Origin: Thermoguttaceae bacterium
GTDB lineage: Bacteria; Planctomycetota; Planctomycetia; Pirellulales; Thermoguttaceae
Length of the DNA stretch: 45,973 nt
Assembly: GCA_029975295.1 (NCBI GenBank)
Contig: JARKPK010000055.1
Span: 1-45,973, forward strand
Reading direction: 5' to 3'
Position 1 is the first letter of the stretch. The number at the start of each line of letters is the position of its first letter. Made by a program: the position numbers and the translations under genes. Below are positions 1-45,973 of this stretch, piece by piece. Below the pieces are notes generated by a model. The model saw only the letters and a program-made list of their open reading frames with translations, did not search any database and had not been told where the DNA came from.

Positions 1-171
1 CAACTTTGGACCCAGATATTCCTGCACAATCGCGAGCACCTGCTTTCGGCCCTCGACCGGCTGGGGCATCACCTGGCGGCCTTCCGCGACGCCTTGCGAA
101 AGGCCGACGCCGCCGAGATCGAAAAGCTGCTCGCCTTTGCCGAGAAGAACCGCAATGCTTTGGGAAGTTGA
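1..171 (+). CDS. tyrA: Prephenate dehydrogenase, C-terminal end (partial)
   Basis: Frame 1 is open from the first base to a TGA at 169-171 and gives 56 residues of a gene that begins before the window. The peptide contains [20 protein letters not shown], then a helix rich in Ala, Asp and Leu ending in [10 protein letters not shown]. This matches the C-terminal helical dimerisation region of prephenate dehydrogenases, which make hydroxyphenylpyruvate for tyrosine synthesis. The next gene starts inside it (ATG at 155), so the two are probably translationally coupled. The catalytic NAD domain is outside the window, so the call rests on the tail pattern alone. Confidence 0.6.
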
Positions 172-3100
172 CGTTTATCCCGCCCACGGACAGCCCGATC
201 TGATCGCCCGCGAGGTCCTTTCGGCCGCCGCCGATTTGCACTGGCCCGGCGCACTGAGGGTTTCGGCCGCTCGGGGGTTTTTGCTTCAGGGCGATTTTTC
301 GGCCGACGCCGTCGAGCTGTGGGCCCGGCGGCTGCTGTGCGATCCGGTGGTCGAACGGGCGCTGGTGGCCCGGCTGGGCGATCCGCGGCTTACGACGCCT
401 CCGCCCGATCAACCGGTGCTCGTGCATGTGTTGCCCAAGCCGGGCGTGATGGACCCGGTGGCCCAAAGCGCGCTAAAAGCGATCAACGACCTGATGGGTG
501 CCGAAAACGGAGCGGCCCACCGCGACCAGCCCGAGGGCGCGACCGGCAGTGCCGCCGGGCCCGACGGTCGCCCGCGCGTCGAGGCCGTGCGCACGTTGAA
601 GAAGTATTGGATCGGCGGGCTGAGCGAGGCCGACGCCCGGCAACTGGCCGCCAAGGTGCTGGCCAACGACGCCATCGAGCAGGTGATCGTCGGGCCGCTG
701 GGCTTCGAACGCCTCGAAGTGGGCGCGCCCTACCGCTTCGAGCTGAAAACCGTGCCGCTCCGCGACATGAATGACGAGCAGCTCATGGCGCTAAGCCGCA
801 CCGGGCAGCTCTATCTGTCGTTGCCGGAAATGCAAACGATTCAGGCGCATTTTCGCCGACTGGGCCGCGACCCCACCGACATCGAACTGGAAACGCTGGC
901 CCAAACCTGGAGCGAACATTGCAGCCATAAGACGTTGGCCGGGCGCATCCGCTACCGCGACGAGCGCGGCGAGCAGTTTTTCGAGAACATGCTCCGCGAA
1001 ACGATCTTCGCCGCCACGCAGGAAATCCGCCGCCGCTTGGGCGACGACGATTGGTGCGTCAGCGTCTTCCGCGACAACGCCGGGGTGATCCGCTTCGACG
1101 AGCAATACAACGTCTGCTTCAAGGTCGAAACGCACAACCACCCCTCGGCCTTGGAGCCTTACGGCGGAGCGAACACGGGCATCGGTGGGGTGATCCGCGA
1201 TCCGCTGGGCACGGGCATGGGTGCGAAACCCCTATGCAATACCGACGTGTTCTGCTTCGCCCCGCCCGACACCCCGCCGGAAACCCTGCCGCCCGGCGTG
1301 CTCCATCCGCGGCGCGTGATGCGCGGGGTGGTGGCCGGCGTGCGCGACTACGGCAACCGCATGGGCATCCCCACGATCAACGGCGCGATCTACTTCGATC
1401 CCCGCTACTTGGGCAACCCGTTGGTCTATTGCGGCACCGTGGGGTTGATTCCCCGCGACAAATCGTTCAAACAGCCGCAGCCGGGCGATCTGATCGTGGC
1501 CGTCGGCGGGCGGACGGGCCGCGACGGCATCCACGGGGCCACCTTCAGCTCGGCCGAGCTGACCAGCGAAAGCGAACAACTCTCGGGCGGAGCCGTGCAA
1601 ATCGGCAACGCCATCACCGAGAAGATGCTGCTCGATGTGATCCTCGAAGCGCGCGACCGCGGGCTGTATCACGCCATCACCGATTGCGGGGCGGGCGGGT
1701 TCTCGTCGGCCGTCGGCGAAATGGGCGAAGAGATCGGCGCCGAAGTGTGGTTGGAAAAGGCCCCGTTGAAGTACGAAGGCCTTTCGTACACCGAAATCTG
1801 GATTTCCGAGGCCCAAGAGCGAATGGTGCTGGCCGTGGGCGAAGACCAATGGCCCGAGCTTTCGCGGCTGTGCGCCTCCGAAGGCGTCGAGGCCACGGTG
1901 ATCGGGCGGTTCGTGCCTACCGGCATGCTGAAACTCACCTACCAAAGCCATGTGGTGGGCGAACTGGCGATGGAGTTCCTCCACGGCGGTCGGCCGCCGG
2001 TGGTTCGCGAGGCGGTGTATCAACCGGCGCAACTCGCTTCGTCTGCGGCCCGGGCAGCGGGCGTTTCGTCGGCGCAAGCGCCGGGCAGCGGCTCGGCCCT
2101 CGATCCGGCCGATTGCCTGCACCGCATCCTCAGCTCGCTCAACGTGTGCAGCAAGCATTGGGTCATTCGCCAATACGATCACGAGGTTCAGGGCGGCAGC
2201 GTGGTCAAGCCGCTGGTGGGCGTATGCGACGACGGCCCGGGCGACGCCGCGGTGATCCGCCCGGTGCTCGGTTCGCCGCGCGGACTGGCCATCGGCTGCG
2301 GCATGAACCCGCGGCTGGGCGACTTGGACCCCTATTGGATGGCCGCCGCCGCCATCGACGAAGCCGTGCGCAACTGCGTTGCCGTGGGTGCCGATCCGCA
2401 GCGAATCGCCATTCTCGACAACTTCTGCTGGGGCGCCACCGATCGGCCCGAAACGCTCGGCTCGCTGGTTCGGGCGGCGCTCGGGTGCCGCGATACGGCC
2501 GTGGCGCTGGGCACGCCGTTCATCAGCGGCAAAGACAGCTTGAACAACGAATTCCGCCCGGCCGGCGGTGAACCGATCTCGATTCCGCCCTCGCTGTTGA
2601 TTAGCGCCATCGGCATCGTGCCCGATGTGGCCCGGGCGGTAACCATGGATTTCAAAACGCCGGGCAACGCCATCTACCTGGTGGGGCGCACGGCCGACGA
2701 ACTGGGCGGTTCGCACCTGCATTTGGTGGCCGGGCGCGACGGCGATCCGACCGCAGCCGTGCCCAAACACGACGCCGCGCTGGCCAAAGCGATTTTCGCC
2801 GCGGTGCACCGCGCGATCGCCTGCGGACTGGTTCGAGCCTGCCACGACCTGAGCGAAGGCGGGCTGGCCGCCGCGCTGGCCGAATCGGCCTTCAGCGGGC
2901 TGCTCGGCGCGACGGTCGAGTTGCAGGCGGTGCCGCGCACCGCCGGGCTAGACGACCCGATCACGGTGCTCTTCAGCGAGTCGAACAGCCGTTTGCTGTG
3001 CGAAGTGGCCCCGGGCGACGAAGCGGCCTTCGCCGACGAGCTTTCGGCCGCCGGCGTGCCGCACGCGCGCATCGGCACAGTTGCCGACGATCAACAGTTG

Positions 3101-3184
3101 ATCTGCCGCTGGGCCGGGCAAACCGTGTTGCGGGCCGACGTGCCCGCGCTGAAACAATCGTGGCAGCGGCCGCTGAGTTGGTAA
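155..3184 (+). CDS. purL: Phosphoribosylformylglycinamidine synthase PurL with fused PurS-like N-terminus
   Basis: Converts FGAR, ATP and glutamine-derived ammonia to FGAM in de novo purine synthesis. The 1009-residue protein has a PurS-like segment at about 90-180 ([10 protein letters not shown], then a [12 protein letters not shown] stretch and [11 protein letters not shown]). A weaker similar repeat precedes it at about 1-80. The synthetase core follows, with [50 protein letters not shown] and [12 protein letters not shown]. Free-standing small PurL is usually near 740 residues, so the extra length is the N-terminal fusion plus a low-complexity Ala/Ser linker near 630-655 between the two PurL halves. 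ATG 155 is chosen over ATG 137 because it begins the conserved EVDVYPA strand and follows a GAGAAG purine run. PurQ lies 180 bp downstream. Confidence 0.93.
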
Positions 3185-3364
3185 TGCCTGGTCCGGCAGC
3201 CTTGTGCGAAGCAAGGTTCGCTTTGGCAATCGCTCCGGCCTGGCGAACAAGAAGATGAAACGATCGGTTCCGTGCGAGCCTTTCGCGGCGAACCGGCGCC
3301 GATCGCGATCGAGTATCCAACGAAACGATAACGCGAACCGACGACGAAACCTGACGAACCTCCG

Positions 3365-4246
3365 ATGACCAAACCCAATGCGTTGATCTTGCGCGCCCCG
3401 GGCACGAATTGCGACGTGGAAACCGCCTTCGCCTTCGAGCGGGCCGGCGCCGCGGCCGAGCGATTGCACATCAATCGGCTGCTGGAAAGCCCGCGGCTGT
3501 TCGAAAAGTTTCAAATCCTCTGCATCCCCGGCGGGTTCAGCTACGGCGACGACCTGGGGGCGGGCCGAATCCTCGGACTGCAAGTGCAGGTTCGGCTGGG
3601 CGAGCACCTCGACCGGTTCAAAGAGTCGGGCAAGTTGATTCTCGGCATCTGCAACGGCTTTCAGGTGCTGATGAAAACCCACGTGCTCGTTTCGGCCGAC
3701 GAAAACGATGTGCCCGAGGCCACGCTCACCTCGAACGATTCGGGCCGCTACGAAGATCGCTGGGTGCGTCTGGCGGCGGTCGCTTCGCCGTGCGTGTTCC
3801 TCCGTGGACTGACCGATTTGGAACTGCCCGTGGCCCATGCCGAGGGCAAGTTCGTCGCCCGCAACTCAGACGTGCTGACGCAGATGGCCCGCCAGGGCCG
3901 ATTGGCCCTCCGCTATCGCCCGCGTCCCTGCTCGGGCGAAGCGCCGAACGCAGCTTCAAGCTCGGCCGCCGGCGCAGCGGCAGGCGCGACTTCCGCCACG
4001 GCCGCAGGTTCGCGTGCCGGCGACGATCTTTCACGCGAACCGGTCGTGCCTTATCCCGACAATCCCAACGGGGCCGAGGCCAACGTGGCGGGCATCTGCG
4101 ACGCCACCGGCCGCGTGCTGGGGCTGATGCCGCACCCGGAACGCTGCATCACCCGCACGCAGCACCCGCGGTGGACGCGCGGCGAAGGCCGCGAGCCGGG
4201 CGACGGCCTGGCCCTGTTCCGCAACGCAGTCGAGTTCTTCGCCTGA
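3365..4246 (+). CDS. purQ: Phosphoribosylformylglycinamidine synthase, glutaminase subunit PurQ
   Basis: Class I glutamine amidotransferase that supplies ammonia to PurL. The 293 residues show LILRAPGTNCDVET, the GGFSYGDDLGAGR loop, nucleophile Cys96 in GICNGFQ, and His257/Glu259 in LMPHPER, completing the triad. The usual PurQ is about 230-260 residues. The excess is an Ala/Ser/Gly-rich insert at about 186-225, between RYR and VPYPDNPNG, far from the catalytic residues in sequence. Start ATG 3365 follows an ACCTCCG context with no strong Shine-Dalgarno. It sits downstream of purL on the same strand, consistent with a PurL-PurQ complex. The PurS subunit appears to be supplied by the PurL N-terminus. 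Confidence 0.95.
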   Translation: MTKPNALILRAPGTNCDVETAFAFERAGAAAERLHINRLLESPRLFEKFQILCIPGGFSYGDDLGAGRILGLQVQVRLGEHLDRFKESGKLILGICNGFQVLMKTHVLVSADENDVPEATLTSNDSGRYEDRWVRLAAVASPCVFLRGLTDLELPVAHAEGKFVARNSDVLTQMARQGRLALRYRPRPCSGEAPNAASSSAAGAAAGATSATAAGSRAGDDLSREPVVPYPDNPNGAEANVAGICDATGRVLGLMPHPERCITRTQHPRWTRGEGREPGDGLALFRNAVEFFA

Positions 4247-4379
4247 TCCGGGCCACGGCCGCCGACAACCGTTCCGCCGCCTCACCCCTTGCCGAAACGG
4301 CCTGTCGTGTCGTATCGTGGCCGGAACTTCCGCGGGCCGTCGCCCGCTGTCCGAGCACTACGCTTGCCGGTGGAGGAAC

Positions 4380-5477
4380 ATGGCAATGGACGAGGCCGCG
4401 CTGGGCTTCTTACGAACGTTGATCGAAACTCCGAGTCCTTCGGGCTACGAGCGGCAAATTCAATCGGTCGTGCGCGGCCGAGTCGCCGAACAGGCCGAAC
4501 AGATCGAAATCGATTCGCACGGCAATCTGATCGCAGTGAAGAACCCCGGCGCGCCGTTGCGGGTGATGCTGGCCGGCCACTGCGACCAGATCGGGCTGAT
4601 CGTTCAGCATATCGACGACGACGGCTATCTTTACGTGCAGCCGATCGGCGGATGGGACCCGATCATGCTCGTTGGGCAGCGGGCCGCCGTGTGGACGGAG
4701 ACGGCCGGCGGAGCGCCGGGCGCGCCGCCCGCCTTCGAGCCGGTCGCCGGCGTGATCGGCCGAAAGCCGATCCATCTGCTTACCGAAGACGAGCGCAAAC
4801 AGGTGCCCAAACTGAAAGACCTTTGGGTCGATATCGGGGCGAAGAACAAGGCCGAGGCCGCCGCGCGGGTGCGGGTGGGCGATCCGGTCACGTTGGCGCT
4901 CGATTGGCGCGAGCTGGCCAACGGGCGGGTGGCCGCTCCGGCCATGGACGACAAGGCCGGCCTATGGGTTGTGGCCGAGGCCTTCCGCCGCGCCGAGCGC
5001 GGGCGGCTGCGCTGTTCGCTCTACCTGGCCTCGACCGTGCAAGAGGAACTCGGGCTTCGCGGAGCGAAGACGAGCAGCTTCGGCATCGATCCGCACATCG
5101 GCATCGCGGTCGATGTGACCCACGCCACGGATTGCCCCACGGTTGAAAAGAAGGAAGAAGGCGACATCCGCGTTGGGCAAGGTCCGGTGATCTATCGCGG
5201 GCCGAACTTCAGCCCGCGAGTGGTCGAGCGGCTCACGGCCGCGGCCGAAAAGCATCGGATCAGCTACCAGTTGGCCGCGGCCGGACGCCCGCCGGGAACC
5301 GACGCCAACGCCATCCAATTGAATCGCGCCGGCGTGGCGGCGGGGCTGGTCAGCATTCCCAATCGCTACATGCACAGCCCGGTCGAACTGGTGTCGCTCG
5401 ACGACCTGAATCGGGCGGCCGACTTGCTGGCCCGCTTCGTCGAAGAGCTGCCGGCGGAACTCGATTTGCGGCCGTAG
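4380..5477 (+). CDS. M42 family metallo-aminopeptidase
   Basis: A cytosolic di-metal peptidase of the M42 (glutamyl aminopeptidase/FrvX/TET) family that trims N-terminal residues from peptides. Visible ligands over 365 residues are His67 in AGHCDQIGLIV, Asp190 in AMDDKAGLW, the Glu222-Glu223 pair in QEELGLRGA, Asp245 in AVDVTHATD and His332 in NRYMHSPVE. Length is normal for the family. ATG 4380 is chosen because GGAGGAAC lies immediately upstream; an ORF extension to 4317 lacks this and lies outside the conserved fold. The ASCH gene follows after 18 bp, so the two are probably co-transcribed. Substrate specificity cannot be read from the sequence. Confidence 0.93.
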   Translation: MAMDEAALGFLRTLIETPSPSGYERQIQSVVRGRVAEQAEQIEIDSHGNLIAVKNPGAPLRVMLAGHCDQIGLIVQHIDDDGYLYVQPIGGWDPIMLVGQRAAVWTETAGGAPGAPPAFEPVAGVIGRKPIHLLTEDERKQVPKLKDLWVDIGAKNKAEAAARVRVGDPVTLALDWRELANGRVAAPAMDDKAGLWVVAEAFRRAERGRLRCSLYLASTVQEELGLRGAKTSSFGIDPHIGIAVDVTHATDCPTVEKKEEGDIRVGQGPVIYRGPNFSPRVVERLTAAAEKHRISYQLAAAGRPPGTDANAIQLNRAGVAAGLVSIPNRYMHSPVELVSLDDLNRAADLLARFVEELPAELDLRP

Positions 5478-5495
5478 CGCGGAGCGGTCTGGGGC

Positions 5496-6014
5496 ATGAA
5501 GTGTCTTTCGCTGCGTCAGCCGTGGGCCTCGCTGATCGCCTCGGGGCGAAAAACGATCGAGGTTCGCTCCTGGCGCACGCATTATCGCGGTCCGCTGGTG
5601 ATCTGCGCCTCGGCCCGTCCGCGGCAACCGCCCTTGCCCTCCGCTGCGGCGGTGTGCTTGGTGGAACTGATCGACGTGCGGCCGCTTGCGGCTGACGACC
5701 TGCCGGCCGCCTGCCTGCCGGAGATCAAGCTCGAGGGTCTGTTCGCCTGGGTGCTCAGCGGCGCCGTGCCGCTGAGCGAACCGTTCGGTCCGATCCGCGG
5801 CCGACTGAAGCTCTTTGATCCGCCGGCGGAACTGCGGGAGTTGTGCCGCCCGCTGCTGTCGGCCCGTGAGTCGGACGCGACGCCCCTCATCGCCGAGCAG
5901 CGTCTCTCCGGCGCGAAGCCCCGCCGCTGCAATGCGCGCAACATCAGGCGGCCGGAGCAGCCCACCGGGTCTGCGGTTGGGCCCAGAGTCGCGGCGGCCC
6001 GCAAAGCCGAATGA
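5496..6014 (+). CDS. ASCH domain protein
   Basis: A 172-residue protein whose first ~115 residues match the ASCH fold, a PUA-like beta-barrel thought to bind RNA or modified nucleotides. The signature is at the very N-terminus: LSLRQPWASLIASGRKTIEVRSW, with the GxKxxExR motif, then YRGPLVICAS and a later GPIRGRLKLFD strand. The last ~50 residues (Arg/Ala/Pro-rich) look unstructured and may be poorly conserved. It begins 18 bp after the M42 peptidase stop. No catalytic function is assigned; ASCH proteins include RNA-binding regulators and amidohydrolases such as YqfB. Confidence 0.8.
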   Translation: MKCLSLRQPWASLIASGRKTIEVRSWRTHYRGPLVICASARPRQPPLPSAAAVCLVELIDVRPLAADDLPAACLPEIKLEGLFAWVLSGAVPLSEPFGPIRGRLKLFDPPAELRELCRPLLSARESDATPLIAEQRLSGAKPRRCNARNIRRPEQPTGSAVGPRVAAARKAE

Positions 6015-6074
6015 GTTCTGAACCACCGACGACCATCACAAGGCCGACCGGCCCGATTTTGGAGGAAGACTGCC

Positions 6075-6686
6075 GTGAAATATCTTCCCGAACTCTTCGA
6101 GAGAAATCGCCGTTGGGCGGCCGAGCAGCTTGCCGGCGATCCGTCGTTCTTCGAGCGGCTGTGCGAGATTCAGCGGCCGAAGTATTTCTGGATCGGCTGC
6201 GCCGACAGCCGCGTGCCGGCCAATCAGATCATCGGCATGCAGCCGGGCGAGGTGTTCGTGCATCGCAACGTGGCCAACCGCTACGGCGACGACGACGTGA
6301 ACGCCCGAGCGGTGCTGGAATACGCCGTCGAGGCGTTAGGTGTCGAGCACATCATCGTATGTGGTCACTATGGATGCGGAGGGGTGCGGGCGGCTCTCGA
6401 AGGCGGCGTGCAGGGGGCAGTGGCTCAATGGATCGCGCCGATTGCCAAACTGGCCGAGGCCCGCCGGGCGGAATTAGAGGCCTGCGCCGATCCGGCAAAG
6501 CGATGGGCGAAACTCTGCGAACTGAACGTGGCCGACGTGCTCAGCCGCGTGGCCGGAAGCCGCGCGGTGCGCCAAGCCTGGGATGCAGGCCGCCCGCTGG
6601 CCCTCCACGGCTGGATCTACGACCTGCACGACGGACTGCTGCGCGATCTGAACATGACCGTCGGCGCAAACATCAGCCTGCCGTAA
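6075..6686 (+). CDS. can: Beta-class carbonic anhydrase
   Basis: Interconverts CO2 and bicarbonate in the cytoplasm. The 203-residue sequence has Cys42, Asp44 and Arg46 in GCADSRVPAN, HRNVANRY, and His98/Cys101 in GHYGCGGV. These are the zinc ligands (Cys, His, Cys) and the Asp-Arg dyad of the beta class. The C-terminal LHGWIYDLHDG matches the usual end of the family. It begins with GTG at 6075; GGAGGA at 6061-6066 gives an 8-nt spacer and decides the start. It lies 60 bp after the ASCH gene on the same strand and faces the (-) lipoprotein gene. Confidence 0.96.
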   Translation: MKYLPELFERNRRWAAEQLAGDPSFFERLCEIQRPKYFWIGCADSRVPANQIIGMQPGEVFVHRNVANRYGDDDVNARAVLEYAVEALGVEHIIVCGHYGCGGVRAALEGGVQGAVAQWIAPIAKLAEARRAELEACADPAKRWAKLCELNVADVLSRVAGSRAVRQAWDAGRPLALHGWIYDLHDGLLRDLNMTVGANISLP

Positions 6687-6728
6687 ACGCCCCCGGCGCG
6701 GACAAGCGCCGCAAGACCGATCGGGGCC

Positions 6729-9212
6729 CTATTCCACCGCAAAGGCCTCAATGCCCTCGTTCGTGGCGACGATCAGGGTCGGTCGGCCCTGATGTTCGAC
6801 CACCGCCAAGCCGGTCAACTGCCGTCCGTAGTTGAATCGCTCGATCAACTCGCCCTGCGGCGAGAGCACGTGGATCGAGCCGTCGCAACCGGGCAGAATC
6901 CATTGGCCCGTGTTCCCCGCCAACCGCCCGACAATGATCTGCTCGACGGGCCGTTCGTGGATTCCCTCGGGCAGGGCGTACTGCCAAAGCTCTTGACCGG
7001 CCGCATCGAACCCGATGGCCACGGTTTTGCCCAACTGCGGCACGGCCAACCCGCAGAACTGCGGCTGCGGGTTCCCCGTCAATTCCGCTGAGGCCAACTG
7101 CGCGAATCCGGCGTCGCCCACGGCCACTTCGCCGACGCGTTCGAGTTTCGCGTCGAGGACGACCAGCGGGCCGCCGCTGTTGGTGCAGTAGAGCACCCCG
7201 CCGATCTGAGGATCGAAGCCGCCGACGGCCATGCGAGTGACATTGGCGATTTGCCGCTGCACGGCCGTGCGCCGCCCTTCGAGCGAGACGGCATGCACGC
7301 CGACCACCCCGAAGTACCCCACGTACATCTCCGGCACGCCGTCGCCATCGAGATCGGCCAGTTGCACGTCGGCGATGCCGCTGTGGCGGTTCTCCAAGGC
7401 GTCGGCCGGGAAGCTCCAACGCAGCTTCCACTGATCGTCGACCAGATGGGCGCGCTGATGCGTGGGGGCGAACGCCGCCAGCCACCGCCCGCCGTTCTTA
7501 TCGACGATGATCCGCAAGGCCGTAATCACTTCTTCCGAGTCGTCGGGCAGCAGGCGATGCCGCTGGACGATTCGGCCGTCGAGCGAAAGCTCGGCGATCC
7601 CTTTGGCCGATTCGATCACGGCCAACCCGCCCGCTCCCCCGCGACCGGAAAGCGCCGCAATGTTGCCCGGGTCTTTCACGTCGGCGTTCTTCCAAAGCGA
7701 TGTGAGCCGCAGCCGGCGCGGTTCGCTGCGGGGAGCCACGGTGGTGCGCGGCGTCTCTTGCACTTCATCGATCGCCTGCTGCAACGGCATCCCTTGGGCC
7801 ACCAGATCGATCAGCCGTTCGTACTGTTTCAACTGCTTCTCGTACCGCTGCAAGTGTTCGGCGTAGATGTCTTCGCCGGCGCGCAGTTTTTCCAACTTAG
7901 CCGGCAGCTCGGTGGCCAAGTCGGGATTCGGGCCGATCTCCAAATCTTGCACGATCCCCCGGGCGTCGATCAGGAACTTGCAGGGGATGCCGCTGGTGAG
8001 GAACAACTGCTGCATCTGCTGCGACGGGTCGCGGACGATCGGCATCGTCAAATTCAATTTGCGGAAGAAGTCGGCCACCTCTTCGTTGGTCGTTCCCGGC
8101 GGGTTCGCCTCGGGCGACGGCGGCGGATCGACGTTGACCGCCAAAATCACCACATTGCTGCCCACATAGCCTTGATAAATCTTCTCCAATAGCGGCAGCA
8201 CCTGCCGGCACGGCCCGCAACGAATCCCCCAAAACTCCAACACCACGATCTTGCCGGCCAGCGTTTGCGGCGTCACCTTGTTGCCCTGCAAATCGACGAA
8301 TTCGAACGCCGGCACCGGCCGATTGAGCAACTGCGCCGGATCGGGCGGCAGCAGGTAGCGCCTGGCCTGGGCCCCGGTCGGCGGACGGAAGGCCCATTGT
8401 TCCGCCGGAATCGCCGCATCGAATTGCGCCTGCGCGAAATCGGCCACCATCGACACGCTCTTCACCGGCCCCTGCCGACGGACCATCTCGTACAGTTCGT
8501 CCACGGGATACTCGAACCGCCGCAAGAGGAACGACTGCTTGTCGATCCAGAAGACCGACGTGCCTTCGGGCCGCTGCACCTTGACGCGGTAGCAGGGACG
8601 GCCTTCGATCTCGCCCGATTCTTCCAGCTTCGGCTTGTCCGAATCGCCCAAAACGGCCTTCAGCGCGTCTTGTTCCAACAAGAGCGTCAATTGCGGCGGG
8701 TCGCCGCCGAACCCCTCGCGCACGACTTTCGCCAAGAATTGGTCGGCGAAAACGAACGGCCATGTGAGCGCCGGCGGCGCATCCTTTTCGACGTATTGGT
8801 CGGGCATGTCGTCGCGCTTGGCCCGATACGTTCGTCCGTCAACGGCCATCGTCAGCGCGTAGGCCTCGACATGCAGCTTGTTGGGCCGCTCGAAGCGCAC
8901 GGCGAACTTCTCCGTGTGATCCTCCCGGTCTTGATCGCGATCGATGACGACGCGCACCGTGGCGTTGTCGCGGTAGCTTCGCGCCTTGCGATAGGCCTGA
9001 GCCATCGCTTCGAGCACCTCGTCGGCCGAGGTCAACTCCACGGTCGGCCCGAGCGAACGATCGACCTTGGGTCCGTCGCCGGCCGCTGGGCCGCCAGAAT
9101 TGTTCGGCCCGCCCTGGCCGCAGCCGACAAGCAACGCCGCAGCAAGCATCCATGCGCCCCAGGCGGCGCGTTGAACCGACAAACCCCTTCGACTACAGTT
9201 CTGGTTGGTCAT
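6729..9212 (-). CDS. Redoxin (TlpA-like) lipoprotein with C-terminal beta-propeller-like region
   Basis: An exported 827-residue lipoprotein. Residues 1-31 form a lipoprotein signal with LLVGC (Cys31 lipidated). Residues ~60-280 resemble the LolA/DUF2092-type fold (WIDKQSFLLRRFEYP). Residues ~295-440 are a thioredoxin-like redoxin with active site Cys332-Gly-Pro-Cys335 in FWGIRCGPCRQVLP. After a charged helical linker, ~520-827 contains repeated strand patterns and a DLDGDGVPEMYVGYFG motif typical of FG-GAP/VCBS calcium-binding propeller blades. Role: probably a periplasmic thiol-disulfide protein with an attached propeller; the substrate is unknown. It is divergent from the LarA-like gene, with its own promoter candidate upstream. 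Confidence 0.85.
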   Translation of the reverse strand: MTNQNCSRRGLSVQRAAWGAWMLAAALLVGCGQGGPNNSGGPAAGDGPKVDRSLGPTVELTSADEVLEAMAQAYRKARSYRDNATVRVVIDRDQDREDHTEKFAVRFERPNKLHVEAYALTMAVDGRTYRAKRDDMPDQYVEKDAPPALTWPFVFADQFLAKVVREGFGGDPPQLTLLLEQDALKAVLGDSDKPKLEESGEIEGRPCYRVKVQRPEGTSVFWIDKQSFLLRRFEYPVDELYEMVRRQGPVKSVSMVADFAQAQFDAAIPAEQWAFRPPTGAQARRYLLPPDPAQLLNRPVPAFEFVDLQGNKVTPQTLAGKIVVLEFWGIRCGPCRQVLPLLEKIYQGYVGSNVVILAVNVDPPPSPEANPPGTTNEEVADFFRKLNLTMPIVRDPSQQMQQLFLTSGIPCKFLIDARGIVQDLEIGPNPDLATELPAKLEKLRAGEDIYAEHLQRYEKQLKQYERLIDLVAQGMPLQQAIDEVQETPRTTVAPRSEPRRLRLTSLWKNADVKDPGNIAALSGRGGAGGLAVIESAKGIAELSLDGRIVQRHRLLPDDSEEVITALRIIVDKNGGRWLAAFAPTHQRAHLVDDQWKLRWSFPADALENRHSGIADVQLADLDGDGVPEMYVGYFGVVGVHAVSLEGRRTAVQRQIANVTRMAVGGFDPQIGGVLYCTNSGGPLVVLDAKLERVGEVAVGDAGFAQLASAELTGNPQPQFCGLAVPQLGKTVAIGFDAAGQELWQYALPEGIHERPVEQIIVGRLAGNTGQWILPGCDGSIHVLSPQGELIERFNYGRQLTGLAVVEHQGRPTLIVATNEGIEAFAVE

Positions 9213-9376
9213 CGCTCTTCACTTCCGTGCGTTTCATAGGTCGGTGAACCCATCCCGATCGATCGCGCCGGGCCGAATCGGCCGGACCGTGGCGCACGCC
9301 GCGCACAATGCTGCCGACAGCGTTTCCGCTCCCAGGCCGTCCCACCTGTCGTCGGCCGCCTCGAACAGGACGACGC

Positions 9377-9406
9377 ATTATGCCGCAAAGCGGCGCGCGG
9401 GGTAAA
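9377..9406 (-). promoter_or_regulatory. Sigma70-like promoter for the redoxin lipoprotein gene
   Basis: On the minus strand TTTACC (9406-9401) and CATAAT (9382-9377) are separated by 18 nt, close to consensus -35 and -10 boxes. The implied leader to the ATG at 9212 is about 160 nt. It overlaps the region used by the divergent promoter. Seen by eye only. Confidence 0.4.
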
Positions 9407-9416
9407 GCTCGACTTC

Positions 9417-9444
9417 TTGACGCCCCCCAGACCGGTGCGATAAT
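9417..9444 (+). promoter_or_regulatory. Sigma70-like promoter for the LarA-like gene
   Basis: TTGACG at 9417-9422 and GATAAT at 9439-9444 are separated by 16 nt, each with five of six consensus bases. It lies about 80 nt upstream of the ATG at 9524. The intergenic region 9213-9523 carries this box and a divergent one; no other feature was recognised there. Confidence 0.5.
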
Positions 9445-9523
9445 CAACCATGGCGCCGCCAACGCGCCGCGATCGCGGCCGGCCCACTGGAACCAACAAC
9501 CCTCAAACGAGTTGCATCGCCAA

Positions 9524-10738
9524 ATGACCCTGCTGCGTTACGGTTTCGATGCCGAACTGTTGCTCGAAGATGCGAGCCTGGCGGCAGAAGCTGCGCAGTT
9601 TGGGTTGTCTAGACAGCAACCGCTAACCGATCTCGCCCAGTCGCTGGAGAACGCGCTGCGCGCGCCCTTAGACTACCCGCCCTTGGCGCAATGCACTACC
9701 CCAGGCGACCGGATCGTACTGGCGCTCGATCGACACTTGGCGCAATCGGCCGAGCTGGTGGCCGCGACCGTCACGCATTTGGCCGAGGCGGGCGTGGCCC
9801 CCGACGGGATTGCGGTGCTCGTCGCCGAGCCGCCGCACGACGACCCCTTGAGACTGCTTGGCGAGCCCTTGCGGCAGGCGATCCGGCTGTTGGTTCACGA
9901 TGCCGCCGATCGGCAGAGCCTGGCCTACCTTGCGGCCGACCACTCCGGCGAGCCCGTGCTGATCCACCGTGCGTTGCACGAGGCCGACTTGATCGTGCCG
10001 ATTGGTTGCCTCCGCCGCAAAGGGATCGGCGGCGGCTTTGGAATTCACGGCCCGATCTACCCGACGTTCTCCGATGCCCAAACGCAATCGCGTTTTCGCG
10101 TTCAGGCGGCAAAGCATCCCGACGGACCGCAGCGTGAAAAGCTCGACGCTTCGGCCGATGAAGCGGCTTGGCTTCTGGGCATTCAGACGATCATCCAAAC
10201 CGTGCCCGCCGGGCCCGACGCGCTGTGCGACATCGTCGGCGGTTCTCCCCAGGCCGTGGCGCGCCGCGCGGCCGAGCGCTATCATCAGGCGTGGGGGCAA
10301 ACAACTGCGCAGCGGTTCGACTTGGTGATCGGCACGATCTGCGGCGGGCCGATCCATCAAACATGGGAGAACGTGGGCCGTTCGCTGGAGGCGGCCCTGG
10401 CGATTGTCGAGCCGGGCGGCGCCTTGGTGCTTTGCTCGGCCTTGGCCGAAAGCCCGGGCCCGGCAGTGCAAGCCCTGGCCCGATCGGCGCCACGCCACGC
10501 GGCCCCGCGGCTCGGACGCGATCCGCCCCCCGACGCCGCCACGGCCATGGAGTTGTCGCGGGCGCTCGATCAGGCAGAGGTGTATTGGATTGGCCCGTTC
10601 GATCCCGAACTGGGCCGGCAACTGCCGTTATCGATCATCGCCCCGGATGAGTTGCCCGGGGTGATCCGCCGGCATCGCCGTTGGGCAGTGTTGCACAACG
10701 CGCCGCTGGCCGACGTTTCGCTCGACTCGAGCCGATAG
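9524..10738 (+). CDS. LarA-like protein (lactate racemase domain)
   Basis: A 404-residue protein resembling the lactate racemase LarA superfamily (DUF2088). LarA enzymes racemise 2-hydroxy acids with a pincer nickel nucleotide cofactor. Visible family-like segments are DRIVLALDRHLAQSAELVAATVTHLAEAG, LIVPIGCLRRKGIGGGFGIHGPIYP and VIGTICGGPIHQTWENVGRSLEAALAIVEPGGALVLCS. The canonical GGRKxxxPG cofactor-attachment region is not obvious, so enzyme activity is uncertain and it may be one of the divergent non-racemase subgroups. ATG 9524 begins MTLLRYGFD and sits downstream of the promoter at 9417-9444. YggS follows 64 bp later on the same strand. Confidence 0.7.
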   Translation: MTLLRYGFDAELLLEDASLAAEAAQFGLSRQQPLTDLAQSLENALRAPLDYPPLAQCTTPGDRIVLALDRHLAQSAELVAATVTHLAEAGVAPDGIAVLVAEPPHDDPLRLLGEPLRQAIRLLVHDAADRQSLAYLAADHSGEPVLIHRALHEADLIVPIGCLRRKGIGGGFGIHGPIYPTFSDAQTQSRFRVQAAKHPDGPQREKLDASADEAAWLLGIQTIIQTVPAGPDALCDIVGGSPQAVARRAAERYHQAWGQTTAQRFDLVIGTICGGPIHQTWENVGRSLEAALAIVEPGGALVLCSALAESPGPAVQALARSAPRHAAPRLGRDPPPDAATAMELSRALDQAEVYWIGPFDPELGRQLPLSIIAPDELPGVIRRHRRWAVLHNAPLADVSLDSSR

Positions 10739-10802
10739 CGTTGCGCTTGGGGCAGACCGATATTGCACCGGCCGTTCCGAATCGCCCGGGGAGAACAACC
10801 GC

Positions 10803-11660
10803 GTGGACGTTGCCGCTCGAATCGCCGACAACTTGGCCGCTGTGCGCGGGCGCATCGCCGAGGCCGCCGCGCGCGCCGGCCGCTCGCCCGACGACGTGCG
10901 GCTCGTGGCGGTTACTAAATACGTCGGCCCCGACGAGATTGCCGCTCTGCTGGCCGCCGGTTGCCGCGATTTGGGCGAAAGCCGTCCGCAACAGCTTTGG
11001 CAGCGTGCAGACCAGTTCCCGCATTTCGCCGGCAATCCCGTGCGGTGGCACCTAGTGGGGCATCTGCAAACCAATAAAGTACGACGGACCTTGCCGGTGG
11101 TCGATCTGATCCACTCGGTCGATAGCCTGCACTTGGCACAGGCGATCGACTCCGAAGCGGGGCGGCTCGGCCAGCCCGTCCGAGTGCTGATCGAAGTGAA
11201 TATTTCGGGCGAAACGTCGAAGCACGGCCTGGCGCGAGAACAGGTTGAGCAACTCTTTTCGCAATTGTCGGCGCTGCCGCGGCTGCGCATCGAGGGATTG
11301 ATGGGCATGGCGTCGCTCGGCGGCGGCCCGGAAGCGAATCGGGCCGAGTTCGCCGCGCTGCGCCGACTTCGCGATCGGCTGCGCGAGCGATTCGCCGAAC
11401 AACTCGTCGCTCAACAGCAGGCCGACACCCTGGCCGGTGTGCCGAACGAAAGCGATTCGGCCGTATCGCAGCTCGCCAAGCCTCGCTTACCCGCAGGAAC
11501 GAATACGACGACGGGCGCCGCTGGCGGAACTGATCTGAACGCACCGCGCCGGCCGCTGCTGGCCGAGCTGTCGATGGGCATGAGCGACGACTTTCCCATC
11601 GCCATCGAAGAGGGAGCGACGATCGTGCGGGTGGGCTCGGCCTTGTTCGAAGGAATCTGA
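10803..11660 (+). CDS. yggS: YggS/PLPBP family pyridoxal phosphate homeostasis protein
   Basis: A cytoplasmic PLP-binding protein of the alanine-racemase-like fold-III family, involved in vitamin B6 and amino-acid homeostasis rather than catalysis. Motifs: Lys39 in VAVTKYV (PLP lysine), WHLVGHLQTNKVR, IHSVDSLHLA, VLIEVNISGETSKHG, LRIEGLMGMA and the terminal LSMGMSDDFPIAIEEGATIVRVGSALF. At 285 residues it is about 50 longer than usual, owing to a low-complexity stretch (about 200-250) between LRDRLRERF and LSMGMS. The start is GTG 10803, which begins the first conserved helix. It follows the LarA-like gene. Confidence 0.95.
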   Translation: MDVAARIADNLAAVRGRIAEAAARAGRSPDDVRLVAVTKYVGPDEIAALLAAGCRDLGESRPQQLWQRADQFPHFAGNPVRWHLVGHLQTNKVRRTLPVVDLIHSVDSLHLAQAIDSEAGRLGQPVRVLIEVNISGETSKHGLAREQVEQLFSQLSALPRLRIEGLMGMASLGGGPEANRAEFAALRRLRDRLRERFAEQLVAQQQADTLAGVPNESDSAVSQLAKPRLPAGTNTTTGAAGGTDLNAPRRPLLAELSMGMSDDFPIAIEEGATIVRVGSALFEGI

Positions 11661-11872
11661 GTCCGAGGGAATCTCAACGATCCGCGCCCGGCCGCGACAC
11701 CGAGAACAGTACCATTGGCCCAACAAGCGCTCACGATGATGCGATCAACCGGTTTTTCCCTCGAACATTCGGCCGGCCTCGGACCGGTGTTCACGGCCGA
11801 AACAGCATCATCGGCGGCGGCGAAAGTTCGATCGCTCTTCGAACCTGTTCATCTTGGCGGAGCGCCTCGGCC

Positions 11873-12166
11873 GTGATCGAACCGCACAGGCAGGGAGTTG
11901 TCGTTCACGTAAAAGCGCATGCCGGCGCGCGGCGCAATCGCCTATTCCGCCGCGACGACGGCGCGCTGCACGTGGAAGTAACCCAAGCGCCCGAGCGCGG
12001 CAAGGCCAATGCGGCCATCGTCGAGCTGTTGGCCGATCGGCTGGGCCTGAAACGCTCGCAGGTGGCGCTGCTTTCCGGCGAAACGGCCGCCCAGAAGCGC
12101 CTTTTGCTAGTCGGATTGAGCGTCGAAGAAGCAGCCGCACGAATCGACGCCGCCTGCAACAGTTAG
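11873..12166 (+). CDS. yggU: DUF167 (YggU) family protein
   Basis: A 97-residue protein of the DUF167/UPF0235 family of unknown function. VVVHVKAHAGARRNRL, the turn before LHVEVTQAPERGKANAAIVELLADRLG and VALLSGETAAQKRLLLVG cover the family domain end to end. It begins with GTG at 11873. The pairing with yggS 212 bp upstream is common in bacteria, where yggS and yggU share an operon. Its stop is 41 bp from the convergent deoC stop. Confidence 0.9.
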   Translation: MIEPHRQGVVVHVKAHAGARRNRLFRRDDGALHVEVTQAPERGKANAAIVELLADRLGLKRSQVALLSGETAAQKRLLLVGLSVEEAAARIDAACNS

Positions 12167-12207
12167 CCTGCCCGCTCCGACTCGTGCAGCCCTGCGCCGG
12201 CAGCCGA

Positions 12208-12900
12208 TCAGCCCGCAGCCAACCGGCGGCGCACCTCATCGAGCACTTCGGCCGTGCGCGTGCAACCGCAGCGGGTAGCTCCGCAGGCGCGGACGGCCAG
12301 CATGGTATCGAGGTCGCGAACCCCACCGGCCGCTTTCACCTGCACATGGGCGGGCGAGTGGGCACGCATCAGCCGCAAGTCGTCGAGCGTCGCCCCGCCG
12401 GTGCCATAGCCGGTCGAGGTCTTCACCCAGTCCACGCCGATCTCGCCGCAAATGCGGCACAGCGTAATCTTCTGCTCGGTGTTCAAATAGCAGTTCTCGA
12501 AGATCACTTTGACCTTGGCGCCGCGTTGATGAGCCAACACGGTCACCTCGGCGATGTCTTGCCGCACATAGTCCCAGTCGCCGCTAAGCACCCGGCTGAT
12601 GTTCACCACCATGTCCAGTTCCACCGCACCGTCGTCGATCGCTCGAGCGGCCTCGAGCACCTTGACGGCCGTGGTGTGCCCGCCGTGCGGAAAGCCCACC
12701 GTGGTGCTCGGTTTCACATCGCTGCCGGCCAACAACTCGGTGCATCGTTGCAGATAATGCGGCACGATGCACACGCTGGCCACATCGTACTGGCGAGCCA
12801 AGGCGATGCCTCGTTCGAAATCCGCCGTGGTCATCGTCGGATTCAACAGCGAATGGTCGATCATCTTGGCGATGTCGGCATAGGTATAATCGAGCGCCAT
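12208..12900 (-). CDS. deoC: Deoxyribose-phosphate aldolase DeoC
   Basis: Cleaves 2-deoxyribose-5-phosphate to glyceraldehyde-3-phosphate and acetaldehyde. The 230 residues carry KMIDHSLLNP, VCIVPHY, TTVGFPHGG, ELDMVVN (Asp96), the Schiff-base Lys160 in WVKTSTGY and Lys189 in VKAAGGVR. ATG 12900 is preceded by GAGGAAAAC; an upstream extension lacks conservation. It is the last gene of a (-) cluster after the oxidoreductase and the TIM-barrel isomerase, 191 bp beyond the latter. The neighbourhood suggests carbohydrate catabolism. Confidence 0.95.
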   Translation of the reverse strand: MALDYTYADIAKMIDHSLLNPTMTTADFERGIALARQYDVASVCIVPHYLQRCTELLAGSDVKPSTTVGFPHGGHTTAVKVLEAARAIDDGAVELDMVVNISRVLSGDWDYVRQDIAEVTVLAHQRGAKVKVIFENCYLNTEQKITLCRICGEIGVDWVKTSTGYGTGGATLDDLRLMRAHSPAHVQVKAAGGVRDLDTMLAVRACGATRCGCTRTAEVLDEVRRRLAAG

Positions 12901-13091
12901 GAAAGTTTTCCTCGTAGTCTTTTCGTATTCGCGATGATCTCGTATTGGCAAGAGACAGCGCGGCATCCCCATCGGCCTCAGCCCGAGCCCCTCTTGCCTG
13001 CTCGCGCCCGCCGGCCAATATGAGAGCCGTGCCGATCGAATCTGTTCGCGGCATCGGCTTTATCCTTCTGCCGCCGAGTGCGAACGGCCGG

Positions 13092-14009
13092 CTATTTCGG
13101 CATCAGCGGTTGCAGGTGGGCGAAGCTGCGTCGCAGGGCCTCTTTGCGGCTTTCCAGCGAGTGCTCGAAGTCGCGGTCTTCCACTTCGACGCACACCGGC
13201 CCGTCGTAGCCCGCCTCGGCCAAGGCCGAGAGGAACTTCGCCCAGTCGATCTCGCCCAGCCCGGGCAATTTCGGCGAGTGGTATTCCAGCGGCGTGGCCA
13301 GAATGCCCACTTCATCAAGCCGATCCTGAAGGATACGCACGTCTTTGGCGTGGACGTGCGAGATGCGCGGCGCGAACTCCTTCAGCGGACGAATGTAGTC
13401 CATCCGTTGCCACACCAGGTGCGAGGGATCGAAGTTCAGCCCGAAGTTCGGACTGGGAATATCGGCAAACATCCGCCGCCACACGGCCGGGCAGATGGCC
13501 AGGTTCTTTCCGCCGGGCCATTCGTCGCGCGTGAAGAGCATCGGGCAGTTCTCGATGCCCAGCCGCACGCCGCGGCGTTCCGCCCGTTCGACCAGCGGGC
13601 GGAACACTTCGAGGAACCGCGGCCAGTTGTCGTCGATGCTCTTGTGCCAATCGCGGCCCACGAAGGTGTTCGCCCGGCCCACGCCCAGCTCGGCCGCGGC
13701 GTCGATCAGTCGGCCCAGATGTTCAATCGCCACTTGGGCTTCGCCGGCATCGGGCGAAAGGGGGTTGGGATAGTAACCCAGCCCGCTGATGCTCACCCCG
13801 GTCGATTCGCACAACCGGCGTACTTCGTCGGCCTTGGCCGGCGAGAATTCGGCCGCATCCAAATGCGTTACGCCGGCGTAGCGGCGTTCGGCCTTGCCCA
13901 CCGGCCAGCACATCACCTCGACGCATTGGTAGCCCGTCTCGGCAGCGAACCGCAACACCTCGGCCAAGCTCAGATCCGGCAAAATCGCACTGACGAATCC
14001 CAACTGCAT
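13092..14009 (-). CDS. Sugar phosphate isomerase/epimerase (AP endonuclease 2-like TIM barrel)
   Basis: A 305-residue cytosolic TIM-barrel protein of the xylose-isomerase-like/IolE family. Metal-site patterns are visible: a Glu in LGIENCPM, an Asp in NFDPSHLVW, a His in HVHAKDV and a Glu in VCVEVED. The N-terminus [31 protein letters not shown] is typical. ATG 14009 is preceded by AGGAGC at a suitable spacing; the extension to 14075 is not conserved. It lies 84 bp after the Gfo/Idh/MocA gene on the same strand, a very common pairing in sugar and inositol catabolism. The substrate cannot be assigned. Confidence 0.92.
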
Positions 14010-14093
14010 GGCGATGCTCCTGACACGAACGTGATACACTTGATTTCCTCGCCCGACGCTCTGCCTGCCAAGCAAAGGCGCCCAGGCCGCGGT

Positions 14094-15245
14094 TCAGCCT
14101 TCCACGGCCGTCCAGCGTTGCTCACGGTGGCTCTTGAGGATCGCTTCGCAAAGGGCCACTTCGCGATGTCCCTCGGCAAAGGTGGGGAACTGCGGCACGG
14201 CGCTGTAGTCGCCCGCGGCGATGTAATTGTAGAACGCGCGGAAGCATTGCTTGAACGCGTCGGGGAAACCCTCGTTGTGCCCGCCAGGGTAGTTGATGTA
14301 GCTTCGGGCCAGATCGCCCACCAGCGACGGATCGCGGATCAGCGATTCGTTGGCCCGATCGCGACGGCCGATCCATAGCTCGTTGGGTTCCTCGCTGTTC
14401 CAAGCCAACGCGCAGCGCTCGCCCGAGATTTCGTAGCGCAGGCAGTTCTTCCGCCCGGCGGTTACCTGCGAAACGCACAGGCTGCCTTTCGCTCCGCCGC
14501 GGAAGCGGAACAGGATGTTGCCGTAATCTTCCGTGGTGATCTCCACCGGCTCGGTCTCGCGCTGCGCGGCCAGCTTGCCGGTGAAGGTCTCCACCTCGCC
14601 CTTGGGGCGTTTGCGGATTGGATGGACCGTAAGCAGATCGGCGAAAACGGCCTCGACCTCCAAACCCGTGATCGAGCAGATCAGGTCCATCCAGTGCGTG
14701 CCGATGTCGGCCACGGCCCGAAGCGCCCCACCTTGGTCGGCCAGCACACGCCAGTTGTAATCGGTGTCGTAGAACAACCAATCTTGCATGTAGCTGCCGT
14801 TGACCGCGTACACTCGCCCCACCTCGCCTCGGGCGCAGCGATCGCGGGCCTCGAGGTTCAACGGATAGAAGCGCAAGTTGTAGCATACGCCGGCGGCCAA
14901 CTTCTTGCCCCGAGCCAGCCCGACGAGTTCAGCCGACTCGGCCGCGGTCATCGCCAGCGGCTTCTCGCACATGACGTGTTTGCCCGCCTCGATCGCCCGC
15001 TTGGCCATCGGATAGTGCAGCACGTTGGGCACGGCCAAATGGACGGCCTGCACCGATGGGTCGGCCAGCACTTCGTCGTAGCTCATGTAGGCCCGAGGCA
15101 ATCCCAACTTCGCGCAGGCCGACTTCGACTCGGCCTGGTCCACTCCCAGCAGCCCGCGGATAGGCACTCCCAGGCGCCGCAACGCCTCGACATGAACCGG
15201 ACCGATGAAACCCGCACCCACCACTGCTGCACCGATCTCGTACAT
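14094..15245 (-). CDS. Gfo/Idh/MocA family NAD(P)-dependent oxidoreductase
   Basis: A 383-residue cytosolic dehydrogenase. The N-terminal Rossmann fold has [17 protein letters not shown] (GxGxxG), [17 protein letters not shown], then [17 protein letters not shown] with the catalytic Lys in EKP. The C-terminal substrate domain carries [15 protein letters not shown]. No export signal is present, unlike the second family member at 35220. ATG 15245 follows GGGAG. As first gene of the (-) cluster with the isomerase and deoC, it probably acts on a sugar or inositol-like polyol. Confidence 0.93.
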
Positions 15246-16072
15246 CGACTATTGCTCCCTGCGTATAGACCTTCGAATCAATACAATCGATCACAGACAA
15301 CGCCGGCCGCCGTTCTCCCCCTGCCGATGTTCACGCGCACCAAGAGAACCATGCGGCAAGGCCGAACAACGGCAGGCCGAATCGCCCCAAAGCCCGATTT
15401 CGCCGCACGATCGTCGGCCGCACGCACCATGACCACTCGGAGCATCGAAAGACGCGGGCGATGGCTCGGCGCTCTGGGCCCGCCGAAGAGACCGCCCCTC
15501 TTCGTTCCGGGAAGCTCATCTTACCGAAGCATTCGCCGAAATCAACGGATCGGAGCCCTTGGCGCGCCCTGCGCCTCGCAACAACACTCACCGCGATCTG
15601 TGAACCGCCCTTCTTCTCAAACACGGCCACGCCGGCGCCCGCGACTTCTGAGCGGACGATCGGTTGTGATCGAGCAATTCAGCCGCGGACGAAAGGCCCA
15701 TGAATCGGCACGGCTGCTCGTCCGAATCCGCTGGCAACCACCCCAATGCCCAGGAGGGGGTGCGACCGAAGGGCGCTTCACACATCCCCCCTTTCCAAAC
15801 CGTGCGAAAAACAGGGACAACCGACCAGCCGCACCGCTTCCCCGATGCGGCCACCCCCCTTTTGGAATAAAAGATCACAAAAGAGATAGTATTATCAAAC
15901 TATTTCCAGAAAACATTTTGCATCCACGAAACGACAATAGTGCCAGCAAGAAATAGAGATTCAATTCGGCTCACGAGCTTTTTGCTTGACGAATTGCGCG
16001 GCTGTGGTCAGAATCGAGGTACGCACTCAAATCTTGCCCAACTGATATCGCTTTTGTGCGGGGGAGTGAAGG
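15246..16072. other. Long intergenic region without a convincing gene
   Basis: These 827 bp separate divergent genes. Short open frames exist on both strands but none shows a conserved motif or a ribosome-binding site. The stretch about 15865-15960 is strikingly AT-rich against the GC-rich background and holds TATTAT- and TAATA-like words on both strands. The only assignable element is the promoter at 15986-16014. A regulatory RNA or decayed gene cannot be excluded. Confidence 0.6.
15986..16014 (+). promoter_or_regulatory. Sigma70-like promoter for the PEP-CTERM gene
   Basis: TTGACG (15986-15991) and CAGAAT (16009-16014) are spaced by exactly 17 nt, about 60 nt upstream of the ATG at 16073. 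GGGGAG at 16061-16066 is the ribosome-binding site. Confidence 0.5.
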
Positions 16073-16417
16073 ATGACTCACTGGCTGCGTCCAACGAGCT
16101 TGACCAGCAGGGGATTGATCGCTCTTGCGGCTCTGTTGATCGCCGTGATCATGCACCAGCATTTGGCGGCGGCGGGCAAAGAAGTTGGCCCTTCAGCCAC
16201 GGCGCCGGTCGCCACGTCGTCAACGCCGGTTGTCGTTCCCACCGGGCTTGACTCGTCGTCGGCCTGGACCGACGCTCAAACGGTCGAAGAACTGTTGGCC
16301 CAAGGAAGCGGTTCGGCGAATCCTGTGCCCGAACCGGGAACGTTCAACATCATCATGGGCACGTTGGCCGTGCTCTCGGCGTTGGGCGTCGCCCGCGTGA
16401 TGAGCAACCGGTTCTAA
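16073..16417 (+). CDS. Small exported protein with PEP-CTERM-type sorting signal
   Basis: A 114-residue protein with an N-terminal signal segment (RGLIALAALLIAVIMHQHLAA), a short Ser/Thr/Pro-rich middle, and a C-terminus reading NPVPEPGTFNIIMGTLAVLSALGVARVMSNRF in pieces: a VPEP motif, then a hydrophobic helix, then basic residues. This is the layout of PEP-CTERM signals, which an exosortase (EpsH/XrtA type) is thought to recognise for export or surface anchoring. No exosortase is in this window. The ATG follows GGGGAG with 6 nt spacing. The mature part is only about 50 residues and has no recognisable domain, so its role is unknown. Confidence 0.75.
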   Translation: MTHWLRPTSLTSRGLIALAALLIAVIMHQHLAAAGKEVGPSATAPVATSSTPVVVPTGLDSSSAWTDAQTVEELLAQGSGSANPVPEPGTFNIIMGTLAVLSALGVARVMSNRF

Positions 16418-16636
16418 GAACCCCGGTTGCGAGCCAATGGGCGGTTCATTCAGGGAAAGCCCTTGCTGGGCTGCGGCGCTGGCGGCTGCTTGCCGATCGG
16501 CCCGACCTCTTGCACTCGGCCGTTTCTCGCCGATTCGAGTTTGTCGCATTTGGCCAATGCCCCGATGGTTCTCTCGGCCCCGGCGATCCTCTCGGTCGCT
16601 CTGATGATCGCTTCGTCTGCTGTTGTTCCGCGAGGG

Positions 16637-17347
16637 CTACGAGCGACCTCGGGCATCGTCCGCCGGGTGTTCGGCGTCGGACTCGATCAAGCGTTCGTTG
16701 CTCGACGATGGGCCCTGCCCGCGGCGGTATCGGGCCAAGTAGAAAAGTGCGACGAAGTCGTAGCCGGCATGGGTGACGATCGGCGTCAAGAGATTGCCGG
16801 TTGCGAGCCAGATTGCGCCAAGGCAGAACCCGATCACGGTCGCCAACAGGAAGTAGGCCGGCGAAAGGGCGTGGGCGAATCCGAAGAGCACCCCGGCCGC
16901 AAGCAGGGCGACGGCCGTGCCGATCGCGCCACCGATGCCATGGGCAATGCCGGCCTGAACGATGCCGCGAAACAGCAACTCCTCGCCCACGCCGGCCAAG
17001 ATGCTGAGCACGGCCAACTGAACGACTGAAAGCGGACGAAACAGCGGAACGATGGAACGATCGAAGAACCGCCGCAGGCTCCGCAATGGTCGCCATGCGG
17101 ATCGCATCGACCAAGCCAGCAGTCCCAGCAGCGGCGCGATGCCCGCAACGCCGACGCCGACTGCCGTTGCATCCCAACGGAATGATTCGACCGGGTCGAT
17201 GCCCAACGCCCAGCCGAGGACAACGGCAGCGACAGCCAGCGACCCTTCGAACAGGGCCGCCGTCAGCGCGAAACGGTCGGCCTGCGCCCATTGCTGCCGC
17301 TGAAGCTCGTCGAGCGGATCGTCAGGGAGCGGGTGGGGCGTCGTCAT
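16637..17347 (-). CDS. CPBP family intramembrane metalloprotease
   Basis: A 236-residue membrane protein of the CPBP/Rce1-like (Abi) family. About six hydrophobic segments are visible. The signature motifs are EELLFRG (the paired Glu and the Arg), FGFAHAL (His) and a later NLLTPIVTHAGYDF (second His), which form the putative metal site. Such proteases cleave substrates within the membrane; partners here are unknown. ATG 17347 lies inside the preceding 76-residue gene (26 bp overlap), so the two are coupled, downstream of prfB. The C-terminal ~25 residues are charged and probably disordered. Confidence 0.9.
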   Translation of the reverse strand: MTTPHPLPDDPLDELQRQQWAQADRFALTAALFEGSLAVAAVVLGWALGIDPVESFRWDATAVGVGVAGIAPLLGLLAWSMRSAWRPLRSLRRFFDRSIVPLFRPLSVVQLAVLSILAGVGEELLFRGIVQAGIAHGIGGAIGTAVALLAAGVLFGFAHALSPAYFLLATVIGFCLGAIWLATGNLLTPIVTHAGYDFVALFYLARYRRGQGPSSSNERLIESDAEHPADDARGRS

Positions 17348-17552
17348 CGAGTTCGAGATACTCCGGCGCGATGTCGTACCAGCCGATATTCGTTCCGTCG
17401 AATTGCACCAGGGCGCGGCCGTTGCGGTTGATGGCGATCACCCGACCCCGTTTGCCGGCGAAGCGGGCCAACTCCGGGCGATGCGGCTGGACGGCCACCA
17501 TTCGGCCGACCCAATGGGCCGCAAGCGATTCGGGAGATTGATCGCTGCTCAT
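17322..17552 (-). CDS. Small KOW/SH3-like protein of unknown function
   Basis: A 76-residue protein. The centre (VGRMVAVQPHRPELARFAG, KRGRVIAINRNGRALVQFDG, IGWYDIAPEYLEL) has the alternating strands and Gly-Arg-Val turn of a small KOW/SH3-like barrel, suggesting an RNA- or protein-binding module. The last residues are acidic and proline-rich. ATG 17552 is chosen because AGGAAG precedes it; a longer frame exists upstream but is Arg-rich and overlaps nothing conserved. Its 3' end overlaps the CPBP protease start and it follows prfB by 77 bp, so the three probably form one transcript. Confidence 0.7.
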   Translation of the reverse strand: MSSDQSPESLAAHWVGRMVAVQPHRPELARFAGKRGRVIAINRNGRALVQFDGTNIGWYDIAPEYLELDDDAPPAP

Positions 17553-17629
17553 CGCGGCTTCCTGTTCTAGTGCCCTTGAACCCAAGGCAAACAACTCGCG
17601 GCTGCCTGCGCCGCACCGCCCCCGTTCCG

Positions 17630-18758
17630 TCAGTTGTCTTGCTCGTCGCGCTCGATCGACTTGCCGCCGCTGGCCCGCCAACGCAAGTAAGCGTCGAGGA
17701 ATCCTTGGATGTTCCCGTCGAGCACGCTATGAAAACTGCCCACGCTGTAACCGGTTCGTGCGTCTTTCACCCGCTGATCGGGATGCAGGAAGTAATTGCG
17801 GATCTGCGACCCGAAGCCCGTCTTCGGCATCTGCTGATAGCGAGCGGCCTGCTCGGCCTCGCGTTTCGCTTCTTCGATGCGGGCCAACTGGGCCCGAAGC
17901 ATCTTCATCGCCGTGGCGCGGTTTTTGTGCTGGCTCCGCTCTTGCTGGCAGAACACGGTGATTCCGGTGGGCAGGTGCGTCAGGCGGATCGCGCTCGAAG
18001 TCTTATTGACATGCTGCCCGCCCGGTCCGCTGGCCCGAATCGCCTGTTCTTCCAAGTCTTCGTCGCGGATTTCGATGTTGATCTCGTCGGAAACCTCGGG
18101 CGTCACATCGACCGCGGCGAAGCTCGTTTGCCGTTTGCCTTCGGCGTTGAACGGGCTGATGCGGACCAGACGATGCATGCCGCTTTCGCCCTTGAGGTAT
18201 CCATAGGCCATCGGACCGCGAATGGCGATTGTTGCGCTTTGGATGCCCGCCTCGATGTTGTCTTGCCGATCGAGCAGCTCCGTGTCGTAGCCTTGGTCTT
18301 TCGCCCAGTTCAGGTACATCCGCAGCAGCATTTCGGCCCAATCGTTGGCGTCGGTGCCGCCATCACGGGCATTGATCGAGAGGATCGCATTGTTGGCGTC
18401 CATCGGGCCGTTGAGCAGCCCCTTCAATTCCAATTGTTCGACCGTGCGTTCAAGTTGTTCGACCGCCTGTGGCACCTCGGCGGCCAAGCCCTCGTCCTCG
18501 TCGGCCATCTCGATCAACGCGCCCAAGTCGTCGGCGGCCGTCAGGGCGTCTTCCAAAGGCCGAAGCAATGCGCGCAGCCCCTTCAGCCGCGACACCGTTT
18601 GCTGCGCCCGCTCGGAATTCGACCAGAACTCGGGCGCAGCCATCTGCGCCTCGATCTCGGCCTCGTCTGCCTTCTTGGCAGCGTAGTCAAAGAGAGTCGC
18701 GCAGTTGCAACACCCGACGGCGAATCGACTCTGCACGATCAACCAGCTCTCGTTCCAT
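17630..18758 (-). CDS. prfB: Peptide chain release factor 2, expressed by programmed +1 frameshift
   Basis: RF2 releases the peptide at UGA and UAA. Translation begins at ATG 18758 (AGGGG at 18769-18765, 6-nt spacer; another in-frame ATG at 18764 abuts that box). It reads 23 codons (MERELVDRAESIRRRVLQLR...) to CTT, meets an in-frame TGA at 18689-18687, and resumes in +1 at GAC 18688, continuing LDYAAKKADEAEI. The joined product is about 375 residues, close to the E. coli length. It has the stop-codon-reading tripeptide SPF (about 201-203) and the catalytic GGQ (about 246-248, GPGGQHVNK). The gene is autoregulated: low RF2 lets the ribosome shift. It heads a (-) cluster with the 76-residue protein and the CPBP protease. 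Confidence 0.95.
18686..18692 (-). promoter_or_regulatory. prfB programmed +1 frameshift site (CTT TGA C)
   Basis: The slippery heptamer CTTTGAC is in the zero frame of the start at 18758, with TGA as codon 24. Reading GAC after slippage restores the long RF2 frame. The sequence just upstream (GCGCGACTCT) lacks the AGGGGG-type Shine-Dalgarno-like stimulator found in many prfB genes. Confidence 0.9.
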
Positions 18759-18881
18759 CGACATCCCCTGATCCGGCCGCGACCAACCGCAGCGACGCAA
18801 AGAAACCGCCCCAAACCCCGCAAAAGCCCTACAAGCCGTCGCCTACTCGATAATCGACGCCGGGCGGCCGTTGATGATAAT

Positions 18882-18887
18882 ATTATA
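18882..18887 (-). promoter_or_regulatory. Candidate -10 box for prfB
   Basis: A perfect TATAAT is present on the minus strand in an AT-rich patch about 125 nt upstream of the prfB start. The -35 region (near 18905-18910, TTTCGG) is weak. The patch lies between divergent genes, so it may also serve the beta-helix gene. Confidence 0.35.
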
Positions 18888-18970
18888 GAGAAATCCGCCG
18901 CCGGCCGAAAGCGGCCCGAAAACCACCCGCGCGACGCCGTTTCGTCCGCGGACCAAGAGGAACAAGCCTG

Positions 18971-19945
18971 ATGAAGCGTTTCGTTTGCTGCGCCGTTTTG
19001 GCGGCCTTGGGTGCGGCCGTTTCGCCCCCGTCGGCGCGGAGCGCCGAGTTCTTCGTCAACAATCGCACGGGTGAAGACTTTTACGACGGGCGGGCCGCCG
19101 AGCCGGGCAACGCCGGCAGCGGGCCGGTGCGCACCATCGCCCGCGCGCTGCAACTCGCCTCGGGCTCCGATCGCATCAATCTGGCGAAAACCGATGAGCC
19201 TTATCGGGAGAGCGTCAGCATTTTCGGTTCGCGCCTTAGCGGGCTGGCGGCGCAACCGCTGGTGATTGCCGGCAACGAGGCGGTGCTCGACGGCTCGCAG
19301 CCGATCCCGCCGCGCCAGTGGAAGTCGGTCGGCGGAAGCGTCTTTCGATTCGTGCCGCCGGCGGCCGGTCCGCAACAGTTGTTCCTCGGCGGACGGCCGG
19401 CGGTGCGCGCGCCGGTCGGGCCCGATGGCTCGATGCCGCAGCTCGAACCGCGCCAATGGTGCTATCACGAAGGCGCCCTCTTCTTCAAAGTTGAGCAAAC
19501 CAAGCTGCCCGACGACTACGATCTCGCCTACGCCGCGCTGCCCACCGGCATCACCCTCTACTTCGTCGAGCATGTGGCAATCGTGGATTTGGTGGTGCAG
19601 GGCTTCCGCCTCGATGGCATTCAGGCGGCCAACTCCGCCCGCGACATCTACCTGGCCGGCGTGATCGCGCGCGGCAACGGGCGGGCCGGAATCGCCGTCG
19701 GCGGCGCATCACGCGTCGAGATCGAAGCCTGTCTCTCAGGCGCCAACGGCTCGGCCCAATTGATCACCATGCCCTGGTCGGAAACCCAGCTTCGCCGTTG
19801 CCGCCTGCTGGGCGACTCGGCCGACGGCTGGGTCGATCAGGGCGGGCGCGTCTGGATCGACGGGCAGAAGCGATCGGGCGGGCTGGCCTCGCTCGACGCC
19901 CCCGAGCAACAGCAGCCTCCCGCCGAATCGGCGACGAACCAATAG
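18971..19945 (+). CDS. Secreted right-handed beta-helix-like protein
   Basis: A 324-residue protein with a cleavable signal peptide (MKRFVCCAVLAALGAAVSPP, predicted cut near ARSAEF). The mature N-terminus FFVNNRTGEDFYDGRAA, the GPVRTIARALQLA segment and INLAKTDEPYRESVSIFG resemble the start of planctomycete proteins with pectate-lyase-like parallel beta-helices. The region 210-285 (VDLVVQGFRLDGIQAANSARDIYLAGV and similar) has short strand repeats with alternating hydrophobics. Such folds bind or cut polysaccharides, but no catalytic residues can be assigned. The last ~30 residues are Gln/Pro-rich. It is divergent from prfB and convergent with the EVE gene. Confidence 0.7.
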   Translation: MKRFVCCAVLAALGAAVSPPSARSAEFFVNNRTGEDFYDGRAAEPGNAGSGPVRTIARALQLASGSDRINLAKTDEPYRESVSIFGSRLSGLAAQPLVIAGNEAVLDGSQPIPPRQWKSVGGSVFRFVPPAAGPQQLFLGGRPAVRAPVGPDGSMPQLEPRQWCYHEGALFFKVEQTKLPDDYDLAYAALPTGITLYFVEHVAIVDLVVQGFRLDGIQAANSARDIYLAGVIARGNGRAGIAVGGASRVEIEACLSGANGSAQLITMPWSETQLRRCRLLGDSADGWVDQGGRVWIDGQKRSGGLASLDAPEQQQPPAESATNQ

Positions 19946-19985
19946 CGGCAACCAACCGGCCCCTTCGCCCCCAACACGTTCGCCG

Positions 19986-20042
19986 CGCAGCCCTGCGAAG
20001 AACTCAGCGCAGCCACCCTGCGAAGTCCGCCCGATTTTGGGC
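19986..20042. terminator. Hairpins between convergent genes (possible terminator)
   Basis: Three small stems lie between the convergent beta-helix and EVE genes: CGCAG/CTGCG (19986-19997), a second copy CGCAG/CTGCG (20008-20022) with the shared word CTGCGAAG, and GCCC/GGGC around GATTTT (20029-20042). No T-tract follows, so termination is a guess from position. Confidence 0.25.
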
Positions 20043-20051
20043 ATCGCACAC

Positions 20052-21152
20052 TTAATCGCAGTGCTCTACAGACTCGTCAAGAACGCTATCTGTTGTGTGT
20101 GCCAGATACTCGATATCGGCAAGCTCTCGGACGCTGCCATATGACAAGTAAGTACAACGCTCCGACAGCGGCGAATGCTCAAGCAGTGAGAACACGGGGC
20201 GAGTGATTTCCTGAAAGACCTTCTCTCGCCTTGCTTCTGGAGCGACGATATGCAAAGCCACATTGATATTCGGAAGCAATGCACACAAATCCGCCATTCT
20301 CAATAGTCCGGAGTAAATTGCCGTAGAATGCTCTACTTCAAACGCTCGACAAATCGCCCGTCCCTTTAACCAAAGCACATCAATCCGCTTGATGGTATCC
20401 AAGGTTGTCTCGTCGTAATTGAGCGGAAGTCGTTCGAGCAACGAACCCGGATGAGGATCCCAGTGCTCAAGCACTCTTGTGCGGTCGTTCATTGGCAACC
20501 AAATCTTCAGGCCCATCGACTCACCGATCTTGCACAAATCAGCCTGAACACGTATTGATTCGCGGTCGGAAGAGAGAGGCTGAGCCTCTGTAGTCTCTTC
20601 CTCCTGCGAATCGTCGGGTACAGTCACGCCGACGGAACCTCCGGGGCGCAGAATCCGACGTCTCCACGCGCGTTTGTACTGGTTCTGATCGACGGGGAAA
20701 GTGCGTGACTGGCTAAGTTGCTCCCGAAGCAGACTATCCAAGAACGCCGCGTCTTCAGCTTCGAGACGTTGAAGGCTTCTACGCAGCGGGCCGAGCCAGT
20801 AACCACCGGGAGTAACTTCACGAGTGAACGAAAGCCGCGAAAAAACTTCGTGCTCCTGCATCGGAACCGTCTTCTCAAGGGGAAGCCAAACGATGGGCCT
20901 GACCTTGAATCGAACTACGAAGGGATCATCTTCAGGTAAGAAGATAGGCGTTCGTTCAACGAATGGCCCTTCAAGAACTTCAAGAACGCCAATCCAGCGG
21001 GACATACGAACCATGTAACACAGGAACTTATCGCCACCCCGAACTTTTTCAGCCATCGTACGCTGCGATTCCTGAAAGCCCGAGACGGTCCGGTCGGATC
21101 GGGAAAAGGCTTCGTAAGTTTCTGGCGTGAAAAGATTAGTCCAATAGGTCAT
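20052..21152 (-). CDS. EVE-domain protein with putative PD-(D/E)XK-like nuclease domain
   Basis: A 366-residue protein, not identified as a named gene. Residues 1-~125 match an EVE (PUA-like) domain: YWTNLFTPETYEAF, VSGFQESQRTMAEKVRGGDKFLCYM, SRWIGVLEVLEGPF and a final VW..LSF strand. EVE domains bind modified bases and occur fused to restriction nucleases. After a linker with an acidic patch (~180-200), the C-terminal ~165 residues contain IDVLW (Asp258) and AFEVEHSTAIYSGLLRM (Glu272, Glu274), a pattern like the catalytic strands of PD-(D/E)XK nucleases, although the expected Lys is not obvious. ATG 21152 follows AGGGA. Base composition is visibly less GC-rich than its neighbours. A decayed transposase lies directly upstream. 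A modification-dependent restriction role is inference. Confidence 0.7.
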   Translation of the reverse strand: MTYWTNLFTPETYEAFSRSDRTVSGFQESQRTMAEKVRGGDKFLCYMVRMSRWIGVLEVLEGPFVERTPIFLPEDDPFVVRFKVRPIVWLPLEKTVPMQEHEVFSRLSFTREVTPGGYWLGPLRRSLQRLEAEDAAFLDSLLREQLSQSRTFPVDQNQYKRAWRRRILRPGGSVGVTVPDDSQEEETTEAQPLSSDRESIRVQADLCKIGESMGLKIWLPMNDRTRVLEHWDPHPGSLLERLPLNYDETTLDTIKRIDVLWLKGRAICRAFEVEHSTAIYSGLLRMADLCALLPNINVALHIVAPEARREKVFQEITRPVFSLLEHSPLSERCTYLSYGSVRELADIEYLAHTTDSVLDESVEHCD

Positions 21153-21234
21153 CTTGTCGATCCCTGCGACAGCCCAGGACTGGCGGACTCCGAAAAACGT
21201 CGTTTTTACGCCACTGCGGCCGACGTAGTATTCG

Positions 21235-21640
21235 GATTCGTATTCGTCCGGGGAAAGGTACCCCAACGCCTCGTGAAGGCGGCGGGGATTGTAGAACGTC
21301 TCAATGTATCGGATATCGGACATCGGATATCGGGACACGCTCGATAGCGCTTCGTCCAAATTAGCAAACCGCCTACGGTTCGTCCATTCATGCTTCAACG
21401 ACCAAAGCCGGCTGCGTTGCGCGGTGCGGCCTGCCACCTGTTGCGACAGCACTCCCGTGGTCGCTTCAAGAGGCTGTGGTCGAGGCCCCACAACGCAACC
21501 ACCTCGAACGACCGGATGAAGTGTTCCATCGCCGCGTTGTCGTAGCAGCAGCCGCTGCAGATCATCGAGCAGGTGATGCCCAACGTCGGCAAGACGCCTT
21601 GGCGTGCCTCGCCGGTGAATTAGAATCGCTGCTTCTTTAA
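21235..21640 (-). pseudogene. Decayed IS3-family transposase (ORFB) fragment
   Basis: The remnant is split over two frames. One frame (about 21592-21509) encodes a CYDNAAMEHFIRSF segment like the NCYDNAxxESFF motif near the catalytic Glu of IS3 ORFB. Another (about 21401-21240) encodes SLKHEWTNRRRFANLDEA and YIETFYNPRRLHEALGYLSPDEYE, the standard C-terminal end. The two are out of frame by about 100 bp of unrelated translation, and the first two catalytic Asp residues are missing. No terminal inverted repeats were recognised. The last frame happens to run on into the EVE gene without a stop; this looks accidental. Confidence 0.8.
21306..21333 (+). repeat. Four tandem heptamers (RTATCGG-like) inside the transposase remnant
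   Basis: Four consecutive 7-bp units: GTATCGG, ATATCGG, ACATCGG, ATATCGG. On the coding (minus) strand they insert about seven residues (RYPMSDI) between SSVS and RYIETFYN, where the family has no insert. Three extra heptamers equal 21 bp, so the frame is kept. Confidence 0.8.
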
Positions 21641-21732
21641 GGCAACAGTGGTGCGGTCGCAGTGCGCCCCAATCTGGCAGCGCCTCTGCCCCGCCCGAAC
21701 GGCCGGTCGGCGAAAAAGATCGCCGGAAAAAC

Positions 21733-21761
21733 TTGACTACCGCTGAAGGGCTGTGTAGGTT
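21733..21761 (+). promoter_or_regulatory. Possible promoter upstream of the CcbP-like gene
   Basis: TTGACT (21733-21738) and TAGGTT (21756-21761) are separated by 17 nt. The -10 box is weak. A leader of about 130 nt to the ATG at 21898 would result. Confidence 0.3.
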
Positions 21762-21897
21762 GAGGTTCATAGTGGGCCTCGCCGGCTCGTTGTTGGGGGA
21801 CCGGGCCGTCGAGCGTGGATCGCGCAGGTGGACCGCCCGAGGGGTTGATCGACGGGCGGCCGTCACGACCGTCTCAACTCTGCCGGGTGAGTCGCTC

Positions 21898-22296
21898 ATG
21901 CACACGACGCCGAGAACTGCGTCGGCCTTCGGGCGGGCCGAACGCGAAGAAGACCGCATTCGTCAAGTCTTCAAACTGCCTGCACACGCCCCGATTCCCC
22001 GTGTCGGCAAAGAAACGCTTCACCAATATCACGAATATCTTGCCGCCAAGTTGATCTTTCCCTTCAAAGCGCTCTACGCCGAAACGCAACCGCCGGTTCG
22101 TCAACTGGTTCGCTACGTCACGGTGCTCGGCATGAGCGACGACATCCGCCGGCGGCAGTTCGGACTCTTCTGCAAGGTGCGGCTCGACGACGATCAAGAA
22201 ACCGAGCTCCCCTTGGCCGATCTGGGCATTCAGGCCGACGACCCCAACCGCGAACTTATCGACGACTACCTCTACTGGCTGTGGAACGCCAACTGA
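21898..22296 (+). CDS. CcbP-like (calcium-binding protein family) small protein
   Basis: A 132-residue soluble protein. The region from KETLHQYHEYLAAKLIFPFKALY through VTVLGMSDDIRRRQFGLFCKVRLDDDQETELPLADLGI to ELIDDYLYWLWN resembles the CcbP-type calcium-binding family known from cyanobacteria: a FPF-Ala strand, a small barrel, an acidic turn and a C-terminal DDYxxWxWN motif. The acidic stretch LDDDQETE could bind a cation. ATG 21898 is chosen because it starts just before the family region; the upstream extension is Arg-rich. Family assignment is from memory of the motif pattern and needs a profile search. Confidence 0.5.
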   Translation: MHTTPRTASAFGRAEREEDRIRQVFKLPAHAPIPRVGKETLHQYHEYLAAKLIFPFKALYAETQPPVRQLVRYVTVLGMSDDIRRRQFGLFCKVRLDDDQETELPLADLGIQADDPNRELIDDYLYWLWNAN

Positions 22297-22628
22297 GCGC
22301 CGGCTGTTCATCGCAGCGCCGCAACGGCCTCTGCCGCTTCGAGACGGCGGCCGAAAGCGACGGGCCGGTTGGGCGTTGTCGCGTCACGGCAGCGGGAAGG
22401 CCGCCCAAAGCTGCTGAGGCGACGATCGGCTGTTCGATTCGACCAACCGCATCGGCCGCGCAAACCGGACTGTGTTTCCGCAAACCCAAACGGGTGGCCG
22501 ATTTTGCTTCGATAGGGATTGCGCACGAAGCCTGTTCCCCAAGTGGCCGAGACTGCTTATTATAGTTTTCGGCCGCAACCTAAAATTATCCTGCGCGAGC
22601 GATGGTTAACTGAAATAAGCTCTCGACC
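22297..22628. other. Intergenic region upstream of the Fic gene
   Basis: These 332 bp hold no convincing gene. An AT-rich patch at about 22555-22620 has TTATTATAG and TAAAATTATC words that could be -10 boxes for fic, but no matching -35 at standard spacing was found. Confidence 0.5.
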
Positions 22629-23810
22629 ATGGAACGTCGCGATTTTTCCGAGGACGCACCGGGCCGTTTGGCTGTCGTGGGGAACACGGTGGCATTCGTC
22701 CCGAATGACCTCCCTCCCCGTCTCACGTGGGACGACGAGACGTTCGGACTTGTCGGTGCCGCGGAACGGGCGTTGGGGCAGCTTGCCGCCATCGGTCGCG
22801 GGTTTGCCAACCCGCATCTGCTCATGCGGCCCTTTATCCGGCGCGAAGCAGTGCTTTCCAGTCGAATCGAAGGCACGCAGGCATCGGTATCCGACTTGGT
22901 GCTGTTTGAAATCGATCCGGAGGTCGAGCAGAGAGTTCCCGATGTCCGCGAAGTGGCCAACTATATTCAGGCCTTGGAATACGGCCTGTCTCGCGTTAAG
23001 CAGATTCCCCTATCCTTGAGACTGATCCGCGAACTGCACGGGTTGTTGATGCAAGGCGTTCGGGGCAGTGATCGATCGGCAGGCGAATTCCGGCGCGCGC
23101 AAGTGTGGATTGGACCGCCGGGATGCGCCATCGAGCAAGCCCGACACGTTCCGCCTCCGGCTGATCAAACGATGCATGCCTGCCTGGATTCTTTAGAGAA
23201 GTATCTCCACGCGCCCTCCACGCTGCCCCCCATAGTGCGATTGGCCTTGGTTCACTATCAGTTCGAGGCGATTCATCCCTTCAACGACGGAAATGGCCGC
23301 GTCGGACGTTTGCTCATCACACTGATGCTTTGTCTCGATGGGATTCTGCCGCAACCATTGCTTTACCTATCCGCCTATTTTGATCGGTGTCGGCAGGAGT
23401 ACTACGATCACTTGCGCGATATCAGTCGTCGCGGCGAATGGATCGCCTGGATTCGGTTCTTCGCACAGGGAGTAGTCGAAGAAGCCCGCGACGCCGTCGG
23501 CCGCGCCGAGCGATTGAACGACCTGCGCCGGCAATATATCGAAGCGATTTCCACTGCCCGAACTTCCGCCCTTTTGACGAGACTGGTGGACCATCTCTTT
23601 TCTCAGCCGGCCGTGTCGATTGCGGTGGTTCGGCAGTGGCTCGATGTCACCGCCGCCACGGCGCAAAAGCATGTCGATCGCCTGCTTGAACACGGAATCC
23701 TGGAAGAGAGGACCGGGCGACGACGTAATCGTTATTACTTAGCCAAGGGAATCGTCCAGGCGATTCAAGAGCCGCACGCAGCCGCCGCGAATCGGGAGGC
23801 CAGCGAATGA
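22629..23810 (+). CDS. Fic family protein (AMPylase type) with N-terminal inhibitory motif and C-terminal winged helix
   Basis: A 393-residue Fic enzyme, expected to transfer AMP (or another nucleotide) to hydroxyl side chains of a target protein. The catalytic loop is intact: His216 in AIHPFNDGNGRVGR. The class II inhibitory helix is in the same chain: VLSSRIEGT, with Glu81 in the S/TxxxE(G/N) position. Residues ~325-375 form a winged-helix segment (VVRQWLDVTAATAQKHVDRLLEHGILEERTGRRRNRYYLA) typical of the Fic/DOC plus HTH subgroup. The ATG has no strong ribosome-binding site. It overlaps the next gene by ATGA. Target unknown; it may act in stress regulation or phage defence. Confidence 0.93.
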   Translation: MERRDFSEDAPGRLAVVGNTVAFVPNDLPPRLTWDDETFGLVGAAERALGQLAAIGRGFANPHLLMRPFIRREAVLSSRIEGTQASVSDLVLFEIDPEVEQRVPDVREVANYIQALEYGLSRVKQIPLSLRLIRELHGLLMQGVRGSDRSAGEFRRAQVWIGPPGCAIEQARHVPPPADQTMHACLDSLEKYLHAPSTLPPIVRLALVHYQFEAIHPFNDGNGRVGRLLITLMLCLDGILPQPLLYLSAYFDRCRQEYYDHLRDISRRGEWIAWIRFFAQGVVEEARDAVGRAERLNDLRRQYIEAISTARTSALLTRLVDHLFSQPAVSIAVVRQWLDVTAATAQKHVDRLLEHGILEERTGRRRNRYYLAKGIVQAIQEPHAAAANREASE

Positions 23811-24025
23811 CACGAATTCGCCTCAATGAGAAGCAAAAAGAGATTCTCTCTGAACTCTATACTCGCATTCGTCGGACTGTCGATGATCTTCCTTACACCG
23901 ACGATTTCGAAACACTCTATACCGAATTCATCGCTCGGTCCGGGGTGATTATGACTCGCCACGATGTCTGGCGCGCTTTGGCGAGCCAGCGCAAGGGCAA
24001 ACGACTCGTGCGAAAAGAACGATGA
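23807..24025 (+). CDS. 72-residue protein coupled to Fic, unknown function
   Basis: It starts at ATG 23807 within the fic stop (ATGA overlap), so it is translationally coupled. The sequence is charged and helical: LNEKQKEILSELYTRIRRTVDDLPYTDDFETLYTEFIARSG, then TRHDVWRALASQRKGKRLVRKER with a basic tail. No signal or membrane segment. No S/TxxxE(G/N) inhibitory motif of the VbhA type is present, so it is not an obvious class I Fic antitoxin; the inhibitory helix is already in Fic. It may be a regulator or substrate of Fic. I do not recognise the family. Confidence 0.75.
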   Translation: MTRIRLNEKQKEILSELYTRIRRTVDDLPYTDDFETLYTEFIARSGVIMTRHDVWRALASQRKGKRLVRKER

Positions 24026-24095
24026 TGCGTTGGATTGCGATGCAGCAATCCGGACGCGCCGCCCACCGGCGGCTGAAGGGGCGTGCCTTCGGGCC

Positions 24096-24119
24096 GCGGT
24101 TCCTTCGCCTTCGAACCGC
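24096..24119 (+). terminator. Hairpin after the Fic operon
   Basis: GCGGTTC (24096-24102) pairs with GAACCGC (24113-24119), a 7-bp stem with a 10-nt loop followed by TTT. It lies 70 bp after the 72-residue gene. The T-run is short, so termination is only possible. Confidence 0.3.
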
Positions 24120-24226
24120 TTTCCGTCGGCCCGCGGTTTCGAGCATCGATCGTCGGGCAGGCGGCGTTGCGCGAGCTTGCGGCGCGCCGGCGCCGTCCCG
24201 TCGCCGCGACGGTCGGCCGCACTGCA

Positions 24227-24255
24227 TTGTTTTTCTCAGGCCCACTACTTAGAAT
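24227..24255 (+). promoter_or_regulatory. Sigma70-like promoter for purD
   Basis: TTGTTT (24227-24232) and TAGAAT (24250-24255) are separated by 17 nt; the -10 box matches consensus at five of six bases. The leader to ATG 24337 is about 75 nt. The gap 24026-24336 otherwise holds only the hairpin at 24096. Confidence 0.45.
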
Positions 24256-24336
24256 CGGCCTTTTGAGGTTTTCCGGAACCCCGGTCTGCCGGCCCGAAGG
24301 CCGTGTCGGCGGGGATCAGCCCGTGAGCGATCGAGC

Positions 24337-25635
24337 ATGAGCGTGAACGTATTGGTGATCGGCAACGGTGGGCGCGAGCATGCGCTGGCGTGGAAGATGA
24401 AGCAAAGCCCGCGGGCCGGACGGGTGTTCGTCGCCCCCGGCAACGCCGGCACGGCGCGCGACGCCGAGAACGTGCCCATCGCCGCCGATCGGTTCGATCA
24501 GCTCATCGCGTTCGCCCGGCAGAACCAGGTGGGGCTGACGGTGGTCGGGCCCGAAGCGCCGTTGGCGGCGGGCATCGTTGATGCCTTCGAGGCGGCCGGG
24601 CTTCGAGCGTTCGGACCGAGCAAAGCCGCGGCGGAACTGGAAGCCAGCAAGGTGTTTTGCAAGCACTTGCTGCACACAGCCGACGTGCCGACGGCCGAGT
24701 TCCAAGTGTTCGATCGTCCGGAACATGCCATCCGCTTTCTCGAACAACGCAACGATGTGCCGGTGGTGGTCAAGGCCGACGGTTTGGCCGCGGGCAAGGG
24801 CGTGATGGTGTGCGACAATCGCGCGCAGGCCCTCGAGGCGGTCGAACAGATCGCCCGGCAAAAGGTGTTCGGCGAAGCGGGCAACCGCCTGGTGATCGAA
24901 GAGCGGCTTGTCGGGCAAGAGGCCAGCGTGTTGGCGATTACCGACGGGCGAACCATCCTCACCCTGCCGCCCGCCCAAGACCACAAACCGGCCGGCGACG
25001 GCGACACCGGACCGAACACGGGCGGGATGGGCGCCTATTGCCCTGCCCCCGTGGTGAACGACGAGACCCTGCACTGGATCGAAGAACGGGTGTTGGTGCC
25101 CACGGTTCACGCGATGAAACGGGCGCGGCGGCCGTTCCGCGGCGTGCTCTACGCCGGTTTGATGCTCACCGCCCAGGGCCCGAAGGTGCTCGAATACAAC
25201 GCGCGTTTCGGCGACCCGGAATGCCAACCACTGTTGATGCGGCTGAAGACCGACCTGGTTGAACTGCTGTTGGCGGCTCAGGCCGGGCGTCTGGAGCAGT
25301 TCGGCCCGCTCGAATGGGACCCGCGGCCCGCCGTGTGCGTGGTGATGGCCGCCGAGGGGTATCCGGGCCCCTATCGCAAAGGCGACGCCATCCGCGGCAT
25401 CGAAGAGGCCGACGCCATGCCCGACGTCAAGGTGTTTCACGCCGGAACGGCTTGCGATCCGGCGGGCCAGGTGACAACCGCCGGCGGCCGAGTGCTCGGC
25501 GTTACCGCGCTGGGCGAAAACCTGGCGCTGGCGAAACTGAACGCCTACCGGGCGGTCAAGCCGATCCGCTGGACGGGCGCCTGGTGCCGCAAAGACATCG
25601 CCGACAAGGGCATTGCCGCTGGGCAAAACGGCTGA
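24337..25635 (+). CDS. purD: Phosphoribosylamine-glycine ligase (GAR synthetase) PurD
   Basis: Joins phosphoribosylamine and glycine with ATP, the second step of purine synthesis. The 432 residues span the whole ATP-grasp enzyme: VLVIGNGGREHALAWK, FVAPGNAGT, VVGPEAPLAAGIVDAF, FGPSKAAAELEASKVFCK, VVVKADGLAAGKGVMVC, LPPAQDHKPAGDGDTGPNTGGMGAY, LEYNARFGDPECQ and the C-terminal YPGPYRKGDAIRG. It is distant from purL and purQ in this window and has its own promoter candidate, so the purine genes are not in one operon here. Confidence 0.97.
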   Translation: MSVNVLVIGNGGREHALAWKMKQSPRAGRVFVAPGNAGTARDAENVPIAADRFDQLIAFARQNQVGLTVVGPEAPLAAGIVDAFEAAGLRAFGPSKAAAELEASKVFCKHLLHTADVPTAEFQVFDRPEHAIRFLEQRNDVPVVVKADGLAAGKGVMVCDNRAQALEAVEQIARQKVFGEAGNRLVIEERLVGQEASVLAITDGRTILTLPPAQDHKPAGDGDTGPNTGGMGAYCPAPVVNDETLHWIEERVLVPTVHAMKRARRPFRGVLYAGLMLTAQGPKVLEYNARFGDPECQPLLMRLKTDLVELLLAAQAGRLEQFGPLEWDPRPAVCVVMAAEGYPGPYRKGDAIRGIEEADAMPDVKVFHAGTACDPAGQVTTAGGRVLGVTALGENLALAKLNAYRAVKPIRWTGAWCRKDIADKGIAAGQNG

Positions 25636-25753
25636 GAGAGACCGCCGAAAACGGCGGGCGCCCCGCTTGATGGCGACCGTTCCGCGTAACGCCGGCCGCT
25701 CCGATTTCGCTTTTCCGGCCGGCCGATGATTTGCGTCGCGACGGGCCGAAGGG

Positions 25754-28270
25754 CTACTCGTAGTGCAGCGCGCTGGCCAAGTCGAGCCGCGCGGCGCGTT
25801 CGGCCGGCAGCCAGGCGGCAATCAGCACGATCAGCAACCCAACGCCGATCATCGCCAAGTACCACACCGGGCGAAAGATGAAAGGCACCGGATGGCCGAT
25901 CGATTGCATCATCGCCATGTGCATGAAGTAGGCGGTGATCAATCCGCCGATGGCCCCGGTGATCAGCCCGGCCAACCCGATGATGCCCGCCTGAGTGAAC
26001 ACGAGCGCGCGCACTTGTCCCCGGGTCATGGCGACGATGCGAAGCATGCCCAACTCGCGGGTTTGCTCCAGCACGTTCATCGTCAGCGTGTTGAACACGC
26101 CGATGGCGGCCACGGCGAAGCAAACGACAATCGTGCCCCAAAGGCCGGCCTCGATGCCGCGGATCATGCCGTCGATCATCGTGGCCAAGTCGGCGAACGA
26201 ATGGAGCACCACGCCGTACTTTTCACAGATGGGCCGCAGTTGGGCCTCGACGGCCGACCGCTGGTTCGGCAGGGCCTTGATGACGAAGGCGTCGATTCCG
26301 TCCACATTGAGCAGCCGCTTGGCCGTGCCGCGCTCCATGTAGATGGCCAACCCGCCGACCAGATATTCGTTGCTCAGCGCGGCCACGCGCACCCGCTGCA
26401 CGCCTTGCCGGGTTTCGACGGGGATTTCGTCGCCAACGCTGATCTTCGCCCGTTGCGCCAGCACGGTGCCGACGATCACCTCGCCCTGGAAAAGCCGCTT
26501 CAAGACTTCGTCGGGGTCGGCTCCGCGGAGGTCCAACGTGATCGGCTGATCGGGGCGGAAATCGCGGACAATCACGACCACTTGCTGGCCGGCCGCGTCG
26601 GCCTGAAGGAACTTGGCCGAGGTCAGCCGTTCAATCCCTTCGACCCGCGCAAGATCTTCGCCCATTTCATCGGGGATGTTGGCCGATTCGGCGCCGGTCA
26701 TGTCGGGCATCATCGCGCGGACGAAAAAGTCGCCGACCAGCGTGCGCTCGTACCACTCGCGCGTATCGTTGGTGCTGTCGAGAATGGCGTTGGCCATGCC
26801 CAAGCCGGTGCTCGTGGCGATGAACAGCACGCCCACGGTCAGCGACGACCGCACGCGATGGCGGAGGATTTCGCGGTGCGCCAACCGCGCCTTGATTTGA
26901 AGGAACGGGGTGAGCAGCCAACTGAGCGACTCGGTGAAGAACGAAAGCACCTCGGGCGTGAGCAGCACGAAGCCGATCATAATCACACCGGCCGCATAAG
27001 TGCCCACCTCGATCGGCAGCCAAGCGGCCAATCCGGCGGCGAGAACGGCCGAGCCGACGAAGACCATCACCAGCCCGGCCACCGTCGTACGCCGACTATG
27101 GCCGTGAACGTCGGTCTTAAGCACTGGGGCCAAGCCTTCCAGCGGCGAAAGCCTGGCGGCGACGATCGTCGGCACAATGGCCCCCAGGGCAGAGAGCAAC
27201 AGCCCGAACCCGAAGGCCGATACGATCGGCACCCAGGTGACTTTCATCGGGGGTTGATGCACCTGCATCAAACGGCTGAGGGCTTCGCCCAGTCCGAACG
27301 CGCCCAACAGCCCCAGCCCGATCCCCAGCAACGAACCGACGACACCGAACACCAGGCTTTCGCCGAGAACCAATCGGCCCAGTTGCTGCCGCGTGGCGCC
27401 GACGCAGCGCATCACAGCCAGTTGTTGGCGCCGCTCGCCGATGCTCATCAGGAATGTGTTGAGAATAATGAACGCCGCCGAAAGCAGGGCGAAGGCCGTG
27501 ATCCATTGCAGCGCCTGCTGGCTGGCGTTGAGGGTTTCGTCCATGATTTGCGTGCGGACCGCGGGCCGCCGCGCTTGCAACTCGGGCGGCAGCACTGCCG
27601 AGAGCCGTTCGATGACGCCCGATTCGTCCGTGTGATCGGCAACGACGATCTGAATCGATTCGATCTGCCCGCGGGCGCGGAAGAACTGCTGGGCGCGGTC
27701 GAGCGGCAGGAACATCACCCCGGCCAGCCGCAGGGCGTCGGAGCCTTCCACCTTCAGCAGTCCGACGAGTTCCAGCTCGCGGCCGCCGTCGCGGGTGAGG
27801 ATGCGGGCGCGATCGCCCAGCTTCAAGCCCAAGCTGCGGGCGAATTGCATTTCCATGGCCATGCCGGCTTCGCGCGGGCGGGGCATGCGGCCTTCGGCGA
27901 ACTGGTAGGTGCGGATGGCGCCGTCGCGCTGAGGATCGACGCCCAGGGCCAGCAGCTTCACGCGCCCGCGATCGTGGAACAGAATGGTCGGCCGCTGCAA
28001 AATCGGCGCGGCGGCCGCCACGCCGGCCACCGCCTCGACGCGTTCCAACGCGCCGGCGTCGAACAGCCCGCCGCCCCGCGGCACTACTTCGAGGGCCGTC
28101 TTGCCGGTGACCGTTGAGAACAGTTCGTAGTAGGCGCTCCGCGTCGTCGAGGTGGCGACGATCACCGCCACGACCAAGGCCACGCCCAGCACGATGCTCG
28201 TCAGGGTCAGCAAACTGCGCAACGGGCGATGCCGCGCGTGGCGCAGACTGAATTTCCAGAGAACTCTCAC
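25754..28270 (-). CDS. ABC transporter permease with two FtsX/MacB-type domains
   Basis: An 838-residue inner-membrane permease. The N-terminal membrane segment (about 14-38, SLLTLTSIVLGVALVVAVIVA) precedes a MacB-like periplasmic domain (~45-255). The first FtsX module follows (~260-410, with GERRQQLAVMRCVGATRQQL). After middle membrane segments and a second periplasmic domain (~500-700), a second FtsX module (~710-838) contains TLTMNVLEQTRELGMLRIVAMTRGQV. This duplicated layout is typical of single-chain LolCDE/MacB-like transporters that move lipoproteins or other substrates outward. The start is GTG 28270, directly after the TAA of the ATPase gene. Confidence 0.92.
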   Translation of the reverse strand: MRVLWKFSLRHARHRPLRSLLTLTSIVLGVALVVAVIVATSTTRSAYYELFSTVTGKTALEVVPRGGGLFDAGALERVEAVAGVAAAAPILQRPTILFHDRGRVKLLALGVDPQRDGAIRTYQFAEGRMPRPREAGMAMEMQFARSLGLKLGDRARILTRDGGRELELVGLLKVEGSDALRLAGVMFLPLDRAQQFFRARGQIESIQIVVADHTDESGVIERLSAVLPPELQARRPAVRTQIMDETLNASQQALQWITAFALLSAAFIILNTFLMSIGERRQQLAVMRCVGATRQQLGRLVLGESLVFGVVGSLLGIGLGLLGAFGLGEALSRLMQVHQPPMKVTWVPIVSAFGFGLLLSALGAIVPTIVAARLSPLEGLAPVLKTDVHGHSRRTTVAGLVMVFVGSAVLAAGLAAWLPIEVGTYAAGVIMIGFVLLTPEVLSFFTESLSWLLTPFLQIKARLAHREILRHRVRSSLTVGVLFIATSTGLGMANAILDSTNDTREWYERTLVGDFFVRAMMPDMTGAESANIPDEMGEDLARVEGIERLTSAKFLQADAAGQQVVVIVRDFRPDQPITLDLRGADPDEVLKRLFQGEVIVGTVLAQRAKISVGDEIPVETRQGVQRVRVAALSNEYLVGGLAIYMERGTAKRLLNVDGIDAFVIKALPNQRSAVEAQLRPICEKYGVVLHSFADLATMIDGMIRGIEAGLWGTIVVCFAVAAIGVFNTLTMNVLEQTRELGMLRIVAMTRGQVRALVFTQAGIIGLAGLITGAIGGLITAYFMHMAMMQSIGHPVPFIFRPVWYLAMIGVGLLIVLIAAWLPAERAARLDLASALHYE

Positions 28271-28984
28271 TTAGCGTCGCTCCAGCGCGGAATCGTTGTG
28301 CACTACGTCTTCGACCAACCCGTCGCCCAAATGAATGACGCGGTCGGCCTGCGCCGCCACGTCGGGATCGTGCGTCACCATCACCATCGTCTGCCGCTGC
28401 TCATCGACCAGCTTCCGCAAAATACGAACGACGCGCTGCCCGTTGGCGCTGTCGAGGTTGCCGGTCGGCTCGTCGGCCAGCAGAATGGCCGGCTCGATCA
28501 CCAGCGCCCGAGCAATCGCCACCCGCTGCTGTTCGCCCCCCGACATTTGGGCGGGCAGGTGCGTGCGCCGGTTGGCCATGCCCACCAGTTCCAACTTCTC
28601 CACGGCGCGGCGGAGCGCCTCGGCATGCGAAACGCCGTCGAGTTCCAGCGGCAAGGCGACATTCTCTTCGGCTGAGAGAATCGGCAGCAGGTTGAACGAT
28701 TGAAAGATGAATCCGATGCGGCGGCGGCGGATGAGCGTGCGCTGGTCGTCGGTGGTGTGCGCCAGATCGTTGCCTTCCAGAAGGATTTCACCCTCGGTCG
28801 GCAGATCGACCCCGCCCAACAGATGCAGCAGCGTGCTTTTGCCCGACCCCGATCGCCCCATGATCGCCACGAAGTCGCCGCGGCGAACCCGCAGATCGAC
28901 CCCGCGCAACGCCTCGACCAGCGATTCGCCCTCGCCGTACGAGCGTTTGACGCCGCGGGCTTCCAATACAATTTCGTTTTCCAT
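28271..28984 (-). CDS. ABC transporter ATP-binding protein (LolD/MacB type)
   Basis: A 237-residue cytoplasmic ATPase that powers the permease downstream. Motifs: Walker A GRSGSGKST, Q-loop GFIFQSFNLLP, signature SGGEQQRVAIARAL, Walker B ILLADEPTGNLDS and the H-switch VMVTHDP. The AFNLLP/TGNLDS wording is the LolD/MacB subgroup. Its TAA stop abuts the GTG of the permease with no spacer, a clear sign of coupling. ATG 28984 has no strong Shine-Dalgarno. Confidence 0.95.
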   Translation of the reverse strand: MENEIVLEARGVKRSYGEGESLVEALRGVDLRVRRGDFVAIMGRSGSGKSTLLHLLGGVDLPTEGEILLEGNDLAHTTDDQRTLIRRRRIGFIFQSFNLLPILSAEENVALPLELDGVSHAEALRRAVEKLELVGMANRRTHLPAQMSGGEQQRVAIARALVIEPAILLADEPTGNLDSANGQRVVRILRKLVDEQRQTMVMVTHDPDVAAQADRVIHLGDGLVEDVVHNDSALERR

Positions 28985-29401
28985 TGAGGTGTTTCGTCTG
29001 TTGTTGCACCGCGAGGCGCAGGCCGATCAGGCGGCGGGGAACGGTCCACCTTCGCTGCCAGGGCGGTCCTGAACGCGGCGGCCATGCGCGCCTGGAGCTG
29101 CGCCGCCCACGGGGGCGGAAGGATTCAACTTCAATCTACCGAAGGGCGGGCGGTTTGCCTATCGGTTGGCGGCCGATTCCCTGCGGTTCGCCGCGGCGCA
29201 GCCGTCAAATTACGGAATCTGTATCGATCGCCGGCGACTTGCCGGTCGCGCGAGTCGGGCAACCGACCCGCGCCGGCTCCATCGCGCAAATGACGGCGAC
29301 GGATGAAGTTGAGCCGCAGCCGCGCCGAGCGCCGCGCAGGTGCTGCCCGATGGGCTGCCGGGCGCAAGTCGCGCAACGCGGGCACGCAGCGGCCGTTTCG
29401 G
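28985..29401. other. Intergenic region between EF-G and the ABC genes
   Basis: 417 bp of GC-rich sequence with no convincing gene on either strand and no clear promoter or terminator. A TAGATT word on the minus strand (around 29135) could be a -10 box but lacks a partner. Confidence 0.5.
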
Positions 29402-31510
29402 TTAGAGGAACGATTGCAAGACTTCGGGCGGGGCGGGCCCGTAGCTGTGCGGTTCCATCGTACACGAGGCGCGGCCCTGGCTCAGCCCGCGCATCGCGCT
29501 GGAATAGCCAAACAGATTCGCCAGCGGGGCCTGCGCCTCGATCACGGTGTTGCGGCCGCGCTGATGGGTTCGTGTGATGATCGCCCGACGCTGCTGCAAG
29601 TCGCCCATGATGTCGCCCAAATGTTCCTCGGGCAGAGTGACCTCGATCCGCATGATCGGTTCGAGCAGCACAATGCCGGCCTCGCGCAGCGCCTTGTTGA
29701 ACGCGTCGCCCGCGGCAAACCGAAACGCCGTTTCGTTCGACTCGGTTTCGTGCGTCTCGCCGCCGAGGATCGTCACGCGGGCCTGCATCAGCGGAAAACC
29801 GAGCGACCCGCCGCCTTGGCCCAATTCGCTCAGCACCTCTAGCGCCGCCGCCAGATAGGCCTCGGGCAATCCGTGGTCGGGCGCCACGAGCACGACCACC
29901 GGCTTCGCCGCCGGTCCGCCCGGCTCCATGCGAATCCGCAACTTGGCCCACAACTGTTGGCCCGAAAGGTTCCGATGGCACTCGCCCACCACCTCGACGG
30001 CGCGTTCGATCGTTTCGCGGTAGCTCACCCGTGGTTTATGCACGCGGACGTTCAGGCGGTAGTCGCGCAGCAAACGGTGCTTAATCACTTCCAGATGCAG
30101 TTCGCCCATGCCGCTGATCAACGTTTGCCCGGTCTCGGCGTTCTCTTGGGCGCGGAAGGTGGGATCTTGCCGCTTCATCATCTCCAGCACTTCGGCCAAC
30201 TTCTTGCGCTCGGCCGACGACTCGGGCTCGATCGCCATCGAGATGACCGTTTCGGGGAACTCAATCGCCTCCAACACGATCGGGTCTTGCGTGGAACAGA
30301 TCGTGTCGCCGGTCACCGCGCTGCGCAGGCCGATGATGCCCACGATCTCCCCGGCGGCAACCTCCTCGACCTGTTCCCGCCGGTCGGCCTGAATCCGCCA
30401 CAACTGCGGCACGTTCTCTTTCTTGTCTTTGCCGGCGTTCAACACCCGGCTGTTGGCTTTCAAGCGGCCCGAGTACACGCGAACGTAGTGCAGGTCGCCG
30501 TGGCGGTCGGCCTGAATCTTGAACACCAAGCCGCAAAACGGCTCGCTCGGGTCGGGCTTGCGCGACGTTTTGGCGTTCTTCCTCTTCGGGTCCGTGCCTT
30601 CCACCGGGGGCACGTCGGCCGGGCCGGGCAGGTAGGCCGCCACGGCGTCGAGCACCGGCTGAACGCCGATGCCGTCGAGCGCCGATCCGCACAAAACCGG
30701 CACGATCATGTGATGCAGCGCCGCCTGACGCAACACGCGGACGATCAATGCGTCGGGAACCTCCGCTTCCGTCAGCAGCAGTTCGGTCAACTCGTCGCTG
30801 TACAGCGACAACTGATCGAGCAACCGGCCGCGCCATTGGCGCGCGCGGGGCAATTCCTCCGGCGGAATCTCGCCCACCACAATCTGCTCGCCGCGGTTCT
30901 CTTTGGGAAACGAAAGCAGCTTCATCGAAACCAAGTCGATGATCCCGCGAAACGCCTCGGGAAAATGCGGAGGACCGCTTCCCAAAGGGATGTTCACCGC
31001 CAGCGGGGTGCAATTCAACCGATCGCGGATCTCGTTGTACGTGCCCTCGAAATCCGCGCCCTCGCGGTCCATCTTATTGATGAAGGCGATCCGCGGCACC
31101 CGATATTTGTCGGCCTGCCGCCAAACGGTTTCGCTTTGGGCCTCGACCCCTTCGCGAGCCGAGAAAACCACCACGCCGCCATCGAGCACGCGAAGGCTGC
31201 GCTCCACTTCGGCCGTGAAATCCACGTGGCCCGGCGTGTCGATCAGATTGATCCGAATCTTTCGTCGCGGCAGCGAGGCCGCCCATGGCGCCTGCACGTC
31301 CCATTCGAAACAAACGCACGCCGATTGGATCGTGATGCCGCGCTGCTGCTCCTCCGGGTCGAAGTCGGTCACCGTGGTGCCTTTATCGACCTCGCCCACC
31401 CGATGCGTGAAATGCGCATAATAAAGCATCCGCTCGGTTACGGTTGTCTTGCCGGCGTCGATATGGGCAATGATGCCGATGTTGCGTATCGCGGCGATGT
31501 CGTAAGGCAT
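29402..31510 (-). CDS. fusA: Elongation factor G (probable paralogue)
   Basis: A 702-residue translational GTPase that drives translocation (or recycling). G motifs: AHIDAGKTT, RGITIQSA, DTPGHVDF, NKMD and CGSALDG. Domain III SGMGELHLEVIKHRL and the domain V/C-terminal GDLQQRRA and YSSAMRGLSQGRASCTMEP are standard. The switch-adjacent wording GEVDKGTTVTDFDPEEQ differs from classical EF-G. ATG 31510 begins MPYDIAAIRNIGIIAHIDAGK; a much longer upstream frame is not conserved. No rpsL, rpsG or tuf lies beside it, so it is not in a str operon. This fits a second EF-G such as the spdEFG types described for spirochaetes, planctomycetes and deltaproteobacteria; that subtype is inference. Confidence 0.93.
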   Translation of the reverse strand: MPYDIAAIRNIGIIAHIDAGKTTVTERMLYYAHFTHRVGEVDKGTTVTDFDPEEQQRGITIQSACVCFEWDVQAPWAASLPRRKIRINLIDTPGHVDFTAEVERSLRVLDGGVVVFSAREGVEAQSETVWRQADKYRVPRIAFINKMDREGADFEGTYNEIRDRLNCTPLAVNIPLGSGPPHFPEAFRGIIDLVSMKLLSFPKENRGEQIVVGEIPPEELPRARQWRGRLLDQLSLYSDELTELLLTEAEVPDALIVRVLRQAALHHMIVPVLCGSALDGIGVQPVLDAVAAYLPGPADVPPVEGTDPKRKNAKTSRKPDPSEPFCGLVFKIQADRHGDLHYVRVYSGRLKANSRVLNAGKDKKENVPQLWRIQADRREQVEEVAAGEIVGIIGLRSAVTGDTICSTQDPIVLEAIEFPETVISMAIEPESSAERKKLAEVLEMMKRQDPTFRAQENAETGQTLISGMGELHLEVIKHRLLRDYRLNVRVHKPRVSYRETIERAVEVVGECHRNLSGQQLWAKLRIRMEPGGPAAKPVVVLVAPDHGLPEAYLAAALEVLSELGQGGGSLGFPLMQARVTILGGETHETESNETAFRFAAGDAFNKALREAGIVLLEPIMRIEVTLPEEHLGDIMGDLQQRRAIITRTHQRGRNTVIEAQAPLANLFGYSSAMRGLSQGRASCTMEPHSYGPAPPEVLQSFL

Positions 31511-31803
31511 GTCGCAAACCCAATCCCGAACTGATCGACACTGCTGCGGCCGCCGGGCCGAGAAAGAACGCCATCCCCCGGAGGCGACAAGCGTCGGGGC
31601 GGCCCAAGGAACGAACCGAGGCGCACGGAACGCACCATTTTCCAAGTCGATCGTTCGGTTGGCAATGCCCGCCCCGAAAAAATGCGGCCGACGCCCTCGG
31701 CTGATCTCCGACCGGCCGCGCGCCGATAAAGCGATTTCGGGCGGAACAGGAAGAACATGGCCGAGAAGGCGGCCCCAAGCGACCGACACCGCGAACCGTC
31801 GAG

Positions 31804-32352
31804 CTACGACGCCGGTCGCGCCGCCAGCCCCACGGCCGCCAGTAGTCCGGCAGCGACCAACGCGCCCACTTGCCACCGCGAACGCCGCGGCGGGCCGTGC
31901 CAGCGATTGACCAGCAGGTGCGTGCCCTTCCGCGACGGCAAAGCCATGCACAGGTGGTGATAGTGCCGGCCTTTGTGCTGCGAGGTTCTTTCCTCCCAGC
32001 CTGAAGAAACGCCGCCTGCGCCGGCGGCAACCACGGGAACGGTCAAATCGATCGGCCACGGTGCGGGCCACGGCACGGCGACCTCGCCTTCGTCGTCGGC
32101 CTGCGCCACCACCATGGGCGAGCCGCCCGGCTCTTGCTCCACAAGCAAGGCTTGGATTTTGCCCGCTCGGCCGTACTTGCGTTCGAAGGCGGCCAGCCAA
32201 CGGGCGCGATCGGGCGGCGACAAACGTTCCAGCCGCAGCAACTCGGTTTTTTCGGGCGAGGGCAACGGCGGAATCCGCCCGGTCGCCCGATGACGAAACA
32301 ACCCGTACACCGCCAGCGCGCCGGCCAGCACGAAACACCCGATTCGAATCAT
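31804..32352 (-). CDS. Membrane-anchored protein of unknown function, paired with PepSY protein
   Basis: A 182-residue protein with an N-terminal membrane segment (MIRIGCFVLAGALAVYGLF) and a C-terminal one (VGALVAAGLLAAVGLAA). The middle contains ERLSPPDRARWLAAFERKYG, a Pro/Trp patch (VPWPAPWPI) and HKGRHYHHLCMAL with several His residues. Its ATG overlaps the stop of the PepSY gene (ATGA at 32352-32349), so the two are coupled. No family was recognised; a cell-envelope partner of the PepSY protein is likely. Confidence 0.65.
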   Translation of the reverse strand: MIRIGCFVLAGALAVYGLFRHRATGRIPPLPSPEKTELLRLERLSPPDRARWLAAFERKYGRAGKIQALLVEQEPGGSPMVVAQADDEGEVAVPWPAPWPIDLTVPVVAAGAGGVSSGWEERTSQHKGRHYHHLCMALPSRKGTHLLVNRWHGPPRRSRWQVGALVAAGLLAAVGLAARPAS

Positions 32353-32981
32353 CGCTCATCCCCCGCCACTATGCTTGGTGCAATCGGCCTCTCGACTGCG
32401 GCCGCACTTTGGACAACGCCCGGCTTCGCCCGCGGCCGAATCCGCCAGATCCACAACCCGGAAATCACCACGATCAACATGCCCGCGGCCGAAAGGTCGA
32501 GCCAAAGGAACGCCCAACGCGGCCCGAAGAACAGATCGCCCTTGTGCAACCGCTCGACCCAATGCGGCCCGGCGCCAAGCGAAACCACCGCTCGCTCGAC
32601 GGTGGAATAAACCACCTCGGGCGGCGCGACATGTTCGCCCTTGGCCGCGCGAACCTTGACAATCACCCCGAGACCGGGCTGATGCTTCAATTCGATGCGG
32701 TCCAACTGCGGCGCCTTACGCCACAGGCGCTCGGCCTGGGCAAGGGCTTCGTCGATCGCCGCGGCATGGTCGCGCCAACCGGCGGCGGACAACGGCTGGG
32801 CCGACGCGCGCAAGCCCGTCCCACCCGGCGATGGATCCGCGCGCTCCACCTTGACGCTGCGCAGCCCCAACGAGTCGCGGTGCAACCAAAGGACGCCGCT
32901 GACAGCCAACACCACCATCGGCACAGCCGTAGCCAGCCCGAACCATAAATGAACCCGCCGCCAAAAGCGCGCCCCGTGCAT
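32349..32981 (-). CDS. PepSY-associated membrane protein
   Basis: A 210-residue protein with an N-terminal membrane helix beginning RRVHLWFGLATAVPMVVLAVSGVLW, the standard start of PepSY-associated TM proteins (often linked to iron uptake or peptidase regulation). A periplasmic domain follows (~45-150), and LDLSAAGMLIVVISGLWIWRI is a second helix. The loop contains ERLHKGDLFFGPRWAFLWLDL, a signature in this family. Its 3' end overlaps the 182-residue gene by 4 bp. The exact role is unknown. Confidence 0.85.
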   Translation of the reverse strand: MHGARFWRRVHLWFGLATAVPMVVLAVSGVLWLHRDSLGLRSVKVERADPSPGGTGLRASAQPLSAAGWRDHAAAIDEALAQAERLWRKAPQLDRIELKHQPGLGVIVKVRAAKGEHVAPPEVVYSTVERAVVSLGAGPHWVERLHKGDLFFGPRWAFLWLDLSAAGMLIVVISGLWIWRIRPRAKPGVVQSAAAVERPIAPSIVAGDER

Positions 32982-33246
32982 GATGAACCCTTACGAAATA
33001 CCGCCAAACTGAAGCCAAACCGAGGATACACCGCCCACTAATCAATGCCTCTGAGCGAACACGGAGCCGCGGGGCGCAACACTCCGCCGCCAACTCGCCC
33101 AGGCCGATGAACCGGCACTGCGCGCGCCGAGAATTTGGCCGGCATGCCGTCTAAGCCGCCCGGCCCCACGGAGTGCATTCCGCGTCTTCAAACCAAGCTG
33201 ACGCTGCGAGCACCCCCGCGCAGCACAAACCGCCGCCCTTGGCCCG

Positions 33247-34032
33247 TCAGTCGTCCCCGCCGCCGGTCTTCCCGCGATACTCGTCCCAGTCGGCTTGCTC
33301 GCTGAAGCTGAGCACGTTGCCGGCCATGAAAAGCACGTTCATGTGCTGCGGATGCTGTGCGGCCGTGGTATAAACGCCGCGGAGTGGTGCGCTGCGCACC
33401 TCGCCCACCTTCCACGGCTCGACCATGTCGCGGGCCAACTGGATTTGCGAACTCTGCACGCGGTCTTCCGGCTTGAGCGTCTTGCCTTCCATCTGCTTCT
33501 TCACGTCGATGCCCACCTCGTGGTGCTTGAGGTACCGATCGACGCGCGGCTCGGCCTTCTTCACCTTGGGCTTGCCGGTCTTCGCGTCGATTACTGTTCG
33601 TTCCGGCAGGGCGGGCCGGCTGAGCGACCGCCCCTCGAGCTTGTAGCTCGATCCGAACGTCTCCCACAACGGCGTGCGATCCTCTTGCGAGCCGGCATCC
33701 GAAGGGCAGCGAAAGATCTCCTCCGAGTTTTCGCAGAACGGCAGCAACGCATACATGGCCGATTGCCGCTTGTCGGTCATGTCGCCCTCGCCCACATGCG
33801 GCGGCATCCGCCCGCGATGACTGTCGGCAAACAGATGAACGGCAATCCCGATCTGGTGGAGGTTCGATTGGCATTGGGCGTTTCGGGCGGCCTCGCGGGC
33901 CGCCTGCACAGCCGGCAGCAACAGACTGACGAGCGAGCCGATAATCGAGATCACCACCAGCAGCTCGATCAGGCTGAAGCCCCGGCGCGATCGCAACGCG
34001 AGAAACACGAGTCTGCGGTTAACCCGACCCAT
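33247..34032 (-). CDS. DUF1559 type II pilin-like protein
   Basis: A 261-residue protein with a prepilin-type N-terminus: a basic leader, then [37 protein letters not shown], with Gly18/Phe19 as the cleavage point and Glu at mature position 5. The rest matches the DUF1559 family abundant in Planctomycetota: [14 protein letters not shown], then a C-terminal [13 protein letters not shown] in place of the usual FxDGxV block. ATG 34032 is preceded by GGGGAATC at good spacing. The protein is probably inserted in or displayed at the cell envelope; no function is assigned. Confidence 0.92.
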
Positions 34033-35219
34033 TTTTTGATTCCCCAAAATATAGATATTGAGACTCAGTATCAACGTGATCCAAGTCTATCAGCCGCCGC
34101 ATTCCCCCGCAACCCCATTTCCCGACTGAACGAAAACCGTGATTGCTAAACATCTATTAGAGTTCGGCTTCTGAATTCATGGAATGTCGGAGGCCCGGCG
34201 CAGCGATCCGTCGAATGTCGCGCTAAGCGCCCGGGTCGTTCCGAGGGAAGCCCAAGTTGGGCGGCGAAAAAATTCACGAAAACTCCGTTTTTTCACCCGT
34301 CGGGCAGAGGATTCCTGGGCCTCGAAGGACAGTGGCACACCGACAGACCACCGCCCACGGAACGACCATTCTTCGTGGATCTCCCGGCCAGCAATCCGCG
34401 TACCTTTCGTTGCGCAGTAACGACGATTTGCCGTCGGCCTGCCGGAGCTCGGCAGATGCCCAACGGCCTGCCGAAGCGAACCCCAACAACCCGACCGGCG
34501 CAACTGAAATCCAAATCGGGTTTTCCGAACAAGGTTCGCTCCATCGGCCGGGCCTTGGCTCGCAGCCGCCCAGCACCTGGCCGGAAGAAAATCCTCATTC
34601 CGCTTGCTGCCGTTCGCTTCCGCACCGGCGCGCGAATCGACGCGAGTGTCGTGCCGATCGACACGCTAGGCCGTCGCCCGCTCATCTGCCGTCGTGTCCG
34701 GCAAACCCCGATCGAGCGCCGCCGATAGCGGTCGCCGTTGCTGCATCAGGCGGTCGCGATCAGTAGAATAGGTGCGGCGATTGAACCGGGCCGGTTCGTT
34801 GCCGCAGCCACCGGCGCAGACGGAATCCGCGCGACAACGGCCGAATCATTCCCAACAATGAGCAACGCGGCCGCTCGCAGCCCGTTGAAAAACAAAATGC
34901 TTGAACAAGCCCTTGTGGGCAAAATCGTTTGCAACCGCTGCCAAGTGTGCTTGCAAATACTATTTCAACGCGGCCGCTAAGGCAGCGGATCAACCGACTG
35001 CGTGTCGCGCCCCAACGACTGCGTTGCGTTCGGCACTTCCATTGAAATGGGATGTGCGACGGCAACGGCAAATGATTGCCAGCACTGCCAAGCGCTGAGC
35101 GAGCGCACGGCGGACGATCGCGCCGCTGTTGTTTGTTTGATTCTGTGGTTTGAGTTTCGCGGTTGCGGCGGTCTTTCGGCCGCCGGCCGTTGCCTTCCCA
35201 CCTCGACGGAGTTCCCGCC
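34033..35219. other. Long intergenic region with a structured patch
   Basis: About 1.2 kb separates divergent genes. Open frames here lack motifs and ribosome-binding sites. Visible structure: GCCCA/TGGGC near 34252, a GAAAAAA/TTTTTTC pair around 34264-34295, and the candidate RNA at 34883-34988. The word AACGCGGCCGCT occurs twice (34864 and 34968) flanking that element. Confidence 0.6.
34883..34988 (+). ncRNA. Candidate structured RNA with possible pseudoknot
   Basis: Nested complementarities: outer stem CGTTGAAA (34883-34890) with TTTCAACG (34963-34970); inner hairpin GCCC/GGGC (34909-34920, TTGT loop); second hairpin TTTGCAA/TTGCAAA (34928-34957). The 16-nt loop of the second hairpin starts CCGCTGCC (34935-34942), which is perfectly complementary to GGCAGCGG at 34981-34988. 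That would give a three-way junction with a loop-tail pseudoknot. No known RNA family is recognised. TTGCAA is palindromic, so a protein-binding site is an alternative. Confidence 0.3.
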
Positions 35220-36758
35220 ATGACGCAGCACTCTCGCCCGTTGGCTTCCTGTGATCGGCGCGCGTTCCTCGGCATCGCCTCGGCTGCCGGAGCGATCTCG
35301 ATTGTGCCCCGCCACGTGCTCGGCGGTCCCAAGCACGTGCCCCCCAGCGAAAAGATCACTCTGGCGCATATCGGCATGGGCACGCAGAGCTTCAGCGAGT
35401 TGGAGGGGCTGCTGGCCGACCCGAACATCCAAATCGTCGCCGTCTGCGACCCCAACACCGATAGCAGCGACTACGTCGAATGGGGCAAGCACAGCATCCG
35501 CAGCAGAATCCGCGCGATGTTGGGCGATCCCTCGTGGCGCGAGAACGACTCGGGTTGCCCCGGCGGGCGCGAGGTGGGCCGTCTTGTGGTCGATGCCTAC
35601 TACGCCCGTCAGCGCGGCGGTGACAAGTTCAAGGCCTGCTCGGCCTACGCCGATTTCCGCGAACTGCTCGAAAAAGAAACGGGCATCGACGCCGTCAAGG
35701 TGATGACGCCCGACCACCTGCACGCCACCGTGGCCGTGGCCGCGATGCGCAAGGGCAAGCATGTGATGATGCACAAGCCGTTGGCCAACCGCATGAGCGA
35801 GGGCCGACTTGTCGTCCGCGTCGCCAAAGAAACCGGCGTCGCCACGCACCTGCTGGCCTACGGGGCGGCCCCGGGCAACGCCGCCATCGTCGAACAGATC
35901 AAGCAGGGCGCGATCGGGCGGCTGCGCGAAATCCATAATTGGACGAATCGGCCCGTCTGGCCGCAATACGACCGCGTCCCCACCGATCGCCCGCCAACGC
36001 CCAAAGGCTTCGACTGGGACCTGTGGCTCGGCCCGTGCATGCCGCGGCCTTATCATCCGCACTACACCCACGCCGTCTTCCGCGGCTGGTACGACTTCGG
36101 CGGCGGTTCGATCGCCGATATGGGCATTTACAGCCTGTGGCCGGTGTTCGTCGGGCTGGGCTTGGGCGTGCCGCAGTCGGCCGAGGCCTGGGCCTCGCAC
36201 ACCTGCGCGATTGTCGACAACGTCAGCCGCACGGTGCGCAACGATTGGTCGTTCCCGCACGCCTCGACCGTTCGCTTCACCTTCGCTTCCGGCAGTGAAG
36301 GGCCGCGGCCCGAGTTGTTTTGGTACGACGGCGGCATGCGCCCGCGCCTGCCCAACGAGGTCGAGGCGGCCGGCGTGGAGCTCGGGCGCGAAGGCATCGC
36401 CTTTGTGGGCGAAGGCGGCACGATTGTGGCCGGGTTCAATGGCCAAAGCCCGCAACGAATCGCCGGCGGCAAACGCGAGCCGTTATCGCTCGATCCCCCG
36501 TCGCGCCCGGGCGGCGCAGTCGCATCGGACCGGCGCGGGCGACAAGGCTCGTGGATCGAGGCCGTCCGCGGCGGGCCGCCCTCGCCGGGCGAGTTCCCCA
36601 ATGCGGCCGCCATCACCGACGCTGTGAACCTGGCCGCCGTGGCGCTGCGCGCCGGCCGAAAGGTCGTCTTCGACGGCGAGAAGATGGCGATCACCAATGC
36701 GCCCGAGGCCAACCGCTTCCTCGTCCGCGAATATCGCCCCGGTTGGGAACTGGCGTAA
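35220..36758 (+). CDS. Tat-exported Gfo/Idh/MocA family oxidoreductase
   Basis: A 512-residue protein with a twin-arginine signal (CDRRAFLGIASAAGAISIV) followed by a Rossmann domain: ITLAHIGMGTQSF, IVAVCDPN, VKVMTPDHLHATVAVAAMRKGKHVMMHKPLANRM (Lys of the KP motif), and GGGSIADMGIYSLWPVF in the C-terminal domain. Tat export implies folding with the cofactor in the cytoplasm before transport. Such secreted Gfo/Idh proteins are common in planctomycetes and are thought to act on sugars outside the cytoplasm. ATG 35220 is chosen because it starts the Tat signal. A strong hairpin follows 24 bp after the stop. Confidence 0.92.
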   Translation: MTQHSRPLASCDRRAFLGIASAAGAISIVPRHVLGGPKHVPPSEKITLAHIGMGTQSFSELEGLLADPNIQIVAVCDPNTDSSDYVEWGKHSIRSRIRAMLGDPSWRENDSGCPGGREVGRLVVDAYYARQRGGDKFKACSAYADFRELLEKETGIDAVKVMTPDHLHATVAVAAMRKGKHVMMHKPLANRMSEGRLVVRVAKETGVATHLLAYGAAPGNAAIVEQIKQGAIGRLREIHNWTNRPVWPQYDRVPTDRPPTPKGFDWDLWLGPCMPRPYHPHYTHAVFRGWYDFGGGSIADMGIYSLWPVFVGLGLGVPQSAEAWASHTCAIVDNVSRTVRNDWSFPHASTVRFTFASGSEGPRPELFWYDGGMRPRLPNEVEAAGVELGREGIAFVGEGGTIVAGFNGQSPQRIAGGKREPLSLDPPSRPGGAVASDRRGRQGSWIEAVRGGPPSPGEFPNAAAITDAVNLAAVALRAGRKVVFDGEKMAITNAPEANRFLVREYRPGWELA

Positions 36759-36781
36759 TTTCGGCACGTGTTCAACGAGTT

Positions 36782-36821
36782 CGCTCGGGCGCGATGGAAT
36801 TCAACCATCCGCGACCGAGCG
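36782..36821 (+). terminator. Strong hairpin after the Tat oxidoreductase gene
   Basis: CGCTCGG (36782-36788) pairs with CCGAGCG (36815-36821). The stem continues inward with one mismatch and one bulge through CGCG and ATGG/CCAT to a 7-nt AATTCAA loop, about 15 base pairs in all. It lies 24 bp after the stop codon. No T-run follows, so it may be a Rho-assisted or mRNA-protecting structure instead. Confidence 0.45.
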
Positions 36822-36859
36822 CGGCCCACCAGCGCTTCGCCCCACGGGGCGACCTTGGA

Positions 36860-37021
36860 GAAACATTCTTGAAATCTCGGTCGGCCGCGATAGCTCGGCT
36901 ATCGCCGTGCCGTAAGGCACAAGAGGGCGGAAACGTCGGCTCGGTTCGGCTGCGGCGCGGAAAGGCGCACGAGGCCGAAACATTGCGTTCAACTCGACCG
37001 CGTGTTGTAAGGCACAAGAGG
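36860..37021 (+). repeat. Two imperfect repeat units with GNRA hairpins
   Basis: Each unit opens with GAAACATT (36860, 36977) and ends with GTAAGGCACAAGAGG (36912-36926 and 37007-37021). In the first, GTGCC-GTAA-GGCAC forms a stem with a GTAA tetraloop, just after an 8-bp stem GCGATAGC/GCTATCGC (36887-36905). In the second, GTGTT-GTAA-GGCAC keeps the stem through G-U pairs. The 439-bp gap 36759-37197 also has a pyrimidine-rich end; no gene was seen. Confidence 0.55.
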
Positions 37022-37197
37022 CAGAGAAGGGATTTCGTGTCGGCCGCCGGCAAGCGCCGCAGGCCAGTGGCGGTCCGTTTTCAACTTGTCAGCGTCCGCT
37101 GGTTCTCACGGTTTCTGTTTTCCCGTCTTCTGTCTTCCCGTTCTCACTTTGTCGGATTCCCTTTTTCCCGAACAGTTCTTTTTCGGAGGTTTCGGCC

Positions 37198-37698
37198 ATG
37201 ATCCGCACGTTGTTGTCCGCTGGTGTGTGTATGGCGCTGCTGTCGTTGTCGGGCGGGCGGCTCACGGCGGCCGAGCCGCAGAAGTTCGCCATCGAGCCGA
37301 TCGGCAAGGTGCAGAAGGCCGACAATCGCACCCTGATCGTACTCGACGAAAAGTACGCCCCCGGCTTGCTCGGGCTCGACCAATGGTCGCACGTGCAGGT
37401 GATTTGGTGGTTCGACAAGAACGACACGCCGCAGAAACGGGCCATGTTGCAGGTTCATCCGCGCGGCGACAAAGCGAACCCGCTGACCGGCGTGTTCGCC
37501 TGCCGTGCACCGGTTCGCCCGAACCTGATCGCCTTGAGCTTGTGCAAGATCGTGTCCGTCAAAGACAATGTGGTGGAAGTCGATGCGATCGACGCGTTCG
37601 AGGGCACGCCGGTCGTCGATCTGAAGCCGTTCGCGCCGGGGGCCGATTCGGCCTCGGGCGTGCGCGTGCCCGACTGGGCCCGGCCGAAAAAGCAATAG
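37198..37698 (+). CDS. Exported TsaA/TrmO-like protein (UPF0066 fold)
   Basis: A 166-residue protein that combines a signal peptide (MIRTLLSAGVCMALLSLSGG, cut near LTAAEP) with a TsaA/YaeB-type domain: IEPIGKV, LIVLDEKYAPGLLGLDQWSHVQVIWWF, MLQVHPRGDKANPLTGVFACRAPVRPNLIALS and VDAIDAFEGTPVVDLKPF. Cytosolic TrmO uses this fold to methylate N6-threonylcarbamoyladenosine in tRNA; export is incompatible with that, so a different role is likely. ATG 37198 follows GGAGG at a 10-nt spacing. A second exported protein follows 68 bp later. Confidence 0.85.
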   Translation: MIRTLLSAGVCMALLSLSGGRLTAAEPQKFAIEPIGKVQKADNRTLIVLDEKYAPGLLGLDQWSHVQVIWWFDKNDTPQKRAMLQVHPRGDKANPLTGVFACRAPVRPNLIALSLCKIVSVKDNVVEVDAIDAFEGTPVVDLKPFAPGADSASGVRVPDWARPKKQ

Positions 37699-37766
37699 CC
37701 GCGCGGCGCGATGTTTCCCTCGTTTCCGTTCGCTTTCTTTTCATTCTTAGCGCACAGGACGAATCC

Positions 37767-38252
37767 ATGAGAGCCCGATTGTTGATCGCGCTGTTGGCAG
37801 CGGTGTGCTGCGGTCCTTGGGTCGAGTCGGCCGAGCCGGTCGGACTGAAGTTCGATCTTCACGACGGCTATTTCGTCTCGAACAAGTTCGAGCCGAACGC
37901 GGCCGAATCGTATTTGGTCATCAGCACGCAGGAGCAGTTCGATCAGGTGTTCGGCGCCGCGTTCGTGATGGGCGACCGCGCGCACCGCCTGCCCGAGAAG
38001 GCCTTCGAGAAGCTGATGGTGCTCGCGGTGGTCAAGCGGGGCCAGGCGATGGTCGAGTATCAGGTGAAGGCGGTCGAAGCGGTCGATGGCGTGGTGCAAT
38101 TGCACTACAGGGCCGCACGGACGCCGCAAGCCTCGGCCGAGTTCGCCTGCCCGCTGATCGTTTCGATTCCCAGGGGCGATTATCGCGCCGTGCGCTTCAT
38201 CGAGGGCAAGCAGGCCGTGAAAACGCACGAATTGGGCGGCAACAAACCCTAG
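37767..38252 (+). CDS. Small exported protein, PrcB-like
   Basis: A 161-residue protein with a signal peptide (MRARLLIALLAAVCCGPWVESAEP). The mature part has a domain with LVISTQEQFDQVFGAAFVMG, FEKLMVLAVVKRG, YQVKAVEAVDGVVQLHYRA and ACPLIVSIPRGDYRAVRFIEG, a strand order that resembles the PrcB C-terminal domain of exported protease-complex subunits. Assignment is tentative. The TsaA-like gene upstream is also exported and only 68 bp away, so the two may be co-transcribed. Confidence 0.6.
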   Translation: MRARLLIALLAAVCCGPWVESAEPVGLKFDLHDGYFVSNKFEPNAAESYLVISTQEQFDQVFGAAFVMGDRAHRLPEKAFEKLMVLAVVKRGQAMVEYQVKAVEAVDGVVQLHYRAARTPQASAEFACPLIVSIPRGDYRAVRFIEGKQAVKTHELGGNKP

Positions 38253-38283
38253 CGGCCGGCGGCGCGAAAAGGCCGCAGTCGTT

Positions 38284-39072
38284 TCACGTCGCCTCCGGCC
38301 CCGATGGGCGGGCGACCGGCCCGTCGGGTTGCGGTTGTTTTGGGCCGAAGGGGACGACGCGCGTTTGGGTTTGCCGAATGGGCAGCGTCTGGAACAGCAG
38401 CACGATCGGCGAGAGCATCAGCCAAACGACATACGTCCTCAGTTGAATCGTTCGGGTGAGCAGCGGCGAGCGAATCTGTCGCAGGGCGATGCGCCGCGGA
38501 TAGGGCGTCTTCTTGAAAGCCGCCGCCTTGTACACGGCCCGAAGCTCGGCGAAGCCTGTAAATGGGAATGCGAGCGGATCGCACGGGTCGGCCGCGGCCG
38601 TCGCTTCCCGAAACCATGCGATGCCGATCGACACGGCCCCAAACGGCATCGCCGCCGCCAGAAGATGATAGCCCCAGCCGAGCCGCATCGCCACCCAGCC
38701 GAAGCCGATGAGGGCCGCCAGGGCTACAAGCTGCGTGAACGACCACCGCCGCGAAACAACCGTTTCTGCAACGCCGTCCGATTCCAGAAGCAGCAGCAAC
38801 CGCTGAAAGAAGTCCCATTCGGTTTTCGACAAAACGGCCAAGTGGTCGGTGCAGTCGTCGTAGAAAAACCACAGCGCGTTGCTGACGAAACAAACGGCGC
38901 TGTCGGGCGAATTGCGGAAGGCGTTGAGCTGCTCGTCGAAAGCGAAGGCCGTAATCTCGTCGTTCGTGTAACGGCGGATCACTTGGGCCAACTCGTCGCG
39001 ATCTCGGCGATGGACGAGTTTGTTGCTCGTCTCGGGCGGCGTTGTCGGCCCGTCACAGCGGTTCGCTGCCAT
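38284..39072 (-). CDS. Membrane protein of unknown function
   Basis: A 262-residue protein. Residues 1-~115 are soluble, with RDRDELAQVIRRYTNDEITAFAFDEQLNAF and FYDDCTDHLAVLSKTEWDFFQRLLLLLESD. Residues ~125-165 (FTQLVALAALIGFGWVAMRLGWGYHLLAAAMPFGAVSIGIAWF) form two membrane segments; another is near 230 (TYVVWLMLSPIVLLFQTLPI). ATG 39072 is preceded by GGGGATGGACG. No family was recognised. It ends 31 bp from the convergent PrcB-like gene. Confidence 0.7.
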   Translation of the reverse strand: MAANRCDGPTTPPETSNKLVHRRDRDELAQVIRRYTNDEITAFAFDEQLNAFRNSPDSAVCFVSNALWFFYDDCTDHLAVLSKTEWDFFQRLLLLLESDGVAETVVSRRWSFTQLVALAALIGFGWVAMRLGWGYHLLAAAMPFGAVSIGIAWFREATAAADPCDPLAFPFTGFAELRAVYKAAAFKKTPYPRRIALRQIRSPLLTRTIQLRTYVVWLMLSPIVLLFQTLPIRQTQTRVVPFGPKQPQPDGPVARPSGPEAT

Positions 39073-39288
39073 CGTCCATCCCCGCAACCAATCGCCCAAA
39101 TCGCAATCCGCCCCTAACACTGTCCTAACCCGGTCCCGGCCGGCATCTGGTCAACATCGGCGATGCAAAGCACAATGCGGTTGCGAAGGCCGATTCGCCC
39201 GGCGAACTCAATCGCTTCCATAGAACACGGCCCTGCATCGTTTGTTTCGCACGGTTGATTTTAGTTCAAGGGGGTTGGGAGCAAAACC

Positions 39289-39909
39289 ATGCTGCGATCC
39301 GATCGAGTGCCATCGACGGCTTTGGGTTTGGCTTGGCTGGGGCTGATGACGGCCGCGTTGGTTCACGCGGCCGAGCCGCCCGCTGTGCAGCCGCGCCCGC
39401 ACGGACAACGCGTGGCCGTGCCGATCGAGGCCCTTCGCATCGACGACGGCGACACGCTGAAGATCGTTTGGGCCGAGGGCGACGAGGAGATCGTTCGCGT
39501 CCTCGGCATCGACACGCCCGAAACCCGCCACGACGAGCACGATATTCCTTACGATCAGCCGTTCGGCCGCGAAGCGACGGCCTTCGCCCGCGGCGTGTTG
39601 GCCATGGCCGAAAAAGTGGAACTGCTTCGGGCGGCCACGGTCGATCCCTACGGCCGAACCTTAGCCTACGTATATGTGAACGGAAAGAACTTCTCGGCGA
39701 TCATCCTTCGCGCGGGCCTGGCGGCCGAGAGCATTTCGGCCTTCGGCGACAACGGATTTCCGGAACAGGCGGCCGAGTGTTTGCAAGCGGCCAAAGCGGC
39801 CGGGCCCGTGCCGTTCGAGCCGCCGCACCAGTTCCGCAAGCGGATGCGGGCCGTGGCCGAGCGGATGCGGGCCGAGGGCCTGCTGCCGCCCAAGCCGCCG
39901 ACGGAGTAA
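39289..39909 (+). CDS. Exported thermonuclease (SNase-like)
   Basis: A 206-residue staphylococcal-nuclease-like protein with an N-terminal signal (LGLAWLGLMTAALVHAAEP). Catalytic elements are present: IDDGDTLKI (Asp52/Asp55 calcium site), VRVLGIDTPETR (Arg70, Asp75) and DPYGRTLAYVYVNG (Arg123). Such enzymes cut DNA and RNA with calcium and here probably act outside the cell, in nutrient recovery. The C-terminal 40 residues are Ala/Arg-rich. ATG 39289 is preceded by GGGAGC. It converges with the xylanase gene. Confidence 0.92.
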   Translation: MLRSDRVPSTALGLAWLGLMTAALVHAAEPPAVQPRPHGQRVAVPIEALRIDDGDTLKIVWAEGDEEIVRVLGIDTPETRHDEHDIPYDQPFGREATAFARGVLAMAEKVELLRAATVDPYGRTLAYVYVNGKNFSAIILRAGLAAESISAFGDNGFPEQAAECLQAAKAAGPVPFEPPHQFRKRMRAVAERMRAEGLLPPKPPTE

Positions 39910-40025
39910 CGCGACGGCATGGTCGGCGCGGCGACGATTCCTTCGGACGGCATTTCAACTTTGCCCCGCGAAAAAGATCGAGCCGGCGTTCCCAAGGGCG
40001 TTGATCGTTGCAGAAACGCATTCGG

Positions 40026-41417
40026 TCAGAAGACCAATCGGTGTTCGCGCGAACCGCGCGCGGTGTGATCGATCTGGTACTCGCGAGACTGGCCGCCATG
40101 CGCGACCCGAACCGTGTACTTGCCGAAGAACCCGCGAAAACCCGCTCGGCCCTGTTCATCGGTCGTTCGTTCCACCCGGGTTTTCCATTGGTTGTTGATC
40201 AGATCGTCGAGCGCGCGGTAGGCGGCCTTGGGGTTCAAGTCGCCATCGAGCAATCCGCCTTGCGCCTCGTTTTCTCCCTTGACGGCGGTGCCGTCGCCGA
40301 GGTTCCACCAGGTGATGCCCGCCATCGTCGGCGCGCTGAACCACAGCCGGTAGTGATCGCGGACAACTTGGGCCTGAAGGGCTTCGCCCTCCGGGCCGGC
40401 CGAGGGAATCGTAATCTCGGTGATGTACAGCGGCAGCTTTAGCGCCGCGAAGGCCTCGTAAAGATCGAGCAGTTGTGCGGGGTCGCACTTCGGGCTGGTC
40501 AGAAAGGCGTCGAGTGCGGCGCGGCGGAAGAAATGATACTGGAGTCCGATGCCGCGGACGGCCGCGCCTTTCTCGATCAGTCCGCGGATTTGCGCTACAT
40601 AGGGGTTGCTGTCGAACGGTCGAAAGTTGAACTCCGTCACCTCGTTGATCATCAACGTGGTCGAGGCGGGAAAAAGCGGCGCTGCTTCGGCAAACGCCCA
40701 ATGCACGTATTCGCGATCGGGCGTGAACAGCGGGTAGGTCTTCGGACAAACCAACGACTCGTTGACCACGTCGAAAATCGGAATGGCGTGACCGTAACGC
40801 TCGGCGATCTGGCGGAAGCGCCGGCGATAGAGTTCGCGCAGTTCGTCGGCCTGCTGCGGCAGCCAAGGCGGATTGTAGGCGTGCCACAACAGGGGATGGC
40901 CTTTGAGTGTCAGCCCGTGCTTTGCGGCCCAAGGCAGGTAGCGGTCGGGCGGGGGGCGGCGCCAGATGTCGCGCCCGCCCTCGGCGTAGCGCAGTTCGCC
41001 GCGGGTCGGTTCCGTCCCCTCCCAATAGAACGGCACGGTGGCGAAGTTGAACAGCCGCAAGAAGGCCTCTTCGTAGCGAAGGTTTTCCTCGGGCGTTTTG
41101 AGCTGCCCCAAGACGAAGGCGTTGCAGCCGAAGAGGAACTCGTGGCCGACCTGCCGCAGCTCGACCGCCGCGCCGACGATCGGCCGGCCCGCCGAATCGA
41201 CAATCGCAATCGTTGCGTCGCCTTTACGGTGCTTTTCGATGTTCTGGTCGATTCGGTCGACCAGTTTCGGGTCGTTCCAGCGACGGGCATAGGCCTCGGG
41301 CGCCGCCCCCCAGGCCCACGAACCGAACACCATCGCCACAAGCGGCCCAAGGGCACAGGCAACCAAGATCGGCCGCGGCAAATGGCCGCTTTTCAATGCG
41401 GACAGAACGATAGCCAT
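40026..41417 (-). CDS. GH10 family endo-beta-1,4-xylanase
   Basis: A 463-residue exported glycoside hydrolase. Signal-like hydrophobic stretch at ~17-38 (ILVACALGPLVAMVFGSWAWG). The GH10 (beta/alpha)8 barrel covers about 95-420, with HPLLWH, acid/base Glu220 in DVVNESL, nucleophile Glu334 in YITEITI and a WWNLGDG loop. GH10 enzymes cut xylan backbones. The C-terminal ~45 residues form a small extra segment (FRGFFGKYTVRVAHGGQ), probably a strand-rich appendage. ATG 41417 follows GGAGGAGTG. The M23-PKD-esterase fusion gene is 126 bp upstream on the same strand. Confidence 0.92.
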   Translation of the reverse strand: MAIVLSALKSGHLPRPILVACALGPLVAMVFGSWAWGAAPEAYARRWNDPKLVDRIDQNIEKHRKGDATIAIVDSAGRPIVGAAVELRQVGHEFLFGCNAFVLGQLKTPEENLRYEEAFLRLFNFATVPFYWEGTEPTRGELRYAEGGRDIWRRPPPDRYLPWAAKHGLTLKGHPLLWHAYNPPWLPQQADELRELYRRRFRQIAERYGHAIPIFDVVNESLVCPKTYPLFTPDREYVHWAFAEAAPLFPASTTLMINEVTEFNFRPFDSNPYVAQIRGLIEKGAAVRGIGLQYHFFRRAALDAFLTSPKCDPAQLLDLYEAFAALKLPLYITEITIPSAGPEGEALQAQVVRDHYRLWFSAPTMAGITWWNLGDGTAVKGENEAQGGLLDGDLNPKAAYRALDDLINNQWKTRVERTTDEQGRAGFRGFFGKYTVRVAHGGQSREYQIDHTARGSREHRLVF

Positions 41418-41543
41418 GACACTCCTCCAGATCGGCGGTGTAGAAAACGCTGCGGGCGCGGCCACGGCGCGCGGTTCGTTAATATCGCATGATTGCTGCG
41501 ATTGCCACCAGAGCGGTCCGGCCAATCGCAGGCTGCGGCCCGG

Positions 41544-44006
41544 CTACTGTGCTTTCTTCAGCCAGCCTTGCTGTTTCATCCAGTCGGCGGCGCGGTCGGG
41601 CCAGCGGTTCACCGGCTGCCCGTTCTCGTGCATTCCGAAACCGTGGCCGCCCGAGCCGTAGATGTGCATTTCGGCGGGAATGCCCTGCGCTCTTAGCGCG
41701 CGGAACAGGGCGATGCTGTTTTCGGGCCCGATCCGATCGTCGGCCGCGTGGATGAACAACGTTGGCGGGTTCTCCTTGGCAACGCGGATCTCGGGGGCGA
41801 GTTCGTCTTTTTCCACCAGGTAGGCCGGATAGACCAAGATGGCGAAGTCGGGCCGGCAGCTCAGCCGGTCGGCCTCGTCGATCGGTTCGTATTGACGCTG
41901 GTCGAAATTGCACGAGGCGGCCGCGGCCAGGTGCCCGCCCGCGGAAAAGCCGAGGATGCCGATCCGCTTCGGGTCGATCTTCCACTGCTCGGCATTCGCG
42001 CGAATCAGGCTCATCGCGCGTTGGGCGTCTTGCAGCGGGGCGAGGTGCTTGGGCAGGCCCGCTCGGCGCGGCACGCGGTACTTCATCAACACGCCGGTAA
42101 CGCCCAGCTCGTTGAGCCAGCGGGCCACTTCGGTGCCCTCGTGGTTGTAGGCCAAGATGTTGTAGCCGCCGCCGGGGCAGATGAGCACGGCCGCGCCGGT
42201 ATCTTTATCCGCCGGTGGTTTGAAGATGGTGATCGTCGGCTCGGTAACATTGGTGATTCGGATGATTGGTTTCGGCTCGTCTTTGGGCGGTTCCGTTTTT
42301 TCGGGGCCGATGTCGCCTTTTTCGCCGGGGGCCTTGCCCGGCCAGAGCCGGAGCACCGGCGGCTCGGGGCGGGCGGGCGCTTCTGCGGCGGTTGTTTCCG
42401 CCGCTGCGGCGATCGCGGTTGTTGCCGCAACCGCTACGGCACTCGCGGCCGAGATTGCCGGCGCACTCGGCGCAGCCGCGGCATCGGCGGTTTTCTTGGC
42501 GGGTTTCACTTCGAGCCATACTCGGCCCACCGAGCGCACGCCGTGTTCGTTGGTTCGCTCGACGGAGACGACATAAACGCCCGGCTTCTCGTAGCTATGC
42601 TTCAATTCGACGTATCCATCCGGGGCGAGCGGTTTCTGATTGCCGTCAGACTTAGTGGTTCGCACCGGCGAGCCGTCGCCGAAGTCCCAGCGTTCTTCGC
42701 CGGCTTGCGTGCCGAAGGTCCGCGCCTTGAACGAGATCTCCTGACCGACGTAGTTCTCTAAGCTCGGATGATACACAACGTGAACCGAAGGCGGCAGGCG
42801 GTCGCGGTTGTCGCGGTCGATGACGATTACTACCACCACGTCGCAACCGGTGTTGCCTTTTTCGTCGGTAACGCGCAACACTTCGCTGTAGTAGCCTGGG
42901 CGAGAATAGGTGCGGCGGACTTTCGGCCCTTGGGCCGTGCCTCCATCGCTGAACTGCCAGTGGTACGAGGCGATTGGCTCGGCCGACCACGAACGGGAGC
43001 CATCGAGCTCGACTTCGTCGCCGGAAAGGGTGAAATGATGCGGTCGGGCGACGGCGATGATCTTTGGTGAGAACTCGCGCTGATACGCTTCCCAGACGTA
43101 GGCATAGGCCTCTTCGCAACCCCAGCGTCCAGAGGGCTGCTTCGCGTAGATATCGAAGTGCAGATGCGACCAACCGCCGCTGCCGCCCTCTTTGCCCAAC
43201 AGGCCGATGCGTTGGCCTTGACGGATTCGGTCGCCCGGCTTCAATCCGGGGGCAATCGAGTGCAGGTGGCTATAACGGTAGTACCAACCGCGCTGATCGA
43301 GCAAGTACACCACGTCGTAGCGAGGGGCCACCGGCGTACCTTCGTGGCCTGCCAAGCGTTCCGTGCCGACGGAAACGACCAGCCCATCGCTGGCTGATAC
43401 CACCTCGTCCTGCCCCTCCGAGCCGCCGAAATCGAGGCCCCAATGATAGTAGATTTTCTCCGCCGCCAAGCGTTCGGCGTGATCGACGAACACCGGCTCG
43501 TTGGCCATTTGCGAGCTGCTGGCGAGCCACCGTTGCCGAATGGGATAGGTGAACGTGCCTTGGGTGAGCCATGGCGACCGGGCCGGCCAGAGTCGCAGCC
43601 GAGCGGCCTTCTCCAGTGCCCAGGGGTCGCGGTTGGCGTTGCGATACAGCGTGCGGGCGACCGGGCAGTCGATTTGAACACCCCCGACTATCTGCGGCAA
43701 GCGATAGTTGGCTGACACGAGTCGGGCCTTCTCGCCATTGACCTCGACATCCACACGCGTTTCACGAACCGCATCGCGGATCGGGTCGCGGGTTTCTTCG
43801 ACGGCCAGCAGTTGGACCTTCGCTTTGGTTCCGTCGGTCAGGACCACCTCGATGGTCTCACCGATGTCGAGATCCACCACACTGCGGATCGGAGCAAGCG
43901 CCGCCCCGGCCGGATCGCCCGCCGATACGGGTGCGACCGATGCCGTTAGGACGAAAAATAATGCCGTCAATCCGATTCCACGCCGCGAAACACGTTCGGC
44001 CGTCAT
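41544..44006 (-). CDS. M23 peptidase-PKD-PKD-esterase fusion
   Basis: An exported 820-residue protein. Residues 1-29 form a signal peptide (GIGLTALFFVLTASVAPVSA). The LytM/M23 domain spans about 165-300, with His188/Asp192 in YYHWGLDFGG and His281/His283 in WSHLHFD, the zinc site of cell-wall endopeptidases. Two PKD domains follow at ~315-397 (SYHWQFSDGG) and ~405-500 (ERWDFGDGSP). An Ala/Pro-rich linker (~505-550) leads to an alpha/beta hydrolase at ~551-820: oxyanion GGGYN, Ser688 in GFSAGGH, Asp near 757 in ADDRIG and His788 in GGHGFGMH. The last domain resembles acetylxylan-type esterases. ATG 44006 follows GGGAGAAC. The stop is 126 bp from the GH10 start. Confidence 0.9.
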   Translation of the reverse strand: MTAERVSRRGIGLTALFFVLTASVAPVSAGDPAGAALAPIRSVVDLDIGETIEVVLTDGTKAKVQLLAVEETRDPIRDAVRETRVDVEVNGEKARLVSANYRLPQIVGGVQIDCPVARTLYRNANRDPWALEKAARLRLWPARSPWLTQGTFTYPIRQRWLASSSQMANEPVFVDHAERLAAEKIYYHWGLDFGGSEGQDEVVSASDGLVVSVGTERLAGHEGTPVAPRYDVVYLLDQRGWYYRYSHLHSIAPGLKPGDRIRQGQRIGLLGKEGGSGGWSHLHFDIYAKQPSGRWGCEEAYAYVWEAYQREFSPKIIAVARPHHFTLSGDEVELDGSRSWSAEPIASYHWQFSDGGTAQGPKVRRTYSRPGYYSEVLRVTDEKGNTGCDVVVVIVIDRDNRDRLPPSVHVVYHPSLENYVGQEISFKARTFGTQAGEERWDFGDGSPVRTTKSDGNQKPLAPDGYVELKHSYEKPGVYVVSVERTNEHGVRSVGRVWLEVKPAKKTADAAAAPSAPAISAASAVAVAATTAIAAAAETTAAEAPARPEPPVLRLWPGKAPGEKGDIGPEKTEPPKDEPKPIIRITNVTEPTITIFKPPADKDTGAAVLICPGGGYNILAYNHEGTEVARWLNELGVTGVLMKYRVPRRAGLPKHLAPLQDAQRAMSLIRANAEQWKIDPKRIGILGFSAGGHLAAAASCNFDQRQYEPIDEADRLSCRPDFAILVYPAYLVEKDELAPEIRVAKENPPTLFIHAADDRIGPENSIALFRALRAQGIPAEMHIYGSGGHGFGMHENGQPVNRWPDRAADWMKQQGWLKKAQ

Positions 44007-44146
44007 CTTTTGTTCTCCCATCTTCCTCTTCGATGCTGGAATCCCTGCCATGATTCGTCTTGCCTTTTCCCGCGCCGCCCAGGTCGCCCCAAGCCCCAAC
44101 TTCAACGCCGTCCGCCTCCGGCGCGAAAGAGGCCGTTTTGCGGCAA

Positions 44147-44566
44147 TCAACGGGCTTTGGGGCCGTCTTTGTCGGGATCGTAGGGCTTGAGCCACTCGGT
44201 CAGCGTCCAGAAGTCGTTTGGATCTTTCTTCAATCGCACCTTGGCGTATTTGCCGTTTTCGGCCGTGGCCAACAGCTTCAGGCGTTCGCCGCGGCCGACC
44301 GGAACAATCTTGCCGGAAGTTCGCAGCCGGGCGAACGCTTCTCGGTCCGACTTTCGCAGGTCGAGGGCTTGAGTCAGGGTTTCGCGGTCGCGGCACGCAA
44401 AACAGGCGGCAACCGTGATGTGGCTATGCTCGATCACCGGATCGGGCACTTTCATCACTTCGGCGCGGCAGCCGAACATGAGCAACGCGACCGATCCGGC
44501 CACGGCCACCAATTCGACCACGGCGACCGAACGCCTCGGCATGAAACCGGACGGGAAGCCGGCCAT
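44147..44566 (-). CDS. Lipoprotein of unknown function
   Basis: A 139-residue protein with a lipoprotein signal: AVVELVAVAGSVALLMFGC followed by RAEVMK, so Cys is lipidated in the outer or inner membrane. The mature part has HSHITVAACFACRDRETLTQALDL and a C-terminal SH3-like stretch, KIVPVGRGERLKLLATAENGKYAKVRLKKDPNDFWTLTEWLKPY. ATG 44566 is preceded by AGGGCA and is preferred over ATG 44542. No family was recognised. It lies 140 bp upstream of the fusion gene on the same strand. Confidence 0.7.
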   Translation of the reverse strand: MAGFPSGFMPRRSVAVVELVAVAGSVALLMFGCRAEVMKVPDPVIEHSHITVAACFACRDRETLTQALDLRKSDREAFARLRTSGKIVPVGRGERLKLLATAENGKYAKVRLKKDPNDFWTLTEWLKPYDPDKDGPKAR

Positions 44567-44945
44567 CGCTGCCCTGCGGGGCCGATGTCGCGGCTCAGCG
44601 CGGCTGGAGAATTGAGGTAGAATACGCATTATTCACCTAAGCATTCGATGAACCACAACCGAGCTTCAATGGCCGAAGGCGCCGGGGAGCATGGTTATCG
44701 TAATGCAGGCACGCTCGCTGGGAACAAGCGGGCCCACGAGGATATTCACGCGATCGCGCCGTTCGAATCGGCGATCGGACCAAGCATCAGCCGCCAGCGC
44801 GCGGGCCCGCCGATCAACCCGATCCGCCCGAACTGCCCGATCCGCCCGGTCATTATGCTCCACAACGGCGGCGATTGCCACTGTGGGCCGGTGCTGATCG
44901 CGCGGTCGGACCAACGCCGACTCGGTGACCAACCAGATTCAAACC
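44567..44945. other. Intergenic region upstream of mnmG
   Basis: 379 bp between divergent genes with no convincing gene. AT-rich words near 44615-44640 (TAGAAT on +, TATTCT on -) could be -10 boxes; no matched -35 was found. Confidence 0.5.
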
Positions 44946-45973
44946 ATGATGAAGTACGAGTACGACGTGATTGTGGTCGGCGGAGGGCATGCCGGCATCG
45001 AAGCGGCGTTGGCCGCCGCCCGTATCGGCGCTCGAACCGCGCTGTTGACCAGCAACCTCGACACGATCGGGCAAATGAGCTGCAATCCGGCCATCGGCGG
45101 CGTGGCTAAAGGGCAGATCGTCCGTGAAATCGACGCGCTGGGCGGGATCATGGGCGAGGCCATCGACGCCACGGCGATCCAGTTCCGCATGCTCAACCAG
45201 AGCAAGGGGCCGGCCATGCACGGCCCACGGGCCCAGGCCGACAAGGCCGCGTACCGCCAGTGGGTGAAGCATCGTTGCGAACAGCAGCCCAACCTGAGCT
45301 TGCGCCAAGAAACCGTCGAGCGGATTCTTGTCGAGCAGGCGGAGGGCCGACGGCGGACGATCGGTGTGGCCGTCCGCGGCGAGGCCGAATATCGAGCCGC
45401 GGCCGTGGTCATCTGTGCGGGCACATTCATGCGGGGGCTGCTGCACGTCGGGCCGGTTCAACAACCGGGCGGGCGGATGGGCGAAGAGGCCGTCGAAGGA
45501 CTGAGCCGCTCGCTGGCCGAGTGCGGGCTGACCTTGGCCCGATTCAAAACCGGCACGCCCGCCAGGCTCAACGGGAGAACCATCAACTACGACCGCACCG
45601 AGCGCCAAGACGGCGATCGGCAGCCGAAGCCCTTCTCATTTCTCACGCCCTCGGTCGATCGCGAGCAGATCCCCTGCTGGATCACCTACACCACGCCTGA
45701 AGTGCATGAGTTGATTCGCGCCAATGCCCATCGGGCCCCGATGTTCTCCGGACAGATTCAATCAGTCGGACCGAGATACTGTCCGTCGATCGAGACCAAA
45801 GTGTTTCGCTTCGCCGATCGCCCGAGGCATCAGATCTTCCTTGAACCGGAAGGCCGGGAAACCTGCGAGGTTTACGTCAACGGGCTTTCCACCAGCCTGC
45901 CGCGCGACATTCAAGATCAGATGATTCGAATGATCCCCGGGCTGGAACGGGCAGAGATTGTCCGCTACGGGTA
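44946..45973 (+). CDS. mnmG: tRNA uridine-5-carboxymethylaminomethyl modification enzyme MnmG, 5' part
   Basis: With MnmE it modifies U34 of certain tRNAs (cmnm5U). The visible 342 residues begin MMKYEYDVIVVGGGHAGIEAALAAARIG (FAD-binding GxGxxG), followed by LDTIGQMSCNPAIGGVAKGQIVREIDALGG, MLNQSKGPAMHGPRAQADK, CAGTFMRGLLHVG and LKTGTPARL-like LARFKTGTPARL, all classic MnmG. The gene runs out of the window, so the C-terminal half is missing. ATG 44946 and ATG 44949 are equally possible; no clear ribosome-binding site is visible. Confidence 0.96.
   Translation, partial: MMKYEYDVIVVGGGHAGIEAALAAARIGARTALLTSNLDTIGQMSCNPAIGGVAKGQIVREIDALGGIMGEAIDATAIQFRMLNQSKGPAMHGPRAQADKAAYRQWVKHRCEQQPNLSLRQETVERILVEQAEGRRRTIGVAVRGEAEYRAAAVVICAGTFMRGLLHVGPVQQPGGRMGEEAVEGLSRSLAECGLTLARFKTGTPARLNGRTINYDRTERQDGDRQPKPFSFLTPSVDREQIPCWITYTTPEVHELIRANAHRAPMFSGQIQSVGPRYCPSIETKVFRFADRPRHQIFLEPEGRETCEVYVNGLSTSLPRDIQDQMIRMIPGLERAEIVRYG

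Follow-up and report, generated by a model that had tools for sequence, protein, structure and literature searches.

The window analyzed here is the whole stretch of DNA, 45,973 nucleotides long. On its minus strand lies an intact gene whose predicted product joins an N-terminal EVE domain to a C-terminal nuclease module, and a genome search recovered a single copy of it in this genome. The gene, its parts and the features discussed with it are the following:

5496-6014, plus strand: small ASCH-domain protein of the PUA superfamily (Pfam 5.8e-10), in surroundings of normal GC
20052..21152, minus strand: EVE-nuclease fusion gene, an intact open reading frame of 366 amino acids, with the ATG at 21152 and the stop at 20052-20054
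20055..20576, minus strand: nuclease module, residues 193-366 (PADLOC PDLC03534, AlphaFold2 model, weak structure matches to restriction endonucleases)
20331..20339, minus strand: codons of E272-V273-E274, where an E-x-E replaces the usual E-x-K (E272 and E274 invariant in 39/39 rows, query included)
20379..20381, minus strand: codon of D258, a predicted metal ligand (invariant in 39/39 rows, query included)
20577..20657, minus strand: flexible linker, residues 166-192 (pLDDT below 50 in the full-length model)
20718..21152, minus strand: EVE domain (PUA superfamily), residues 1-145, a putative modified-base reader (PDB profile match, Foldseek)
21163..21621, minus strand: insertion-sequence transposase remnant, C-terminal integrase core (rve_2, 2.5e-5 over 21153-21413)
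21886-22296, plus strand: CcbP-like calcium-binding protein (Pfam 1.8e-10), with the transposase remnant on one side and the Fic gene on the other
22629..23810, plus strand: SoFic-like Fic protein (PADLOC SoFic 5.3e-117; Pfam Fic_N and Fic)

The first-pass annotation had placed the gene at 20052-21152, and these coordinates proved correct, on the minus strand, with one correction to add. Upstream of the ATG the reading frame stays open as far as 21959 (635 amino acids), because the transposase remnant continues in frame, without a stop, into the EVE-nuclease gene. To place the start codon, the protein was aligned with 12 homologues carrying both domains (37-74% identity; alignment A1, 13 rows with the query). 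Leaving out L014, which is cut at its N-terminal end, we observed a methionine at the column of the ATG at 21152 in 8 of the 11 homologues complete at this end, which supports this start. The remnant, recognized from the outset as a decayed transposase, matches another copy in the genome (G000:C185) at 92% over 457 bases, and the homology of other transposase copies stops 5 to 12 bases before the ATG. Together with the CcbP-like and SoFic-like genes, the remnant and the EVE-nuclease gene make up a low-GC stretch. As had been remarked at first sight, the gene itself is poorer in GC than its neighbours, with a GC of 0.52 (remainder of the window, 0.64) and a GC3 of 0.54 (median of the 27 called neighbour genes, 0.79). 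The SoFic-like gene, 1.5 kb from the EVE-nuclease gene, is a possible second defence gene, and the two may form a small defence island.

We analyzed the N-terminal domain by sequence profiles and by structure. With the single sequence, the Pfam EVE model (PF01878) scored 13 bits for a cut-off of 23 (E 0.11); the scores of two relatives were likewise below the cut-off (L012, E 0.0028; L016, E 0.00092), a search with the same model across the genome gave no match, and the NCBIfam model PRK00809 matched the protein at 1.1e-6, also below its own cut-off. The family profile built from alignment A1 matched the solved EVE structures 2p5d (9.7e-10) and 1wmm (6.5e-9), and that from alignment A3 (35 rows) matched them at 2.7e-11 and 5.1e-11, over profile positions 1-142. 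A Foldseek search with the full-length model recovered 1wmm (5.7e-9), YTH domains including YTHDF2 (about 1e-6) and the restriction enzyme VcaM4I (6yex, 7.1e-5). The domain thus has both homology and fold in common with solved EVE proteins, and the EVE-like domain first read from the letters is real. F78 aligns opposite a tyrosine of PH1033; in VcaM4I, the pocket of the EVE domain is described in excerpts of PMC7897488 as formed by P24, W82 and Y130. Separately, L016 encodes an EVE protein of the same family at 1501-2058, 185 amino acids long, which ends before the nuclease module and is either truncated or a stand-alone reader.

The full-length AlphaFold2 model has a mean pLDDT of 85.2 and a pTM of 0.53, and this low pTM fits two modelled domains with a flexible linker between them. 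Since EVE and YTH proteins made up the Foldseek result for this model among the best 50 rows, the nuclease domain was modelled and searched separately. For this domain alone (39 rows), AlphaFold2 gave a confident PD-(D/E)XK-type core at residues about 193-346 (pLDDT 92.1, pTM 0.88). Its elements follow in the order helix 7-26, strand 30-32, strand 73-77, strand 80-87, helix 93-106 and strand 113-118 in the numbering of the domain model, which, as modelled, is the helix-strand core order of the PD-(D/E)XK superfamily. The initial suggestion of such a fold in the C-terminal part was therefore borne out by the structure prediction. At the sequence level, the PADLOC model REase_II PDLC03534, a type II restriction enzyme model, matched residues 196-358 at 2e-14, the match covering only positions 175-337 of the 351 of the model; all 10 relatives given to PADLOC matched it as well, with E values from 6.7e-16 to 1.1e-4.

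Comparisons of the nuclease domain with solved structures were weaker. In Foldseek the best matches were restriction enzymes (EcoT38I 0.025, BsaWI 0.028), none of them at an E value of 0.001 or better, and PpnN and integrin I domains appeared within the first 15 rows. With VIA-align, the top match was the small subunit of R.BspD6I (Z 8.4, rmsd 3.8, 137 aligned residues), and restriction enzymes took 7 of the first 8 rows (Z 7.2-8.4), 5 of these 7 being BspD6I, on a scale where models lacking a clear match commonly score Z 7 to 8 and where families absent from the list are not excluded. Nt.BspD6I, BsaWI, BstEII, Bse634I, SgrAI, EcoT38I and BamHI were also listed, at Z 5.9-7.9, along with folds unrelated to nucleases at Z 6 and below (PpnN, Z 6.0). 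Solved PD-(D/E)XK enzymes (BspD6I, BsaWI, BstEII, Bse634I, SgrAI, EcoT38I and BamHI) thus resemble the module at the level of the fold (Z 5.9-8.4), with no detectable relation in sequence: the nuclease profile found no sequence match among solved nucleases, and its best hit, at E 0.28, was a ribosomal protein. These solved PD-(D/E)XK enzymes recognise unmodified sites. We assign the PD-(D/E)XK fold from the helix and strand order of the model, the restriction enzymes at the top of the VIA list and the conserved acidic residues, taken together.

These acidic residues lie in two motifs pointed out in the first-pass annotation, IDVLW (257-261) and AFEVEHST (270-277), both of which are present. 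Over the 39 aligned rows, query included, G210, D258, W261, E272 and E274 are invariant. The predicted active site reads D-x13-E-x-E, with its acidic residues on strands 2 and 3 as in the PD-(D/E)XK superfamily, and a glutamate occupies the usual lysine position in 39/39 rows; a canonical D-ExK site was accordingly rejected. BamHI likewise has a glutamate at the third active-site position, and the lysine is therefore not defining for the superfamily. Position 285 is basic throughout (arginine in 34 of the 39 rows, lysine in 5), and judging from this conservation it could be a second candidate for the role of the absent lysine. The early concern that no catalytic lysine was visible is answered by the invariant D-ExE, at the level of conservation rather than of chemistry.

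We then compared composition and selection across the EVE-bearing loci. Total GC of the EVE-nuclease gene was below that of the flanks in all 15 loci measured (the 16 EVE-bearing loci minus L003), and GC3 was below the neighbour median in 13 of the 15, the exceptions being L049 and L039; each of these medians is taken over 2 to 27 neighbour genes of the locus, filtered by length and codon bias. For the GC, context and motif analyses alike, gene calls came from an ORF picker written in-house. Between the query and its five closest homologues (L001-L005), pN was 0.16-0.19 and pS 0.79-0.86, the latter saturated. The only dN/dS that could be computed was an omega of 0.13 for L003 and L005, the other 20 pairs being saturated at synonymous sites. 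Low pN beside saturated pS, together with this omega, indicates that the protein is kept under purifying selection.

The distribution of the gene is patchy. Among 392 genomes of the window's phylum, 26 matched, 8 of them over both domains (the window's own genome included in both counts), and a profile search of 40 relatives, again with its own genome, gave 3 matches, 2 of them full length. The second full-length relative, from the window's own family, is 40% identical. Among 111 genomes from the phylum of L006, a Deinococcota carrier, 7 matched, 1 over the full length, and a scan of genome contigs returned 6 full-length loci plus the archaeal locus L007. Two IMG/VR viral contigs encoding the protein (L038 and L039) were found by the family profile and none by single-protein queries; annotated phage records held no close relatives, and the protein had no match in PHROGs. 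In the tree of the nuclease module, a clade of 12 rows brings together the Deinococcota row, L007, both viral rows and 8 further rows (7 from the window's phylum, and L002), whereas five other EVE rows of the window's phylum fall outside it; outside is also where the 40% identical relative from its own family lies. Composition, patchy distribution and gene tree together support the recent acquisition proposed at first. In an empty-site search, purD was present in 39 of 41 relatives and the flanking beta-helix gene in 25 of 41 (own genome included); no empty site was seen, and in the single-contig genome G167 about 590 kb separate the two genes, which makes the junction something other than a simple insertion.

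Neighbourhood searches, which covered selected neighbours, revealed varied settings. On the viral contig L039, 1.9 kb separate the gene from a tail tape measure gene (phrog_167, 2.9e-12), a phage-like primase/helicase gene lies upstream in L005 (phrog_239, 2.1e-28), and an integrase lies within about 4 kb at L006 and L051. In L051 the EVE-nuclease gene is flanked by a Z1 helicase gene and, about 5 bases away, by a methyltransferase gene, next to which comes a GHKL ATPase gene; these three neighbours are on the opposite strand. An SNF2 helicase gene lies upstream in L054, and in L002 PADLOC PDC-M28A is matched at 2.8e-7 by a small gene lying upstream. The neighbours in L056, L058 and L048 are ordinary or housekeeping genes, which counts against a restriction role; one of those in L048 is a sigma-54 regulator by Pfam that also matches PADLOC RtcR models. 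Homologues thus do not always sit in housekeeping contexts, the pattern that would have spoken against a defence gene, although several do lie among ordinary genes. As a separate observation, the viral contig L038 encodes at 6101-6508, overlapping the EVE-nuclease gene at its end, a 135-amino-acid protein with a D...E-x-K-like pattern (GIDV...IIEVKG); it had no match in Pfam, PADLOC or PHROGs.

We next searched for accompanying methyltransferases. Within 10 kb of the gene in the window, no DNA-methyltransferase motif was found in ORFs of 150 amino acids or more. Among 17 stretches scanned, representing 16 distinct loci since L004 and L058 are one locus, a PADLOC-confirmed methyltransferase occurred in L051 only; one additional motif hit each in L001, L051 and L054 was judged to be chance. 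In L038, L039, L049, L050, L052, L053 and L055, one of the two flanks measured less than 1 kb. In L050, an ORF downstream, cut by the contig end, had no Pfam match and is below the length of the motif scan, so that absence of a methyltransferase is not established there; to our eye it has the look of a SAM enzyme. Apart from L051 and from the gaps left by short flanks and by L050, the gene goes without an accompanying methyltransferase, as expected of a type IV-like enzyme. Depletion of 5mC methyltransferases in carriers was considered as a hint to 5mC as the target and rejected: they occurred in 5 of 14 carriers and in 41 of 119 phylum genomes, sets that overlap by at least G000, G093 and G100, and the window's own genome has none. 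Since they are not depleted, the comparison lends no support to 5mC in particular as the target.

Overall, we consider it likely that the gene encodes a single-gene, NTP-independent, modification-dependent (type IV-like) restriction endonuclease of EVE-PD-(D/E)XK architecture. A single ORF holds separate reader and nuclease domains, as in type IV-like enzymes. The EVE fold, the nuclease core, D258, E272 and E274 held invariant across different N-termini and the PDLC03534 match argue for this reading, as do the lack of a methyltransferase within 10 kb, the patchy distribution, the viral copies, the low GC, the purifying selection and the tree. Weak structure matches and the lack of a nuclease sequence match count against it, as do the undepleted 5mC methyltransferases of the carriers. 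The single-gene type IV-like system proposed in the first-pass annotation is supported in its EVE fold, nuclease core and invariant D-ExE, with cutting that depends on modification as the predicted part. Published precedents point the same way. NTP-independent modification-dependent enzymes are described in excerpts of PMC7897488 as typically single-ORF fusions of reader and nuclease without a methyltransferase, which typically dimerise through their nuclease domains. One of them, VcaM4I (EVE-HNH; PDB 6yex), shares with the protein an N-terminal EVE reader, a C-terminal nuclease, a single ORF and the lack of a methyltransferase, and its EVE domain flips 5mC or 5hmC into the pocket; its nuclease is an HNH, whereas the protein in the window has a PD-(D/E)XK-type core and is thus not of the EVE-HNH kind (PMC7897488, excerpts). 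In Bell, Wolf and Koonin (2020, PMC7641849), EVE-PD(D/E)XK proteins form a class of putative type IV enzymes with the same core architecture and the same predicted role, the likeness being one of architecture. As this class is already published, the gene is an additional member of it.

Under this reading, the EVE domain would flip a modified base into its pocket, the likeliest candidate being a modified cytosine, and, through the flexible linker, would place or release the C-terminal nuclease, which is probably dimeric. D258, E272 and E274, conserved in all rows, would then coordinate the metal ions for hydrolysis of the DNA backbone close to the modified site. Unmodified host DNA would be spared, so that no methyltransferase would be needed, and the gene would move between species as an accessory defence gene.

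Three other explanations were weighed against restriction of modified DNA. EVE domains also read RNA, which counts against a DNA-restriction role, and since modified RNA is bound by both EVE and YTH domains and the EVE domain of this protein also resembles YTHDF2, the nuclease might instead be guided to modified RNA (tRNA or phage RNA) and act by growth arrest. EVE domains are also placed in toxin-antitoxin settings in the excerpts of PMC7641849. We nevertheless regard this RNA-directed role as unlikely, because restriction enzymes acting on DNA rank highest among the structural matches of the nuclease module, and because the module shares one open frame with a DNA-methyltransferase-like region in L028 and stands behind a weak HARE-HTH match in L030. 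The protein might also belong, as the nuclease, to a classical type II restriction system with its methyltransferase elsewhere, and the EVE domain would then do no more than add contacts to DNA; the module is labelled a type II restriction enzyme by PADLOC, and in L051 a methyltransferase gene lies about 5 bases off on the opposite strand. That gene, however, stands in a row with the GHKL ATPase gene and near the Z1 helicase gene, it is the only PADLOC-confirmed one among the 16 distinct loci, and the window has no methyltransferase motif within 10 kb, which makes a type II pairing quite improbable.

Finally, the presence of some copies among metabolic genes would suit a housekeeping or regulatory protein whose nuclease fold is conserved and non-catalytic. 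Such a role, which we hold to be highly improbable, is opposed by the foreign composition, the strict invariance of the acidic residues and the patchy distribution. Modification-dependent restriction remains the reading we prefer for this protein, and the EVE-nuclease gene alone would be an ordinary accessory defence gene. If confirmed, it would put an experimental test behind a published prediction.

The less described aspect is the nuclease itself, a portable D-ExE module with exchangeable N-terminal domains. When N-termini were compared over the 39 rows, an EVE domain was found in 16 (query included), a 240-residue domain in 14 (L017-L022, L024, L025, L027, L042-L045 and L047) and a 140-residue domain in 2. 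Four rows share the N-terminus of L030, a type common to L029, L031, L032 and L037, which in L030 matches HARE-HTH at 1.6e-4, below the cut-off, and in L037 itself only at 0.095. The remaining architectures occur in one row each. L033 has an N-terminus that we take, by its look, to be HTH-like. In L028, positions 1-2112 encode a PglX/DNA-methyltransferase-like region (PglX-type, 6.9e-34) and the nuclease module in one open frame. The N-terminus of L007, from an archaeal MAG (1881-3341), matches none of the other architectures, EVE included; it had no Pfam family, and the family profile aligned from position 122. HARE-HTH-REase fusions near Dnd systems are presented in excerpts of PMC10853773 as modification-discriminating nucleases. 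They too join a modified-base reader to an REase domain, but with another reader, and L030 pairs the module with its weak HARE-HTH match; this likeness is one of architecture.

In the module tree, the clade of 12 that contains L007 has a support of 100/100; its other 11 rows carry EVE, and more EVE rows lie outside. The exact position of L007 within this clade has moderate support (89/67), and the simplest reading of these sequences is that L007 exchanged or lost its EVE domain. At least two changes of the EVE label are required by the starred branches, and the placement of L028 and L033, both long branches, is unsure. We tentatively propose, at a little short of an even chance, that the D-ExE nuclease is a portable module paired with varied N-termini, making up one large unnamed family of modification-dependent restriction enzymes whose uncharacterised N-termini would be new modified-base readers. 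This proposal covers the EVE, HARE-HTH-like, 240-residue (also on plasmids), 140-residue, L007 and methyltransferase-like N-termini. Among the matches listed in a search of open-licence PMC text, a source where absence is not provable, there was no paper on a D-ExE module common to several N-termini. With at least two uncharacterised N-terminal domains, the module would give a starting point in the search for further readers of modified DNA, a class of reagents of use in base-modification mapping.

The 240-residue domain is a candidate DNA reader. It had no Pfam match and no sensible match among solved structures; a helix-hairpin-helix (glycosylase-like) identity, guessed from the motif GLGPAVAN, was rejected, as Pfam gave nothing and the best structure match (0.00068) was a fragment of a spike protein. 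Of 72,556 plasmid records, 99 contained the module, none of them with 80% of the query covered. Sphingobium or Sphingomonas accounted for 24 of these 99 records, and the two plasmid loci inspected (L034 and L035) both carry the 240-residue form.
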